From Crocinitomicaceae bacterium (GTDB taxonomy: Bacteria; Bacteroidota; Bacteroidia; Flavobacteriales_D; Crocinitomicaceae), in assembly GCA_024639405.1 (NCBI GenBank), contig JAHEIL010000045.1, positions 186,001-250,000 on the forward strand: a stretch of DNA of 64,000 bases, in the 5' to 3' direction. Both the position numbers and the translations under genes were made by a program. The notes beneath the pieces are model-generated. The model made no database searches, was not told the origin of the DNA, and was given only the letters and a program-made list of their open reading frames with translations. This document shows positions 1-64,000 of this stretch, piece after piece (the stretch's first letter is position 1; each line of letters starts with the position of its first letter).

Positions 1-3000
1 CAGGACAGAAAATTTTGTTTTTCATTATTGATGAACATGTTTATAGTAGAAAAGGTGAATTGATTGGAGATTTGCCATGGCAAGATCTTGATATAAATGT
101 TCCATATATTGCTCAAACTGCCCCTACTGGCATCTCAGGAGAATCGCTTATTGTACCTACAAAACAATGTTCTAATGAATTTTTCATTTTTACAACCTAT
201 AAAATAATTGGTTTTATAGGTGCTACTGCAGTTTATGATAAAATTAAGGTCGAATATGATGCGAATGATAATTTATTACCTGGATCAGGTTTGTATTCTT
301 CTACTTTAAACGGGGTAACATCTCAGTTAAAATTAGCAAATTTAGTTGGCCCTAATTTTCTTGATGCATCAAATGGTTTTATAACTCCAATTAAAGGTGA
401 AGTTACATTATTCGCTGTTTCAAAGAACAATGCATTAGGGAAAAGATTTGTTTATGTTCAAAACAATTCAAGAGTATTTCGATTTAAAATTGAAAATGGC
501 ATTTTAAGTTACGATAATAATATGATTGATTTAGAATTAATTTCACAACATTCTTTTGATCGATTAAGAACAGGACGTTCATTTTTAAATGAAATGGAAA
601 TGATTACTTTGTCAAATGGAAATTTAAGACTTGCACTTCCTGTTTTTGGATATAAAACAATTAGTTCATCTTTTGTTGGAGAAGGGTATTTTGTCATCGA
701 TTGTAATGGGTTAAATGGAACATACATTACAGGAAGCTTAAAAAAAGTACTCTTTCAAAACAATTTACAAGGGAATTTTGAAAATCACGACTACAATATC
801 AAAGGTGCAGAATTTTCACCCGATGGTAGCAAACTTTACATAACACACCGTCAAATGCCTTTGTTTGCTATAAATAGTACTATAGACATGTTTGATTTAA
901 CAGCTGCAAATCCATTTGCATCAAGAATTGCAATAAGTTCAAACCCAGATTACGCACACAGCCAAATTGAAGTGGACAATATGGGTGCTTTGTTAATACC
1001 TACTAACAATCGACTATCACGAATTACAAACAGCAACAATCCATCGTTTCCAACTGATTTCACAAACCAATATATAGGTTTAAACAATTATTCTATGTCT
1101 TGGACTTTTGGAGTATCAAACAATCCTGCTGAAGGTGTTCGTTTACTTCAAGATCAAATTGACGATGAAACTTATAGTAATTTTGGTAGTGTTGTTTTCA
1201 GCATTGATAACTTTACAGTTTCTGCTACAAATACTGTTTGGGAGCCTGGAAATGCTAGTAATCTAACACAAAATGATGTTTTATATATCAAAGATTATCT
1301 GATTATACCAGCTGGAAAAACATTGACAATTAAAAATATGAAAATATATTTTTCAGAACATGCAAGTGTTATCATAGAAAATAGTAATTCATCTTTAATG
1401 GGTGGCTATTTGCAATTAGACAACACAATATTTACAGCTGATAATCAATGTGATATTGTTAAAATGTGGAGAGGTATTGAAGTTAGAGGAAACAGTTATT
1501 TAAATCAAGGAAGTTATTTGAATTCTAAACAAGGACGATTAAATATGTACAATAATTCAAAAATTGAACATGCTTTTGTTGGAATAACTGCTAATAAATA
1601 CAATAAAATCACGTTGCCAAATGGCTTGTTTGCTTATCAATTAGCTCCATATACTACAGGAGGTATTGTTCGTGTTTCAAATTCCATATTTAAAAACAAC
1701 CAACGAGATATAGAATTTAATCCTTATTTAGCTCCTAATAATTCAAATAATGTTTCGCTTTTATCTAATACACGTTTTGAAACAAATGGTTTATTGAATT
1801 ATCCGTCACTTGAATTACGAAATCATGTGGAATTAGTTGGTGTGAAAGGTATCAATATTACAGGTTGTGACTTTATCAATGTTACACCACAATTGTATCC
1901 TTTAAACAAACAAGGAATTGGAATAAACTCAAATTATTCAACTTTTTTTGTGTTGAAAAGATGTAGTACAGGAGGCTTAAACTGTGTAACAGATGACCCT
2001 AATAAATTTGATGATTTATATATTGGGATTTATTCAAAAGGCGGAATAACTTCATTAAATGCAAGCTTTTACACAGAAGGTTCAATATTTACAAATAACC
2101 ATTTAGGCGTTTCAACCTTAAACACATTTAATCATAAAGTATTAAATAACACGTTTATTGTATCTAAAATCTTGCCCAGCAATCCATCAGGTATAACACA
2201 AACAGCGGGTTTATATATGAAAGGCTCAACTGGTTATGCAGTAGAAGGTAATTTATTTAAAACAAATACAGCACAACCTATATCGCTTGCACAATCTTCA
2301 ACATTTGGAATAGTTGTTAATAATTCTGGAGAAAGTTCAAATTTAATTTATAGAAATATCTTTGAGAATTTAAAAATTGGAGGACAATCAGAATTAATAA
2401 ATAGTTCATTATCAACATCAACCAATTCAAACACGTTAGGTTTACAATGGAAATGTAATACCTTTAGAAATACATTAGAACATGATTTATCGATAGTAAA
2501 TGGAAGAATTGACCATCACCAAGGAACTAATTATAGCCCAATAACTCCTACTGCAACATTACTTTCAAAACAAAAAGATGCAGCAAATAATGTGTTCTCT
2601 TTTATTAATGAAAATGCAATAAATGAGCATGATATTGTAATGAGTAATTCTCATCATAATTTATTGTACGTTTATAATCAAAATCCATATCACACCCCTG
2701 ATTCATACACCTTAGATGGAACTATTAAAGGCGTTTTACCAATTGTTCAGACATTTAATGGTCAACCAGTTCTAATAACATCAACTGCTAATAGTTGCCC
2801 CGAAATCAATAAAATTTCTACACCAATAGACATTTCAAACTTTTCAAGTAATTTAAATCAATTACTTGTATTGAAATCAACCATTGATAACGCAAGTGTT
2901 TCAAATCAAACATTAATTGACTCGTATTATAATAAAAAAAGAGCGTTAGATTTAGAACGTAACCAAATTATTCAAACGCTACTTCTTGATTCAGTATCAG

Positions 3001-3623
3001 AATCAGTTGCAAACTTGGGCCAATTTCTATCATCTAATTTAAATCAAGACAAAGATTTACAAGAAATTGCAGTTGATTATTATCTTTCTTTAAAACAGTA
3101 TCCAAAAGTAGATAGTATCATCAATTTAGGACTTGTTGATGATGATTTCAAAGGTATGGTACTTCTTCTAAAAACTATTGATACTGAAAATGTGTGTGAA
3201 TCACTTTTAAAAGATTCTGTAAAAAACTTAAAGTTAATTTCTATTTCTGAAAACACAACTAATCAATTTGTAAAAAACAGAATAAATTCTTTGTTATCTG
3301 GTTGTAATGATGATTATTTATATTCGTTTTTACCGATTAATAAAAGTAGATCATTTAGTATAAACGAGTCTACCAATTTTACATCTGATAAATTTAAGAT
3401 CTATCCAAATCCAACAAGTGGTGATTTACAAATTAGCTCATCTATTGAAACAGAATTCACCTATAAAATAGTTACTATTCAAGGGAAAGTTATGCTAGAT
3501 AGTTCTACTAGAAACGATAAGTCAGTGGTAGAAACTTCTATTTTTGATCCAGGATTATACATCATTAATTTTTATGATGCAAACCAACAAATTCTTGATT
3601 CTCAAAAGTTCATAAAACATTAA
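1..3623 (+). CDS. Large secreted beta-helix protein with T9SS C-terminal sorting domain (5' end outside window)
   Basis: The frame is open to the first base of the window and the first possible start inside it is only a TTG at 15, so the gene begins upstream. At least 1202 residues are visible. Residues ~260-300 (numbered from that TTG) carry a propeller-like FSPDGSKLYITH segment. From ~400 to 900 there is an Asn/Ser-rich region with repeated short beta-strand patterns typical of right-handed parallel beta-helix proteins. Residues ~1000-1110 are more helical. The last ~75 residues (IYPNPTSGDLQIS, then GKVML, then PGLYIINF) are a clear type A sorting domain. In this family the domain directs export by the type IX system and is then removed. 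The protein is probably surface-attached or secreted. The ligand or substrate is unknown. The gene ends at a strong hairpin. Confidence 0.85.
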   Translation, partial: GQKILFFIIDEHVYSRKGELIGDLPWQDLDINVPYIAQTAPTGISGESLIVPTKQCSNEFFIFTTYKIIGFIGATAVYDKIKVEYDANDNLLPGSGLYSSTLNGVTSQLKLANLVGPNFLDASNGFITPIKGEVTLFAVSKNNALGKRFVYVQNNSRVFRFKIENGILSYDNNMIDLELISQHSFDRLRTGRSFLNEMEMITLSNGNLRLALPVFGYKTISSSFVGEGYFVIDCNGLNGTYITGSLKKVLFQNNLQGNFENHDYNIKGAEFSPDGSKLYITHRQMPLFAINSTIDMFDLTAANPFASRIAISSNPDYAHSQIEVDNMGALLIPTNNRLSRITNSNNPSFPTDFTNQYIGLNNYSMSWTFGVSNNPAEGVRLLQDQIDDETYSNFGSVVFSIDNFTVSATNTVWEPGNASNLTQNDVLYIKDYLIIPAGKTLTIKNMKIYFSEHASVIIENSNSSLMGGYLQLDNTIFTADNQCDIVKMWRGIEVRGNSYLNQGSYLNSKQGRLNMYNNSKIEHAFVGITANKYNKITLPNGLFAYQLAPYTTGGIVRVSNSIFKNNQRDIEFNPYLAPNNSNNVSLLSNTRFETNGLLNYPSLELRNHVELVGVKGINITGCDFINVTPQLYPLNKQGIGINSNYSTFFVLKRCSTGGLNCVTDDPNKFDDLYIGIYSKGGITSLNASFYTEGSIFTNNHLGVSTLNTFNHKVLNNTFIVSKILPSNPSGITQTAGLYMKGSTGYAVEGNLFKTNTAQPISLAQSSTFGIVVNNSGESSNLIYRNIFENLKIGGQSELINSSLSTSTNSNTLGLQWKCNTFRNTLEHDLSIVNGRIDHHQGTNYSPITPTATLLSKQKDAANNVFSFINENAINEHDIVMSNSHHNLLYVYNQNPYHTPDSYTLDGTIKGVLPIVQTFNGQPVLITSTANSCPEINKISTPIDISNFSSNLNQLLVLKSTIDNASVSNQTLIDSYYNKKRALDLERNQIIQTLLLDSVSESVANLGQFLSSNLNQDKDLQEIAVDYYLSLKQYPKVDSIINLGLVDDDFKGMVLLLKTIDTENVCESLLKDSVKNLKLISISENTTNQFVKNRINSLLSGCNDDYLYSFLPINKSRSFSINESTNFTSDKFKIYPNPTSGDLQISSSIETEFTYKIVTIQGKVMLDSSTRNDKSVVETSIFDPGLYIINFYDANQQILDSQKFIKH

Positions 3624-3634
3624 ATTAAACAAAG

Positions 3635-3660
3635 AAGCCAAGCTCACTTGAGCTTGGCTT
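3635..3660. terminator. Intrinsic terminator between convergent genes
   Basis: A 12-bp perfect inverted repeat (AAGCCAAGCTCA at 3635-3646, TGAGCTTGGCTT at 3649-3660) is followed by a short T run on the plus strand. It lies between the stop of the T9SS protein and the stop of the convergent TlpA-like gene, so it can serve both. The T tract is better placed for plus-strand transcription. Confidence 0.8.
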
Positions 3661-3678
3661 TTCAATAATTATTGGCCA

Positions 3679-4653
3679 TTATTTCAGCCCTTTCAATAGT
3701 TCAACCAACGCAGGGTCTGATGGTCTCGGTGCGTTAGCATTCAAAACTAAACCATTGGGATCAATTAAAATAAAACGAGGAATTCCTTTCACAAAGTATC
3801 CGGTTACAAAATCTGAACTCCAATCTTTATCTGCAAACAATTGCACACCAGTCAAGCCTTTTTCATTAACAAATTCTTTCCATTTATCGTGATCTTTTGC
3901 TTTATCCACTGAAATACTAACAAATGCAATGTTTGAATCATTGAATACTTCTTCCACTTTTTTCAAGGATGGAATTTCAGCTTTACAAGGTCCGCACCAT
4001 GTTGCCCACACATCCACATAGATGTATTTTCCTTTGAAATCTGCCAATTTAGAAGTCCCTCCATTGTAATTTTCAAAATTAAAATCAGGCGATGGCTTTC
4101 CATGTAAACTCGTTGCTTTCAATAAATTCTCATAATACTCAACATTTCCTTTCATTCCTGCTTCGTAGTTGGCTAAATACACTCTTTTAAAAACCGTATC
4201 GAACTTATTTGAAAGAACGTTGCTTTGTATAAACTGCAAGCGTTCGTTCATCATTTTCAACATTTCATTGGGTGCTTTTTCATTTTCTTCCAAAGCATTA
4301 TCCGTTATGAATTGCTCTTTTACAAAAGAATTTTCTTGAGCTAAATCACCTGAAAATTGCATGCTTTTATCGAACTCTTGTTCGTTAGCCTTTACTGAAA
4401 TCTTCATTCCATTGCGCAAGTAAAGCATTGAAAAATTGCGTTTAATTGAAAAATAATACATTCCTTCATCTACTGAAAAATCAGCAGTAAAAAGGTTTTT
4501 ATCATTGATAACTATGTATTTTTTAAACCCTTTATTGTTTTGAATCAAAACAGAATCACTTGTTCTATTTTCAATGGCAGCTTCAAATTGCACCGATGTT
4601 TGAGCGAATGTTAAACCGCTAATAAAAAGACTTATACTTACTAAAAACTTCAT
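3679..4653 (-). CDS. TlpA/ResA-like thiol-disulfide oxidoreductase with N-terminal DUF4369-like domain
   Basis: The product is 324 aa. An N-terminal signal peptide ends near AQTS (residue ~18), so the protein should act in the periplasm. Residues ~20-120 form a beta-rich DUF4369-like domain common in Bacteroidota. Residues ~185-324 are a thioredoxin fold with the redox motif WCGPC (Cys220, Cys223) and a later cis-proline region, KGIPRFILID. Members of this family reduce or shuffle disulfides in exported proteins, including cytochrome maturation clients. The gene begins 3 bp after the stop of the S46 peptidase, so the two are co-transcribed and it may service that enzyme or its neighbours. The client is inferred, not shown. 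Confidence 0.88.
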   Translation of the reverse strand: MKFLVSISLFISGLTFAQTSVQFEAAIENRTSDSVLIQNNKGFKKYIVINDKNLFTADFSVDEGMYYFSIKRNFSMLYLRNGMKISVKANEQEFDKSMQFSGDLAQENSFVKEQFITDNALEENEKAPNEMLKMMNERLQFIQSNVLSNKFDTVFKRVYLANYEAGMKGNVEYYENLLKATSLHGKPSPDFNFENYNGGTSKLADFKGKYIYVDVWATWCGPCKAEIPSLKKVEEVFNDSNIAFVSISVDKAKDHDKWKEFVNEKGLTGVQLFADKDWSSDFVTGYFVKGIPRFILIDPNGLVLNANAPRPSDPALVELLKGLK

Positions 4654-4656
4654 GGG

Positions 4657-6807
4657 TTACTTTTTTTCTTTCATTAATACCATTTCATCTACTAAATGTT
4701 TAGCTCCAGCATATTTATCCATCACCCACATCACGTAGCGAATATCTACTACAACATTTCTACAACGATTTGGATCAAACATGTAATCCGACATTGTGCT
4801 TTCCCAAGTTCTGTCAAAATTCAAGCCCATTAAATAGCCATTTTCGTCCAACACTGGTGAACCTGAATTTCCACCTGTTGTATGGTTAGACCCTGTGAAA
4901 CAAACCCACAATTCGCCATTTTGTGCATAATCTCCGTAATCTTTCGTTTTGTACAATTCAAACATGCGTGGCAATAATTCAAAATCTGGATTTCCAGTAT
5001 TGTATTTCGCGATCATTCCAGCTAAAGTTGTATGTTCCGTATACTGCATTCCATCTGTTGGAGCAGAACCTTCTAATTTTCCATATGTAATTCGAAGGGT
5101 GCTATTTGCATCACTCCAATGTTTGTCATTCGGGAACATTTCATAGATTCCTGCAACATACGTTTTCAATAAATCGTTCATTTGTGCATCAAAATTGGAA
5201 TATTCTGGAAGAATTTGTTCCGTGAATTCCGTTGCAAAACGATCATATAATTGATAACCAGGATCTTTTTTCAACTTAGCCAATGATTTTGACTTAAATG
5301 ATTTCAAGAAAGCTACATAGCGTTCTTTATTCGTTAAAATTGATTTACTGTAAATTTCTTTGCTCAATTCAGGAATGTTTAGGTTCGAGAAATCAGCACT
5401 TGTTCTCCCCTCTTTCGTTTCTTTCAAGTACAATTCTGTCAATAATTCAAAGATTTTTTGATCTACAGATGCGTCGTAATTCTTGAAGAAGCCATCTGCT
5501 CCTTTTATCAATTTATCAATTGTTGTATTCAATGTTCCTTTTTCCACCAATTGATCGTGATTTTTAGCTAAATCTTTCAATCCCCGGGCTAATTTATAGA
5601 GCTCTGGTCCAACAAATAAGTATTCAACGCCCATTGAATAGGCAAATTCCCATTTAGATCCATTTACAGTTAAGGTATTCATTTGATCAATCACATTGGC
5701 ATAATTGGTTTGCCATTCAGGTTTTGAGCGCGCTGCCAATTTATACTTTTCTTCACGTTCCAATTTTATACTGTAACCATCCAAAATTTTCAATCCATCC
5801 ACTTGTCCGATCCATTTCTTATACGCATTAGCGATAGAAGCTTGTTTCGCTGAATATTTAATTCTTACTTCATCCGAAGAACGCATAGCAGCATCAATAA
5901 CACTCAACGATTTTTCACGCATTTTGATGCGAGCAGGTCGTTCTTTTTCAACAATAAATTTCAAATAATTTGAAACGACATGTTGTTCTGTTTCACCCGG
6001 GAAACCATATACCATTGTAAAATCTCCTACTTTACGGTCTTTAAATGAAATCGGTAAAAAATGAAGTGGCTTGTACGGTACATTTGTTGTTGCATAAGCA
6101 GCTGGCTTGTTGTCTGCTCCTGCATAAATTCTAAATACAGAAAAATCACCTGTATGTCGTGGCCAAACCCAATTATCAGTGTCGCCACCAAACTTTCCAA
6201 TTGAATTGGGAGGTGTACCAACAAATCGCACATCTTTGAAAACCTCTTTCACGATGATGTAATAATCATTTCCGTAATTAAACGGTTTAATTTCTGCTTC
6301 GTAATGTGTACCTGAAACAGCAGATTTTACTAAATTCTCAATGTTTTTAGCAATTTTAGCTGCTCGTTCTGGTCCTTTTTCATTGATCAATACACCCGCT
6401 AAAACGGCAGTTGTTACATTATCAATTCGCACCATGCGCGTAGCTGTTAATCCTGCATTAGGTAATTCTTCCGCTAAATTTTTCGCCCAAAAGCCATTTT
6501 TAAGGTAATCTTTCTCTAATGATGAATGCGATTGAATTTGAGAATAACCACAATGGTGATTTGTTAGCAATAATCCTTTGTCCGAAACTAATTCTGCCGT
6601 ACAACCTCCACCAAAATGCATGATGGCATCTTTCAAACTTGAATGGTTGACATCGTAAATATCTTTTGCGCTCAATTTCATTCCTTTGGCTTGCATGTCA
6701 GATTCAAAAGCTGCGATTAAAGAAGGAATCAACATTCCCTCTTCAGCCATTACTTGTTGAAAACCAACTAGAAAAACGATTAGAAATGCATTTATTTTTT
6801 TCATCAT
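4657..6807 (-). CDS. S46 family dipeptidyl peptidase, DPP11-type specificity signature
   Basis: The product is 716 aa, the usual length for S46 enzymes, with a signal peptide (cleavage near QQVMA, residue ~21). Catalytic residues can be read: His85 in TNHHCG, Asp221 in RHTGDFS and Ser648 in GGNSGSP. Eighteen residues after the serine is Arg666 in NFDRTWE. In the P. gingivalis enzymes the equivalent position is Arg673 in DPP11 (prefers Asp/Glu at P1) and Gly673 in DPP7, with the same 18-residue spacing from Ser655. The enzyme should therefore release acidic dipeptides from peptides in the periplasm, fitting a protein-degrading lifestyle. Two adjacent ATGs (6807 and 6804) start the gene. It is the first gene of a pair with the TlpA-like gene. 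Confidence 0.92.
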   Translation of the reverse strand: MMKKINAFLIVFLVGFQQVMAEEGMLIPSLIAAFESDMQAKGMKLSAKDIYDVNHSSLKDAIMHFGGGCTAELVSDKGLLLTNHHCGYSQIQSHSSLEKDYLKNGFWAKNLAEELPNAGLTATRMVRIDNVTTAVLAGVLINEKGPERAAKIAKNIENLVKSAVSGTHYEAEIKPFNYGNDYYIIVKEVFKDVRFVGTPPNSIGKFGGDTDNWVWPRHTGDFSVFRIYAGADNKPAAYATTNVPYKPLHFLPISFKDRKVGDFTMVYGFPGETEQHVVSNYLKFIVEKERPARIKMREKSLSVIDAAMRSSDEVRIKYSAKQASIANAYKKWIGQVDGLKILDGYSIKLEREEKYKLAARSKPEWQTNYANVIDQMNTLTVNGSKWEFAYSMGVEYLFVGPELYKLARGLKDLAKNHDQLVEKGTLNTTIDKLIKGADGFFKNYDASVDQKIFELLTELYLKETKEGRTSADFSNLNIPELSKEIYSKSILTNKERYVAFLKSFKSKSLAKLKKDPGYQLYDRFATEFTEQILPEYSNFDAQMNDLLKTYVAGIYEMFPNDKHWSDANSTLRITYGKLEGSAPTDGMQYTEHTTLAGMIAKYNTGNPDFELLPRMFELYKTKDYGDYAQNGELWVCFTGSNHTTGGNSGSPVLDENGYLMGLNFDRTWESTMSDYMFDPNRCRNVVVDIRYVMWVMDKYAGAKHLVDEMVLMKEKK

Positions 6808-6863
6808 AGGATCATTTATTTAGTATTCTTAAAAACGCACTAATTTGTGCTTATCTCTTCTGC

Positions 6864-6871
6864 CAAAAATA
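6864..6871 (-). promoter_or_regulatory. Possible -7 box for the S46 peptidase operon
   Basis: On the minus strand this reads TATTTTTG, matching the Bacteroidota -7 consensus TAnnTTTG, 56 nt before the peptidase start. I see no TTG at the expected -33 spacing, so support is weak. Confidence 0.3.
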
Positions 6872-6931
6872 AATAAATTTTATGGGATTCACTCTTTTTT
6901 AACCTACAGGAATACAAGTTCAAAATAAAAA

Positions 6932-7597
6932 ATGCAATTTTGTGATATGGAATTATTACAATTAATTTTTAAGTTAGGAGTTGTCTTTGCGATTTTTAGT
7001 TTTATCTGGGGATTTTTTGAATTAACAGCAAAATTATTGACCAACGGTCGCTCAAAAACAATGGTTGAAATCTATGTCATCAAAGCCTTGAAATATGCTT
7101 TCTTGGTGGATGTAACTTTTTTATTCAGCTTAGATAAAACGCAAGAAATTGTAGATTTAAACAACTTAATTCCAACTATTTTAGTTGTTTTGGTTTATTT
7201 TATTGGGAAATTGCAAAACAAACAAAATAATGCAGTTCTATTTCAAGTCATGCAGCAACAAAATCCAACAGAGAAACGTTTTGACCTAAGAGCTGAAATT
7301 GCTGTGATTATTGTTGCTTTATCATTATTTGCTGTTTTCATTTTCTATCCTGAAAGTTCAAAAAACCCCATGTCGGTTTGGTTCCATGAAAGCATCATTT
7401 CAATTGAGCATACTGCAATCATAGGTTTTATCTTTAAAGTGATTGGATTCTTTTTCTTAGTGAGCTTATTGACGAAAATGTTGAACGCTTTAGTTGTAAT
7501 ATTAACAGGCAAACCCTTTATACAAACACGATCTCGTTTCATTAAAAAGGATCAAAGCTCAGATGATTTCGACGATTTTGAAGAAATCAATGAATAG
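6932..7597 (+). CDS. Conserved-looking integral membrane protein, function unknown
   Basis: The product is 221 aa (or 216 aa if the ATG at 6947 is used, giving MELLQLIF). I do not recognise the family. Four to five hydrophobic segments are visible, at about residues 10-30, 52-65, 72-90, 124-142 and 160-188, and the C-terminus is acidic and presumably cytoplasmic (SSDDFDDFEEINE). There are no catalytic motifs or signal peptide. It is transcribed alone on the plus strand, and its last 11 bp overlap the 3' end of the convergent coaE. Confidence 0.6.
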   Translation: MQFCDMELLQLIFKLGVVFAIFSFIWGFFELTAKLLTNGRSKTMVEIYVIKALKYAFLVDVTFLFSLDKTQEIVDLNNLIPTILVVLVYFIGKLQNKQNNAVLFQVMQQQNPTEKRFDLRAEIAVIIVALSLFAVFIFYPESSKNPMSVWFHESIISIEHTAIIGFIFKVIGFFFLVSLLTKMLNALVVILTGKPFIQTRSRFIKKDQSSDDFDDFEEINE

Positions 7598-8171
7598 CAT
7601 TCAAGGCTTCAATTAATGCTTCAATTTGAGGGATTAACAAAAATTCTTCATCATTGATAAGTACAAAATTAGCTACTTCCTTTTTTGCTGCATCCGTCCA
7701 TTGTTTTTCCATTCGATCCACTACCTGTTCACGACTGCATTGTTCACGATCCATCACGCGTTTGATTTTCAATTCATCAGGAGCAGATACCAACACCACT
7801 TGATCAAATAGTTTGTAAGCGCCAGTTTCGATTAGAATTGCCGCTTCATTGAATACAAGTGTTGATGGATGTTGTTGAATAAATTCATCAAAAAGCATGC
7901 GGACTCTTGGGTGGATAATTGCATTCATTCTCAAACGAATTTGATCATCTGAAAACATTCTTAAAGCAACATACGTTCGATTAAGTTGATTGTTTTCGTA
8001 GGCATCTTCACCTAATAAGGCAATAAGTTCTTTTCTAATTTCAGGATGTGTATCCACGCATTTTTTAGCAGCATCGTCTGAATAAAACACAGGAAAACCC
8101 ATTGCCTCCAGTATTTTTCCAACTGTACTTTTTCCAGAACCAATTCCGCCAGTTAATCCAACTTTTAACAT
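7587..8171 (-). CDS. coaE: Dephospho-CoA kinase
   Basis: The product is 194 aa, normal for CoaE. It phosphorylates the 3'-hydroxyl of dephospho-CoA with ATP in the last step of coenzyme A synthesis, in the cytosol. The N-terminus is LTGGIGSGKST, a Walker A P-loop at residues ~8-16. It is followed by FSDDAAKK in the substrate-binding region and later HP..R and VMDREQCSREQV segments typical of the CoA/lid domain. It is monocistronic, divergent from the methyltransferase gene and convergent with the membrane-protein gene, whose end it overlaps by 11 bp. Confidence 0.95.
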   Translation of the reverse strand: MLKVGLTGGIGSGKSTVGKILEAMGFPVFYSDDAAKKCVDTHPEIRKELIALLGEDAYENNQLNRTYVALRMFSDDQIRLRMNAIIHPRVRMLFDEFIQQHPSTLVFNEAAILIETGAYKLFDQVVLVSAPDELKIKRVMDREQCSREQVVDRMEKQWTDAAKKEVANFVLINDEEFLLIPQIEALIEALNAIH

Positions 8172-8184
8172 GCCAATCTTTTTT

Positions 8185-8192
8185 CAAAGATA
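8185..8192 (-). promoter_or_regulatory. Candidate -7 box for coaE
   Basis: The minus strand reads TATCTTTG, a perfect TAnnTTTG box, 13 nt before the coaE ATG, implying a 5' leader of only about 9 nt. No TTG lies at the consensus -33 distance. Confidence 0.45.
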
Positions 8193-8212
8193 CAAATGAA
8201 AAATCAAAAGTG

Positions 8213-8220
8213 TATCTTTG
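8213..8220 (+). promoter_or_regulatory. Candidate -7 box abutting the methyltransferase start (leaderless arrangement)
   Basis: TATCTTTG followed by TAGC and then ATG: only 4 nt separate the -7 box from the start codon at 8225, so transcription would begin at or beside the A of ATG. The 16 bases TATCTTTGTAGCATGA recur exactly at the apt start. No -33 TTG at the usual spacing is visible. Confidence 0.5.
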
Positions 8221-8224
8221 TAGC

Positions 8225-8962
8225 ATGAGTAAAAAAGAATGGTTTGAAGAATGGTTTGATACAAGCTACTATCATACGCTTTATAAACATCGCAACGATG
8301 AAGAGGCGTCTCAATTTATAGAGCGAATTGTAGCTGAACTTCCATTAAAATCCGGTGCATGCGTTTTAGACTTAGCGTGTGGTAAAGGACGTCATTCTAT
8401 TACACTCAATAAATTAGGATTCAACGTGTTGGGCGTAGATTTAGCCGCAAACAGCATTGAAAAAGCACAAGTTTTTAAAAATGAAACCTTACAATTCGCA
8501 GTACATGACATGCGTGAAATCATTTCAAACCAAAAATTTGCTGCAATTTTTAATTTATTTACCAGCTTTGGCTATTTTGATTCCATTGATGACAATACAA
8601 AAGTAATACAAGCAATAAATGCCATGTTGGAGGATGAAGGTTTACTTATCATCGATTTCATGAATGCAACAAGAGTGATTAATCAGTTAGTACTGAAGGA
8701 ATCACAAATGATTGATGGAATTACTTTTGACATCTCTAGAAGCTACAACGGAACACATATCTTCAAGCGTATACAATTCAATGATCATGGAAAAGAATTT
8801 GATTTTACGGAACGAGTTCAAGCATTGAAAATTGCTGATTTCTCTCAGTTGTTGCTTAACAATGGCTTTGAAATTATGCGTACTTTTGGCGACTTTCAAT
8901 TGAATGATTTTCAAGAAAATGCTTCAGATCGCTTATTATTAATCGCTAAAAAAATTAAATGA
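8225..8962 (+). CDS. Class I SAM-dependent methyltransferase
   Basis: The product is 245 aa. I chose the ATG at 8225 (MSKKEWFEEWFDTSYYH) over an upstream ATG at 8102, because the extra 41 residues would lie inside the coaE coding region and the family starts near this WFDTxYYHxLY motif. Motif I is VLDLACGKGRHS, motif II ends at GVDLA, and the post-I region reads FAVHDMRE. These bind S-adenosylmethionine in a Rossmann fold of the methyltransferase-domain-25 type. The substrate cannot be told from sequence. The stop overlaps the ZIP transporter start as ATGA, so the two are translationally coupled. Confidence 0.88.
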   Translation: MSKKEWFEEWFDTSYYHTLYKHRNDEEASQFIERIVAELPLKSGACVLDLACGKGRHSITLNKLGFNVLGVDLAANSIEKAQVFKNETLQFAVHDMREIISNQKFAAIFNLFTSFGYFDSIDDNTKVIQAINAMLEDEGLLIIDFMNATRVINQLVLKESQMIDGITFDISRSYNGTHIFKRIQFNDHGKEFDFTERVQALKIADFSQLLLNNGFEIMRTFGDFQLNDFQENASDRLLLIAKKIK

Positions 8963-9687
8963 ACGCTACCCTTGTATTGATAAGTTTGATGTTGTCGGTC
9001 GTTTTAGGCGGATTTTTTGTAACGTATTTACACAAAACAAATAAAGCACAAATTATAAAGTTACTATTAGCTTTTAGTGGTGGTTTTCTTTTAGCGATTG
9101 CATTCACGCATTTTATTCCTGAATTATACCATGACAGTACTTCGTCGATTGGATTTTACATATTAATTGGATTTTTAATTCAATTATTAATGGAATTCTT
9201 TTCAGGTGGAATTGAACACGGTCATGTGCACGTTCACAAAGGACAAGCAATGCCTTGGGGCTTATTTATTTCATTATCTGTTCATTCTATCATTGAAGGG
9301 ATTCCTCTTGGAAATCAATTGATTGGACATGAAATAGCACACCATCACGAACAAGGAAATTCGTTATTATTAGGGATCTTATTCCATCAATTACCGGTTG
9401 CAATCGCTTTAATGACTTTGTTAATTAATACACGATTATCGTTGGTAAAAGCATGGATTGTCTTGTTACTATTCGGAATTATGACGCCACTTGGAGTTGT
9501 CATAGGTTTGTTAACGATTCCAGGTGCATTTGGCTTAGATTATCCAATTGTATTAGCCATAGTTGTTGGAATGTTTTTACATATTTCTACTACAATTATT
9601 TTTGAAACTTCAGAAAATCATAAATTTAATTTATTAAAACTAGCTTCCATAATGGTAGGATGTTCGTTGGCATTTTTGATGAACTAG
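8959..9687 (+). CDS. ZIP-family divalent metal transporter
   Basis: The product is 242 aa with about eight membrane segments. Hallmarks are HSIIEGIPLG in TM4 (His109, Glu113) and FHQLP in TM5 (His143), which form the metal site in ZIP proteins, plus a His-rich cytoplasmic loop (HGHVHVH at ~87-93) and a second His cluster at ~124-130. The family moves Zn2+, Fe2+ or Mn2+ across the inner membrane towards the cytosol. The start overlaps the methyltransferase stop (ATGA), so it depends on that promoter. The metal is not determined by sequence. Confidence 0.88.
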   Translation: MNATLVLISLMLSVVLGGFFVTYLHKTNKAQIIKLLLAFSGGFLLAIAFTHFIPELYHDSTSSIGFYILIGFLIQLLMEFFSGGIEHGHVHVHKGQAMPWGLFISLSVHSIIEGIPLGNQLIGHEIAHHHEQGNSLLLGILFHQLPVAIALMTLLINTRLSLVKAWIVLLLFGIMTPLGVVIGLLTIPGAFGLDYPIVLAIVVGMFLHISTTIIFETSENHKFNLLKLASIMVGCSLAFLMN

Positions 9688-9862
9688 TTAGGGTTTTGAG
9701 TTATAAGTTTTGGGTTTTGGGTTTTTAGTAAAGATCTCATCTGAATAATAATCTAGTCATTTAGTCCTAAAATCTTTAAATCCTTTTGTCTTTTTTTAGA
9801 TTTCAACAGAATCACGATTAAGTCTTGTAGTCCTAAAGTTCTGCCTCTTAACGTCCTAAAGT
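9688..9862. repeat. Non-coding spacer with degenerate short direct repeats
   Basis: The spacer begins with three GGGTTTT units (around 9690, 9711 and 9718) and then holds GTCCTAAA at 9764-9771, 9830-9837 and 9853-9860, with related TTTAAATCC/AAGTCTT fragments. No ORF or hairpin terminator is evident. It separates the ZIP gene from the convergent end of the polysaccharide locus. Low-complexity spacers of this look occur in flavobacterial genomes. I assign no function. Confidence 0.5.
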
Positions 9863-10450
9863 CTATCTAAAAATTCTTCTAAACGTAGCCCATATAATCT
9901 TTAAGTCCTGAAAAACGGTTGGATTTTCACTGTACTTTTTATTCAACTGAATTTTTGCAGGCATGATTTCCTCTATGTATGTCTTTTGAGGATCTGACGA
10001 GCGACCTAATAATTCATTTTCCTCAAAGTATTCTAACGAAGCAAGATCTGTAATTCCTGGACGAACGTTTAATATTTCTCGTTGTTCAACGGTATATAGC
10101 TCAACGTATTCTTTTACTTCTGGCCGAGGACCAACAACACTCATTTCACCTTTTAACACGTTTAAAAACTGAGGAAATTCATCTAATTTGAATTTTCTTA
10201 AAAAATAACCAATTGTGGTAATTCTAGGGTCACGCATGCCAACCGTTAATTTCCCTGCGGATTCAGCATTCTTACGCATCGTTCGAAACTTGTAAATCCA
10301 AAATTCTTTTCCGTAACGACCAACACGTTGTTGTAAGTAAAAAACACCGCCTTTTGATTCAAGAACAATGAAAAGAGCTATAATCAAACCAAACGGCAGA
10401 AAAAGCAGTAAAATGATGCAACTGAAAACTATGTCAAGAATTCTTTTCAT
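9863..10450 (-). CDS. Bacterial sugar transferase (initiating phospho-sugar transferase)
   Basis: The product is 195 aa, the short PglC-like form lacking the multi-pass N-terminal domain of WbaP. An N-terminal membrane segment (residues ~8-30) is followed by the conserved core: QQRVGRYGKEFWIYKFRTM, then KLDEFPQFLNVLKGEMSVVGPRPE, then RPGITDLASL. Such enzymes transfer a sugar-1-phosphate from UDP-sugar to undecaprenyl phosphate, the first step of surface-glycan synthesis at the inner membrane. It is the last gene of the locus and overlaps the aminotransferase stop by 4 bp (ATGA). Pairing with an aminotransferase suggests an amino-sugar substrate such as a bacillosamine-type sugar, which is inference. 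Confidence 0.92.
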   Translation of the reverse strand: MKRILDIVFSCIILLLFLPFGLIIALFIVLESKGGVFYLQQRVGRYGKEFWIYKFRTMRKNAESAGKLTVGMRDPRITTIGYFLRKFKLDEFPQFLNVLKGEMSVVGPRPEVKEYVELYTVEQREILNVRPGITDLASLEYFEENELLGRSSDPQKTYIEEIMPAKIQLNKKYSENPTVFQDLKIIWATFRRIFR

Positions 10451-11661
10451 TTTTTCAACACAGTTGAAACTCCTTTTACGACTGCCTCAATAACTGTTTG
10501 CACTTGTTCATCGCTTAAATTAAAATAAACAGGTAACGAGATTTCATTGTGGTATTTATTCCAAGTTTCAGGAAAATCATCCATCTTATACCCTCTTTTT
10601 TTGTAGGCCGTTAAGGTTGGTAAAGGAAGAAAATGAACATTCACAGAAACATCTTGATCAAAAATTACCTGCATAATTGCATCGCGCTGCGCTTCAGTAA
10701 TTCCAGCAATTCTTAACTGATATAAATGAAAACTAGTAACTTTTGAATCTGTTGTATGTTTAGGGATAATGGCCCAATCGTATGCAGCAAAAGCAGTATC
10801 GTAAAGGTTGAAAATTTGTTTCCTACGATCGAGGTTTTCTTGGTAACGATTTAATTCCACTAAGCCAATAGCAGCTTGCAAATCAGTCATGTTACATTTA
10901 TAGCCTGGTTCTTCAACATCGTAGCGCCAATTTCCTTTTTGTGTTTTTGCTAATGCATCTTTATTCTGACCGTGTAAAATCATCGTGCAAAATGCGGTAT
11001 AAATAGCTTCGTGGTCAAATGAATCGGGTAAATTGAAACAAACAGCACCGCCTTCAGCAGTAGTAAGATTTTTAACCGCATGAAATGAAAACGTAGTGAT
11101 ATCAGCCAAAGAGCCCGTTTGTTTTCCATTCATCTTAGCACCAAAACTATGTGCAGCATCTGAGATGACCAAAATACGGTTTAAGCGATCTTGAAGGTCA
11201 TTTGAAGCCTTGAATTGTTGTTGAATTGCTGGTTCGTTTACCAACGCATTAATTAAATCGTAATCACAAGGAAAGCCCGCTAAATCAACTGCAATGATCG
11301 CTTTTGTTTTGGGTGTAATCGCTTTGCGAATAGCTTCAACAGAAATATTGAAATCATCCGAATTGATATCAACCATTACAGGTTTTGCGCCTGCATGAAT
11401 AATCACATTGGCACTTGCACAATACGTGTATGCAGGCAAAATCACTTCGTCTCCCTCACCAATTCCCCACCAAGCCAAAAACACTTGCATGCCCATTGTC
11501 CAAGAATTAACCGCTACTGTTGTTTTACATTGGCAGTATTCAGTTATTCTTTTCTCAAATAATTTTGTTCTTGGTCCTGTAGTAATCCAACCACTTTGTA
11601 ATGCAGCAGTTACTTCATCAATTACTTTTTGGTCAATACGTGGGGGTGAAAAAGGAATCAT
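10447..11661 (-). CDS. DegT/DnrJ/EryC1/StrS-family PLP-dependent sugar aminotransferase
   Basis: The product is 404 aa. The fold-type I aminotransferase core is plain: SGWITTGPRTKLFE near the N-terminus, DEVILPAYTYCASANVI, ISDAAHSFGA (Asp168 contacts the PLP nitrogen) and SFHAVKNLTTAEGG with the Schiff-base Lys197. Family members aminate keto-sugar nucleotides to give 4-amino-4-deoxy sugars. The usual keto-sugar dehydratase is not present in this window. The gene overlaps the initiating transferase by 4 bp and lies 43 bp downstream of a glycosyltransferase. Confidence 0.92.
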   Translation of the reverse strand: MIPFSPPRIDQKVIDEVTAALQSGWITTGPRTKLFEKRITEYCQCKTTVAVNSWTMGMQVFLAWWGIGEGDEVILPAYTYCASANVIIHAGAKPVMVDINSDDFNISVEAIRKAITPKTKAIIAVDLAGFPCDYDLINALVNEPAIQQQFKASNDLQDRLNRILVISDAAHSFGAKMNGKQTGSLADITTFSFHAVKNLTTAEGGAVCFNLPDSFDHEAIYTAFCTMILHGQNKDALAKTQKGNWRYDVEEPGYKCNMTDLQAAIGLVELNRYQENLDRRKQIFNLYDTAFAAYDWAIIPKHTTDSKVTSFHLYQLRIAGITEAQRDAIMQVIFDQDVSVNVHFLPLPTLTAYKKRGYKMDDFPETWNKYHNEISLPVYFNLSDEQVQTVIEAVVKGVSTVLKK

Positions 11662-11704
11662 CTAATCTATTTTTTTAAAAAAATCTGTTTCGAAGTTACT
11701 AATT

Positions 11705-12916
11705 TTAGAGCTGTTGAATAAAATCTTGGGCAATTTTGTTTCGATTAAAATTTTCAATTACATATTCACGACCCATTTTACCCATTTTAATTATTTGCGC
11801 CTTGTCTTGAGCAAATTCCACCAGTTTTTCTGCTAAACTTACTTCATTTTCTGGTTCAAAGTAGAAACCTGCTTTTGCTTTATCAATAAAATGTGCTTTT
11901 GCTTCACCATTTACTCCGAGCAATAGTGGTTTTTCCATTGCCAATGCTTCAAATATTTTAGAAGGAATTGCTCCTTGAAACAAATCCAATTTTCTCAATG
12001 GAACCAGTGCAACGTCTACTTCTTTTAAAACAAATGGCATTTCGGACTTTGAAACAGGAGGTAGAAAATGTACATTTTCCAATTGTAACGATTCCTTCAA
12101 TTTTAACAATTCTTCTTTTTCTGGCCCCGCTCCTTGCAAAATTATCTGAATAGAAGTATTGCTTTCTACAATCTTAGCCGCTTTTAATACCGTTTGAAGT
12201 CCTTGAGCATGTCCTAAAATTCCACCATAAAAAAACAAGGTGTCTTCGATTTTAAAACCGTTTTTAATTCGAAAATCGTTTTTTGAATACAATTCAGGGT
12301 TATAAAAATCTACATCGACTCCATTGGGCAACCAATAAACTTTTTTATTTGGAAATCTAAATTTAATATTGTCAACAATTCCTTGCGTTTGACCTGTTAT
12401 AAGATGTGCTTTTCGGTAACATTTTGCTTCGAGATTATAAGCGAATTTTAATAGTGTTTTATTTGAAACAATAGCTAATTTTTCTGCGCTTTCTGGCCAT
12501 AAATCCGAAACGTTAAAAATCAGTTTTGCTTTTAATTTTTTGGATAATGCCATCGCAGAATATCCTAAAAACAACGGTGGTGATTCTACTAATAAATAGT
12601 CGTAATTCTTTAATTTTCTACCTCTCCAATATGATGTAAACACAAAACTGAAATAGTTTAAAAGCCGTTTTAATATTCCTTTAGATTTTGAAACAAAAAT
12701 TCTAGCTCTAAAAACTTGAACCCCGTCAATTATTTCCTCTTTGATAGATCCATTTTTATATCCCTCAAACAATTCCATTTTTGGATAGTTAGGCATAGCA
12801 GTTAAAACTTCTACATCAATACTATTCGCTTTTAACCGAACAGCTAATTCATGTAAGCGATTTTGAGGCGCTCCAATTTCTGGTGGATAATATTGTGTAA
12901 GTATTAAAAGTTTCAT
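11705..12916 (-). CDS. Glycosyltransferase family 4 (WbuB-like)
   Basis: The product is 403 aa with a GT-B fold. The N-terminus MKLLILTQYYPPEIGAPQNR matches the WbuB-like subgroup. The C-terminal donor domain contains LFFYGGILGHAQGLQTVL and the SKIFEALAMEKPLLLG segment with the family E-x7-E-type region. It should add a sugar from a nucleotide donor to the lipid-linked repeat unit on the cytoplasmic face. The start overlaps the stop of the polymerase gene by 4 bp (ATGA). Donor and linkage cannot be assigned. Confidence 0.9.
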   Translation of the reverse strand: MKLLILTQYYPPEIGAPQNRLHELAVRLKANSIDVEVLTAMPNYPKMELFEGYKNGSIKEEIIDGVQVFRARIFVSKSKGILKRLLNYFSFVFTSYWRGRKLKNYDYLLVESPPLFLGYSAMALSKKLKAKLIFNVSDLWPESAEKLAIVSNKTLLKFAYNLEAKCYRKAHLITGQTQGIVDNIKFRFPNKKVYWLPNGVDVDFYNPELYSKNDFRIKNGFKIEDTLFFYGGILGHAQGLQTVLKAAKIVESNTSIQIILQGAGPEKEELLKLKESLQLENVHFLPPVSKSEMPFVLKEVDVALVPLRKLDLFQGAIPSKIFEALAMEKPLLLGVNGEAKAHFIDKAKAGFYFEPENEVSLAEKLVEFAQDKAQIIKMGKMGREYVIENFNRNKIAQDFIQQL

Positions 12917-14163
12917 GCTATTTGTTCTTTTTTAGTACTAGTAAAATGAGCACCGAACACAACTAAAACACACATCCAAAAGGTATAAAAAATAATACCA
13001 CTTTGTCGTTGTAACATCGATTCAAACAACATATTAAATGCTAAGTTCAGCACAACAAATAACAATAAATAGTTGCGTTGTTTCCATGCTAAATTTGCTG
13101 CTTTAAACAATAGCAATAGCAAAACAGCTAATCCGATTAGTCCAATTTCAATGCCTGATTGTAAATATTGATTGTGCGGATTGTAGTACTTTTTAGCTAA
13201 CTTATATTGTTTTAGTTTTGTTAGTTTGGCGTACAAATAATCATCGACATTAGCTGTTCCAACACCCAATGGATGTTCTATTAATACCTGGGTTGAAATC
13301 GTCCACATAATCAAACGTACTGCCGAACCTTTTTCAGCATTCGCTGGATCTTTTAAAAATGTTGATGGATCATTGACAAATGTAATTGTGAAATTTTTGG
13401 CGTCATCCCATTGAGATTTTAATGGTGGTGTGATCATTACCATTACATAGAATAAAACTGGACTAATAAAAGTGAAAAGAATTGTTTTTTTTCTACCAAT
13501 TTTAGTTGCTAAAAAGTAACAAAAGGCCGCTAAAAAGAATATTAGTAAAAATAGTAGCCCCGCTAAACTCATGCATGCTAAAATTGCAAAGAGCAGTAAG
13601 ATTGAAAAAGGAATCAACCAATACAACGAATAGTTTTTAGCATTTTTTTTGCGTTGATTCCAACTGATTAATAAAGCGAAAGTATAAAATACGGACGCAT
13701 AACTAGGATGATGTTGGTAAGAGAAGCGTGTTGAAACAAAACTTCCAATTTCATGTGTTTTGAAGTAATTAGAAAATGAAAAAACAAGACTTTGTAAGGC
13801 TAATAAACACACTGCAATTAAAAAACCTCGAATCGTCCATTTGAATGCCATTTTTTCTTTCGGAAGAAAAAAGAAAAATAGCGGAAGTACTAAAAAGGTC
13901 AATTTATTTTCGAAATAGCGCAAGGCGTCTGATACATGATTGGTATACAGTGCATAAAAAACATAGAAGCCATAAAAAAGAACAAACAGAAATGTTGTAA
14001 AATTGAACGTGAATTTGACTTTTTTCTTACTAATCCCAACGATAAGTAAGACAATCAGAAGTAAATAAGCCAATGCTGCTTGTTTTTGAAACAAAATGGT
14101 GATGATTGAAAAAAGCGCAAGACTGTAATCGTAAAACGCTTGATATGACGTCTTATTTCCCAT
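12913..14163 (-). CDS. O-antigen polymerase/ligase-like membrane protein (Wzy/WaaL family)
   Basis: The product is 416 aa from the ATG at 14163 (MGNKTSYQAFYDYS). A longer frame reaches a TTG at 14208 but lies inside the upstream gene and adds no family features. About 11-12 membrane segments are interrupted by a large periplasmic loop holding EHPLGVGTANVD and YYNPHNQYLQSGIEIGLIG. The HNQYLQ-x-G-x-x-G pattern is the hallmark of the Wzy_C/O-antigen ligase family. It either polymerises the repeat units or joins glycan to a lipid or protein acceptor. The N-terminus overlaps the upstream glycosyltransferase by 11 bp. Confidence 0.85.
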   Translation of the reverse strand: MGNKTSYQAFYDYSLALFSIITILFQKQAALAYLLLIVLLIVGISKKKVKFTFNFTTFLFVLFYGFYVFYALYTNHVSDALRYFENKLTFLVLPLFFFFLPKEKMAFKWTIRGFLIAVCLLALQSLVFSFSNYFKTHEIGSFVSTRFSYQHHPSYASVFYTFALLISWNQRKKNAKNYSLYWLIPFSILLLFAILACMSLAGLLFLLIFFLAAFCYFLATKIGRKKTILFTFISPVLFYVMVMITPPLKSQWDDAKNFTITFVNDPSTFLKDPANAEKGSAVRLIMWTISTQVLIEHPLGVGTANVDDYLYAKLTKLKQYKLAKKYYNPHNQYLQSGIEIGLIGLAVLLLLLFKAANLAWKQRNYLLLFVVLNLAFNMLFESMLQRQSGIIFYTFWMCVLVVFGAHFTSTKKEQIA

Positions 14164-15178
14164 GTTGTATCCTTTGATATAACTGAATAAATTGCTGTAC
14201 ACAGGCAATTCTACTCGCCCGCTCTCTAACTAACTTCTGATTATTAAGCAATGCCTCATCAAAGTTCAACTTCATCGCTTCTATGAATGGATTAATACTT
14301 GTTTTTTCAATCACTCCATTTACTTTGTCATTGATCCAAGCTTTATTAGAAGGCAAATCAGATACGATCGGAACACAACCCGCAGACATTGCTTCTAATA
14401 AACTGACGGAAGTTCCATCACTTTCTGGAATGGTAATGTAAATTGAAGAAATAGCGTAATAATGCGCATTTTCTTCTTTACCCAACCATCCAACAAATTC
14501 TACAGAATCCGTTAGATTTAAGTCTTCTACTTGTTTTTCGAGAGAAGCAGTTAATCGTCCTGTTCCACCTATAATTAATTTCCAAGTTGGGTATTCTTTC
14601 TGAAATGCATGAAAGTATGCAATGATTTGAGGAATCCGATATAATTCGTTGTGCAAACGATTCGAAAAGATGAATGCTTGTTTCTCTTTCGTTTGAATTG
14701 GGTCAATTCCGTATTGCAATAATTCATAGTGTTTGGTAGGTGCCAATTGTTTCATAGCGTCAATCATTTCAAGTGAATCAGCAGTTACTATGGTTGACCG
14801 ATTCAACGTGGTTTTCACCAAATAATGAAAGAACTTATTTTTTTTAGGGATCAACAACACATCACTTCCCCAAGCTGTAGTTAAAACTGGAATAGCAAGT
14901 TTCGAAGCTATTCTAGTTACAACAAAAGCTAAACGATTAACTTGATGAATATGAATTATTGTTGGATGAATCGCAATCAAGTAATTTTTCAAAGAAAGGT
15001 AAGCTTTAATCAATCGAAAAGGATTAAACGAACGAAAAGAAATGACTTTATTTTCAGTTACACCCTCAAAATCACATGGCTCTTCAGAAACCAAAACGCT
15101 TGTTTTCTCTTCAAAACTTAAGGCTTTTAAGAATGAAGAAACATGAATCGAATTGGAACCAACCTGTACTATTTTCAT
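14153..15178 (-). CDS. Glycosyltransferase, GT-B fold (GT1/GT4)
   Basis: The product is 341 aa. The N-terminal half has HIHQVNRLAF and LTTAWGSDVLLIP, common in family 4 acceptor domains. The donor domain has LIIGGTGRL, VEFVGWLG and PESDGTSVSLLEAMSAGCVPIVSD, which contains the E-x7-E motif. It presumably extends the surface glycan. A 76-bp gap with no clear promoter box separates it from the upstream glycosyltransferase. Its 3' end overlaps the polymerase by 11 bp. Confidence 0.88.
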   Translation of the reverse strand: MKIVQVGSNSIHVSSFLKALSFEEKTSVLVSEEPCDFEGVTENKVISFRSFNPFRLIKAYLSLKNYLIAIHPTIIHIHQVNRLAFVVTRIASKLAIPVLTTAWGSDVLLIPKKNKFFHYLVKTTLNRSTIVTADSLEMIDAMKQLAPTKHYELLQYGIDPIQTKEKQAFIFSNRLHNELYRIPQIIAYFHAFQKEYPTWKLIIGGTGRLTASLEKQVEDLNLTDSVEFVGWLGKEENAHYYAISSIYITIPESDGTSVSLLEAMSAGCVPIVSDLPSNKAWINDKVNGVIEKTSINPFIEAMKLNFDEALLNNQKLVRERASRIACVQQFIQLYQRIQHGK

Positions 15179-15254
15179 TTTTCAGTGATACGAATTGTAA
15201 AAATACAATAAAAAAAGGAGATTTTTTGCGGGTAAAGTTGAAGTTGAGCTTCCA

Positions 15255-16478
15255 TTATTTTACAAGAATTGTTGCCATTAATTCACGCAGTTTTTCAACT
15301 TGTTTTTTTCGGTGTAAACTCAATACGTTTTCTTTGGAAGCAAATCGAATGTGGTTTAATTTCCAATCGCTATAAGATGCAATAATAGCGCTTTTAATTT
15401 GTTCAACAGAATCAAATTCAGCGATGTAACCACAATCAAAATTACGGATCAATTGTGCCGCAACATCATCTGAATCTACTAATGCTAAAACAGGTTTTTG
15501 AACGGAGATGTAATCAAACAATTTTCCAGTGAAAACACCTTTTCGATTATTTTTAGGATGTAATAAAACATTCAAATCCATTTTAGCCATTTGAGAAATA
15601 GCAATGTAATATGGAACAGGAAGATGGATATTTACTTTTGAAACTAATTTATCTGGAATTTTAAAATTATGATGTGCCCCAACTATCTCAAATTTAAAGT
15701 CAAAAGCTAAATTTTCATCTAACAATTGTTTTAATGCCTCAAAAAAATATTCAGGTTTTATTTGACCATAAAACGAACCAAAGTAACCAAATGTGAATAC
15801 TTCATTTCGATTGTCTTCTGTTATTTCTCGTTCAAATGCATGATTATATCCATTTCTGATTTCAGAAAAATGAGTAACATCTGGACACAATTTTTTAAAA
15901 TCATTAACAATCGGTTCGCTCACTGAAACAATAGCCCTTGCATATTGATTTACATCTTTTTCTATTTCTTGTAAATGTAAACGCGTATTTGAATCTATAT
16001 ATGGGTTTTTAGACATTTCATCCCGCATATCTGCGATCCAAGGAACAGTTGGATACTGTTTACAAAAATCTATTGCTATTAAATGTGCTTCCTTTGGACT
16101 AAACGAACTGATTACGATATCAAATTGTCTTTCACGATGGCATTTAATTAATTTATCAAATGTTGAAAACTGCCACTTTTTCAATGGGTTTTTAATAAAT
16201 TTCGAAAGTATAATACGAACTCCTACTTTGATTTTATGGATGTAAGCCGCATCCGTTTGATGATCTTTTAACCATTCAAATAAGGAAGATGATGGAGAAT
16301 AATGCACTTCTACTCCCTCTTTTATTGAGTGTTTCGTTGATTCAGAGCCTAAGCAAAACACATGTACTTCATCATTTTCGCTCAAATATTCCACAAAAGC
16401 TTGCATACGATTCGTTGCAACACTTTGTTGAGGTGGATACCAAGTGGTAATTAGCGCTATGCGTTTAGTTGTTTTCAA
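15255..16478 (-). CDS. Glycosyltransferase, GT-B fold; TTG start
   Basis: The product is 407 aa. The N-terminal RIALITTWYPPQQSVATNR motif is a typical GT4-like nucleotide-sugar transferase opening, so the protein must begin just before it. The only suitable start is the TTG at 16478, which overlaps the upstream gene by 14 bp. The first in-frame ATG is 24 codons later, inside the conserved core. The C-terminal domain carries FTFGYFGSFYGQIKPEYFFEAL and KLFDYISVQKPVLALVD. It presumably acts at the inner membrane on the growing glycan. Confidence 0.83.
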   Translation of the reverse strand: MKTTKRIALITTWYPPQQSVATNRMQAFVEYLSENDEVHVFCLGSESTKHSIKEGVEVHYSPSSSLFEWLKDHQTDAAYIHKIKVGVRIILSKFIKNPLKKWQFSTFDKLIKCHRERQFDIVISSFSPKEAHLIAIDFCKQYPTVPWIADMRDEMSKNPYIDSNTRLHLQEIEKDVNQYARAIVSVSEPIVNDFKKLCPDVTHFSEIRNGYNHAFEREITEDNRNEVFTFGYFGSFYGQIKPEYFFEALKQLLDENLAFDFKFEIVGAHHNFKIPDKLVSKVNIHLPVPYYIAISQMAKMDLNVLLHPKNNRKGVFTGKLFDYISVQKPVLALVDSDDVAAQLIRNFDCGYIAEFDSVEQIKSAIIASYSDWKLNHIRFASKENVLSLHRKKQVEKLRELMATILVK

Positions 16479-17379
16479 GTATTGATTTTAGTTTTAGAAG
16501 ATAGATTTTCATCAATTGTTTACGATTATAATTCACTTTAACTGTTTCAATCGTATCGAAATTTGGCGTAAAGTCTCTCCTTTTTATTTTTTCAATTGCC
16601 TGATGCATTGCTTGAATGGCTTCTTCTTCAGTTGTTGCTAGATACGTTAACTCGCTTGGCAAACTCATCAAAACTTCCGCACCAAAACCAAGTGCTTCAA
16701 TCACAGAAACAGGAAATCCATCGTGATCAGTTAATCGTAAAAAAATTGGACTTTCTTTTAATGCAGCTTGAAATTGATGAACTGGAACCCAACCTTTTAG
16801 GATAACATTTGAAGGGATGTCGATTTCAGCTTGATCCATTCCAAAAATATAAAAAGGTATTTCAGGAAATTGATTTGCCAAGCTTACAACGCGTTTGATA
16901 CCGTAAAATTCTTGCCTGTTTTGAGCAATGTAACTTATAGCAGAAAGTCCATTGTATTTACTAATAGCAGGTACAACTTCTGTAGATTTAAAATATAGAA
17001 ATTCTGTTTTTACACCCACACTTTCAACCTCATCTTTTAACCAACTAGAATCTACAAAATTCGAAGCATAATCAATGTAATCTCTTTTAATTGTTCCATT
17101 TTCAAAACGGTCCATTGCTAATAAAGCATCCGTGCCCATCCATTGCAAAACCAACTTTTTTTTCAGCTTCAAAACCGTATTTAAGCTACCACTATTATCG
17201 GTAACGCCATTGAGTGAAATGACTAAATCAGCAAATGGCAATAGGAGTATAAACTTCAACTGTGCCCATTTTGAATTATAGGTATCCAAAAACAAAAATG
17301 TTGAAGTTGGATCTTGACTTTTCAAATCCTTTGCTAAACGCTCACTAAAAAGTGGAAGGCCATTAATTAATACTCGCAT
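16465..17379 (-). CDS. Putative glycosyltransferase (GT1-like donor domain)
   Basis: The product is 304 aa. The N-terminal part is divergent. The C-terminal half has GIKRVVSLANQFPEIPFYIFGM, VILKGWVP and RLTDHDGFPVSVIEALGFGAEVLMS, resembling the nucleotide-sugar binding region of GT-B enzymes. It overlaps the flippase by 17 bp and the next glycosyltransferase by 14 bp, so it is clearly part of the same transcript. Substrate unknown. The family assignment is less secure than for its neighbours. Confidence 0.75.
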   Translation of the reverse strand: MRVLINGLPLFSERLAKDLKSQDPTSTFLFLDTYNSKWAQLKFILLLPFADLVISLNGVTDNSGSLNTVLKLKKKLVLQWMGTDALLAMDRFENGTIKRDYIDYASNFVDSSWLKDEVESVGVKTEFLYFKSTEVVPAISKYNGLSAISYIAQNRQEFYGIKRVVSLANQFPEIPFYIFGMDQAEIDIPSNVILKGWVPVHQFQAALKESPIFLRLTDHDGFPVSVIEALGFGAEVLMSLPSELTYLATTEEEAIQAMHQAIEKIKRRDFTPNFDTIETVKVNYNRKQLMKIYLLKLKSILENN

Positions 17380-18628
17380 GGTGTTTTTTTATAAGTGAAC
17401 CGTACCAAATTAACGTTGTAACATTGTATAAACCAAAAAGCAAGCTATACAACCAAAGTGCTGAACTAAATGAATACCCAAACCATGTTGTTATGTATAA
17501 GCCGAAACAACTTAAAGCATATCCTATTACACTTAAAATAAATGCTTTTTTCTGTTGATTCATTAATATTGGCAAACCAGAAATTGGTGAAATGATGAAG
17601 TAAAAGAATAAAATAGGTGTTAAACTTTTCGCATAAACTCCAGCCTGTTCCCATTGATCCCCTAAATACCATTTAAATAAAATAGGTCCGAAAAAGTACA
17701 CACACACTACAAATGGAATAGCAAAAAACAAGGTAGTTTTTAATGTTTTCTTAACGATGGGAATCATTGAATATTGATGATTAATTGCTTTACCGGCTTC
17801 AACATAAAACAATTGTGAAACCGAAGAGGAAACCAAAACAATTGGAGCTCTCACGTATTTATTCATCATAGCAAACAAACCCAATTCTGCAATTCCAAAA
17901 TAGGTGGAAATGATCCAAAAAAGCAAAAATTGTGAAAAGAAAATATCGCTAAAAGCATGCAGCGAATTAATCATAGGGAAATCCTTGTACTCTTTTAACG
18001 TTGATTTAATCGTTAACAATGAAAAATCTTTGCGATTAATTGATCGACTCACACCAAATAATAGGACAAAAATATTGATGTACTGAGATATCAACCAGGC
18101 AATGATTAAGCCGTCAACACCCCAACCAATATAGCCTAATAAAGCTGCTAAACCATTGTTTATAATAGATTGACTTATTTTTCCAATTGAAATGGCATGA
18201 AAACGTTCGTGACGTAAATTCCAATTATTTGTCAAGCCTAATAAACCATAACTTATCACAGACAAAGGAACTAACCACAAATAACTTGACAACAATTGAT
18301 CGTGGTACAATTCACCAATTTGATGCGCAAATACGGGTAATAAAATACTTAAAAAACCTAAAAGTAGTGTAATTAAAAATCCTGTAAATGCGATTTGTTG
18401 TGCTTCCTTTTTATCTTTCGGTAAAGCGATTGCTAATTCGAGTCGCCCCGTTGCAACGATTCCTAAAACACCAACAATCGCCATAAAATTAGCTAAAACA
18501 GCAAATTCTTCTGTTGTAAATAAACGCGCAATAATTGGAGCAATGATAAAAGGAATTAACTGACTGAATGTATTGCCAGAAAGCATCGTCAAAAAGTTTT
18601 TCGTATAGACTTTATTGTTCGATGACAT
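17363..18628 (-). CDS. Oligosaccharide flippase, Wzx-like (MOP/PST superfamily)
   Basis: The product is 421 aa with about 12 hydrophobic segments and few charged residues. The opening NFLTMLSGNTFSQLIPFIIAPIIARLF is the standard start of polysaccharide-biosynthesis membrane proteins. The family flips undecaprenyl-linked repeat units across the inner membrane. With the adjacent Wzy-like gene and the initiating transferase this gives a Wzx/Wzy-dependent pathway. A 68-bp gap precedes it; I found no consensus -7 box there. Confidence 0.9.
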   Translation of the reverse strand: MSSNNKVYTKNFLTMLSGNTFSQLIPFIIAPIIARLFTTEEFAVLANFMAIVGVLGIVATGRLELAIALPKDKKEAQQIAFTGFLITLLLGFLSILLPVFAHQIGELYHDQLLSSYLWLVPLSVISYGLLGLTNNWNLRHERFHAISIGKISQSIINNGLAALLGYIGWGVDGLIIAWLISQYINIFVLLFGVSRSINRKDFSLLTIKSTLKEYKDFPMINSLHAFSDIFFSQFLLFWIISTYFGIAELGLFAMMNKYVRAPIVLVSSSVSQLFYVEAGKAINHQYSMIPIVKKTLKTTLFFAIPFVVCVYFFGPILFKWYLGDQWEQAGVYAKSLTPILFFYFIISPISGLPILMNQQKKAFILSVIGYALSCFGLYITTWFGYSFSSALWLYSLLFGLYNVTTLIWYGSLIKKHHASIN

Positions 18629-18696
18629 GTATCTTTCTTTTTTTACTATTCATATTATTATCAGCTTCTTAGCTTAAAAATAATGAATATTATTGA

Positions 18697-19677
18697 TTAA
18701 TTAGCAAACATGAATTTTAAATACGTATCCATTCCTTCATCAAATAAAATTGGATTGGTATAATTGAGCGCTTCTTGCGTTAGTGAAATATCTGCCAAGG
18801 AATCGCGGATATCTCCAGGGCGATCTGGTCCGTTAACAATTGTTGTATTTGGATTATATTTACCCATAGCAATTAAACGCTCTTTAATGGAATCGATGAC
18901 ATTGTTTAATGAGAAAAATTGTCCACAAGCAACATTAACTTGTTTTCCAAAAGCCAACTGATTTGTAGTAGAAAGCCCTAACAAATTTGCATTTACTGCA
19001 TTTTGTACAAACGTAAAATCACGAGTTTGATTGCCATCTCCATTGATGATGATTTCTTCACCTTTCAACATTTTATCCATAAACTTTGGAATGGCTGCAG
19101 CATAAACACCATTTGGATCTTGGTTTGGACCAAATACATTAAAATAACGAAAACCAATTGTCTCCATTTCATGTAAACGAGCGTAAACAGCTGCGTATTC
19201 TTCGTTTAATTTTTTGGTGACAGCATAGGGACTCAATAATTTCCCTTCAGAACCAATTGTTTTAGGAGAAATTAAACTATCACCATAGACTGAAGATGAA
19301 CTTGCATAGACAAAGCGTTTAATTCCTGCGTCTTTAGCTGCATTCAACATGTTTAGAAAACCTGTTGCATTGGTTGCATGCGTATTTAATGGAAATTCGA
19401 TTGAACGAGGTACAGATCCCAAAGCAGCTTGATGTGAAATAGCATCAATTCCTAAAACAGCTTGATTGCATGTTTCAACAGATCGAATATCTCCTTCTAG
19501 AAAAGAAAAATTTGGATGATTCAAAAAAGGTTGAATATTATCTATTTTACCCGTCTCTAAATTATCTAAAACACGAACGGTTACACCAGCATTTAACAGG
19601 GCTTTTACAATGTTAGAACCAATAAAACCTGCTCCTCCTGTTACTAAAATATGCTTACCGTTCAATGTTGCTATCAT
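18697..19677 (-). CDS. NAD-dependent UDP-sugar C4-epimerase (WbpP/Gne-like SDR)
   Basis: The product is 326 aa, an extended short-chain dehydrogenase. NAD binding is by GGAGFIG (14-20). Catalytic elements are SSSSVYGDS and Tyr151-x3-Lys155 (YAVTK). The segment QAALGSVPRSIE is characteristic of WbpP/TviC-type enzymes interconverting UDP-GlcNAc and UDP-GalNAc, or their uronic acids. It supplies an activated sugar for the glycan locus downstream. It starts 6 bp after the rny stop, so it is very likely read from the rny transcript. Confidence 0.88.
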   Translation of the reverse strand: MIATLNGKHILVTGGAGFIGSNIVKALLNAGVTVRVLDNLETGKIDNIQPFLNHPNFSFLEGDIRSVETCNQAVLGIDAISHQAALGSVPRSIEFPLNTHATNATGFLNMLNAAKDAGIKRFVYASSSSVYGDSLISPKTIGSEGKLLSPYAVTKKLNEEYAAVYARLHEMETIGFRYFNVFGPNQDPNGVYAAAIPKFMDKMLKGEEIIINGDGNQTRDFTFVQNAVNANLLGLSTTNQLAFGKQVNVACGQFFSLNNVIDSIKERLIAMGKYNPNTTIVNGPDRPGDIRDSLADISLTQEALNYTNPILFDEGMDTYLKFMFAN

Positions 19678-19683
19678 CTTGAA

Positions 19684-21216
19684 TTATTTAGCGTAATTCA
19701 CGGATCTTTTTTCACGAATAACCGTCACTTTCACTTGACCTGGATACGTCATTTCAGTTTGAATACGTTGTGAAATTGCAAACGATAATTCATCTGCTTT
19801 TAAATCTGATATTTTTTCACTCTCTACTAATACACGTAATTCTCTACCTGCTTGAATTGCATAAGCAGTTGAAACACCATCATAAGACATTGCCAAAGAT
19901 TCTAATTCCTTAATACGTTTGATGTAAGCTTCAACAATTTCTCTACGCGCTCCTGGTCGTGCTCCTGAAACAGCATCACAAACTTGTACAATTGGAGAAA
20001 TCAAGGTTGACATTTCAATTTCATCGTGGTGAGCACCAATGGCATTACAAACTTCTGGTTTTTCGCCATATTTTTCAGCCATTTTCATACCCAAAATCGC
20101 ATGCGGCAATTCTGGCTCATCTTCTGGTACTTTACCAATATCATGCAATAAACCAGCACGTTTTGCTAATTTTACATTCAATCCTAATTCTGCGGCCATT
20201 GTAGCACATAAATTAGCAACTTCACGTGAGTGTTGTAATAAGTTTTGACCATATGAAGAACGGTATTTCATTCGACCAACCATTCTTGTTAATTCAGGAT
20301 GTAAACCATGAATTCCAAGATCCATACAAGTTCTTCTTCCTGTTTCAGCAATTTCTTCTTCGAGTTGTTTTTTAGTTTTAGCAACCACCTCTTCAATTCG
20401 AGCAGGGTGTATACGACCATCTGAAACCAATTGGTGCAATGCTAAACGGGCAATTTCTCTTCTAACAGGATCAAAACAAGAAAGAATGATTGCTTCTGGT
20501 GTGTCATCAACAATGATTTCAACTCCAGTAGCTGCTTCCAAAGCACGAATGTTTCGGCCTTCACGACCGATAATTCTACCTTTTACCTCATCCGATTCAA
20601 TGTTGAATACAGAAACAGCGTTTTCTACAGCTTGTTCTGTAGCAACTCTTTGAATTGTTTGAATAACGATTTTCTTCGCTTCCAAATTTGCATTTAATTT
20701 AGCTTCTTCTGTAATGTCTTTAATGTAAGTCATTGCACTTGTTCGTGCTTCATCTTTCAATGCTTCCATCAACAAGTTTTTAGCATCTTCAGGAGCCATC
20801 CCGCTGATTCTTGACAATTCAGCAACGCGTTTTTCTTGAACCTTTTCCAATTCTTGATGCTTTACCTCAAACGCTTGGATTTTGGTCTCTAATTCTGCTT
20901 GATTGTCTTCTAAATCTTTTTCTTTGCGTGCTACTTCTTCTACTTTTTGAGACAACGTTTTTTCTTTCGCTCTCGCTCTATCTTCTGTGGATTGTAAACG
21001 ACGCTCTTTTTCTTTCATCGCTACTTCATGCTCTTCTTTTAACTTTAAAAAGCGCTCTTTTGCTTGAAAAATTTTTTCTTTTTTAAGGTTTTCACCTTCA
21101 CTTTCAGCATCTTGAATGATTTTATCCCGTTTGCTTTTTAAAACTACGTTTTGAAGCACGTAAATCCCAGCTCCTCCACCAACAATTCCTACTAAAAGGC
21201 CTATTACTAAACTCAT
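19684..21216 (-). CDS. rny: Ribonuclease Y
   Basis: The product is 510 aa, typical for RNase Y. An N-terminal membrane anchor (residues 1-24) is followed by a long charged coiled coil (~30-135), a KH RNA-binding domain with the GREG loop at 217-220, and an HD domain with His358-Asp359 in [11 protein letters not shown]. The protein is a membrane-tethered endoribonuclease that starts mRNA decay. Its presence points to an RNase Y-based decay system. It follows zapA by 74 bp and is directly followed by the UDP-sugar epimerase. Confidence 0.96.
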
Positions 21217-21290
21217 TTTTTAATAAATTAAATTAAACAACAACCAATTTGTCGTAAATGATGGATGAAAAAAGAAAATAAAATTGATTT

Positions 21291-21581
21291 TTACTTCAAG
21301 GAATCGAATTCTTTGGACAATTTTTCTAATTCACTTTCAATTTCAGAAAAATCTGGAGCTGAACTAGTTGAATCAGATGTCTTAGACGACTTTGAAGCTA
21401 ACTGTAAGGCGGTCATTGCCAATAAATCTTGCATATCTTTAACCGCATAATTGTCCTGTAGCATTTTGATTGCTCTATTAATGTCCTCCGCAGATTTTAC
21501 AACTTTCGCTTCCTCACCTTCATTAACAGTAAGGGGATAAGTTCGACCAGCGACAACAACTTTTATGGACAATTTTCCCAT
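21291..21581 (-). CDS. zapA: Cell division protein ZapA
   Basis: The product is 96 aa. The N-terminal MGKLSIKVVVAGRTYPLTVNE strand-rich domain is followed by EEAKVVKSAEDINRAIKML and a C-terminal coiled coil, the standard ZapA arrangement. ZapA tetramers cross-link FtsZ filaments at the division site. It lies 3 bp after a small coiled-coil gene and 74 bp before rny, a conserved Bacteroidota neighbourhood. Confidence 0.9.
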   Translation of the reverse strand: MGKLSIKVVVAGRTYPLTVNEGEEAKVVKSAEDINRAIKMLQDNYAVKDMQDLLAMTALQLASKSSKTSDSTSSAPDFSEIESELEKLSKEFDSLK

Positions 21582-21584
21582 TCG

Positions 21585-21893
21585 TTATTTTTTTAACTGA
21601 CTAATGCAGTATTCAATTTCATTTACCAATTCATCAATTTCCTCATCTTTCTTTACTAAAGAAAAAGGCACTTCGACAACTTGACTTTTAGCCGCAGCTA
21701 ATTCAGCTACTAGTTGAGAATTTTGGGCAGTTAATTGACGTTCTTGATCTTTAACAGCTCCCAACTCTTTCTCTAAACGCACATTTTCTTCTTTTAATGA
21801 AATGTACTTTAATCGCTCATCATTCAATTGCTTGCTTAAATTCAGCATTTTCGTGCGAATCTCTTCAATAATATGATATAAACGATCTGTCAT
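21585..21893 (-). CDS. Small coiled-coil protein, ZapB-like
   Basis: The product is 102 aa, predicted almost entirely alpha-helical with heptad-like leucines (residues ~15-70). It has no signal peptide or membrane segment. Its size, coiled-coil nature and position 3 bp before zapA suggest a division partner comparable to ZapB, but I see no diagnostic motif, so the role rests on context. It is the first gene of the zapA-rny transcript, with a good promoter just upstream. Confidence 0.7.
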   Translation of the reverse strand: MTDRLYHIIEEIRTKMLNLSKQLNDERLKYISLKEENVRLEKELGAVKDQERQLTAQNSQLVAELAAAKSQVVEVPFSLVKKDEEIDELVNEIEYCISQLKK

Positions 21894-21909
21894 AGCTTGC
21901 GACTTTTTA

Positions 21910-21939
21910 CAAAATTAGTTAAGTATTGTAGAATTACAA
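21910..21939 (-). promoter_or_regulatory. Promoter of the zapB-like/zapA/rny operon
   Basis: The minus strand shows a -33 TTG (21939-21937), a 19-nt spacer and a -7 box TAATTTTG (21917-21910). The start codon is 16 nt further on, so the leader is about 12 nt. Confidence 0.6.
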
Positions 21940-22021
21940 CATTTTTAGACAAATCTTACGCATTTTTTTTGAACAAAATATTCGTGATTACTTTCTCGTT
22001 ATTTTAAGTATCTGAATACGA

Positions 22022-22049
22022 TTGGTTTTCTTAATATAAGTTATTTTTG
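22022..22049 (+). promoter_or_regulatory. Promoter of the M23 peptidase gene
   Basis: TTG (22022-22024), a 17-nt spacer and TATTTTTG (22042-22049). The -7 box includes the in-frame TTG at 22047, which argues that translation starts at a later ATG. Confidence 0.6.
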
Positions 22050-22058
22050 AACTTGAAA

Positions 22059-23783
22059 ATGATTCTAATGAAATTAAACACCATCGTATTCTTATTTTTA
22101 ATTTCAACGATGAAGTTGATTGCTCAATCAACGTACCATCCTCCATTATTAATTCCTCTTTCACTAGCTGCAAATTTTGGCGAATTACGCCCCAATCACT
22201 TTCACATGGGGGTTGATTTTAAAACCAATGGCAAAGAAGGACTTCCACTCTATGCAATAGAGGATGGGTATGTTGCACGCGTTAAAATCTCTCCAAATGG
22301 TTATGGCAAAGTAATTTATGTAAATCATCCGAACAATATCACGAGCGTATATGCGCATTGTTCAAGATTTCTTGGGAAACTTGATTCAATTATTCTTCAA
22401 AAACAAAAAGAATCAAAAAATTTTGAGGTTGAATTTTATATAAATGCAACAGAATTACTCCTTCAAAAAGGTGAACATTTTGCTTTTTCTGGGAATTCTG
22501 GAAGCTCAACAGGTCCACATCTACATTTTGAATTACGCAACACAATAACCGAAGCCGCTTTAAACCCTTTAAAATTTGGATTTGACATTAAAGACACGAA
22601 ACCACCTCAAATAACTTCATTGAAGGTAGTTGCTTTGACAAAAAAAGGCTATCAAATCCCTAACAAATCTTTACTTTTTCCTGTAAAGAAAAATAGCAAA
22701 GGCTTTTCAATATCAAATAACACACTTGAAATACCAGCTAATTTCTGTTCGATAGATGGTGGTCAAGCATTATCGTTTGAAGTCAATGATTTTATCGATG
22801 GTTCAACTCACACTTGCGGAATTTACGAAAGTCATTTAAGTTCGCTGGGCGATACGCTTTTTCAGCAACGCATGGATTCAATTTATTTCGATCATTCACG
22901 TTTTGTAAATAGCCATAAAGATTATGATGAATATCTAAAGACAAAGCGAAAGTTTAATAAAGCCTATAAAGTTGCACACAATCCTTTAACGATTTACCCG
23001 ATCAATCAAATAGGTATTTTAACACTTCAACCGGGTGATAGTATTCAACTAAATTACACTGCCAACGATGTGAAAAATAATGCCACAAGTATTAATTTTA
23101 CTTTAAAAGCAAATAAAGGAGAACGGAATAATTTAGCAGCGTATTATGCACCATCGACACATTTCATTCCTGATTCAAGTTACTTTTTTCAAGGTGATAA
23201 TTACAGCATATTTATACCAGCATTTACATTTTATGAACCTGTAAAAAAACTCGTTGATACGTCCTATCCAAATTTAATTTTAGGCAATCAAAAAGATCCA
23301 ATTCAATTACCAATTTCACTTTCTTTAAAGCCTATTGCTTCAAATGTTGCGATTGAAAAACAATACATTAAAGTAAACAATAGTTACATTAAAACTACTC
23401 TGAATGCTTCAAATTGGCTTACAAGTGAAACCAAAAATCTCGGTAAAATCAACATTGGAATCGACACTTTAGCACCAGTTATCGTGGCTTTAAACTTCAA
23501 AACAACTGACACATTGTTGACTAAAAAAATAGTGACTTGGCGCATAACTGAAAGCCAAACAGAAATAATTGATTATGATTTATTCATTGATAATGTTTGG
23601 CATGTCTTAGAATATGAGAAAAAAGGAAGTTATTTAATTGCAACACTTCCAACATTAACAAATGAACCGCATTCGATTGAAATTAATGCGCGAGATGCTT
23701 GCCAAAATACAGGGTCTTGGAAATGGCGAGGTTGGTTGTCAGAACAGCCTATAAAAGAAGAAAGTCCAGCCAAAATTGACTGA
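22059..23783 (+). CDS. M23 family metallopeptidase (LytM/lysostaphin fold)
   Basis: The product is 574 aa from the ATG at 22059; the ATG at 22068 (MKLNTIVFLF) is an equally good start. A signal peptide ends near KLIAQS. The M23 core is at ~45-170: HFHMGVDF (His49, Asp53), SVYAHCSRF, and GPHLHFE, supplying Zn ligands and the catalytic His. The remaining ~400 residues are beta-rich (Ig-like) with no catalytic motif. The family cuts peptidoglycan cross-bridges. A complete ligand set suggests an active enzyme. It is monocistronic with its own promoter. Its stop codon lies inside the terminator of the convergent metal operon. Confidence 0.9.
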   Translation: MILMKLNTIVFLFLISTMKLIAQSTYHPPLLIPLSLAANFGELRPNHFHMGVDFKTNGKEGLPLYAIEDGYVARVKISPNGYGKVIYVNHPNNITSVYAHCSRFLGKLDSIILQKQKESKNFEVEFYINATELLLQKGEHFAFSGNSGSSTGPHLHFELRNTITEAALNPLKFGFDIKDTKPPQITSLKVVALTKKGYQIPNKSLLFPVKKNSKGFSISNNTLEIPANFCSIDGGQALSFEVNDFIDGSTHTCGIYESHLSSLGDTLFQQRMDSIYFDHSRFVNSHKDYDEYLKTKRKFNKAYKVAHNPLTIYPINQIGILTLQPGDSIQLNYTANDVKNNATSINFTLKANKGERNNLAAYYAPSTHFIPDSSYFFQGDNYSIFIPAFTFYEPVKKLVDTSYPNLILGNQKDPIQLPISLSLKPIASNVAIEKQYIKVNNSYIKTTLNASNWLTSETKNLGKINIGIDTLAPVIVALNFKTTDTLLTKKIVTWRITESQTEIIDYDLFIDNVWHVLEYEKKGSYLIATLPTLTNEPHSIEINARDACQNTGSWKWRGWLSEQPIKEESPAKID

Positions 23784-23790
23784 ACTTTCT
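23759..23790 (-). terminator. Likely terminator of the metal-handling operon
   Basis: An 11-bp stem (AGAAAGTCCAG at 23759-23769, CTGAACTTTCT at 23780-23790) has one imperfect pair that is a G-U wobble only in the minus-strand transcript, followed there by a U-rich tract. It overlaps the 3' end of the convergent M23 gene. Confidence 0.55.
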
Positions 23791-23811
23791 ACTATTTAAA
23801 AAACTTATTTA

Positions 23812-24288
23812 TTAGTCTTCATCTTCCATGTGAGCAGTAGCTTTGTAATCAGCTCTAATTTCTGTATGACGAATTTCACCACCAGTTGTCCCCACTTTTC
23901 TTCCTTGATAAATAACTAATACCGCTATAAAAAGTACGGTATAACTTGCCATTTTTGCAATTGCTTTTCGTTTCCAACACAACCAAAAAGCAAAAAGCGA
24001 TAACGCTCCTAATACATGCGCTAACAATGCAAAAACTTCAGCTTGTTCTTCGTGTTCATGAATAACATTGTGTGTTACTCCCGCAATTCCTTCTGCGATT
24101 TCTTCGGCACCTTCACCAGTTGACATACTTATAAATGTTGTGATAGAAGTTAATACAAATAAACCATATGCTATTCTTTTAACGATTTCTGATTTAAGTA
24201 TCAATCCAATAACTAAGATAAGCACACCGATAATTGGTGTGATAATTGGCAAATGATTTACCACTAAATGTAAATGAGCTCCGTTCAT
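23812..24288 (-). CDS. His-rich four-helix membrane protein (DUF2231-like)
   Basis: The product is 158 aa. Four hydrophobic segments are seen (~15-32, 36-54, 84-102, 112-126). The N-terminus MNGAHLHLVVNHLPIITPIIG and the central VTHNVIHEHEEQ carry conserved-looking histidines. It resembles the DUF2231 type of small inner-membrane protein, some of which are suspected heme or redox carriers, but I cannot assign a function. It is the last gene of the operon, 23 bp after the ferritin-like/VIT1 gene. Confidence 0.7.
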   Translation of the reverse strand: MNGAHLHLVVNHLPIITPIIGVLILVIGLILKSEIVKRIAYGLFVLTSITTFISMSTGEGAEEIAEGIAGVTHNVIHEHEEQAEVFALLAHVLGALSLFAFWLCWKRKAIAKMASYTVLFIAVLVIYQGRKVGTTGGEIRHTEIRADYKATAHMEDED

Positions 24289-24311
24289 ATTTTTTTATTT
24301 TTATTAATTAA

Positions 24312-25409
24312 TTAACCAATCATAGAGACACCTATGATTTTACCTATTCCAAATGTAACAGCTGCTGCTGCTAAACCAAAAATAACTTGTCTAAAACCAG
24401 AATACCAAACATTTTTACCTGTAAATAAAGTGATGGCTGCACCGATAATAAATAGACCAAAACCACTCGCAATTGTACTTAATATTATTGCTGTATAGCC
24501 TTTTGTAAAAAAGAAAGGAATAACAGGAATAACTGCTCCTATTGCAAATAATATAAAGGATGAAATAGCAGCTTCCATTGCAGAGCCTTTTAATTCTTCA
24601 TGGTTAATACCCAATTCTTCTTTTACTAAAACAGCGTGTGCTTTTGCTGTGTCACTCATTAAACCATCAACAATTTCGTCTACTTGATCTTCTGGAATGC
24701 CTTTAGCTAAATAAATCAATTTCAATTCTTTACGTTCACCTTCTGGATTATTGACTAATTCTTCCATTTCTAAATCCATTTGGTTTTCGTACAATTCTTG
24801 CGAACTTTTTACTGAAATCCATTCACCTAAAGCCATGGAAAGTGCCCCAGCTAACAAACCTGCTAAACCAGCAACTAAAACACCTGATTGAGTTACTGAT
24901 GCACCTGCAATTCCCATTACTAAGCTAAAATTGGACACCAAACCATCGTTGCCGCCTAAAACTGCAGCACGAATAGCATTGCCGCCAACAGATCGATGGC
25001 GCTTTTCAAAACGAGCAAGTTGAGATCCCGCAACTTTTGTATCGGTATCTAGAATAGAACGTAAAATTTTAACATGCGAATCTTCATTTCCTGTCACTTG
25101 AACATTTGTCTTCTTCTTTTGACGAATCACAGCAGTTGCCAATCCTTTTTCAGTGTCTAATAACGAGCCTAAAATATAATCATAACCGAATACTCTTCCA
25201 ATTAAATGTAAGGTTTTCGCTCGCCAAGAAGGTAATGCAATCTTTTCAAATTCTAAGTTTAATTTTTTAGCGAATTCAACTGCGTGACTTTTTTCAATTT
25301 CACTCATTTGAGCAAAAACATGCGCCACAGCTTCATCGTCTTCATTTTTAGCTAAAATATCGTAAAGATACCAAGCGTCTATTTCAGTTTGTACGTGCGA
25401 TAAATCCAT
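24312..25409 (-). CDS. Ferritin-like/VIT1 fusion membrane transporter (Er-VIT, MbfA-like)
   Basis: The product is 365 aa. Residues ~1-140 form a rubrerythrin-type ferritin domain with acidic helix residues (Glu9, Glu37, Glu39) and an ExxH pair (Glu39-His42). Residues ~145-365 form a CCC1/VIT1 transporter with the hallmark GGNDGLVSNFSLVMG, several membrane helices and an acidic cytoplasmic domain (LYENQMDLEMEELV). Related MbfA proteins in alphaproteobacteria export iron and protect against iron/peroxide stress, with the ferritin domain probably sensing or loading the metal. It starts 6 bp after the diheme lipoprotein. Export of Fe2+ or Mn2+ is inferred from the family. Confidence 0.88.
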   Translation of the reverse strand: MDLSHVQTEIDAWYLYDILAKNEDDEAVAHVFAQMSEIEKSHAVEFAKKLNLEFEKIALPSWRAKTLHLIGRVFGYDYILGSLLDTEKGLATAVIRQKKKTNVQVTGNEDSHVKILRSILDTDTKVAGSQLARFEKRHRSVGGNAIRAAVLGGNDGLVSNFSLVMGIAGASVTQSGVLVAGLAGLLAGALSMALGEWISVKSSQELYENQMDLEMEELVNNPEGERKELKLIYLAKGIPEDQVDEIVDGLMSDTAKAHAVLVKEELGINHEELKGSAMEAAISSFILFAIGAVIPVIPFFFTKGYTAIILSTIASGFGLFIIGAAITLFTGKNVWYSGFRQVIFGLAAAAVTFGIGKIIGVSMIG

Positions 25410-25415
25410 TTTTAG

Positions 25416-25883
25416 TTAATTAGCGAATAAAGCTGAAGTTGATTCACCATGGCAAGAATTACAAGCGCCTGAACCGATTGTTGTAGACATGTAATTTGTC
25501 GTTCCGTTTGGACCAGTAATTGCAGGGTATAATCCCGTATATGTATTCGATTCTGTCGTGTAAAAATTACCTTTACTATCTATTGCCACAGTATATTTCA
25601 AGGTTCCACCTCCATTTGGTTGTGTATAAAACTTAACTGTCCCTGATGATAAATGTGCACTCAATGCTGAATTATATACACTTCCTGCAGCATTAAAACA
25701 ACCTTTTCCTTCGCCACCACTTTTGTGACAAGTCATACAATTTTGACCAAAATTATGACTTTCGTTTTTTCCTGCTGCGCTAATATTTGATACACTACAA
25801 TCACCTTCTTTATCACAACTTGGCAATAAGAAAGCACTGCAAACAAGTATAAATAACGCACTTAAAATTGAATTTGTTTTCAT
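25416..25883 (-). CDS. Lipoprotein with two CxxCH heme-binding motifs
   Basis: The product is 155 aa. A lipoprotein-type signal ends in LLPSC (Cys23). CMTCH (49-53) and CNSCH (141-145) are consensus sites for covalent c-type heme, near the start and end of the mature protein. Between them is an Ig/carboxypeptidase-regulatory-like beta region (GTVKFYTQPNGGGTLKYTVAIDSKGNFYT). It should be a membrane-anchored periplasmic diheme protein. Its place between the efflux adaptor and the ferritin-VIT protein suggests electron transfer linked to metal redox state, which is inference. The stop is 6 bp before the next gene. Confidence 0.8.
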   Translation of the reverse strand: MKTNSILSALFILVCSAFLLPSCDKEGDCSVSNISAAGKNESHNFGQNCMTCHKSGGEGKGCFNAAGSVYNSALSAHLSSGTVKFYTQPNGGGTLKYTVAIDSKGNFYTTESNTYTGLYPAITGPNGTTNYMSTTIGSGACNSCHGESTSALFAN

Positions 25884-25916
25884 GTTATTTTTTTTTCAAT
25901 AATTACAAGATACGAT

Positions 25917-27056
25917 TTATTCTTCAGCTTTCAATAAAAAAGTTGAAAGAATATCATACGCTCCATTAATAACTAGTTGTTGAGAATAGTTATATTTTTT
26001 TGCTTTAAATTCAAACGCTGTCCATTCATTTTCAGTCGTTAAAACAGTAACTTCCGCCGGAATAAATGAAGTTTTTGATCCTTTTTTCACTGGAATGAAA
26101 ACTACATTTTTACCATTTAATTCAACTATTGCTTCAGATGGAACACACTGTTGAGAAGATGTTCCTGTATGGATGGTAGCTTTAAAATAAGAACCTGGCG
26201 CAAGCGAACTATTCTCTTTGTCTAAATGACAATGAACCAAAACGGTTCTATCTAATGCGACTTCTTTTCCTATTAAAAAAACTTTTGCAGTCACAATCTC
26301 TTGTTGATCTGTTAAAGCTAATTGAACGTGTTGACCAACTTTCAAATGTTTCAAATCTTTTTCAAAAACAATAACTTCTGCATGTGCATGTTTTAAATCG
26401 ATGATTTCCATTAAATGATCTTTTGGCTCAGCATATGATCCTACACTCAATGCCAATTTTGTCACCACTCCACTAAATGGAGCAACAACAGGGATTTCAG
26501 TTTGAATAACTCCAACATTCAGTTTTGCGAATGACAAACCTGCCATTGCCAATTTAGCTTTTAATCCATTTTTCTTTGCCAATGCTGCATTGTATGTGGA
26601 TTTTGCATATTGATACGCTTTTAAACTACCTGCTTCTTGTTTAACAAGAGTAGTTTGACGATCCAATTCAGCATTTAAAAACTCTAAATTCCCGTTTACT
26701 TCAATGTAATCTTGTTGCAATTCTATCAATTGAGGATCTTCAAGTGTGAATAATGTTTGACCTTTTTTCACTAACATTCCATCGAGCACCTTCACCGATT
26801 TAATAAAGCCACCAAATTGAGCGGCGATAATCGTTTTGTTTTGAGGCGGAACTTCGATTTTACCATTCGCTTGAATCAATAATCCAATTGACTTTAATGT
26901 TGGAACCCCAGTCTTTACGCCTGCATTTTTAAGTTGAACAGCATTTAATTCAATGCTAATATCCGACTTAACTTCTTGTATTTTCTGCTTGTTATCTTTT
27001 GAATTACAAGCACTTAATACACTTAAGAATATACTTAATTTAATGAATATTTTCAT
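25917..27056 (-). CDS. RND efflux periplasmic adaptor lipoprotein (CzcB/CusB family)
   Basis: The product is 379 aa. The lipobox LSAC places the lipidated Cys at 17. The barrel-sandwich hybrid and hairpin are visible: IAAQFGGFIKSVKVLDGMLVKKGQTLFTLEDPQL, a helical hairpin at ~110-165, then IPVVAPFSGVVTKLALSVGSYAEPKDHLMEI, followed by beta-barrel and membrane-proximal domains. Adaptors of this family join the inner-membrane RND pump to the outer-membrane channel. No Met- or His-rich metal-binding extension is visible. It lies 7 bp after the pump-channel fusion. Confidence 0.92.
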   Translation of the reverse strand: MKIFIKLSIFLSVLSACNSKDNKQKIQEVKSDISIELNAVQLKNAGVKTGVPTLKSIGLLIQANGKIEVPPQNKTIIAAQFGGFIKSVKVLDGMLVKKGQTLFTLEDPQLIELQQDYIEVNGNLEFLNAELDRQTTLVKQEAGSLKAYQYAKSTYNAALAKKNGLKAKLAMAGLSFAKLNVGVIQTEIPVVAPFSGVVTKLALSVGSYAEPKDHLMEIIDLKHAHAEVIVFEKDLKHLKVGQHVQLALTDQQEIVTAKVFLIGKEVALDRTVLVHCHLDKENSSLAPGSYFKATIHTGTSSQQCVPSEAIVELNGKNVVFIPVKKGSKTSFIPAEVTVLTTENEWTAFEFKAKKYNYSQQLVINGAYDILSTFLLKAEE

Positions 27057-27063
27057 AATCTTT

Positions 27064-30000
27064 TTATTGTGTTACAAACCAATTTAACTGATAAATTGCT
27101 TCGTTAACGGATTTTATAGTTTCTAAATAATTTAGTTCTAAATCAACACATTGTTGTTTTGTTTGTAAAAACTCTATCATTGATATTTCACCAGTAGTAA
27201 ACATAATTATAGCTTGCTCTTTCATTAATTTTATTTGGCTTAACAAATGATCTTCATACATTTGATAGTCGTTTAAAGCTGTTTGATAAGTTGCTACCAA
27301 CTGCTTGTATTGATTTGTTAAACTGTTCAAGATGTAATCTTTTTCATTGTTTCGTTGAGCAATATCCAACTGAATAAGTTGCATTTTTTTTCTAGTTGAA
27401 CCATAAAAAAGCGGAATTTGCATTCCAACTTGAACAGATTGAAAACGATCCGATTGAGTGTAACTTTTATCAATACCATTGACACTATGAGAACCAACAA
27501 GTGTTTGATTCACATATCCAATAGTAAAATCTGGCATCGCTCTCGACAATACAACTTTTGAGTCTTTTTCTAACACTTTAATTTGTTGTCCAATTTGAGT
27601 CACCATCAAATGATTGTTGTAATTTTCTGTAACAGGATCCGTAAAACGAAGTATTAGTTTGAGAGAAGTTGCGCTTGGAATTTCTACCATATTTTCTCCA
27701 ATTAGAAAAGCCAAATTTGCGTACTCACCAATCAATTGATTTTCTACAGCATGAACTAATTTTTGATTTTCTAATCGTTTCGTAGTTATTAATACCGCAT
27801 CTAATTTGGTAATGTCTTTTACAGCATAGCGAATATTAGATTTTTGATCGATTAAGGAGTAAATAGAATCATTTTCAACTAAATATCGTAATTTTTCTTT
27901 CAAGAAAACACATGCATTATAACTTTTTTCTATCCTTAATTTGAGGTCTTTCCATTTCAATTCATACGACAATTTTGCTAAATCAGCCCTAGCTTGTCCT
28001 GCTTGACGTTCGCGAGAAAAAACAGTTGGAAAAGGCATCGTCTGAGCAATTGTAATGCTATTGTCTTTGTTGTAAAATGAATTGAATTGTCCCAACATAA
28101 AGATAAATGCAGTTTTTGGGATCACTACAGCCGCTTTACCTGCAAGGATTTCTTTTTCTATTTGTTGTGAAGCTATTTTCATTTCCAAATTCGTCGTTTT
28201 TGCTTTTTCTAAACACTGATCAAGTGAATAAGACTTCGTTTGTGCAAAAAACATAAACGGTAAAAAGAGCAATATTACTGTTGTAAGCCGTTTCTTTTTT
28301 AATTGTAGTTTTTTATGTTTTCGTTCTGAATACAAGTAAAATATTGGCAAGACAAATAAGGTCAATAAGGTTGCTGTAATTAGTCCTCCAATAACAACCG
28401 TTGCTAAAGGTTTTTGAACTTCTGCGCCGCTCCCATGTGACAATGCCATCGGTAAAAAACCTAAAGAAGCAACTAATGCTGTTAATAAAACAGGCCGTAA
28501 ACGAACACGTGTTCCAAGTAAAACAATTCTCAAACTATTAGAATAACCAGACTTTTTCAGTGAATTAAATTCTGAAATCAAAACGATGCCATTTAATACT
28601 GCTACACCAAATAAGGCAATAAACCCAACACCTGCTGAAATAGAAAATGGCATATCTCTTAACCATAAAGCAAGAATTCCTCCCAATGCGGCTAATGGTA
28701 TTGCTGAGAAGATCAATAGAGCTTGAATCATCGATTGAAAAGTAAGGTACAACAAAAAGAAGATCAACAACAATGAAACAGGAACAGCAATTGACAAACG
28801 TGCATTCGCAGCTTCTAAATTCTTAAAAGTCCCACCATATGTTGTATAATATCCTGGTTCAAAATCAACTTTTGAAGCTATATTTTTTTCTAATTCATTC
28901 ACAATACTTGCAACATCTCTTCCACGCACATTAAACCCAACGATAATTCTCCTTTTGGCATCATCGCGTTGAATTTGATTGGGTCCTTTTTTCAATTCAA
29001 CTACTGCTAATTCCTCTAATGGAACTTGCAATCCAGCTGGAGAAGAAATGGAGATCGATTTCAAATCATCCAAAGAAGCTCTGTTGGATGCATCTAATTT
29101 TACAACTAAATCAAAACGTTTTTCACCTTCAAAAATTAGTCCTGCTGTTTGACCAGCAAAACTTGTGTTAATTGCTTGATTAATCGCGTCAATAGAAATA
29201 TTATACTTTGAAAGTGCAAGGCGATTAAAAGAAACTATTAATTGTGGCAAACCGGACATTTCCTCCACATAAACATCTTGAACACCACCAATTTTCGAAG
29301 CAATAGTTCCTATTTTTCGGGCATATTTACCCAACAAATCTAAATCTTCTCCATAAACTTTAACCACAACATCTTGTTTTGCGCCTGTCATCAATTCATT
29401 GAAACGCATTTGAATAGGCTGTAAAAATCCAAAACTTACACCTGGTATAGAATTTTCTAAAGTAGCTTGCATTTTTTCCGCTAATTCATCCTTTGATTCT
29501 GCTGAAACCCAATCCTTTTTATCTTTTAAAATGATCATTAAGTCACACGCCTCCATAGGCATTGGATCTGTTGGGATTTCAGCTGTACCAATTTTTCCAA
29601 CCACTTGCTTAACTTCTGGAAAATTAGCGAGCAAAACAGATGATATTTTAGAAGTGGTCTCAACAGTTTTTGTTAAACTCGTCCCCATAACTAAGCGTGT
29701 TTCAACAGCGAAATCACCTTCATCTAAAGACGGAATAAATTCGGCTCCTAAACGATTAAACAATAAAATACAACTTACAAAAAGAACGAATAAACCTACC
29801 AATACTTTTCGTTGATTACGTAAAAAACTATTCAACGAAGGGATGTAAACTTTTTTGACAGCAGCAACTATAGTATCACTCCACGTTTTTCGAACACTTA
29901 TTTTTTTGGATAAAAACAATGCTGAAATCATTGGAACATAGGTTAATGATAAAATCAATGCGCCAATGATTGCAAACATAACCGTTTGTGCCATCGGACG

Positions 30001-31419
30001 AAACATTTTACCTTCTATACCAACTAATGCCAACAAGGGTAAATACACCACTAATATGATTATTTGTCCAAATACGGCACTTTTACTAAATTTAGATGCA
30101 GAATTAAAAACTTGTAAATCCATTTCATGTTGATTCAAGTTTCGTGACCCTTGCAGATACAAAATGTGTAATGTTGATTCAACAATAATAACTGCACCAT
30201 CGATAATTAAACCAAAATCAAGCGCACCTAAACTCATTAAATTTCCGGAAACTCCAAAAACATTCATTAATGAAATGGCAAATAACATTGCTAAAGGAAT
30301 CACAGACGCAACAATTAAACCCGCTCTAAAATTCCCTAATAATAAAACCAACACAAAGATTACAATTAACGCACCTTCAATCAAATTTGTAGATACCGTA
30401 GAAATTGCTTTGTCAACTAATTTTGTTCGATCTAAATAAACTTCGATATCAACACCATTCGGTAAGGTTTTACGAATTTGATTCATTCGTTCCTTTACAT
30501 TTTTAATAACATTTGAAGAATTAGCTCCTTTTAACATTAAAACTATTCCGCCTACTGCTTCTCCTGTATTATTGTAGGTAAGTGCACCGTATCGAACTGC
30601 TTTTCCTATGTTAACTTTTCCAATGTCTTTCACTAAAACTGGAGTTCCTAATTGGTTCTGTGCAACAACGGTTTGTTCGATATCAGTTATAGATTTCATC
30701 AAACCATCTGTTCTAATGTAAGTTGTCGTTGAATTTTTTTCAATGTAAGCGCCTCCTGTATTTTGATTGTTTTGTTCAACGGCTTTAAAAACATCTGCAA
30801 TCGATAATCCAAATCCTTTCAATTGCGTTAGGTTTACAGCAATTTCATATTGTTTTAAATTACCTCCAAAACCACTAACATCAGCAACACCTTCTACGCC
30901 TAGTAATTGCCTGCGAATTACCCAATCTTGAATCGAGCGTAATTCAGTTGCATCAATTTTAGATTCGAAACCTTTTTTTGCCTTAACAATGTATTGGTAG
31001 ATTTCACCTAAACCAGTACTCAAAGCAACCAATGAAGGATCACCAAATCCAGGTGGAATTTTACTTTTTGCTTCTGACAAACGTTCAGAAACTTGTTGAC
31101 GTGCCCAATAAATATCCGTTTGTTCCTTGAAAACAATTGTAACTACACTTAACCCAAAACGACTAAAAGAACGAATCTCTTCAATTTCAGGAATGGTTGC
31201 CATAGTTTGTTCTACAGGAAACGTAACAAAACGTTCTATGTCTTCAGCTCCTGAAGATGGAGAAGAGGTAACAATTTGTACTTGATTATTTGTAATATCT
31301 GGAACAGCATCTATGGGTAAATTTGTGAGCGAAATTATGCCCCAAATAATGAGTCCAAGTGTCATAATCCCAACAATCAATTTGTTGGAAATTGACCAAT
31401 TAATTATTTTATGTAACAT
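27064..31419 (-). CDS. CzcA/CusA-type heavy-metal RND pump fused to a TolC-like outer-membrane factor
   Basis: The product is 1451 aa. Residues ~1-1030 are a complete HME-RND pump: first membrane helix at ~12-30, periplasmic porter loops, and the TM4 motif DFGLIIDGAVIIVES, whose DFG-x3-DGA form is the divalent-cation class (Zn/Co/Cd/Ni) rather than the Cu/Ag class. Residues ~1057-1451 are a TolC-family factor starting TKSYSLDQCLEKA. Between them, RLTTVILLFLPFMFFAQ looks like a signal peptide, so the fusion may be cleaved to release the channel. RND-OMF fusions of this kind occur in Bacteroidota. The adaptor follows after 7 bp. Confidence 0.93.
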   Translation of the reverse strand: MLHKIINWSISNKLIVGIMTLGLIIWGIISLTNLPIDAVPDITNNQVQIVTSSPSSGAEDIERFVTFPVEQTMATIPEIEEIRSFSRFGLSVVTIVFKEQTDIYWARQQVSERLSEAKSKIPPGFGDPSLVALSTGLGEIYQYIVKAKKGFESKIDATELRSIQDWVIRRQLLGVEGVADVSGFGGNLKQYEIAVNLTQLKGFGLSIADVFKAVEQNNQNTGGAYIEKNSTTTYIRTDGLMKSITDIEQTVVAQNQLGTPVLVKDIGKVNIGKAVRYGALTYNNTGEAVGGIVLMLKGANSSNVIKNVKERMNQIRKTLPNGVDIEVYLDRTKLVDKAISTVSTNLIEGALIVIFVLVLLLGNFRAGLIVASVIPLAMLFAISLMNVFGVSGNLMSLGALDFGLIIDGAVIIVESTLHILYLQGSRNLNQHEMDLQVFNSASKFSKSAVFGQIIILVVYLPLLALVGIEGKMFRPMAQTVMFAIIGALILSLTYVPMISALFLSKKISVRKTWSDTIVAAVKKVYIPSLNSFLRNQRKVLVGLFVLFVSCILLFNRLGAEFIPSLDEGDFAVETRLVMGTSLTKTVETTSKISSVLLANFPEVKQVVGKIGTAEIPTDPMPMEACDLMIILKDKKDWVSAESKDELAEKMQATLENSIPGVSFGFLQPIQMRFNELMTGAKQDVVVKVYGEDLDLLGKYARKIGTIASKIGGVQDVYVEEMSGLPQLIVSFNRLALSKYNISIDAINQAINTSFAGQTAGLIFEGEKRFDLVVKLDASNRASLDDLKSISISSPAGLQVPLEELAVVELKKGPNQIQRDDAKRRIIVGFNVRGRDVASIVNELEKNIASKVDFEPGYYTTYGGTFKNLEAANARLSIAVPVSLLLIFFLLYLTFQSMIQALLIFSAIPLAALGGILALWLRDMPFSISAGVGFIALFGVAVLNGIVLISEFNSLKKSGYSNSLRIVLLGTRVRLRPVLLTALVASLGFLPMALSHGSGAEVQKPLATVVIGGLITATLLTLFVLPIFYLYSERKHKKLQLKKKRLTTVILLFLPFMFFAQTKSYSLDQCLEKAKTTNLEMKIASQQIEKEILAGKAAVVIPKTAFIFMLGQFNSFYNKDNSITIAQTMPFPTVFSRERQAGQARADLAKLSYELKWKDLKLRIEKSYNACVFLKEKLRYLVENDSIYSLIDQKSNIRYAVKDITKLDAVLITTKRLENQKLVHAVENQLIGEYANLAFLIGENMVEIPSATSLKLILRFTDPVTENYNNHLMVTQIGQQIKVLEKDSKVVLSRAMPDFTIGYVNQTLVGSHSVNGIDKSYTQSDRFQSVQVGMQIPLFYGSTRKKMQLIQLDIAQRNNEKDYILNSLTNQYKQLVATYQTALNDYQMYEDHLLSQIKLMKEQAIIMFTTGEISMIEFLQTKQQCVDLELNYLETIKSVNEAIYQLNWFVTQ

Positions 31420-31474
31420 GATTTATGTGTTAATTGAAAAAATTAAACGTATGAACGTTTACTTTAAGTTCAGA

Positions 31475-31858
31475 TTAACAAGACTTTGGAGGATTCCAAA
31501 TTGCAAACAATTTTTGCTGATAAAAGGACTTTTTGTAATTAAAATGTTCTTTTTTTATGATGGGAATAATTATTAAATCTTCAATCTTTAAAATTGAACA
31601 ATCTTGATGAATTAAATGAAAAGAATTTGCTGTTAGTGTTTTAAACGGTAAATTCTTTTCATCTTTATTAGGTTTATGGTCTTTTGAATAATGCTCTTTT
31701 AAAAAAGTAAAAAATGAAGAATAGGAAGTTTCACTTTTTTGATGATTGTTGTAATGAGCAATCACTTCAGTAAATTTAAAATATTCACCACCTCGCATAT
31801 TTGGTGCGAGTGATACAATCGTAAACAAAAAAGTAAATAGAACAATTACAAGTCTCAT
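31475..31858 (-). CDS. Small exported His/Lys-rich protein at the head of the metal operon
   Basis: The product is 127 aa and I do not recognise the family. An N-terminal hydrophobic segment (residues 1-19) suggests export or membrane anchoring. The body is rich in His and Lys (AHYNNHQ, KEHYSKDHKPNKDEK, FHLIHQ, KKEHFNYKK), compatible with metal binding, and ends PPKSC. It is 55 bp upstream of the pump gene and is the first gene after the promoter-like box, so a periplasmic metal-binding or sensing accessory is a reasonable guess only. Confidence 0.6.
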   Translation of the reverse strand: MRLVIVLFTFLFTIVSLAPNMRGGEYFKFTEVIAHYNNHQKSETSYSSFFTFLKEHYSKDHKPNKDEKNLPFKTLTANSFHLIHQDCSILKIEDLIIIPIIKKEHFNYKKSFYQQKLFAIWNPPKSC

Positions 31859-31862
31859 AGTA

Positions 31863-31870
31863 CAAAGCTA
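31863..31870 (-). promoter_or_regulatory. Candidate -7 box abutting the first gene of the metal operon
   Basis: The minus strand reads TAGCTTTG, then four bases, then ATG: the same 4-nt spacing as at 8213 and 48650. TTG triplets upstream lie 10 and 25 nt away, outside the usual 17-23. Confidence 0.45.
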
Positions 31871-31914
31871 AGTATTATTCCAATGTTATGTTAAACAAGT
31901 TAATTAATTTAACA

Positions 31915-32229
31915 TTAAGCCATCGTACTAGGTGTTCCAAAATTCATTGGGGGCATACCACCATTATTATCATCATCAATATGTCCGAAATTTTGCTCGT
32001 ATTTTTGAACGTTTTCAATCAATGCTTTCATAAAACGTTTTGCATTTTGTGGTGTCATGATTACACGAGAACGAACTTTTCCTTTAGGCATTCCTGGCAT
32101 AACTTGAATAAAATCACATACCATTTCTGCAGGTGAATGCGTAATAATTGCAAGATTTGAATAAACTCCTAACGCAATATCTTCCGTTAGTTCAATATTC
32201 ATTTGATTTTCATTGTTTACTTCTTCCAT
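31915..32229 (-). CDS. DUF3467 family protein
   Basis: The product is 104 aa, cytosolic, with no signal. MNIELTEDIALGVYSNLAIITHSPAEMVCDFIQVMPG and the following VRSRVIMTPQNAKRFMKALIENV are the core of DUF3467, a small conserved protein of unknown function. It follows rpoC in many Bacteroidota. Here the rpoC terminator lies between them, so it may be read through at reduced level. The tail is Gly/Met/Pro-rich. Confidence 0.85.
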   Translation of the reverse strand: MEEVNNENQMNIELTEDIALGVYSNLAIITHSPAEMVCDFIQVMPGMPKGKVRSRVIMTPQNAKRFMKALIENVQKYEQNFGHIDDDNNGGMPPMNFGTPSTMA

Positions 32230-32273
32230 TGTTGTTTTTTTTATGAAATTACACTTTTTTTAGTTCTTTAAAA

Positions 32274-32308
32274 CAAAAAAAGGAGCAATTTTTTCAAATT
32301 GCTCCTTT
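32274..32308 (-). terminator. Strong intrinsic terminator after rpoC
   Basis: The minus-strand transcript forms a 12-13 bp stem (AAAGGAGCAATT pairing with AATTGCTCCTTT) with a short loop and a run of U residues. It closes the tuf-rpoC transcription unit 22 nt after the rpoC stop. Confidence 0.9.
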
Positions 32309-32329
32309 CACTTATCATCTTAAAACTGA

Positions 32330-35300
32330 TTAATTCTCAGAGATTTCTTCTAAGGCTTCATTTGAAGCAACAATCATTTTTTGGAATCTTCTAACTCCTG
32401 TTCCTGCTGGGATTAAATGACCAACAATTACATTTTCTTTCAATCCTAATAAATGATCTTCTTTTCCAGAAATTGCAGCTTCGTTCAATACTTTAGTTGT
32501 TTCCTGGAAGGAAGCAGCAGAAATAAACGATTGCGTCTGTAAAGATGCTCTTGTAATACCTTGTAATAATGGTGTTGAAGTAGCTGGAACAGCATCTCTT
32601 GCATCCACTAATTGTTTGTCTGAACGTTTCAATTGAGAATTTTCATCTCTTAATCTTCGTGCTGAAACAATTTGTCCTGCTTTCAATGACGGTGAATCTC
32701 CTGCATCAACAACAACTTTCATTCCGTAAATTGCATCATTCTCTTCCATGATATCTGCTTTGTGAACAGATTGACCTTCTAAGAAACGAGTATCTCCAGC
32801 ATCAATAATTTCAGCTTTCAACATCATTTGACGAACAATTACTTCAAAATGTTTATCATTAATTTTCACACCTTGCAAACGGTAAACTTCTTGAATTTCA
32901 TTAACAATGTATTCTTGAACTTTCGTTGGACCTTCAATGTTCAAAATATCATTTGGTGTTGTAGCACCATCAGATAATGGTTGACCAGCACGAACGAAAT
33001 CGTTTTCTTGAACTAAGATGTGTTTAGAAAGAGGTACTAAATATTTACGAACATCACCATTTTTAGAAGTGATCTGTATCTCACGATTACCACGTTTGAT
33101 TTTACCGTATTCAGCAATACCATCAATTTCAGAAACAACTGCAGGATTAGAAGGATTACGTGCTTCAAATAATTCAGTAACACGTGGTAAACCTCCTGTA
33201 ATATCTCCTGTTTTACCAGCAACACGAGGAATTTTAACTAAGATTTCACCGGCTTCAATTTTATCACCTTCTCCAACAGAGATATGTGCGTCAACTGGCA
33301 ATGAATATTCTCTTAAAACTTCTTTCGTTTTTGCATCAACAATGTGAATTGCAGGGTTTTTCTTTTTATCTCTAGATTCAGTAATTACTTTTTCAGTAAA
33401 TCCTGTTTGCTCATCGACTTCTTCTCGGAAAGTAATACCTTCTTCGATGCCATCGAATACAACTTTCCCTGAAACTTCAGAAATAATTACTGCATTGTAT
33501 GGATCCCATTTACAGATAACATCTCCTTTTTTCACTTTCGTGTTTGCATCAATCACCATTTCAGATCCATAAGGAATGTTAGCATTCATGATAACAATAC
33601 CTGTTTTTTCATCCGTAATTTTCATCTCAGCAGAACGACCAACTACAACAACTCGTTTAGAACCATCAGCATTTGATTTTTCGATTGTTCTCAACTCATC
33701 GATTTCTAATTTACCATTTGCTTTTGCTTTCATATCTGAAACATCCGCAATGTTAGAAGCTGTACCCCCAACGTGGAATGTACGTAATGTTAACTGTGTA
33801 CCTGGCTCACCAATTGACTGAGCAGCTACAACTCCAACAGCGTCTCCATGTTGAGCAGTTCTATGAGTAGCAAGGTTTCGCCCATAACATTTTGAACAAA
33901 CACCTCTTCGCATTTCACATGTTAAAACTGAACGAATTTCAACTTCTTCGATGTTAGCTTTTTCAATAGCATTTGCTACATCTTCAGAAATTAATTCTCC
34001 TGCAGAAACAATGATTGTATCCGATTCTGGGAAATAAATATCGTGAACAGATGTTCTTCCTAAAATACGATCGTATAAAGGTTCAACTACTTCATCATTT
34101 TTCTTCAATGAAGTCGCAACAATACCTCTCAATGTACCACAATCATCAGCATTGATAACAACATCTTGTGCAACATCCACTAAACGACGTGTTAAGTATC
34201 CAGCATCTGCAGTTTTCAAAGCTGTATCCGCCAAACCTTTACGCGCACCGTGAGTAGAAATAAAGTACTCAAGAATCGATAATCCTTCTTTAAAGTTAGA
34301 AAGAATTGGGTTTTCAATAATTTCTTGAGCAGAAGCACCAGATTTTTGAGGTTTCGCCATCAATCCACGCATACCTGAAAGCTGACGAATTTGTTCTTTC
34401 GAACCACGCGCTCCAGAATCAAACATCATGTAGATTGAATTGAATCCTTGTTTATCTGTTTTTAATTGCTCCATTAACGTGTGCGTTAATCGAGAATTTG
34501 TATGTGTCCAAATATCAATGATTTGGTTGTAACGCTCATTGTTTGTGATAAGACCCATGTTGTAATTCATCATGACTTCTTTCACATCTTTCTCAGCTTT
34601 TTCAACCAATTCTACTTTTTCTTTTGGAATGATGATATCATCTAAGTTGAATGACAAACCACCTTTAAAGGCCATGTCATAACCTAATTCTTTAATATCA
34701 TCTAAGAATTGAGCAGTTCGAGAAGTACCAGAAATTTTTAATACTTCACCGATAATATCGCGCAATGCTTTTTTAGTCATTACATCATTGATGTAACCTA
34801 CTTCACGTGGAACACGATCATTAAACATCACACGACCACAAGTTGTTTCCAAAATTCTTAATTCAGGAACACCTTGTTCATTTAAATCGTAAGTTTTAAC
34901 TTTAATGTGTGCATGTAAGTCTAATTGGCGTTCGTTGTAAGCGATAATTACTTCTTCCGGAGAATAGAATGTACCACCTTCACCTTTTACAATAACTTCA
35001 TCTGTAGATTTCTTACCTTTTGTAATGTAATACAATCCAAGCACCATATCCTGAGAAGGAACGGCAATAGGAGCACCATTAGCAGGGTTCAAAATATTAT
35101 GAGAAGCCAACATCAATAATTGCGCTTCCAAAATTGCAGCATTCCCTAAAGGTAAATGAACTGCCATTTGGTCACCATCGAAATCGGCATTGAACGCAGT
35201 CGTAACCAAAGGATGTAAACGTATTGCTTTTCCTTCAATTAATTTAGGTTGGAACGATTGAATACCTAAACGGTGTAACGTAGGGGCACGGTTTAATAAA

Positions 35301-36616
35301 ACTGGGTGACCTTTCAATACATTTTCTAAAATATCCCAAACTACTGGTTCTTTTCTATCAACAATTTTCTTTGCAGATTTTACTGTTTTAACAATACCAC
35401 GTTCGATCATTTTACGAATGATAAACGGTTTGTATAATTCAGCTGCCATATCTTTCGGCAATCCACATTCGTGTAATTTCAAATCTGGTCCAACAACAAT
35501 TACTGAACGTGCAGAATAATCAACACGTTTACCAAGTAAGTTTTGACGGAAACGACCTTGTTTACCTTTTAATGAATCAGATAATGATTTTAAAGGTCGA
35601 TTCGATTCTGTTTTAACAGCACTTGATTTTCTTGAATTATCAAAAAGTGAATCAACCGCTTCTTGTAACATACGTTTTTCATTACGTAAGATAACTTCTG
35701 GCGCTTTGATTTCGATCAATCGTTTTAATCGATTGTTTCTAATAATTACACGACGGTATAAATCATTCAAATCTGATGTTGCAAAACGTCCTCCATCTAA
35801 TGGAACCAATGGACGTAATTCTGGTGGAATAACAGGAACAACTTTCACAATCATCCATTCAGGACGATTATCAATACGTTCTTGAGATTCACGCATTGCT
35901 TCAACAACTTGCAAACGTTTCAATGCTTCGTTTTTACGTTGCACAGAAGTTTCATTGTTTGCTTGGTGACGCAAGTTGTATGAAGTTTCTTCAAGATTCA
36001 TTGTTTTCAATAAATCGTAAAGCGCTTCAGCACCCATTTTTGCAACAAATTTATTTGGATCTGTATCCTCTAAATATTGATTTTCTTTTGGTAAAGCATC
36101 TAAAATATCTAAATATTCTTCTTCCGTTAAGAAATCTAAACGTGTTAAAGAAGAACCATCTAAATTAGTTGCAACACCAGCTTGAATAACAACATATCTT
36201 TCGTAATAGATAATTTGATCCAATTTTTTAGTTGGTAACCCCAACAAATAACCAATTTTATTTGGTAATGAACGGAAATACCAGATATGAGCTACAGGAA
36301 CAACTAATGAAATGTGTCCCATTCTTTCGCGACGCACTTTTTTCTCTGTTACCTCAACACCACAACGGTCACAAACAATTCCTTTATAACGAATTCGTTT
36401 GTATTTACCACAATGGCACTCATAATCTTTAACAGGTCCGAAGATTCGTTCACAGAACAAACCATCTCTTTCCGGTTTATATGTACGATAATTTATCGTT
36501 TCTGGCTTAAGTACTTCTCCACTTGATTGCTCAAGAATCACCTCTGGCGAAGCCAAGGAGATGGTAATTTTGTTGAAGCTACTTTGTTTTTTTGGTGTTT
36601 CTTTTCTGTAAGCCAT
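32330..36616 (-). CDS. rpoC: DNA-directed RNA polymerase subunit beta'
   Basis: The product is 1428 aa. The N-terminal zinc site is CHC-x12-CDRC (Cys67, 69, 82, 85). The catalytic Mg site NADFDGDQM lies near residue 480. The second zinc cluster reads [13 protein letters not shown]. The last region has [15 protein letters not shown] and [17 protein letters not shown], as expected. With RpoB it forms the active centre of RNA polymerase. It starts 34 bp after rpoB and is followed by a strong terminator. Confidence 0.98.
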
Positions 36617-36650
36617 TTTTGCTACTTTTCTAAATTCAACAACTTGACAA

Positions 36651-39600
36651 TTAATCTAAAGAGATGTTTAAACATAAACCTCTTAACTCATGCAACAATA
36701 CGTTAAATGATTCAGGAATTCCTGGTTCAGGAATGTTATCTCCTTTAACTATTGATTCGTATGCTTTTGCACGACCCATTACATCATCAGATTTAACTGT
36801 TAAGATTTCTTGTAATATGTTTGCTGCTCCAAATGCTTCTAAAGCCCAAACCTCCATCTCACCGAAACGTTGACCTCCAAATTGAGCTTTACCACCCAAT
36901 GGTTGTTGTGTAATCAATGAATATGGTCCGATTGAACGAGCATGCATTTTGTCATCAACCATGTGCGATAATTTCAACATGTAAATTACCCCAACTGTTG
37001 CAGTTTGATGGAAACGCTCTCCAGTACCACCATCATACAAGTATGTTTTACCTGAACGAGGAACACCCGCTTTTTCAGTCCATTCATCAATTTCAGAAGG
37101 ATGAGCTCCATCAAAAATCGGTGTAGCAAACTTAACGCCTAATTTTTCTCCAGCCCAACCAAGAACTGTTTCATAAATCTGACCTAAGTTCATACGAGAA
37201 GGTACCCCAAGTGGATTCAATACGATATCTACTGGTGTTCCATCTTCTAAGAATGGCATGTCTTCATGACGAACTATATTAGCAACAATTCCTTTATTAC
37301 CGTGTCGACCTGCCATTTTATCACCCACTTTCAACTTACGTTTCTTAGCGACATAAACTTTAGCCATTTTGATAATTCCTGCTGGCAATTCATCACCAAC
37401 TGAAATATGGAATTTTCTACGTTTATAAGTACCTAATAAATCATTCGCTTTAATGTTAAAGTTATGAATTACACGACCTACTAAAGTATTTAAATGTTCG
37501 TCAGAAGTCCAATTAGTTGGGTTTACAATTGAATAATCAATAGCAAATAAATTCTTTTGAATGAATTTAGTTCCTTTTTTAATGATTTCTTCTTTAAAGT
37601 TATTAAATACTCCAGCTGATTTATTCTCACCTAAAATACTTAACAATTTTTCCACTAATTTTTCTTTTAATGCTGCAAAATCTTTTTCGAAATCACCATC
37701 TAAACTTTCCAAAACAGGCTTGTCTTGAGCTTTAGACTTACGATCTTTGATTGCTCTAGAGAATAATTTTTTCTCAATAACAACTCCTCTCAATGAAGGT
37801 CCAGCTTTCAACGATGCATCTTTCACGTCACCTGCTTTGTCACCGAAGATAGCACGTAATAATTTTTCTTCTGGTGATGGATCAGTTTCTCCTTTAGGAG
37901 TAATTTTACCAATTAATATATCACCTTCTTTGATTTCTGCACCAATACGAATCAAACCATTTTCGTCCAAGTCTTTTGTAGCCTCTTCAGAAACATTTGG
38001 AATATCAGATGTTAACTCTTCCATTCCTCGTTTCGTATCTCTAACTTCTAACGTATATTCATCAATATGAATAGATGTAAATACATCATCACGAACAACA
38101 CGTTCAGAAATTACAATCGCATCCTCAAAGTTATAACCTTTCCAAGGCATGAATGCTACTTTTAAGTTTTGACCTAAAGCTAACTCACCTTGTTGTGTTG
38201 CATAACCTTCACAAAGAACTTGACCTTTTTCAACGCGATCACCTTTTTTAACAATTGGTTTCAAGTTGATACAAGTACTTTGATTTGTTTTCATGAATTT
38301 TGTTAATGGGTAATGTGTTACCTCACTTTCAAAGCTCACTAATTTATCTTCATTTGTCCAATCGTAACGAATTACAATTTCATTTGCATCAACGTATTCA
38401 ACAACTCCGTTACCTTCAGAATTGATTAATACACGAGAATCACGTGCTACTAATCTTTCAATTCCAGTTCCTACGATTGGTGAATTTGGTTTCAACAATG
38501 GAACTGCTTGACGTTGCATGTTAGATCCCATCAACGCACGGTTGGCATCATCATGTTCCAAGAAAGGAATAGAAGAAGCTGCTATCGAAGCAATTTGATT
38601 TGCTCCTACGTCCATTAATGTTAAATCTTTCGGTGCAACAACAGGGAAATCACCTTCAAAACGAGCTTTAACAAACTCAGTAAGGAAATTTCCTTTATCA
38701 TCAACGATTGCATTTGCTTGTGCAATCATTTTTGCATCTTCTTCTTCAGCAGTTAAATAGATTGGTTCAACGTCCAATGCTACTTTACCTGCATCCACTT
38801 TACGGTATGGCGTTTCAATAAAACCTAATTTATTTACTTTCGCGAATACACACAAAGAAGAAATCAAACCAATGTTTGGTCCTTCAGGTGTTTCGATTGT
38901 ACACAAACGACCGTAGTGCGTATAGTGAACATCTCGCACCTCGAAACCTGCTCTTTCACGAGAAAGTCCACCAGGTCCTAGTGCAGACAAACGACGCTTG
39001 TGAGTTACCTCAGAAAGCGGATTTGTCTGATCCATAAATTGTGATAACTGATTCGTTCCAAAGAAAGAATTAATTACTGAAGATAATGTTTTAGCATTGA
39101 TCAAGTCAATCGGTGTAAAGACCTCATTGTCACGTACATTCATACGTTCACGAATTGTACGAGCCATTCTAGCTAATCCAACTCCAAACTGAGAATACAA
39201 TTGTTCACCAACTGTTCTAACACGACGATTAGACAAGTGATCGATATCATCTACATCCGCTTTTGAATTGATTAACTCAATTAAATATTTGATGATACAA
39301 ATGATATCATTTTTAGTCAATACACGTGATTCTTCAGAAGAATCGATTGACAATTTTTTATTCAAACGGAATCGTCCTACTTCACCTAAATCGTAACGAG
39401 TATCAGAGAAGAATAATTTCTCAAATACATTTTTAGCCGTTTCATAATCAGGTGGTTCAGCATTACGTAATTGACGGTAAATGTGTTCAACCGCTTCTTT
39501 TTCAGAATTCGATGTATCTTTTTGAAGCGTGTTGTAAATAATAGTAAAATCAGCGCTGTTAACATCTTCCTTGTGAAGGATAACGTTTTTAACACCAGAA

Positions 39601-40469
39601 TCTACTATTAAATCGATGTGTTCTTCTTCTAAAATAGTTTCACGGTCTAAAAGCACTTCGTTTCTTTCGATAGAAACAACTTCACCTGTATCTTCATCAC
39701 CGAAATCTTCGATCCATGATTTAAGCACACGTGCTGCTAATTTTCTACCTACTAATTTTTTAAGGTTTGCTTTTGTAGCTTTTACTTCGTCAGCAAGACC
39801 GAAAATCTCTAATATATCTTTATCACTTTCGTAACCGATTGCTCGGAACAAAGTAGTAACTGGCAATTTTTTCTTACGATCAATGTAAGCGTACATTACG
39901 TTATTGATATCTGTAGCGAATTCAATCCAAGAACCTTTGAAAGGAATAACACGAGCAGAATACAATTTTGTTCCATTTGCATGACGACTTTGACCAAAGA
40001 AAACTCCCGGAGATCTATGCAATTGCGATACTATAACGCGTTCTGCACCATTCACTACGAAAGAACCTTTAGGTGTCATGTATGGAATCGTTCCCAAATA
40101 AACATCTTGAACAATTGTTTCAAAATCTTCGTGTTCTGGGTCCGTACAGTACAATTTAAGTTTCGCTTTCAACGGAACACTATACGTCAATCCTCTTTCA
40201 ATACACTCTTCAATAGTATATCTTGGTGGATCTATAAAGTAATCCAAAAACTCCAATACAAATTGATTTCTCGTATCTGTAATCGGGAAGTTCTCAGCGA
40301 AAACTTTAAATAATCCTTCACTCTCTCTGTTTTCAGGAGTTGTTTCCAATTGGAAAAATTCTTGGAAGGACTTTAGTTGAATATCCAAAAAATCTGGATA
40401 ATCGAACTGACTTTTGCTTGATGCAAAGTTTACTCTTTTCGAAATGTTGTTTGATGTTGCCAAAGCCAA
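36651..40469 (-). CDS. rpoB: DNA-directed RNA polymerase subunit beta; TTG start
   Basis: The product is 1272 aa. The sequence runs from [24 protein letters not shown] to a C-terminal MARAKAYE-like segment and [12 protein letters not shown]; the rifampicin-pocket region contains [19 protein letters not shown] and [12 protein letters not shown]. No ATG exists in frame upstream of the conserved N-terminus: after a TAA at 40478 the frame reads AAT AGT TTG GCT TTG GCA. Translation must therefore use the TTG at 40469 or at 40463; the first in-frame ATG is ~130 codons in. Tandem hairpins separate it from rplL, giving a way to set the beta subunit level relative to L7/L12. Confidence 0.97.
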
Positions 40470-40497
40470 ACTATTTTATTTTGATGAAAATGGTCTT

Positions 40498-40561
40498 AAA
40501 AAAGTGCAATATGCACAAAAACAGGACAAGGCATCCGTCAATTGACGGACGCCTTTCCTGT
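40498..40561 (-). terminator. Tandem hairpin attenuator between rplL and rpoB
   Basis: The minus transcript first forms a long stem (ACAGGA, AAGGC and TCCGTCA on one arm, positions 40521-40540, paired with 40543-40561; one position is G-U only on this strand) followed by U5. Immediately after, GTGCA-TAT-TGCAC (40516-40504) is followed by U6. Two intrinsic-terminator-like hairpins in series precede rpoB, so partial termination here is likely. Confidence 0.75.
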
Positions 40562-40576
40562 ATATGAAGTAAGTAA

Positions 40577-40954
40577 TTACTTAATCTCTACTTCAGCTCC
40601 AGCCTCTTCAAGAGACTTTTTAAGTCCTTCAGCTTCGTCTTTAGATACTCCTTCTTTCAATGTAGCAGGTGCACCATCAACTAAATCTTTAGACTCTTTC
40701 AAACCGTTTCCAGTTAATTCTTTTACAAGTTTAACAACTGCAAGTTTGTTTGCTCCACCAGATTTCAATATTACATCGAATTCTGTTTTTTCAGCAGCAG
40801 CTTCTCCAGCTCCACCGCCAGCAGCAGCCATCATTACAGGTGCAGCAGCAGCAGGCTCGATGCCATACTCATCCTTAAGGATAGTTGCTAACTCATTTAC
40901 TTCTTTTACCGTTAGGTTTACTAGCGTTTCCGCAATTTGCTTTAAATCAGCCAT
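40577..40954 (-). CDS. rplL: 50S ribosomal protein L7/L12 (bL12)
   Basis: The product is 125 aa. An N-terminal dimerisation helix pair ([23 protein letters not shown]) is followed by an Ala/Gly-rich hinge ([20 protein letters not shown]) and the C-terminal factor-binding domain ([27 protein letters not shown]). Multiple copies form the ribosomal stalk with L10 and recruit translation GTPases. It lies 41 bp after rplJ and is followed by the tandem hairpins before rpoB. Confidence 0.98.
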
Positions 40955-40995
40955 TTTTATTTAATTTAAAAAAAGGTTCAACTAAAATTTAATAA

Positions 40996-41517
40996 TTATG
41001 CTCGTTCTTCGAGCGTTTTTAAGATACCAGCGATTTTCGCACCAGCACCTGTAAGTCCAGAAACAACGTTTTTCGCAGGACTTTGAAGTAATCCAATAAT
41101 TTCTCCAATTAATTCTTCTCTGCTCTTCAGTGCTACTAAAGCATCTAATTGGTTATCGCCAATAAATACTGCTTCGTCAATGTATGCACCTTTTAATAGA
41201 GGTTTATCATTCTTTTTACGGAATTCATGAATTAATTTTGCAGGAGCATTTGCTACTTCGCTGAACATGATTGATGTTGCACCAGCTAAAGTACTTCTCA
41301 AATCACCAAAATCTCTACCTGTTACGCGATCCATTGCTTTTTCAAGCAAGGTGTTTTTGACAACACGCATACGGATATCACTTTGGAAACATCTTCTACG
41401 AAGGCTATTAACTACTTCTACTGTTAATTCCGCTGTGTCTGCTAAATAGAATACATTTGCAGCTGTTAATTCAACTACTAACTCATCTATGTACTTTGCT
41501 TTTTCTTCTTTTGTCAT
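40996..41517 (-). CDS. rplJ: 50S ribosomal protein L10 (uL10)
   Basis: The product is 173 aa. It begins MTKEEKAKYIDELVVELTAAN, has the RNA-binding domain (LRRRCFQSDIRMRVVKNTLLEKAM), and ends in the helical L12-binding tail (GLTGAGAKIAGILKTLEERA). It anchors L12 dimers to 23S rRNA. It starts 11 bp after rplA. Autogenous control by L10-L12 is known in other bacteria, but no obvious leader fits in this short gap. Confidence 0.97.
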   Translation of the reverse strand: MTKEEKAKYIDELVVELTAANVFYLADTAELTVEVVNSLRRRCFQSDIRMRVVKNTLLEKAMDRVTGRDFGDLRSTLAGATSIMFSEVANAPAKLIHEFRKKNDKPLLKGAYIDEAVFIGDNQLDALVALKSREELIGEIIGLLQSPAKNVVSGLTGAGAKIAGILKTLEERA

Positions 41518-41528
41518 AATTGTAAGTT

Positions 41529-42224
41529 TTAAGCAACAACAGACTTCGCATCCACTTGGATACCAGGGCTCATTGTAGAACTCAAGTAAATACTTTTAAT
41601 GTATGTTCCTTTAGCAGCAGAAGGTTTTAACTTGATAAGAGATTGGATTAATTCGAAAGCATTTTCTCGAATATTTCCTCCTTCAAAACTAACTTTTCCA
41701 ACAGATGAATGGATAATACCATATTTATCTACTTTGAAATCAATTTTACCAGCTTTAACTTCTTCAACTGCTTTACCAACTTCCATTGTTACTGTTCCTG
41801 TTTTTGGATTTGGCATTAAACCTCTTGGTCCTAAAATACGACCTAAAGCTCCAACTTTACCCATTACAGAAGGCATTGTAATAATGACATCGATATCAGT
41901 CCATCCACCTTTGATTTTCTCAATGTACTCATCCAAACCAACGTGATCAGCACCAGAAGCTTTTGCTTCGGCTTCTTTATCAGGTGTACACAATACAAGT
42001 ACGCGTACATCTTTTCCAGTTCCGTGAGGCAAAGCTACAGTTCCTCTCACCATTTGATTTGCTTTACGTGGGTCAACACCCAAACGTACACAAATATCAA
42101 CAGATGCATCAAATTTAGTAGTAGAAATACTTTTAACCAAATCGCATGCTTCTGTTAACGAGTAAGATTTTTCTAAATCAAATTTAGCTAAAATCTCTTT
42201 TCTTTTTTTAGATACTCTTCCCAT
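41529..42224 (-). CDS. rplA: 50S ribosomal protein L1 (uL1)
   Basis: The product is 231 aa. Diagnostic stretches are [43 protein letters not shown] and [24 protein letters not shown]. It binds the L1 stalk of 23S rRNA. In other bacteria it also represses rplK-rplA translation. It lies 11 bp after rplK; see the hairpin leader upstream of rplK. Confidence 0.98.
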
Positions 42225-42235
42225 AACACTAACGA

Positions 42236-42682
42236 TTATTTGGTTTTTGGTGCTTCACCACCTTTTACTGTTACTCCCATACTTCTTGCTGTTCCTGCTA
42301 CCATAGTCATTGCTGCGTCAACAGTAAAACAGTTTAAGTCTGGCAATTTGTCCTCAGCGATTAAACGAACTTGATCCCAAGAGATCGAACCAACTTTCAT
42401 TTTGTTTGGTTCAGATGATCCTTTTTTGATTTTTGTGTGCTCAACAATTTGAACTGCTGCCGGTGGAGTTTTTAATACGAAATCAAAAGATTTATCACCA
42501 TAAACAGTGATAACAACTGGTACAACTTTTCCAGGACGATCTTGCGTACGTGCATTAAACTGCTTGCAAAACTCCATAATGTTAACCCCTTTTGCACCAA
42601 GTGCGGGACCAACTGGAGGCGCTGGATTGGCTGCACCACCTTTGATCTGTAATTTGATCAATGCTGCTACTTCTTTAGCCAT
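42236..42682 (-). CDS. rplK: 50S ribosomal protein L11 (uL11)
   Basis: The product is 148 aa. The Pro-rich N-terminus [24 protein letters not shown] and the C-terminal RNA-binding domain ([20 protein letters not shown]) are clear. It forms the GTPase-associated centre and is needed for stringent-response activation in other bacteria. An 81-bp leader with a hairpin separates it from nusG. Confidence 0.98.
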
Positions 42683-42707
42683 TTGTGTTTAAATTATGTA
42701 GTCAAAC

Positions 42708-42744
42708 ATGAGTACTTACGGGAAGCTTTAATCGCTTTCCTCAC
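42708..42744 (-). promoter_or_regulatory. Hairpin leader upstream of rplK, possible L1 autoregulatory site
   Basis: In the minus transcript GTGAG (42744-42740) pairs with CTCAT (42712-42708), and inside it GAAAGC pairs with GCTTC with a single bulged A. An unpaired CCGTAAGTA-like strand lies on the 3' side only. Two short helices joined by an asymmetric loop, placed 25 nt before rplK, resemble known L1 target layouts. The match to L1 is inferred from shape and position. Confidence 0.35.
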
Positions 42745-42763
42745 TTCTACGGTTAATAAAAAA

Positions 42764-43315
42764 TTAAATCTCTTTCTCTACTTGCATGTAACTTAATTCA
42801 AGCAAGTTTTTTCTACCAAATATTTTCACCATTACTTTTAGTTTTTTCTTGTCTTCGTTAATTTCGTCAACAACACCACTAAAATTATTGAATGGACCAT
42901 CTATTACTTTAACAGATTCTCCAACAACAAATGGAATTTTCATTTCTTCTTCAGATTCAGATAGTTCATCAACTTTACCTAAAATTCGATTTACTTCTGA
43001 TAAACGCATTGGAACAGGTTCACCACCTTTCTCAGTTCCTAAAAAACCAATAACGTTTGGAATACTTTTGATTACGTGAGGTACTTCACCTACCAAAGCA
43101 GCTTCAATTAAAACATATCCAGGTAAGTAAGCTTTTTCTTTGCTAACTTTCTTTCCATTTCTAATTTGAAAAACTTTTTCTGTAGGAATTAATACTTGAT
43201 CAACGAAATCAGTTAATTTTAATCGTGAAATCTCAAGGTCAAGATATTCCTTTACCTTTTTTTCTTTTCCACTCACAGCACGAACAACGTACCAACGTTT
43301 TTTAATTTCTCCCAT
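42764..43315 (-). CDS. nusG: Transcription termination/antitermination factor NusG
   Basis: The product is 183 aa. The N-terminal NGN domain contains RWYVVRAVSGKEKKVKEYL and KAYLPGYVLIEAAL. The C-terminal KOW domain has GESVKVIDGPFNNFSGVVDEI. It binds RNA polymerase and links it to Rho or the ribosome. It lies 10 bp after secE, as in most bacteria. Confidence 0.97.
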   Translation of the reverse strand: MGEIKKRWYVVRAVSGKEKKVKEYLDLEISRLKLTDFVDQVLIPTEKVFQIRNGKKVSKEKAYLPGYVLIEAALVGEVPHVIKSIPNVIGFLGTEKGGEPVPMRLSEVNRILGKVDELSESEEEMKIPFVVGESVKVIDGPFNNFSGVVDEINEDKKKLKVMVKIFGRKNLLELSYMQVEKEI

Positions 43316-43325
43316 GAGTTTTTAT

Positions 43326-43547
43326 TTAAAACAATCCGTAAATAAAGCCCATTGCACCTTTCCAGAAAGACTTTGAATCACCAGTGATTCCAAATCCAAA
43401 ATCCATTACAAAAATAATCAATGATATAATAACAGATGCTACTACTACAATGATTGTATTACTTTGCAACTCTTTCCAAGTTGGCCAGGTTACGTTGTGA
43501 ACCATTTCGTTCACTGTTTCGCTGAAATATTCTTTTATTTTTGACAC
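43326..43547 (-). CDS. secE: Preprotein translocase subunit SecE; GTG start
   Basis: The product is 73 aa. The amphipathic start (KIKEYFSETVNEMVHNVTWPTWKELQ) precedes a single membrane helix (TIIVVVASVIISLIIFVMDFGF), the minimal SecE form. The start codon is GTG at 43547; the nearby ATG is out of frame and meets TAA at once. It lies 15 bp after the mature 3' end of tRNA-Trp, so it is released by processing of the same transcript. Confidence 0.95.
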   Translation of the reverse strand: MSKIKEYFSETVNEMVHNVTWPTWKELQSNTIIVVVASVIISLIIFVMDFGFGITGDSKSFWKGAMGFIYGLF

Positions 43548-43562
43548 TTTACATCAATTTTG

Positions 43563-43635
43563 CACGGGCGGTAGGGATCGAACCCACGACCAATGGTTTT
43601 GGAAACCACTACTCTACCATCTGAGCTACACCCGT
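43563..43635 (-). tRNA. tRNA-Trp (CCA anticodon)
   Basis: A full cloverleaf of 73 nt: acceptor ACGGGTG pairs with CGCCCGT, D arm GCTC...GAGT, anticodon loop TTTCCAAAA region giving CCA, and T arm GTGGG-TTCGATC-CCTAC. Discriminator is G and the 3' CCA is not encoded. It sits between tuf and secE, a conserved Bacteroidota arrangement. Confidence 0.97.
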
Positions 43636-43637
43636 AT

Positions 43638-43661
43638 AAAAAGGGGAGCAAGCTCCCCTTT
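43638..43661 (-). terminator. Hairpin between tuf and tRNA-Trp
   Basis: A 10-bp perfect stem (AAAGGGGAGC with GCTCCCCTTT, 2-nt centre) is followed by U5 in the minus transcript, and the tRNA begins 2 nt later. It is terminator-like, but secE-rpoC downstream need read-through, so it probably acts as a partial terminator or 3'-end stabiliser for tuf mRNA. Confidence 0.75.
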
Positions 43662-43682
43662 AAATATAATTTATTTAATCTC

Positions 43683-44870
43683 TTAAGAGATGATTTCTGT
43701 AACCTGACCAGCTCCAACAGTTCTACCACCCTCACGGATTGCAAAACGTAAACCTTTGTCCATTGCTACAGGAACGATTAACTTAACATTGATTGTTACG
43801 TTATCACCTGGCATAACCATTTCACGTCCGTCAGTTAAGAAGATTTCTCCTGTAACGTCAGTTGTACGGAAATAGAATTGAGGACGGTATTTGTTGTGGA
43901 ATGGTGTGTGACGTCCACCTTCTTCTTTTTTCAATACGTAAATCTCAGCTTTGAAATCTGTATGAGGTGTAACAGAACCTGGTTTACAGATTACCATTCC
44001 TCGTTTGATTTGAGATTTTTCAATACCTCTTAATAATAAACCTACGTTATCACCAGCTTCACCTCTATCAAGGATTTTACGGAACATCTCAACACCTGTT
44101 ACAGTAGAAGATAATTTCAATTCACCCATTCCTAAGATATCAACTGCTTCACCTGAATTAATAACTCCAGTTTCGATACGACCTGTTGCAACTGTACCAC
44201 GACCTGTAATCGTAAATACGTCTTCAACTGGCATCAAGAATGTTTTATCAACATCACGTGGAGGTAATTCGATATATGTATCAACTGCATCCATCAATTC
44301 TTCAACTGTAGCTACCCATTGTGACTCACCGTTCAATGCACCCAAAGCAGAACCTTTGATTACAGGAGCGTTGTCTCCATCATAACTATAGAATGAAAGT
44401 AATTCACGGATTTCCATTTCTACTAACTCTAATAACTCTTCATCGTCTACCATATCCACTTTATTCATGAATACAACTAAACGAGGAACACCAACTTGTT
44501 TACCTAACAAGATGTGCTCACGTGTTTGTGGCATTGGACCATCAGTTGCAGCAACAACCAAGATAGCACCGTCCATTTGAGCAGCTCCTGTAACCATGTT
44601 CTTTACGTAATCCGCGTGACCTGGACAGTCAACGTGTGCGTAATGACGGTTAGCTGTTTCATACTCAATGTGAGATGTGTTAATTGTAATACCACGCTCT
44701 TTTTCTTCAGGTGCATTGTCAATTGAAGAGAAATCACGTACTGCAGCCAATCCTTTACTAGCCAATACACTAGAGATTGCAGCTGTTAACGTTGTTTTAC
44801 CGTGATCCACGTGACCAATAGTCCCGATATTCACGTGTGGTTTGGAACGATCAAAATTTTCCTTAGCCAT
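43683..44870 (-). CDS. tuf: Elongation factor Tu
   Basis: The product is 395 aa. GTPase motifs are G1 GHVDHGKT (19-26), the switch I segment [25 protein letters not shown] and NKVD. Domains 2 and 3 contain [15 protein letters not shown] and [16 protein letters not shown]. It delivers aminoacyl-tRNA to the ribosome. It is downstream of four tRNA genes and upstream of tRNA-Trp, so tRNA processing and tuf expression are linked. Confidence 0.99.
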
Positions 44871-44923
44871 TGTTCTATTTGTTACTTAGTTAATAAAAAA
44901 ACAAAATTTTATAATATACAAAA

Positions 44924-44945
44924 TTTCACCCAAATCTGAGTGAAA
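44924..44945 (-). terminator. Hairpin between tRNA-Thr(GGT) and tuf
   Basis: An 8-bp stem (TTTCACTC with GGGTGAAA, one T-G pair in the minus transcript) has a 6-nt loop followed by AUUUUGU. It could attenuate or mark processing between the tRNA cluster and tuf. Confidence 0.4.
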
Positions 44946-44960
44946 CAAATCTTTTTCGTG

Positions 44961-45032
44961 AGCCAATGACGAGAATTGAACTCGTGGCCTCTTCCTTACC
45001 AAGGAAGCGCTCTACCCCTGAGCTACACCGGC
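44961..45032 (-). tRNA. tRNA-Thr (GGT anticodon)
   Basis: 72 nt: acceptor GCCGGTG with CATTGGC (two G-T pairs), D arm GCTCAGGGGTAGAGC, anticodon stem CTTCC/GGAAG with loop TTGGTAA (GGT), and T arm ACGAG-TTCAATT-CTCGT. Discriminator T; CCA not encoded. Reads ACC/ACT codons. Confidence 0.97.
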
Positions 45033-45050
45033 TTCTACTTTCAAAAATTG

Positions 45051-45123
45051 AGCGGGAGACGAGATTCGAACTCGCGACCCTCAGCTTGGAAGGCTGACGC
45101 TCTACCAACTGAGCTACTCCCGC
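45051..45123 (-). tRNA. tRNA-Gly (TCC anticodon)
   Basis: 73 nt: acceptor GCGGGAG with CTCCCGC, anticodon stem TCAGC/GCTGA with loop CTTCCAA (TCC), and T arm GCGAG-TTCGAAT-CTCGT. Discriminator T; CCA not encoded. Reads GGA/GGG. Confidence 0.97.
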
Positions 45124-45138
45124 TTAAATATATTATTG

Positions 45139-45220
45139 TGGGGGTGGATGGACTCGAACCAACGATACCTTCCGGTGACAGATTTACAGTCTGCTGCAAT
45201 AGCCACTATGCGACACCCCC
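45139..45220 (-). tRNA. tRNA-Tyr (GTA anticodon)
   Basis: 82 nt with the long variable arm of a class II tRNA: acceptor GGGGGTG with CACCCCC, anticodon stem CAGA/TCTG around CTGTAAA (GTA), and T loop TTCGAGT. Discriminator A; CCA not encoded. Confidence 0.97.
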
Positions 45221-45231
45221 AAAAAAAATTG

Positions 45232-45305
45232 AGCCGATGGAGGGACTCGAACCCCCGACCTGCTGATTACAAATCAGCTGCTCTAGCCAGCTGAGCTACA
45301 TCGGC
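45232..45305 (-). tRNA. tRNA-Thr (TGT anticodon)
   Basis: 74 nt: acceptor GCCGATG with CATCGGC, anticodon stem GCTGA/TCAGC with loop TTTGTAA (TGT), and T arm CGGGG-TTCGAGT-CCCTC (partly G-T paired). Discriminator T; CCA not encoded. It is the first gene of the tRNA-tuf transcript. Confidence 0.97.
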
Positions 45306-45369
45306 ACATTATATTGGTATTCAATAATTGAAAGAACTTATTTAAAGTGTTTCTCCCGTTTTGGGTTTG

Positions 45370-45399
45370 CAAATCTATGAAAGAAATCTGTTATAGCAA
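45370..45399 (-). promoter_or_regulatory. Promoter of the tRNA-tuf-ribosomal protein transcript
   Basis: The minus strand has a -33 TTG (45399-45397), a 19-nt spacer and a -7 box TAGATTTG (45377-45370), about 65 nt before the first tRNA. It is the only good box upstream of this unit. Confidence 0.65.
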
Positions 45400-45403
45400 T
45401 AAC

Positions 45404-45440
45404 TTTTTTAATTTTTTTTTAATTTTTTTTTTAGTTTTTT
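45404..45440 (-). promoter_or_regulatory. Helically phased A-tracts (UP-element-like) upstream of the tRNA-tuf promoter
   Basis: Four A-tracts on the minus strand, of 6, 9, 10 and 6 bases (45404-45409, 45412-45420, 45423-45432, 45435-45440), have centres spaced 9.5, 11.5 and 10 bp and begin 4 bp upstream of the -33 TTG. Such phasing gives intrinsic DNA bending and resembles rRNA-type upstream elements. Confidence 0.6.
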
Positions 45441-45464
45441 GCTATCTCATTGTTTTTATTGCAT

Positions 45465-45758
45465 TTACACTTCTTTTTCTTTATGCTTTTCAACTTGTTT
45501 CCTCAATGCTTCAACTGATAAATCAGTAGCCTCTTCAAAGGTTTTACATTGCTTTTTTGCAACTAGTGTTTTACCAGGAATCAATAATTTTATTTCGGCT
45601 ATTTTATTTTCTTTGTCTTGACTTTTATCCAATTTTAAATAAACCTCACAAGCGGTTATATGATCAAAATACAATTCAAGCTTTAAAGCCTTTTCGTGAA
45701 TGAATGCCAACAACTTCTTGTCAGCTGTAAAATGAATTGAGTGAACTTGAATTTCCAT
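45465..45758 (-). CDS. hpf: Ribosome hibernation promoting factor, short form (HPF/RaiA family)
   Basis: The product is 97 aa. MEIQVHSIHFTADKKLLAFIHEKALKLELYFDHI and the later EIKLLIPGKTLVAKKQCKTFEEATDLSVEALRKQV make the alpha/beta S30AE fold; there is no long C-terminal dimerisation domain. It binds the 30S decoding region in stationary phase. It is 2 bp after xerC in the rpsU-xerC-hpf unit. Whether it acts as HPF or YfiA/RaiA cannot be settled from sequence. Confidence 0.88.
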   Translation of the reverse strand: MEIQVHSIHFTADKKLLAFIHEKALKLELYFDHITACEVYLKLDKSQDKENKIAEIKLLIPGKTLVAKKQCKTFEEATDLSVEALRKQVEKHKEKEV

Positions 45759-45760
45759 AA

Positions 45761-46639
45761 TTAATCGTCTTTATGCCCCCTTGGATGAGCTTGTGAATAA
45801 ATACTCGTTAACTTTGAAAATGAATTATGCGTGTAAATTTGTGTGGCTGACAAATTAGCGTGGCCCAACAAATCTTTTAATGTCTCTAATCCTGCCCCAT
45901 TGTTTAACATATGAGTAGCAAATGAATGGCGCAAGATATGCGGACTGCATTTATCCAAATTCGTTACTCCACTAAGATAATAATTTATTTTTCTATATAC
46001 AAACTTAGGATACACTTTATTACCATTATTTAACACAAAAAAATTGATTGAAGAACCATTCAATTGAGCCAATAAATTAATATAGTGGCTAATTTGTTCT
46101 TGTAAAGCGCTTGAAATCGGAATAATTCGCTCTTTATTTCTTTTTCCTAGTACTTTTATTTGATTATTTTGAACATCAGTTTTTTTTAAATTGACAAGTT
46201 CACTCAAACGTATACCGGTTTGATAGAAGAATTCAAACATTAACCGATCTCTAATCCCACTAAAATCTGAAGAAAAAACAAGATCTAATTTTTCAGAAAT
46301 CAATTCTGACTCTTTTGCAAAAGATGGTAATCGTTTGGCATTTTTTGGTCCATTGACTTTAATCATTGGACTTGTTTCAATATAATCTTCTTTTTTAAAC
46401 CATTTAAAAAAAGTTCGCAAAGAAGAAAGTTTACGATTTACAGATTTATTTTCTACTCCATGTTCAATTAATTCAACCATCCAAGCCCTAACCAATTTTG
46501 AGTTGACTTCTTTAATGTCTTTCAAACTGTTGAGTTGAGCAAATTCAAAGAATTGTTGCACATCATTTGAATATGCAACTATGGTATGGGATGAATACCT
46601 TTTTTCTACTTGTAGATATGTGATAAATTTTTCGAGCAT
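45761..46639 (-). CDS. xerC: Tyrosine recombinase XerC
   Basis: The product is 292 aa. The N-terminal SAM-like DNA-binding domain (residues 1-90) precedes the catalytic domain. Active-site residues can be read as Arg144 (TGIRLSEL), Lys166 (GKRNKER), His234 and Arg237 (PHILRHSFATH), His260 (LLGHANLSATQIYTH) and the nucleophile Tyr269. With XerD it resolves chromosome dimers at dif. Chromosomal context between rpsU and hpf argues against a mobile-element integrase. The ATG directly abuts the U-tract of the rpsU terminator. Confidence 0.93.
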   Translation of the reverse strand: MLEKFITYLQVEKRYSSHTIVAYSNDVQQFFEFAQLNSLKDIKEVNSKLVRAWMVELIEHGVENKSVNRKLSSLRTFFKWFKKEDYIETSPMIKVNGPKNAKRLPSFAKESELISEKLDLVFSSDFSGIRDRLMFEFFYQTGIRLSELVNLKKTDVQNNQIKVLGKRNKERIIPISSALQEQISHYINLLAQLNGSSINFFVLNNGNKVYPKFVYRKINYYLSGVTNLDKCSPHILRHSFATHMLNNGAGLETLKDLLGHANLSATQIYTHNSFSKLTSIYSQAHPRGHKDD

Positions 46640-46664
46640 AAAAAAAGGAGCTATAAGCTCCTTT
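46640..46664 (-). terminator. Terminator/attenuator between rpsU and xerC
   Basis: The minus transcript has a 9-bp stem (AAAGGAGCT with AGCTCCTTT, 3-nt loop) running straight into about seven U residues, and the xerC ATG follows at once. It should end most rpsU transcripts and leave xerC-hpf to read-through. Confidence 0.8.
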
Positions 46665-46687
46665 ACGCATTTTTATAAAAATAGTTT

Positions 46688-46879
46688 CTACAATTCTGCA
46701 GAACGTAATTTCTGAATATAAGCTGCTTTAATTCTTCCTTGACGGTTCGTAATTGAAGGTTTAACAAACTCCTTACGACGACGTAATTCTTTCATGACAT
46801 TCGTTTTGTCATATTTTTTCTTGTACTTTTTAAGGGCTCTTTCGATGTTTTCTCCCTCTTTTACTGGAATAATTAGCAT
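46688..46879 (-). CDS. rpsU: 30S ribosomal protein S21 (bS21)
   Basis: The product is 63 aa. MLIIPVKEGENIERALKKYKKK and the basic RRRKEFVKPSITNRQGRIKAA tail are typical of bS21. In Flavobacterium ribosomes bS21 helps occlude the 16S anti-Shine-Dalgarno sequence. The leader here (about 29 nt from the predicted start site) shows no AGGAGG-like sequence, the nearest purines being AAGAAAA and TCAAGAT. It heads the rpsU-xerC-hpf unit. Confidence 0.96.
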   Translation of the reverse strand: MLIIPVKEGENIERALKKYKKKYDKTNVMKELRRRKEFVKPSITNRQGRIKAAYIQKLRSAEL

Positions 46880-46912
46880 ATCTTGATTATTATTATTTTC
46901 TTAATTGGGTTG

Positions 46913-46942
46913 CAAATATATAATTAAATTATTTATCCACAA
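46913..46942 (-). promoter_or_regulatory. Promoter of rpsU
   Basis: The minus strand shows TTG (46942-46940), a 19-nt spacer and TATATTTG (46920-46913), giving a leader of about 29 nt before the rpsU ATG. The -33 element lies near the 3' end of the upstream acyl-CoA dehydrogenase gene. Confidence 0.65.
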
Positions 46943-46945
46943 TAC

Positions 46946-48085
46946 TTATTTCAAAATTTCTCGAGAAATTACAATTTTTTGTATTTCTGAGGTTCCTTCA
47001 CCGATTGTCATCAAACGTGCATCTCTTAAATACTTCTCAGCAGGATACTCTTTTGTGTATCCGTATCCGCCCATAATTTGCATCGCTTCATTACCACATT
47101 TTACTGCAACTTCGCTAGCATAATATTTTGCGAAAGCACCTTGTTTTGTTAAATTTTGTTTTCTATTCTTTAAATCAGCAGCTTGATACGTCAACAGTTC
47201 TGCCGCTTCAACTTCTGTTGCCATATCTGCTAATTTAAAACCGATCGCTTGAAAATTTGCAATCGCTTGACCAAATTGCTCGCGTTCCTTTGCATACTTT
47301 AAAGCTGATTCATAAGCGCCTCTGGCAACTCCACAACTCAATGCTGCAATTGAAATTCTACCACCATCTAAAATTTGCATCGCTTGTTTGAAACCCATTC
47401 CAACTTGACCAATCACTTGACTTTCATGAATGCGAACATTGTCAAAAATTAATTCTGCTGTTTCACTTGCACGCACACCAAACTTATCTTTGATTTTCAC
47501 AGCAGAAAATCCTGGTGTTCCTTTTTCAACAATAAAAGCTGTAATTCCATTACTATCTAAAAGTTCACCTGTTCGAACTAATACAACAGCAACATCACCA
47601 GACAAGCCATGAGTAATCCAATTTTTAGAACCATTGATTACCCAGTATTCACCATCTTTAACACCAACTGTTTTCATTCGCATTGCATCAGAACCTGTAT
47701 TTGCTTCAGTTAAACCCCAAGCTCCAATCCATTCACCTGAAGCAAGTTTTGGCAAGTATTTCTTCTTTTGTTCTTCTGTTCCATGGTAATAAATATGACC
47801 TGTACATAATGAATTGTGTGCTGCAACACTTAATCCAACACCTCCACAGACTTTGCCTAACTCCATTAAAGCAGTTGCATATTCAAAATAACCGAATCCA
47901 GAACCTCCGTATTCTTCAGGAATATAAATTCCTAACAAACCTAATTCACCCATTTTTTTCATGGTTTCAACTGGGAAAAATTCGTCAGCATCCCATTGAT
48001 TCAAATTTGGTTTTATTTCTTTTTCAGCAAAATCACGCACCATTTGTGCAATCATTTTTTGATTTTCATTTAATTCAAAATTCAT
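46946..48085 (-). CDS. Acyl-CoA dehydrogenase
   Basis: The product is 379 aa, standard length. N-terminal helical domain; flavin/substrate signatures WGLTEANTGSDAMRMKT and NGSKNWITHG; C-terminal QIMGGYGYTKEYPAEKYLRDARLMTIGEGTSEIQ, where the Glu of GEGT is the expected catalytic base of the short/medium-chain class. It oxidises acyl-CoA to enoyl-CoA using FAD and passes electrons to ETF, in fatty-acid or branched-chain amino-acid breakdown. It lies 29 bp downstream of apt. The preferred chain length is not evident. Confidence 0.92.
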   Translation of the reverse strand: MNFELNENQKMIAQMVRDFAEKEIKPNLNQWDADEFFPVETMKKMGELGLLGIYIPEEYGGSGFGYFEYATALMELGKVCGGVGLSVAAHNSLCTGHIYYHGTEEQKKKYLPKLASGEWIGAWGLTEANTGSDAMRMKTVGVKDGEYWVINGSKNWITHGLSGDVAVVLVRTGELLDSNGITAFIVEKGTPGFSAVKIKDKFGVRASETAELIFDNVRIHESQVIGQVGMGFKQAMQILDGGRISIAALSCGVARGAYESALKYAKEREQFGQAIANFQAIGFKLADMATEVEAAELLTYQAADLKNRKQNLTKQGAFAKYYASEVAVKCGNEAMQIMGGYGYTKEYPAEKYLRDARLMTIGEGTSEIQKIVISREILK

Positions 48086-48114
48086 ATTGACTTTTTTATT
48101 TTAAATAAATCGCC

Positions 48115-48645
48115 TTAATAGCGTGTTAAATTAACAATATTATCGGTGTATTTTTTTAATATTTCTTCACCATTTAAAAAATCTAGAGCTACTAAAAAAT
48201 TAAATCCAGCTACTTCTCCCCCTGATTTCAATATCAATTCTGCAGCTGCTGCAGCAGAGCCTCCAGTTGCTAATAAATCATCGTGAATCAATACTTTGTC
48301 ACCTTTAGAAAGTGCATCTGTATGCATTTCAATAGTAGCGCTTCCATATTCTAAATCATAAGAAAAACTAATTTTTTCATATGGTAATTTACCTTGTTTT
48401 CTAATCAAGATAAAAGGTAGTCCTAATCGCATTGCAAGTGGATATCCAAATAAAAAACCTCTGCTTTCAATCCCCGCAACCGCTTGAATATTTGCTGATT
48501 TATATAAATTTTCTAAATGGTCTAACACATTATTAGAAAGGGATGGATTCAACATGATTGTTGAAATATCTTTAAATAAGATTCCTTCTTTTGGAAAATT
48601 AGGAATGTCTCGAATTACTGCTTTTAGTTGTTGTTCAATATTCAT
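48115..48645 (-). CDS. apt: Adenine phosphoribosyltransferase
   Basis: The product is 176 aa. FPKEGILFKDIST near the N-terminus, GIESRGFLFGYPLA, and the PRPP-binding loop VLIHDDLLATGG (118-129) identify Apt. It converts adenine plus PRPP to AMP in purine salvage. The gene starts one base after the stop of the helix-hairpin-helix gene and has a promoter-like box overlapping that gene's last codons. Confidence 0.95.
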   Translation of the reverse strand: MNIEQQLKAVIRDIPNFPKEGILFKDISTIMLNPSLSNNVLDHLENLYKSANIQAVAGIESRGFLFGYPLAMRLGLPFILIRKQGKLPYEKISFSYDLEYGSATIEMHTDALSKGDKVLIHDDLLATGGSAAAAAELILKSGGEVAGFNFLVALDFLNGEEILKKYTDNIVNLTRY

Positions 48646-48646
48646 G

Positions 48647-49519
48647 CTACAAAGATAAGTACGGTTTTAATTTATCAAACAATTCTTCATCAATTAATAC
48701 ACATTCTTTTATTTCTTCTATTGACCTGAATGCGCCACCTTTTTGATTTCTCATTTTCACTAAAGCATTTGCTTGGTTCCAATTAAAATATGGATGTGCT
48801 TTAAAATCAGCAGCTAATGCGCTATTGATGTCTATTTTCCGAATATCTTGTAAGGTAATAAAAATCAATCCTTCAATTGCATTGTACTTTTCGAGGTCAA
48901 ATTTCCACACTTCTAATAATTGTGTTTTTTTGTAAAATCCACCAATTTTATCTCGGTACTTCAAAATATTTTTTGCAAAAAAAGTACCAATTCCTGGTAA
49001 AATTTCTAGTTCTTCTTGAGTGGCTGTGTTAATAAACAGCAGGTGTTTTTTTTCTGTTTCTAATTTTCGTTCTACTGTTTGAATTTGTTTGGTGTTTTTT
49101 TCAGGATAAAAGGTAGAATCTTTTATTAGGTTGAATAATTCTGAAGGAATAACAACTATTTTTTGTAATTGATCATTGGAATAAATACCTCTTTTAATAA
49201 ATTTTAAAATTACAGCAACTTGTTTTTTAGACAATCCTAATTTTAACCAATCTTTTTCCTTGTATGAATTGGGATCAAATTTTTGAGGCGGAAGATAAAA
49301 CTTATTTTTTTTTGAATATCTATTTTTCTTATAAAAGAACTTTTTCTTGTAGTGATTTTTAGTAAGCAGTTGAATTTTAGACGCTTCAATAGTGATTATT
49401 TCTTTTGGAGAAAAGAAGAGTATAATTCGCGGTACAAATAAAATCATCAACGAAATGAAGATGAAAATTAAAACGCCTCGTTTATTTCTAGCCGAGACAA
49501 AGAATGTTGGTGGTTTCAC
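48647..49519 (-). CDS. Helix-hairpin-helix membrane protein (ComEA-like HhH); GTG start
   Basis: The product is 290 aa. One membrane segment (~14-35) is followed by a very basic region and then repeated helix-hairpin-helix units: LKLGLSKKQVAVILKFIKRG, INTATQEELEILPGIGTFFAKNILKYRDKIGGF and INSALAADFKAHPYFNWNQANALVKMRNQKG. The family binds DNA non-specifically and ComEA relatives act in DNA uptake; a role here is inferred. The GTG start overlaps the permease stop as GTGA. Confidence 0.8.
   Translation of the reverse strand: MKPPTFFVSARNKRGVLIFIFISLMILFVPRIILFFSPKEIITIEASKIQLLTKNHYKKKFFYKKNRYSKKNKFYLPPQKFDPNSYKEKDWLKLGLSKKQVAVILKFIKRGIYSNDQLQKIVVIPSELFNLIKDSTFYPEKNTKQIQTVERKLETEKKHLLFINTATQEELEILPGIGTFFAKNILKYRDKIGGFYKKTQLLEVWKFDLEKYNAIEGLIFITLQDIRKIDINSALAADFKAHPYFNWNQANALVKMRNQKGGAFRSIEEIKECVLIDEELFDKLKPYLSL
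48650..48678 (-). promoter_or_regulatory. Candidate internal promoter of apt, leaderless arrangement
   Basis: The minus strand has TTG (48678-48676), an 18-nt spacer and TATCTTTG (48657-48650), then TAGC and the apt ATG. The box is also the last three sense codons of the upstream gene, so coding constraint could mimic it; the consensus -33 spacing supports a real promoter. Confidence 0.5.
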
Positions 49520-50943
49520 TTTTTATTATTAAAAAAATATATTGGTATTCCTAAAACGATAATAATTAAACTTATGCATGAATTTTTTGTGTCATAAATA
49601 ATTAAATCAACACAAATAAAAAGTGTTAATGCACTATAAATTATAGGAATAAATGGGTAACCAAAAGCTTTGTATGGACGTTCCGTTTCTGGTTCTTTTT
49701 TTCGTAAGATAAACAATCCTGCAATTGTCAAAATATAAAATAACAGCGAAGCAAAAGTCGAGAATACAATTAAATCTTTATAAGTACCCGTTAAACATAA
49801 TGCAGATGCCCAAAGACATTGTATCCACAACGCAATTCCTGGCACATTATATTGATTTATTTTTCCAGCTTTTTTAAAAAACAAACCATCTTTTGACATC
49901 GCATAAAACAAACGTGATCCAGCTAAAATAAGTCCATTGTTACACCCAAAAGTTGAAACCATAATCAATATCGCCATGATTGAAGCGCCAATTCCTCCAA
50001 AAATTACAGATGCAGCAGCAGCGCCAACACGATCATTTTGCGCAAATTTGATGCCGTTTTCAAGGACTGTAGTCCCACCTGGAACTCCAACAGGTAACAA
50101 GGCTAAATAAGCCAAGTTGGCTAAAATATAGATCAATGTTACAATTAGCGTTCCTAATAATAAACTTCTTGGAATATTCTTTTTTGGGTCTTTTATTTCA
50201 CCTGCAATAAATGTTACATTATTCCATGCATCGGAAGAAAATAGCGAATTGATAATTGTAGAACCCATCGCTCCTAGTAAAGCAAACCCTACTAAAGGTT
50301 TGGCAGAAACAAAATTACCATTTTCATCTACCATGGTTCTTGATGCATCCCAAACATGTTGGAAATTATTAACTAAAGTGTCTGTTTTAAAAGCATAAGC
50401 AAAACCTAATACAATCAATGCAAACAGTGCGCCAATTTTTGCAGTTGTGAAAATTAATTGAATAAATTTTCCATTTTCAACTCCTCTAGAATTTATAAAT
50501 GTTAAGAAAACAATCATAATAATAGCTAGAATTTGGGAAAACGTAACTTGAAAAGCTGAACCTATTGCAAAAAACACATTGTTTAATTCTGGAAAAAAAA
50601 CAGCTGTATATTTTGCAAAAGCAACTGCTACAGCTGCAATTACACCTGTTTGAATTACAGTAAATACGGTCCAGCCATACAAAAAGGAAATCAATCTTCC
50701 ATAAGCTCGTTGAATGTAAACATATTGTCCTCCAGCATTAGGCATCATACCTGCTAATTCACCATAACTTAACGCTGCAAAAACAGTGATTAAACCAGTA
50801 ATTAACCACAAAACTAACATCCATCCAACAGAACCTATGTCACGCATCATTAAAGTTGTGACAATAAAAATACCAGAACCAATCATTGATCCAGCAACAA
50901 TACTCGTTGCATCAGCTAAACCAAGCGTTCTTTTTAATTCCAT
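49516..50943 (-). CDS. APC-family amino acid permease
   Basis: The product is 475 aa with 12 hydrophobic segments. The first helix region GLADATSIVAGSMIGSGIFIVTT contains the unwound G-S/G-I-G-S-G-I-F motif typical of APC transporters. It follows a second permease by 14 bp, so both are expressed together. It is an inner-membrane uptake or exchange protein for amino acids; the substrate cannot be named. Confidence 0.9.
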   Translation of the reverse strand: MELKRTLGLADATSIVAGSMIGSGIFIVTTLMMRDIGSVGWMLVLWLITGLITVFAALSYGELAGMMPNAGGQYVYIQRAYGRLISFLYGWTVFTVIQTGVIAAVAVAFAKYTAVFFPELNNVFFAIGSAFQVTFSQILAIIMIVFLTFINSRGVENGKFIQLIFTTAKIGALFALIVLGFAYAFKTDTLVNNFQHVWDASRTMVDENGNFVSAKPLVGFALLGAMGSTIINSLFSSDAWNNVTFIAGEIKDPKKNIPRSLLLGTLIVTLIYILANLAYLALLPVGVPGGTTVLENGIKFAQNDRVGAAAASVIFGGIGASIMAILIMVSTFGCNNGLILAGSRLFYAMSKDGLFFKKAGKINQYNVPGIALWIQCLWASALCLTGTYKDLIVFSTFASLLFYILTIAGLFILRKKEPETERPYKAFGYPFIPIIYSALTLFICVDLIIYDTKNSCISLIIIVLGIPIYFFNNKK

Positions 50944-50957
50944 TGTTGAAAGATCTA

Positions 50958-52775
50958 TTAATCTTCTAATGTTTCAGAAGCGTTGACGATTGCGTCATGT
51001 CCTTTCAATGATTGTTCATATTCCCATTCATTCAAATGGCTATTTTTTCTAGAATACATGAAGTAAACGATTACTCCTAAAGCTGTCCATACTAAAAATG
51101 CTACCCACGTTTCAGGTCGAACAAAATACATCAAAGCAACATTGAATAAAACACCCAATGGTCCGATTATATACAAACCTGGTGTTTTAAAAGGTCTATC
51201 CAGTTGAGGTTGTTTTACTCTTAAAACTACAACGGCTAAAGAAATCATAGAGAATGCTAATAATGTTCCCATAGAACACATTTCAGAAACACTATTGATT
51301 GGTGTTACAGCTGCAACAACTGATATGATTCCACCCACTAAGAATGTGCTTCGAGATGGTGTTTTGTATTTTGGATGAATAAAACCAAACATTTTCTTTG
51401 GAAGTAATCCATCTTTCGCCATTCCAAGGAAGATACGTGTTTGACCCAACATCATCACTAACATTACAGAAATTAAACCAGCAGTTGCGGCGATTACAAT
51501 AATGTATACAGCCCATGTTAAACCAACACCTGCAAAAGCTGAAGCTACTGGTGCACGCATATCTAATTCATTGTATTTAACCATTCCTGTTAAAACCAAG
51601 GACACCAAAATATAGAGGACAGTACAGATAATCAAAGAAGCCATAATGGCAAAAGGAATGTCTTTTTTCGGATTTTTTGCTTCTCCTGCTTGCGTTGAAA
51701 CTGCATCAAAACCAATATACGCAAAGAACACAATTGTAGCTGCGGTTAATACCCCACCAATTCCAAAATGACTATCACCTTTGTAATCTGTATATTCGTT
51801 TGGAATGAATGGCGTCCAGTTAGCCGTATTGATATAAAAAGCACCTGCAATAATTACAAACAGTACTACAGCAACTTTTAAAATAACGATGATGTTATTA
51901 GTTTTAGCTGCTTCTTTAATTCCTTTTACTAAAATTGAAGTTACCACCCATGTAATTAAAAATGCTGGTAAATTGATTGCGAATCCTGAAAAACTAGTAT
52001 TCGAGTAGTGTTTATTTAATTCAGCCATGTTTGAACCATTGGCTAAATCAATAACAGTAACTGGACTCTTAGCTTCTTTCACTAAACCAAAAGCTTCTTT
52101 AGAGCTTCTTAACCCTTCCTTAATTGTTTGCATATCTGGTAAAGAAGATTGAATGTATTTCACTACCTCTTTGCTGTTATGCAATCCCATCGATTTTAAT
52201 GCTTCTTTCTTTTCTACCAAAGCATTTTTCAAAGTCGCTAAATCTAATTTTGGATTGATTGATGCTAAATATTCTTGGATTTGAGTTACACCCATTGCAT
52301 CCGTAATTGTAGCTTTAGCAGTTGTGGCATCCATCATTAACCAAATGGGTAAATGAACATGAAATAAGTCTAATAATTTCCCGAAATAACCACTCCAACT
52401 AACAGCGACAGTGGTTGCTCCCATCATGTATTCCAGTATCAAATTCCAACCAATAATCCAAGCGAAAATTTCACCAACTGTGCCGTAAGAATAAGCATAA
52501 GCAGAACCTTCAACAGGTAATACTGATGAAAACTCTGCATAACATAGCGAAGCGAATAAACAACCAACACCAGCAATTACAAAGGCAAGTGCAAGCGCTG
52601 GACCTGCATGGTCATGTGCTGCTATTCCTGTTAAAGTAAAGATTCCTCCACCTATAATTGCGCCAATTCCTAATGAAGTCAAGCCCCATCTTCCTAAGAT
52701 ACGGTTCAAACTACTTTTTTTCATTTCTGCCTCAAATAAGGCCATCGGTTTTTTACGCCACGGACTTCTTGCCAT
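50958..52775 (-). CDS. APC-family (CAT-like) amino acid permease with large TM3-TM4 insertion
   Basis: The product is 605 aa, some 100 longer than usual. The APC signature is SLGIGAIIGGGIFTLTG (34-50), then FASLCYAEFSSVLPVEGSAYAYSY. Between TM3 (~110-135) and TM4 (~266-285) lies a charged, helix-rich insertion (~148-262: IQEYLASINPK, KKEALKSMGLHNSKEVVKYIQ) predicted to face the periplasm. The remainder is a normal transporter ending in a cytoplasmic tail (NEWEYEQSLKGHD). First gene of the permease pair. Confidence 0.88.
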   Translation of the reverse strand: MARSPWRKKPMALFEAEMKKSSLNRILGRWGLTSLGIGAIIGGGIFTLTGIAAHDHAGPALALAFVIAGVGCLFASLCYAEFSSVLPVEGSAYAYSYGTVGEIFAWIIGWNLILEYMMGATTVAVSWSGYFGKLLDLFHVHLPIWLMMDATTAKATITDAMGVTQIQEYLASINPKLDLATLKNALVEKKEALKSMGLHNSKEVVKYIQSSLPDMQTIKEGLRSSKEAFGLVKEAKSPVTVIDLANGSNMAELNKHYSNTSFSGFAINLPAFLITWVVTSILVKGIKEAAKTNNIIVILKVAVVLFVIIAGAFYINTANWTPFIPNEYTDYKGDSHFGIGGVLTAATIVFFAYIGFDAVSTQAGEAKNPKKDIPFAIMASLIICTVLYILVSLVLTGMVKYNELDMRAPVASAFAGVGLTWAVYIIVIAATAGLISVMLVMMLGQTRIFLGMAKDGLLPKKMFGFIHPKYKTPSRSTFLVGGIISVVAAVTPINSVSEMCSMGTLLAFSMISLAVVVLRVKQPQLDRPFKTPGLYIIGPLGVLFNVALMYFVRPETWVAFLVWTALGVIVYFMYSRKNSHLNEWEYEQSLKGHDAIVNASETLED

Positions 52776-52838
52776 CGTATGTTCTAATTTTGGTTAAGTG
52801 ATAAAGATAGAAAAATTCTCTTATATCAAACGATAAAT

Positions 52839-53720
52839 TTATAAAATGGAGAATGTTTCTTCCAACGTTTTAGGATTATAACCTAATTCTATTCGAGCTT
52901 TTGATAAGTCAAATCCTGTTTTTGGTGGACGTTTAGCAGGTTGATTCAAATTCAAGCTACTTGATTTTGTCAAGTTTTTTGTAGAAAGGTTAAAAAAGTG
53001 TGCAATTTTTTCAACTATTTCGAAGATTGAAAAAGTTGTTGGACCTGATATATGATAGATGCCAATTTTGTTCAATTCACAAATACGAATACACGCCCAA
53101 GCAAGATCGTTTGCCCAAGTAGGCGCTCGAAATTGATCATCAATAATTGCTAATGCTTGTTCTTTTTCAAGTGCCTCTTTCGCCCAATAAATAATATTAC
53201 TTCTAGATAAATTGTTAGCTGTACCATAAACAATAATGGTTCGAACGATTGACCAATTAGAATATGCTGATTCATTTAATAATTGCTCAGCATTTACTTT
53301 AGAATGCGCATAAACACTTAAAGGATTCACTTGATCTTCTTCTTTGTAGTTTCCTTTTACACCATCAAAAACGAAATCAGTTGATAATAATTGAAAATGT
53401 GCATTGAATTTTTTGGAAGCTTCAAATAATAATTTTACAGATTCAAAATTGATTCGATTGCATTCATCAGGCTGTTGTTCACAGTGATCAACATTTGTCA
53501 TTGCAGCAGTGTGTATAATGTGCGTTGGTTGAAATTGTTTAAAAACCATTTCAATTTCACTAGCATCAGAAATATCCATTTGTTGATAGTTGACTTTTGG
53601 GCAACTTGGGTTTCTGTTTTCTCCTTTAGATGTCGCTAAAAAAAGTGTTGAAGAATGATTCAATTGATCAACTATTTTTTGACCAAGTAAACCATTTGAA
53701 CCTGTAATTAGTATTCTCAT
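52839..53720 (-). CDS. RmlD-like NAD(P)-dependent sugar reductase (dTDP-4-dehydrorhamnose reductase family)
   Basis: The product is 293 aa. MRILITGSNGLLGQKIV gives the nucleotide-binding GxxGxxG-like loop, HTAAMTNVDHCE is the RmlD core motif, and VYAHSKVNAE is the Tyr-x3-Lys catalytic pair. Family members reduce dTDP-4-keto-rhamnose, but relatives such as MAT2B-like proteins have other roles. No rmlABC is in this window, so the rhamnose assignment is uncertain. It is the last gene after the PspC-domain protein. Confidence 0.83.
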   Translation of the reverse strand: MRILITGSNGLLGQKIVDQLNHSSTLFLATSKGENRNPSCPKVNYQQMDISDASEIEMVFKQFQPTHIIHTAAMTNVDHCEQQPDECNRINFESVKLLFEASKKFNAHFQLLSTDFVFDGVKGNYKEEDQVNPLSVYAHSKVNAEQLLNESAYSNWSIVRTIIVYGTANNLSRSNIIYWAKEALEKEQALAIIDDQFRAPTWANDLAWACIRICELNKIGIYHISGPTTFSIFEIVEKIAHFFNLSTKNLTKSSSLNLNQPAKRPPKTGFDLSKARIELGYNPKTLEETFSIL

Positions 53721-53730
53721 AAATTCTTTT

Positions 53731-53967
53731 TTATAATTCCCAAATAGAATTTCTTCGTTTTTTCTGAAATTTAAAATAATGTTTATGCTCTAATATCCAA
53801 GCCATTGCAATGTAAAGAACTAACGGAGAACCCAAGGTTACAAATGAGGTATAAATAAATCCTAATCGAACTTTAGATGATTCAATTCCAAGTTTTTTGG
53901 CCCACCAAGAGCAAACACCAAACGAGCGCAATTCAAAAAAAAACAATATCTTTTGTATTAATTTCAT
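53731..53967 (-). CDS. Small PspC-domain membrane protein
   Basis: The product is 78 aa from the ATG at 53967, which overlaps the DUF2851 stop as ATGA. An earlier ATG at 54006 would overlap by 43 bp and adds nothing recognisable. FGVCSWWAKKLGIESSKVRLGFIYTSF followed by a hydrophobic PLVLYIAMAWIL segment is the PspC fold seen in phage-shock envelope-stress proteins. The tail is strongly basic. Envelope-stress function is inferred. Confidence 0.8.
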   Translation of the reverse strand: MKLIQKILFFFELRSFGVCSWWAKKLGIESSKVRLGFIYTSFVTLGSPLVLYIAMAWILEHKHYFKFQKKRRNSIWEL

Positions 53968-55133
53968 TCTGCAAGTAATTGTTGGCCGATTGAACAGCTT
54001 AAACATTTTTTATTCTTACAAAACTCGTTAAAAATTTCCAAGTAAGCTTGTGATTCTGCTGCATTTTTTGGCTTAACCCCAAAATCTTTCCATTTTTTTA
54101 AAGTACTATTTTTTTCTGCTGGTAAAATAGAAAGGATTTCAATTGCTTTTTCAATGAAATCATTATGCTCATGCTTATTTCCAAGCCAAAAAAGGAAAGG
54201 AACAACACCATTAATTAAAATGGTGTTTTGAAACGAATCTGAAAAAGATAGAGAGGCTGCAATTGGGAAATTCAATATTTTTTCTTTAAAACAAGAAATA
54301 ATTGCTTGAGGAGTCATTTCACAAAAATCAAGATTAAAATCAAAGTAAATAAAAAACTGAATGAATTGATTGATTCTTCGAATAGGAGAATTTGATGGGC
54401 GAACCCCACCTTGTTTCCAGCTCGACGCATTCATACGATTTGAATGATTTACTGCTTGTTGTTCAAATAAATCCGTAATTGAACGAATAATAGCAAGTTG
54501 ATCTTTTTGTTTTTGCGCTTTCAAATTATAAAAATCTATGCGCTTTGCCAATTCTTCAAAGGGCAATTGATTGGTTTTTGCTCCAAAAGATTTTGTGACA
54601 AAATAAAAAAAATATGCAACAGATGTTGGGTCTTCTCTCAAAGAAACACTACTTGTTTTTCGAATCAAACGTGCATACAATGATTTTTCTAAAAAATGAA
54701 TTCGGTGAATATCTGTGACACTTTTAAATTGGGTTCCACACAAAATTGTGGATGCTTTTTTTAAATTAATTTGATAATTATTAAAATGCTTCCAATCAAT
54801 AACACTTTTTAATTCGATGGTTGGAATTTCAAAACCAAATTGATTGATTGTCAAATCATTTTCATAAACTACGTGAAGTATGACATTGTTATAGGCTTTA
54901 TCTTTATGGTGTTTGTGTTTTAACCAATCAGAAGAACGAATGTGCATTTCAATATTTCCAACCCATATTAATTGATCTAATAAAATAGTTGCATTGAAAA
55001 AATCTGGTCCACTTTCAAATTGATTGTAAGTCCCATAATCTAAAATCTTAAAGGATTCAAAATTTGTGAATTCTAACTTGTGAAAAGGGATTAACTTTTT
55101 GTCCCATAAATAATGTAAATATTTTTCTATCAT
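53964..55133 (-). CDS. DUF2851 family protein
   Basis: The product is 389 aa, cytosolic, with no signal or membrane segments. MIEKYLHYLWDKKLIPFHKLEFTNFESFKILDYG, GPDFFNATILLDQLIWVGNIEMHI and SDWLKHKHHKDKAYNNVILHVVYEND are the DUF2851 core, which looks nuclease-like to me (D-x-N, E-x-H, HHKD) although no activity is established. The C-terminus holds a small cysteine cluster, FCKNKKCLSCSIGQ. It starts the PspC/RmlD unit, after the terminator of the PorE-like gene. Confidence 0.82.
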   Translation of the reverse strand: MIEKYLHYLWDKKLIPFHKLEFTNFESFKILDYGTYNQFESGPDFFNATILLDQLIWVGNIEMHIRSSDWLKHKHHKDKAYNNVILHVVYENDLTINQFGFEIPTIELKSVIDWKHFNNYQINLKKASTILCGTQFKSVTDIHRIHFLEKSLYARLIRKTSSVSLREDPTSVAYFFYFVTKSFGAKTNQLPFEELAKRIDFYNLKAQKQKDQLAIIRSITDLFEQQAVNHSNRMNASSWKQGGVRPSNSPIRRINQFIQFFIYFDFNLDFCEMTPQAIISCFKEKILNFPIAASLSFSDSFQNTILINGVVPFLFWLGNKHEHNDFIEKAIEILSILPAEKNSTLKKWKDFGVKPKNAAESQAYLEIFNEFCKNKKCLSCSIGQQLLAE

Positions 55134-55161
55134 CTTTAATGAGTGGCTTACTTAAAGATAC

Positions 55162-55193
55162 AAAAAAAGCGCCAAGATATCTCTTGACGCTTT
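55162..55193 (-). terminator. Intrinsic terminator after the PorE-like gene
   Basis: A 12-bp stem (AAAGCGTCAAGA with TCTTGGCGCTTT, one T-G pair) and a 4-nt loop are followed by U7 in the minus transcript, 22 nt after the gene's stop. Confidence 0.88.
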
Positions 55194-55214
55194 AAAAAAT
55201 TACAACCTTATTAA

Positions 55215-57344
55215 TTAAGGGTATTTTACATATGTTTTATAAGATGGATTTGCAGCTGGTGCAGTTGCAGGATCAAATGTCATGTTGACAACTCGACCTT
55301 CTGTTCTACGATTGTATTGATGTAATACTTCGTATAATTTTGGATTTGATGTTTTAAATTGGTTGATGTATTCTTCTTTTAACACCACAGTTTCTACACC
55401 ATCCATATCACCTGGTTTAGATGATAAATATTCATCGCCTTTTTTCCAAATTGTTCTAGGCTCACTTTCACCTTTTCCAACTGGAATAATTCTACGCGCA
55501 TCCAAACCTTTTTCTTCCACTAAATATTTATAGCATGCTTTTGCACGGTTTTCTGCTAATTTTTGATTCGCAACGTCTTTTCCACGAGCATCTGTATGAG
55601 AACTTAACTCTAAAACCATTTCTGGGTATTCTTGTAGTAAATTGTATACGAATAAAAGAGAATCTTGAGAATTGATGGTAGAATCAACCAATAAAGACCA
55701 CTGATTTAATGGATATCGAACTTCTGGTAAACGTATTGGTTTGATAGGTAACAAAGCCATTTCAATGATGAAATTTTGCCCTTCAGCTAAATCAATCGTA
55801 GTAAACTGTTGCCCCTTTTTATCTTCATGGTATCCTGCTTTTGAAATCGCGATAGAATAAGTAGTGTTTTCATTGATAAAACGACTGTCTTTTTTCTTAT
55901 CCCAGAAAACAGAACCTTGTTTGTTGGTAAAGCCTTCCCATGCAGAACCATCAGATCCTTTTACAGATACTTTTACATCTGCAATACGTGCAGATTTTTC
56001 ACCCAATTCATTAACAATTACTTTCAAGTCAAATAAATTTGGAGGCATTTCATATGAATAAATATCTGTATTGTATTTACCATTAGGATCTTTTCTTTCA
56101 GAAGTGAAGTATCCTTTTTTATCAGATAATTCGTACAAAGCATAATCGTGACTTTCAGAATTTATTGGAGAGCCAAGATTTGTAGGGTTTTCCCATTTGT
56201 ATTCATTTCCAACTTTTGCAGCTCTGAAGATATCCAAACCACCTAAACCAATCATTCCGTCGGTTGCATAATACAAACTTCCATCTTTTCCGAATGTAGG
56301 GAACAATTCATTTCCTGGTGTATTAATTTCTGGACCTAAATTTTTTGGAGTAGCCCAACCTTTTTTCTTATCAAATGTTGTATACCACAAATCTTTTCCG
56401 CCTAAAGTTCCTGCCATGTTAGCTACAAAAACTAAAAATTTACCGTCATCAGAAACACAAGGGTGCCCAATAGAAACACTATCGTGAGATTTAAGGTCTA
56501 ATTTGATTGCATCTGTCCACTCGTCTTTACCTTTTAATTCTGCAGTCCAGATTTCACAACCTAAATTTTGTTTTTTCTCATTAGGACAGCGAGTAAAGAA
56601 CATCATTTTACCACGAGCATCGAAACACATGCTTCCTTCATGTTGATCCGTATTTACAACACCAGATTTGTCAGCTAACTTAGGTTCTCCCCAATTTCCT
56701 TTTTTATCAATTTCACTCACCCAAATATCCATGTAGTTTTCACAAGAAATTGGATCAACATTGTTTCCTGTACCGCCAGATCTGCTTGAAGAGAAATATA
56801 ATTTAGTTTCTTTGCGATCAGCAAACATCGGAGCCATATCGTATTCTTTTCTATTAATTGCCGCTTGATTAACAATTACGTGACGTGTTTTATTCGCAGC
56901 AAAGTTTTTTGTTTCGTTACATGAAGTTATACCAACATCTGCTAATTTATCAGATGGCACCGCTTTTTTGTATAATTTGTAACTCTCTAAGGCTTTGTCA
57001 AATTTACCCATCAAACGTAACATTTCACCATTATAATAATAAATTTTAGGTTCAACACTTTGGTATTCTAACAATAAAGCTCTGTCGTACCATTCATTTG
57101 CTTCTTTAAATTTATCAACTAAACGGTAACACTCACCAGTTTTAAAAGCCATAGATCCTTTTAGAATCATTGCTTTTTCACCTTTTCGTCCTAATTTAGA
57201 ATAAGCATCTGCACATTTTTCAGCAGCCTCGCAATAGCGACCCATGTTAAAATAATTTTCTGCTTCAATAACTGCTTTGTTTTGACCCATAGCAAATAAA
57301 GCTACGCAAGAAAATAAAAAGGGTAAAATAAATTTAGATTTCAT
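55215..57344 (-). CDS. PorE-like protein: TPR, PD40 beta-propeller, regulatory-like domain and OmpA domain
   Basis: The product is 709 aa from the ATG at 57344 (MKSKFILPFLF); the frame reaches a TTG three codons earlier, which I reject. Signal peptide ending near AMGQ. Then TPR-like helices (~25-150), PD40/WD40-like blades (~160-420: KLYFSSSRSGG, KMMFFTRCPN, GSLYYATDGM), a carboxypeptidase-regulatory-like sandwich (~430-530) and a C-terminal OmpA domain with ELSSHTDARG and AENRAKACYKYL, which bind peptidoglycan. This four-domain order is that of PorE, a periplasmic T9SS component. Paralogues exist, so T9SS membership is likely, not proven. Monocistronic. Confidence 0.85.
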   Translation of the reverse strand: MKSKFILPFLFSCVALFAMGQNKAVIEAENYFNMGRYCEAAEKCADAYSKLGRKGEKAMILKGSMAFKTGECYRLVDKFKEANEWYDRALLLEYQSVEPKIYYYNGEMLRLMGKFDKALESYKLYKKAVPSDKLADVGITSCNETKNFAANKTRHVIVNQAAINRKEYDMAPMFADRKETKLYFSSSRSGGTGNNVDPISCENYMDIWVSEIDKKGNWGEPKLADKSGVVNTDQHEGSMCFDARGKMMFFTRCPNEKKQNLGCEIWTAELKGKDEWTDAIKLDLKSHDSVSIGHPCVSDDGKFLVFVANMAGTLGGKDLWYTTFDKKKGWATPKNLGPEINTPGNELFPTFGKDGSLYYATDGMIGLGGLDIFRAAKVGNEYKWENPTNLGSPINSESHDYALYELSDKKGYFTSERKDPNGKYNTDIYSYEMPPNLFDLKVIVNELGEKSARIADVKVSVKGSDGSAWEGFTNKQGSVFWDKKKDSRFINENTTYSIAISKAGYHEDKKGQQFTTIDLAEGQNFIIEMALLPIKPIRLPEVRYPLNQWSLLVDSTINSQDSLLFVYNLLQEYPEMVLELSSHTDARGKDVANQKLAENRAKACYKYLVEEKGLDARRIIPVGKGESEPRTIWKKGDEYLSSKPGDMDGVETVVLKEEYINQFKTSNPKLYEVLHQYNRRTEGRVVNMTFDPATAPAANPSYKTYVKYP

Positions 57345-57520
57345 ATAAATCAACTAAATAATAACAATTTAAAATACTGATAAAGAATAAAAAAAAGGCT
57401 GTATTATTACAAAATAGTTCCTGTAGTTTATTTTCATCGAGTGGTAAAAATAAATAAAAAAAAATAAAAAGCTATAAAAACTTTAAATATTAATCGATTA
57501 AACTGTTTAAATCTTAACAA

Positions 57521-58561
57521 TTAATCATTTTCATTCAATACGTAGGAACGCCACTTATCTAACACAGCTTCAAAACCTGTCGCTAAAGCTGAATCAAAAC
57601 GCATGTATTCTCCTGTTGTTGGATGTTCAAAACCTAATGTTTTTGCATGTAATGCTTGACCAGGAATCAATTGAAAACAATTCTCAATAAATTTTTTATA
57701 TTTTGATGTTGGAGTACCTCTAGCAATTGTATCGCCTCCATACTCATTGTCATTAAACAAAGGGTGGCCAATGTGTTTCATGTGCGCGCGAATCTGGTGT
57801 GTTCTTCCAGTTTCTAATTTACATTCAACTAAGGTTACTAAACCAAAACGTTCGATTACTTTGTAATGAGTAACAGCATGTTTACCAAAATCTCCTTCAG
57901 GAAAAATTGCCATTACTTTTCTGTTTTTAAGCGATCTACCAATGTGTCCTGTAACAGTTCCATCTTCTTTTACATCTCCCCAAACTAGTGCATGGTACCT
58001 TCGTTCTGTTGTACGGTCAAAAAATTGCTTAGCCAAATGCGTTAGTGCATATTCTGTTTTTGCGATAACCATTAAACCTGTGGTGTTTTTATCCAAACGA
58101 TGGACCAAACCTGGTCTTCCAAAATAGTCATGGATGCGTTGCGGTAAGTTTTCAAAATGAAACACTAAAGCATTTACCAAAGTACCTGTATAATTACCGT
58201 ATCCAGGGTGAACGACCATATTTGCTGGTTTGTTAACAATTAATAGTGTGTCATCCTCATAAGGAATTTCTAACGGAATATCTTGTGCAATTAATTCTAT
58301 TTCGCGAACAGGATAAGGCATCACAATTGAAACCTCGTCTTTTGGCTTGATTTTGTAATTTTGTTTTACAGCAATAGCGTTAACCAATACATTGCCATTT
58401 TTAGCTGCTACTTGTATTTTATTGCGTGAAGTATTGGGTAAACGGTCTAATAAAAACTTATCAATCCGAACAATTTCTTGTCCAGGATCTGCTACAAAAC
58501 GATAGTGTTCGAATAATTCATCTTCTTCATTTTCAACTTCATCAATCTCTTCGTTCATCAA
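57521..58561 (-). CDS. rluD: 23S rRNA pseudouridine synthase, RluD family
   Basis: The product is 346 aa. An S4 RNA-binding domain (~30-90: VRIDKFLLDRLPNTSRNKIQ) is followed by the RluA-family catalytic core with Asp157 in GLVHRLDKNTTGLMV, plus TGRTHQIRAHMKHIGHPLFND. It isomerises uridines of 23S rRNA helix 69 in the cytosol. The start overlaps the preceding T9SS-cargo gene stop by 4 bp. The 176 bp upstream of the next gene (57345-57520) are A/T-rich with no evident element. Confidence 0.92.
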   Translation of the reverse strand: MMNEEIDEVENEEDELFEHYRFVADPGQEIVRIDKFLLDRLPNTSRNKIQVAAKNGNVLVNAIAVKQNYKIKPKDEVSIVMPYPVREIELIAQDIPLEIPYEDDTLLIVNKPANMVVHPGYGNYTGTLVNALVFHFENLPQRIHDYFGRPGLVHRLDKNTTGLMVIAKTEYALTHLAKQFFDRTTERRYHALVWGDVKEDGTVTGHIGRSLKNRKVMAIFPEGDFGKHAVTHYKVIERFGLVTLVECKLETGRTHQIRAHMKHIGHPLFNDNEYGGDTIARGTPTSKYKKFIENCFQLIPGQALHAKTLGFEHPTTGEYMRFDSALATGFEAVLDKWRSYVLNEND

Positions 58562-60768
58562 TTTTTAATTAGTTTAATGGTTTTACCTGAACCATTTAAT
58601 TGTGCAAAATAAATTCCAGCTGGTTGATCTGTCATATCAACAATATTTTCTGATGAAAATTGAATCAATTGTCCAGTTGCAGAAAAAATAGCAACTCCTT
58701 GAAACTCTTTTACCTCAAATGTTACAATCGAATTAAATGGATTTGGGTAAACTGTATATTGTTCTTCTGATATTTCCTCCGTTGTTAATTCTGCATCTAA
58801 TGCTGTTGAAAAAATAGGACGCAGCATAACAGAACCTTCAATAGAAGAACCGATCCAATTTACTCCTCCATCAATACTGTAAAATGTTTTATCAGAATTA
58901 TCCGTGTTTTTATCTAATCCAATGTTGAGACGATCAGCATCAAATTGTCTCCAACCCACAAAAAAACTTGTGCCAACGGCAACTTTTACTGAATCTGGAA
59001 AATTGTACAATGTAAATTTATTGCGTTCATTTTCATAAATCGGTTGTCGTGGAAAGAAAATATTATCTTGGTAGATAACTGTACCAGGAACACCACCGTT
59101 ATTTTCCCAAACAGTCAATAAAAATAGTTTATTAGAAACATCATTGACACTTGGTACAAAGTGGATAGCAACACCCAATAAAGAATCTGCTTCGTAGGCA
59201 TCAAAACGAACCGCTAATCTTGCTTGTGAAGCAGTTGGTCCATATGCTAATTCTGCGCTACCGTCATCGTAACTATAATAATTTGAAAAAATTTGTTTTA
59301 CTTGACAAGAATCATTTTGGGATAAATTTGGAAATGGAGCACCTACAGTTGCAATAACATCAAACTCTTGAGAATTTCCAGATTTAGATGGGTCAAAATT
59401 ATAACCAGCAGAGAAATCATGGAAAGAAGAATAAGTTGTTCTTGGGCCATAATTAATATTCCCCCCTGATAAGGTTTGTGCATTTAATAGAAAAGAACTT
59501 TCTAGAGCTGAATTATAATTGATTTTCACTTCTCCATTTTGGTTGTTTTCAGTTAAATTACTTCCATTGTGAACAACTATAGACACTGCATCATTCATTT
59601 TGCCCGAAGGATTGTTTTTATAATGATCCCATGGAACTGAAGTATAAGTATTTAGCAAACTTCCTATTGGATACGAAAAAGCAAAATCTTTGAACAAGGT
59701 ATCTTGTTTCCCAGATTGGGATCTTAAATTTACGTAATCAACATGGAACATATCGAGCGCGCCAGATAATCCTCCGTAGTTTTTAAAGCGAAATTGAAAT
59801 CCCTTTTTAAAGTAAATTGGATTGGAGATGTTAATATGTCCAACTTTAAACTCATCACTCGGAGCGCCATTTGTACTCCAAACTCTTTTCCATTGATTCA
59901 AATCTTTTGCATAGAACTCTACTACCAATGAATCTGAAAGTTCAGGTAAATCTCCCAAGCCTTTTGGCTGGTATAAAAAACTAAAGTAAACTGAATCAGC
60001 AGCTGAATATGGTGCTAAATCGATTGGTTTAGATGTTAAAAAATCGGCGTAATTTGTTGCTGTAGAACCTATAGAATAGGGAAAGCCTTGTTCATTTAAT
60101 CCATCAAAAGTAGCAACACCTAATGATCTTGGATTTTTTGCAAAGCGATAGTTATGATATGTCGCATGATCGATCCAATAAGCTGATGGGTCATTAATTT
60201 CCATGAAAAATTGAGTAGCTGAATCTTGGAAATAGTCAGGGTTTGTAACAAAAATAGTATCCGATTCATCAGTAGTCAATCCCCCAATTGTATCATATAT
60301 AAAATATGCTGGATACATTGGTGTAGTTGAGTATACAACAGGGTAAGAAGTTAAATCTCCCAACTTATTATTAACTGGAACAAAATTTACATCTGTGTAA
60401 GTGTCCGTAGCAACATTGTATGTTCTTTTAAAAGTAATTTGACTTGAGAATACTTCGTTTGATGTTAGTGGTAAATTTGTAACTCCATTTAATATTCTAA
60501 ATTTTTTATCAAATGTTACAGTTGGATTCGAAAAATCTGATGTGTATTGTTGAAAATGATTTTTAGAAAACTCATCAAAAAATGGCAATGTTAAAGTATC
60601 TAATCGATAAATAAACGAACTGTCGAATGTATTCAATGACTTGTGTTGATTCATTTGAGCTGAAGAAAGCAAGTCAGAATTGACTGTTAATGGTCCAACA
60701 GATTCATATTGAGACACTGCTGAAAAAGCAACAACTGTGTAGATAAAAAATAATAAAAAACCTTTCAT
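58558..60768 (-). CDS. Secreted protein with T9SS type A sorting domain
   Basis: The product is 736 aa. Signal peptide (MKGFLLFFIYTVVAFSAVSQ). The body is beta-rich with Tyr/Asp/Asn-rich stretches, including a jelly-roll-like region near 250-350 (YFSFLYQPKGLGDLPELSD, WKRVWSTNGAP), and has no catalytic motif I recognise. The last ~75 residues (YTVYPNPFNSIVTFEV, GVAIFSATGQLIQF, PAGIYFAQL) are a T9SS sorting domain. It lies 18 bp after the PASTA gene and overlaps rluD by 4 bp. Confidence 0.85.
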   Translation of the reverse strand: MKGFLLFFIYTVVAFSAVSQYESVGPLTVNSDLLSSAQMNQHKSLNTFDSSFIYRLDTLTLPFFDEFSKNHFQQYTSDFSNPTVTFDKKFRILNGVTNLPLTSNEVFSSQITFKRTYNVATDTYTDVNFVPVNNKLGDLTSYPVVYSTTPMYPAYFIYDTIGGLTTDESDTIFVTNPDYFQDSATQFFMEINDPSAYWIDHATYHNYRFAKNPRSLGVATFDGLNEQGFPYSIGSTATNYADFLTSKPIDLAPYSAADSVYFSFLYQPKGLGDLPELSDSLVVEFYAKDLNQWKRVWSTNGAPSDEFKVGHINISNPIYFKKGFQFRFKNYGGLSGALDMFHVDYVNLRSQSGKQDTLFKDFAFSYPIGSLLNTYTSVPWDHYKNNPSGKMNDAVSIVVHNGSNLTENNQNGEVKINYNSALESSFLLNAQTLSGGNINYGPRTTYSSFHDFSAGYNFDPSKSGNSQEFDVIATVGAPFPNLSQNDSCQVKQIFSNYYSYDDGSAELAYGPTASQARLAVRFDAYEADSLLGVAIHFVPSVNDVSNKLFLLTVWENNGGVPGTVIYQDNIFFPRQPIYENERNKFTLYNFPDSVKVAVGTSFFVGWRQFDADRLNIGLDKNTDNSDKTFYSIDGGVNWIGSSIEGSVMLRPIFSTALDAELTTEEISEEQYTVYPNPFNSIVTFEVKEFQGVAIFSATGQLIQFSSENIVDMTDQPAGIYFAQLNGSGKTIKLIKN

Positions 60769-60786
60769 TTAATGAATGTATTAAAA

Positions 60787-61599
60787 TTAAGGGGCTTGAT
60801 TTATATCTGTGAAGTTTTTAGTCGCATAAACGGTAATTGTTGAACCAGCCGGAATCATCATTCCTTCAACAAACTCAGGCGATTGCGACTCAATTCTTGC
60901 TGCTAGTGAATCTTCATAAGTTAAGCATTCATTACAAACAGGTAAAAAACCAAAGGCTCCTAATTCAGTTAAACGAGCTTTTGCTTCAAAAATTGTTAAA
61001 CCATATAAATTTGGAATTGCAGTTGGTTCTCCAGCGTCATTTTTACCAACAATCAATGTAATTGTTGCGCCAACTGGAACTTTTTGACCTTCACGGATTT
61101 CACTTCCTTTGTATAATTGTTTTAAAACAGCACCATTTGCCTCGTTCGTAGGTTGGTATTGAATTCTAAATTTTAAGCCTCTGTTATTTAATATACTTTC
61201 AGCAAAGCGTTGAGATTTATCTATTAAGCTCGGCATTTCAACCAATTGAGAACGTTTTGAAACTTTAAATCGAATGATTCTGTCTTCTTTTACAAATAAT
61301 TTTGAAAATGCAGTAGCACGTGGGTCTTGACTTAATATTGTCCCCTCTGGTTTTGAAGGATCATAAATGGTTTCTACTACTTCATATTGCAAGTCTAACT
61401 CTTCAATCTGAGTTCCAACTGTGTTGATGTTTTTACCAGTAAAGTTTGGAACATTTATGTAATCACCATGATTCGTATATGCATCCAAATAAAATACAAC
61501 AATCGAAACGATTAATAAATAGGCTAAAACAACCAATCCTAAATGTTTTAAGAAATGTTTTGACCAAACGAAAGTTCTAAGATTTTTAATAAATTCCAT
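60787..61599 (-). CDS. Membrane-anchored PASTA-domain protein
   Basis: The product is 270 aa from the ATG at 61599 (MEFIKNLRTF); a TTG four codons earlier is unnecessary. One membrane helix (~20-38) is followed by three PASTA repeats (~45-115, 118-190, 192-262), each with the D/N-x-x-G-x-x-x-x-A-x-x-x-L pattern, for example PNFTGKNINTVGTQIEELDL and PNLYGLTIFEAKARLTELGA. PASTA domains bind peptidoglycan fragments or partners, usually on kinases or penicillin-binding proteins; no kinase domain is attached. It heads the PASTA/T9SS-cargo/rluD unit. Confidence 0.85.
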   Translation of the reverse strand: MEFIKNLRTFVWSKHFLKHLGLVVLAYLLIVSIVVFYLDAYTNHGDYINVPNFTGKNINTVGTQIEELDLQYEVVETIYDPSKPEGTILSQDPRATAFSKLFVKEDRIIRFKVSKRSQLVEMPSLIDKSQRFAESILNNRGLKFRIQYQPTNEANGAVLKQLYKGSEIREGQKVPVGATITLIVGKNDAGEPTAIPNLYGLTIFEAKARLTELGAFGFLPVCNECLTYEDSLAARIESQSPEFVEGMMIPAGSTITVYATKNFTDINQAP

Positions 61600-61615
61600 A
61601 GTGTTTTTCAATGCA

Positions 61616-61643
61616 CAAATATAAAAAATTATGCGCTAAGCAA
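61616..61643 (-). promoter_or_regulatory. Promoter of the PASTA operon
   Basis: The minus strand shows TTG (61643-61641), a 17-nt spacer and TATATTTG (61623-61616), 16 nt before the PASTA ATG, giving a leader of about 12 nt. Confidence 0.6.
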
Positions 61644-61659
61644 GAACATATTTTTTTAA

Positions 61660-62343
61660 CTAAAAATTTAACGATAATTCATGTGATTTATAGAAGTCTT
61701 CAATATAAGCAATTGCTTCATCAGCTGAATCTACCAAGGCAAATTGATCTAAATCTTCTTGGTGAATATTTTGCTCTTTTTCTAACATTGTTGTTTTAAT
61801 CCATTCTAAAAGTCCACCCCAATAATCTTTACCAACTAAAACAATTGGGCGTTTATTTATTTTTTTTGTTTGGATCAAGGTCAAAGCCTCAAACAATTCA
61901 TCCAAGGTGCCAAATCCACCAGGTAAAATCACAAATCCTTGCGAATATTTTACGAAAATAACCTTTCTAACAAAAAAATAATCAAATTCTAAATTGTGCT
62001 CACGATCGATAAAAGTATTGTGATTTTGTTCAAAAGGTAAATCAATGTTTAATCCAACTGAAGGACCTCCTCCTTTTTGAGCACCTTTGTTAGCAGCTTC
62101 CATAACACCTGGACCTCCTCCAGTAATTACTCCATATCCAGTTTTCGCTAATTTTTCAGCAATTTCCATCCCAATTTGATAATACTTATTATCTGATTTT
62201 GTGCGAGCAGAACCAAAAAGTGAAATACAAGGGCCAATCTTAGCCATTCGTTCGTAGCCTTCAACAAACTCTGACATAATTTTAAAAATCGCCCAACTAT
62301 CGTTGATTTTTATGTCATTCCAATCTTTTCTTGCTGTATTCAT
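61660..62343 (-). CDS. LOG family protein (TIGR00730, cytokinin riboside 5'-monophosphate phosphoribohydrolase-like)
   Basis: The product is 227 aa. The two family signatures are GVITGGGPGVMEAANKGA (71-88) and PGGFGTLDE (141-149), with Arg126 in the linker. These form the nucleotide-binding site of the LOG/lysine-decarboxylase-like fold. Family members hydrolyse the N-glycosidic bond of adenosine monophosphate derivatives; the older lysine decarboxylase name is misleading. Its natural substrate in bacteria is often unknown. It is transcribed separately from the PASTA unit. Confidence 0.88.
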   Translation of the reverse strand: MNTARKDWNDIKINDSWAIFKIMSEFVEGYERMAKIGPCISLFGSARTKSDNKYYQIGMEIAEKLAKTGYGVITGGGPGVMEAANKGAQKGGGPSVGLNIDLPFEQNHNTFIDREHNLEFDYFFVRKVIFVKYSQGFVILPGGFGTLDELFEALTLIQTKKINKRPIVLVGKDYWGGLLEWIKTTMLEKEQNIHQEDLDQFALVDSADEAIAYIEDFYKSHELSLNF

Positions 62344-62409
62344 AGCCTAAATTTAAGGAAATAAATTTTAACTTCTCTATTTATTTAAAAATACATTAAA
62401 TTAGCAGTA

Positions 62410-63282
62410 ATGAAACCACTTATTACCCTATTAATTATCTGTTCAACTTCTATCTGTTCAACCCAGATAAACAGACAAGATACGCTTGTTTTAAAAAGAT
62501 TTATAGTTACAAATTCAGCGATTGCAAGTACTTGGACTGCTTCAATTTTTGGACTTCAAAACACTTGGTATAAAAATTCACAAACGAACAACTTTCATTT
62601 TTTCGACGATGCTTCTAATTGGATGCAAATGGACAAAATGGGACATTTTTATACAACCGCAAAATTGAGTTTATTGACAAGTGAATGGTATAAATGGACA
62701 GGTGTAAAAACACGGAAATCTGCTATAGCAGGATCTTTAATAGGCTTGGGCTATCAAACTACACTTGAACTATTTGATGGTTTTTCAACAGATTGGGGAT
62801 TTTCATGGACTGATATGACTGCGAATGTTTTAGGCGCAGGATTTTTTTTAGCACAAGATTTACTGTGGAATGAACAACGATTTATTCCGAAATTCTCTTA
62901 CCATGCAACTGAATATGCCGCCTACAGACCGAGTGTATTAGGAGCTAATTTTCAAGAACGCTTGTTAAAAGATTACAATGGTCAAACCTATTGGATCAGC
63001 TTTAGTCCAGCGCATATTCAAGGCTTTCAAGTACTTCCAAAATGGTTGTGTATTTCAATTGGGTACAGTGTTGATCAAAAATTAGTGGGAGACCAAGACA
63101 GTTATTTAGGATTTCAAGCGCAACGAGAATGGTTGTTTTCATTAGATGTCGATTTCAGTCAACTAAAAACATCTAGAAAATGGGTCAACACGCTTTTAAA
63201 ACAATTGAATTACATTAAAATTCCATTTCCTACAATGAGCTTGAAAAATGGAAAAATTTATGGGTATGGAATTTACTTTTAA
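62410..63282 (+). CDS. DUF2279 family exported protein
   Basis: The product is 290 aa. N-terminal signal peptide (MKPLITLLIICSTSICSTQ). DMDK/HFYTTAKLS-like region: DDASNWMQMDKMGHFYTTAKLSLLTSEWYKW, then GSLIGLGYQTTLELFDGFSTDWGFSWTDMTANVLGA, the DUF2279 core found in outer-envelope proteins of Bacteroidota. Function unknown. Later strands could be beta-barrel-like (GIYF end). It is the only plus-strand gene here and its TAA shares the palindrome TTAA with the convergent stop of the CpsB gene. Confidence 0.8.
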   Translation: MKPLITLLIICSTSICSTQINRQDTLVLKRFIVTNSAIASTWTASIFGLQNTWYKNSQTNNFHFFDDASNWMQMDKMGHFYTTAKLSLLTSEWYKWTGVKTRKSAIAGSLIGLGYQTTLELFDGFSTDWGFSWTDMTANVLGAGFFLAQDLLWNEQRFIPKFSYHATEYAAYRPSVLGANFQERLLKDYNGQTYWISFSPAHIQGFQVLPKWLCISIGYSVDQKLVGDQDSYLGFQAQREWLFSLDVDFSQLKTSRKWVNTLLKQLNYIKIPFPTMSLKNGKIYGYGIYF

Positions 63283-64000
63283 AGTGTATTATTTTTCAAT
63301 TGAAGTTTACCTAATTTATGATAATAAGGCAAATGCAAGTGCTCTTCCAAATGCATTAAATGCTGAATCCTATGACAATCAGAACCAACAAAATCTACTA
63401 ATTCTTCGTCAATTAAGCGTTCGGCCTGTTTTTTAACACCTGGACCATAATGACCAGTTAACGAATTTAAATTCACTTGAATTAAAGCACCTTTTTCTTT
63501 GTATTCTATCGCTTTTTCAGTTGACCCATGAAAATAGGGATAGCGTTCAAAATGAGCTAAAATCGGTCTGTAATCTGCCACTTGCATTTCAAAAAACAAG
63601 CGGTGTTCATTATCTGGTTGCGCATGAAAAGAAAACTCAACCAAAACATAATTATTTCCAAAACTTAGCACATTTTTTTGTTGTACTTTTTCAATTAGTG
63701 ATTGGTCAAAATAATACTCTGCTGCTGCTTCAATTTGCAAAGACAAACCAATTTCTTTGGCCGCATTTTGAACGTTTGCAAGTCCTGACAAAATAACTTC
63801 AGGTGTATTTGGGTATACTTCCGCCATGATGTGAGGCGTCGTGATAATTTTATTGTAACCCAAAGACTCAAATTTAGCTAATATTGCCAATGTTTCATCC
63901 ATTGTTTTAGAGCCATCATCAATTCCAGGTATTAAATGGCTGTGCATATCTGCACGAATGCAAGATAGATCAAACGGAACAGCAGGTTCTTTTTTTGAGA
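63279..64000 (-). CDS. CpsB/CapC-family tyrosine-protein phosphatase (PHP domain; N-terminus outside window)
   Basis: The frame stays open to the window edge: an ATG at 63947 exists, but 17 more codons upstream (ending CIRAD just before MHSHLIPGIDDG) continue the reading frame, and the family usually has residues before DMHSH, so the start lies beyond 64000. PHP-domain motifs are MHSHLIPGIDDGSKT, ITTPHIMAEVY, and the final DFVGSDCHRI. These are Mn-dependent phosphatases that remove phosphate from tyrosine kinases regulating capsule synthesis. The glycan locus at 9.9-19.7 kb is a possible target, by inference. Confidence 0.85.
   Translation of the reverse strand, partial: SKKEPAVPFDLSCIRADMHSHLIPGIDDGSKTMDETLAILAKFESLGYNKIITTPHIMAEVYPNTPEVILSGLANVQNAAKEIGLSLQIEAAAEYYFDQSLIEKVQQKNVLSFGNNYVLVEFSFHAQPDNEHRLFFEMQVADYRPILAHFERYPYFHGSTEKAIEYKEKGALIQVNLNSLTGHYGPGVKKQAERLIDEELVDFVGSDCHRIQHLMHLEEHLHLPYYHKLGKLQLKNNTL

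Follow-up and report, generated by a model that had tools for sequence, protein, structure and literature searches.

We find that a promoter box lying exactly four nucleotides before an ATG (spacing N4) marks a minority of genes in this Crocinitomicaceae genome and in relatives of its class. The best explanation, to which we give a probability of roughly 0.8, is that a -7 box at this spacing makes RNA polymerase start on the ATG and yields leaderless mRNAs, as a minority class of messages. The box itself, its exact spacing from ATG, a thin zone at spacings N6–13, aligned start codons and conservation in relatives are all observed. On this reading the sites would be -7 elements (TAnnTTTG) in Bacteroidia-type promoters served by the housekeeping sigma factor (sigma-ABfr). 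RNA polymerase would start on the A of the start codon, so that the mRNA would begin with 5′-AUG and lack a leader, and the ribosome would bind this 5′-terminal AUG directly, with neither Shine-Dalgarno pairing nor a leader such as tunes the group's other messages. The transcription start is inferred from the 4–5 nt published as the distance that separates it from the box; how the ribosome would bind is likewise inferred.

That distance comes from Flavobacterium. In probable promoters of F. johnsoniae the box lies at -12 to -5 and is separated from the transcription start by 4 or 5 nt (PMC6847099), and the box of F. psychrophilum likewise occupies -12 to -5 (PMC9723704). By this published geometry, N4 puts +1 on the A of ATG, that is, at 8225, 48645 and 31858. 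These are the positions at which the initial annotation had predicted 5′ ends, and its prediction agrees with the published distance.

Three sites in a 64,000-nucleotide window

The window (the whole stretch of DNA analyzed, 64,000 nucleotides long) belongs to an assembly of 2.63 Mb in 52 contigs and holds three sites of this kind (Table 1). The 16-mer TATCTTTGTAGCATGA lies at 8213-8228 (+) and 48657-48642 (-), and TAGCTTTGTACTATG lies at 31870-31856 (-) before the metal operon, in each case where the initial annotation had placed it. Within the 844 kb of the genome examined, the exact 16-mer occurs at its two named places only. No special cause is needed for 16 bases common to two sites, because the shared spacer, TAGC, fits the spacer preferences of the class: each of its bases is the commonest or second commonest at its spacer position among 17 class cases. 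A refined form of the box, TAHHTTTG, is satisfied strictly at 8213-8220 and 48650-48657. The third box, TAGCTTTG at 31863-31870, satisfies TAnn, not TAHH, and carries a G at the third box position, where F. johnsoniae promoters almost never have one (PMC6847099).

Table 1. Promoter boxes and genes at the three sites of the window
Feature	Position	Strand	Remarks
-7 promoter box TATCTTTG, methyltransferase gene	8213..8220	+	N4 before aligned ATG in 22/101 orthologues
Spacer TAGC, 4 nt	8221..8224	+	Transcription start placed at 8225 (A of ATG) from F. johnsoniae geometry
SAM-dependent methyltransferase, 245 aa, predicted leaderless	8225..8962	+	Pfam PF13489
ZIP-family transporter gene	8959-9687		PF02535; overlaps methyltransferase 3′ end
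Divergent -7 box TATCTTTG for coaE	8185..8192	-	N13 before coaE ATG at 8171; CoaE PF01121
-7-like box TATCTTTG upstream of apt	48650..48657	-	Overlaps last codons of the HHH gene (YLSL, then TAG)
Phosphoribosyltransferase gene ("apt" in the initial annotation), 176 aa	48115..48645	-	PF00156; possibly with its own leaderless promoter, or read from the upstream gene
Helix-hairpin-helix (HHH) protein gene	48647..49519	-	PF12836; 3′ end contains apt box
-7 box TAGCTTTG, metal-efflux operon (name from the initial annotation)	31863..31870	-	ATG at N4/N5 in 7/15 aligned orthologue loci
127-aa small protein, predicted leaderless, first gene of the operon	31475..31858	-	Without Pfam match
RND efflux pump fused to outer-membrane efflux domain, next downstream	27064..31419	-	PF00873 + PF02321; putative metal role

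Whether apt is leaderless is uncertain, because its box falls within the final codons of the HHH gene upstream, and we consider the chances about even. The box coincides with the C-terminal codons K-P-Y-L-S-L-stop of that gene, and apt starts 1 nt past the stop. For this site only, the box could be a by-product of the upstream YLSL-stop codons, with apt translated by coupling from the message of the upstream gene, a reading that we hold to have somewhat less than an even chance. It fits the stop codon lying 1 nt before the apt ATG, and many of 30 apt orthologue loci have an upstream gene that ends in Y-L/V/I-S/T/Y-L. It also fits four loci (L075-L077 and L083) in which the two genes overlap as ATGA after a Leu codon and there is no N4 or N5 box. 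Against it, all seven loci with 1 nt between stop and apt have a full box and TTG as the last Leu codon, where TTG makes up 28% of Leu codons in the window's own genome. This hints at selection for the box, in a count that is not independent, the species being related. Across the 30 loci the box stands at N4 in 8, N5 in 1, N8 in 2 and N23 in 3. The start codons of apt and of the 127-aa protein are backed by pairwise orthologue alignment only.

Some orthologues of the methyltransferase keep the box at N4 while their flanks have drifted. Of the 60 family genomes we used the best 30, and of the 80 best named loci 79. An ATG stands close to the aligned start in 107 of these 109 loci, and dropping 6 same-genome repeats left 101. 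Among these 101 distinct orthologues the box lies at N3 in 3, N4 in 22, N5 in 4, N6–8 in 6, N9–15 in none and N16–30 in 44; in the other 18, the 60 nt before the start contain no strict box. Because many of the species are related, these counts are not independent events. Eighteen dereplicated N4 upstream regions have approximately random flanks apart from mostly A/T at -18 to -16, the invariance of the box itself following from its use to select the regions. F. johnsoniae promoters are likewise AT-rich at -18 to -16 (PMC6847099). Judged by identity in the methyltransferase, the genome's nearest named relative in the scan is a Flavobacteriales metagenome bin (90%), followed by two Crocinitomicaceae bins (65% and 64%).

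The 53 nt that separate the divergent genes coaE and methyltransferase (window 8160-8228) contain two outward -7 boxes, which form a 9-bp inverted repeat with perfect arms at 8185-8193 and 8212-8220. For the methyltransferase only, perfect arms between these genes could mean a regulator's operator in place of two divergent promoters. Such a repeat is, however, inevitable from two divergent copies of one -7 box, and distant orthologues keep the methyltransferase-side box at N4 where the upstream sequence is otherwise different, and we think an operator very unlikely. Among other loci, one (L151) has N4/N5 boxes on both divergent genes, and in L145 and L148 a gene whose N-terminus makes it coaE-like has its box at N5.

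Spacing of box and start codon across genomes

Measured gene by gene, the spacing falls into two separate modes. In the first, +1 would coincide with the start codon; in the second, the leader would be about 10 nt long or more. The own-genome sample comprised 844 kb (40 stretches plus the window) with 676 ORF-called genes, and for each gene we determined how far TAHHTTTG lies from any in-frame ATG within the first 130 nt; a 90-nt limit would leave out the window's methyltransferase. N4 was found 17 times against an expectation, derived from internal ATGs, of 0.44 per spacing. Other spacings gave 1 case at N3, 7 at N5, none at N6, 16 at N7–13, 57 at N14–20 and 36 at N21–30. Genes with a strict box at N4 or N5 are a minority (24/676), and most near-start boxes are leadered. 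Pooling eight further class genomes (722 genes) gave 14 N4 cases against 0.28 expected, the highest single spacing, and 11 cases at N6–13 together. Per genome these N4 cases number 0, 0, 4, 0, 3, 0, 6 and 1, four genomes having none. A box at a fixed distance from the start codon beyond chance, as leaderless genes should have, is present both in the window's own genome and in the pool.

Within the window, TANNTTTG-N4-ATG is no more frequent than chance, with 3 occurrences against a shuffle mean of 1.98 (at least 3 in 36 of 100 shuffles); in genome-wide and gene-anchored counts it is more frequent. The whole genome has 115 such sites, compared with 62 for the reversed pattern and 72 at N10, and therefore some 43–53 in excess. 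N4 exceeds the reversed pattern in 60/60 family genomes searched, as judged by reading the counts. It exceeds N10 in 60 of 61 class genomes, own genome included and all drawn from a phylum sample of 247 genomes, with 6428 against 3784 sites when summed. One family of the class (f11) has no N4 excess over N10 (131 vs. 129). Families outside the class were left unsummed, with one exception (f24), and three of them (f16, f17 and f23) lack a consistent excess in tables scanned by eye. The exception, with nine genomes (G086, G117, G144, G159, G163, G171, G194, G202 and G290; GC about 0.54–0.58 in the stretches examined), has 360 N4 against 79 N10 sites, a ratio above that of every class family. At gene level this family has 3 N4 cases in 290 genes, too few for judgement. 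The FMO protein (PF02327), sought as a clue to what the family is, had no match there and none in the control genomes either, so that the result is uninformative.

Chance alone would let TANNTTTG-N4-ATG arise a few times in AT-rich DNA. The window's count fits this, and by the controls of 62–72 background may make up over half of the 115 genome sites. The gene-anchored peak and the orthologue footprints speak against it, and for the class as a whole that peak already contradicts it; we regard chance as a most improbable account.

In 14/17 N4 cases ATG is preceded by C or T, a usual preference at -1 and consistent with +1 on the A of ATG. As for the -33 element of such promoters (TTG/TTTG some 19 nt upstream of the box), TTG at spacing 19 was found in 3/24 leaderless and 8% of 99 leadered cases in the own genome (0–8% at other spacings), and in 0/17 leaderless and 10% of 80 leadered cases in the eight other genomes. 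The -33 element is also weak in F. johnsoniae (PMC6847099). A search for sigma region 3 found one protein in the genome, of 289 aa. The best RpoD model aligns to it only from model position 393 of 631, which would fit a primary sigma factor without region 1.1. Shine-Dalgarno-like words precede the ATG in 3/615 genes, compared with 5/615 in the control stretch. The exact 16S tail pattern has no match in the genome, where the rRNA is possibly missing or its tail different.

In one set, GTG follows the box at exactly N4 in seven cases, at loci L131 (17092), L140 (13466), L143 (16966), L149 (12316), L155 (1353), L156 (2275) and L163 (2029); no other spacing between 0 and 30 has more than two. Two other sets have no GTG at N4. 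These cases are suggestive only, as possible leaderless GUG starts.

Start codons and conservation of candidate genes

By homology, the ATG is the true start of both the methyltransferase, whose 12-row protein alignment starts at M1 with W6 invariant, and mnmA. The boxes might instead serve leadered messages with true starts downstream and a miscalled first ATG, as ORF calling alone would, we reason, leave starts unproven; this is scarcely credible, since the next in-frame ATG of the methyltransferase is 285 nt downstream, with conserved residues from W6 on, and family profiles match mnmA and an asparagine synthase-type gene from residues 2-3.

Our candidate list for the own genome has 28 entries at N3–N5, obtained with the looser TANNTTTG box and including the three window sites. 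Nine of them were compared with profiles and so named: mnmA, ruvX, the asparagine synthase-type amidotransferase, pyrE, mutS2, lpxK, purT, an ABC-F ATPase and a type III pantothenate kinase. The amidotransferase has its box at N5, starts MCG and is aligned to TIGR01536 from residue 2. Its start codon is fixed because Met is followed by Cys2, which we take to be catalytic and bound to become the mature N-terminus.

An independent gene, mnmA, shows conservation within the family. Among family orthologues from the best 30 of 57 genomes with a match, the box is at N4 in 21 and at N7 in 2, and the N4 cases span 9 of the 12 genera of this set. Among further class members N4 was found in 3/28, so that the N4 state is stable in the family but changes over time outside it. 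The class has two forms of mnmA, with about 60–70% and mostly about 40–47% identity to the own-genome copy, and the mnmA of one genome (G355, locus L326) has a TAG within the frame.

For the 127-aa protein of the metal operon, 15 of 23 orthologue loci could be aligned. In seven of the 15, among them all 4 of the genus, ATG stands at N4/N5; another three loci have, by eye, GTG or TTG at N4/N5. A relative of the pump gene adjoins the gene in 22/23 orthologue loci.

In Flavobacterium (L160-L203) a gene of 470-472 aa starting MGRKNTDKVVFHQI or similar, presumably akin to TrmA/RlmD-type RNA methyltransferases, has its box at N4 in 26/34 loci. Since this one gene and its orthologues account for 26 of the 27 N4 cases in these loci, we did not count the loci as separate support for the peak.

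Taken with the Flavobacterium geometry, the spacing makes it very probable that the methyltransferase and metal-operon genes are leaderless and transcribed from the start codon, as judged by sequence comparison. The initial annotation had called all three genes leaderless. This stands for these two, on the spacing peak, the footprints and the aligned starts, and is uncertain for apt, with its box in HHH codons. Several findings weigh against the leaderless reading: the window's three hits, by themselves no more than chance would give, the upstream codons that can account for the apt box, the disfavored G in the metal-operon box, the weak -33 TTG, the absence of N4 from half of the eight other class genomes, and distant mnmA orthologues that mostly lack a box at N4.

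More tentatively, and with slightly more doubt than belief, we propose that selection in Bacteroidia may maintain a set of leaderless housekeeping genes whose membership changes slowly. In these the 5′ end would be kept on the start codon, leaders of 2–9 nt avoided and some starts be GUG, with translation separate from leader-tuned initiation. Proposed members are mnmA, the methyltransferase by coaE, the gene that heads the pump operon and the Flavobacterium 470-aa gene.

Comparison with known leaderless systems

Leaderless messages are an already known minority class in the phylum and are not the explanation of its missing Shine-Dalgarno pairing. In F. psychrophilum 5.5% are leaderless, among the mRNAs of 890 CDSs (PMC9723704), and in F. 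johnsoniae leaders of at most 10 nt occur in 13% of predicted transcripts (PMC6847099). The published map of Bacteroides thetaiotaomicron has 5′ UTRs of less than 10 nt in about 3.7%. The authors of the F. johnsoniae study hold that the missing Shine-Dalgarno sequences are not explicable by leaderless translation (PMC6847099), and a later paper puts the lack of Shine-Dalgarno recognition down to bS21, bS18 and bS6, which sequester the 16S tail (PMC9976891). The suggestion in the initial annotation that leaderless mRNAs suit ribosomes working without Shine-Dalgarno pairing is only weakly right: in published maps leaderless or short-leader messages are a minority, and most boxes near starts here are leadered too.

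Earlier genome surveys touched on the same signal. A 2011 survey of TA-like signals reported leaderless genes in 1 of 37 Bacteroidetes/Chlorobi genomes, with the warning that only Pribnow box-like promoters had been sought (PMC3160421). A 2017 study suggested that AT-rich signals ahead of the start codon in Bacteroidetes might, on one reading, point to leaderless mRNA (PMC5397173). The titles and abstracts searched state no rule for the spacing of box and ATG in Bacteroidia, in a search that did not extend to supplements or to most subscription journals. The examined text of PMC9723704 and PMC6847099 does not state a two-mode spacing (N4 and N14+) or orthologue conservation, and the main text of PMC12340547, on Deinococcus-Thermus, has no word beginning "bacteroid".

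TAHHTTTG-N4-ATG is an exact rule by which to seek leaderless genes where a Pribnow-type survey found almost none, and it helps to call start codons in the phylum. The thin N6–13 zone leads to a testable statement, that non-Shine-Dalgarno ribosomes avoid leaders of a few nucleotides. The mnmA, methyltransferase and asparagine synthase-type genes are named test cases for leaderless initiation in cultured flavobacteria.

As in F. psychrophilum and F. johnsoniae (PMC9723704, PMC6847099), the same -7 box accompanies a leaderless minority; unlike those systems, which were described from RNA data, ours is described from spacing and conservation. As in the 2011 survey (PMC3160421), a promoter-like signal near the start codon marks leaderless genes. 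In mechanism, the nearest counterpart is the -10 motif that adjoins ORFs in Deinococcus-Thermus, an element that drives leaderless mRNA and needs a set spacing (PMC12340547), and by our comparison the TAnnTT of the -7 box would fall in register with its TANNNT. That system differs in motif, in phylum and in extent, serving about 30% of ORFs compared with 24/676 genes here. To the class of leaderless messages already known in the phylum, the present analysis adds a sharper spacing rule and conservation at the level of the family.
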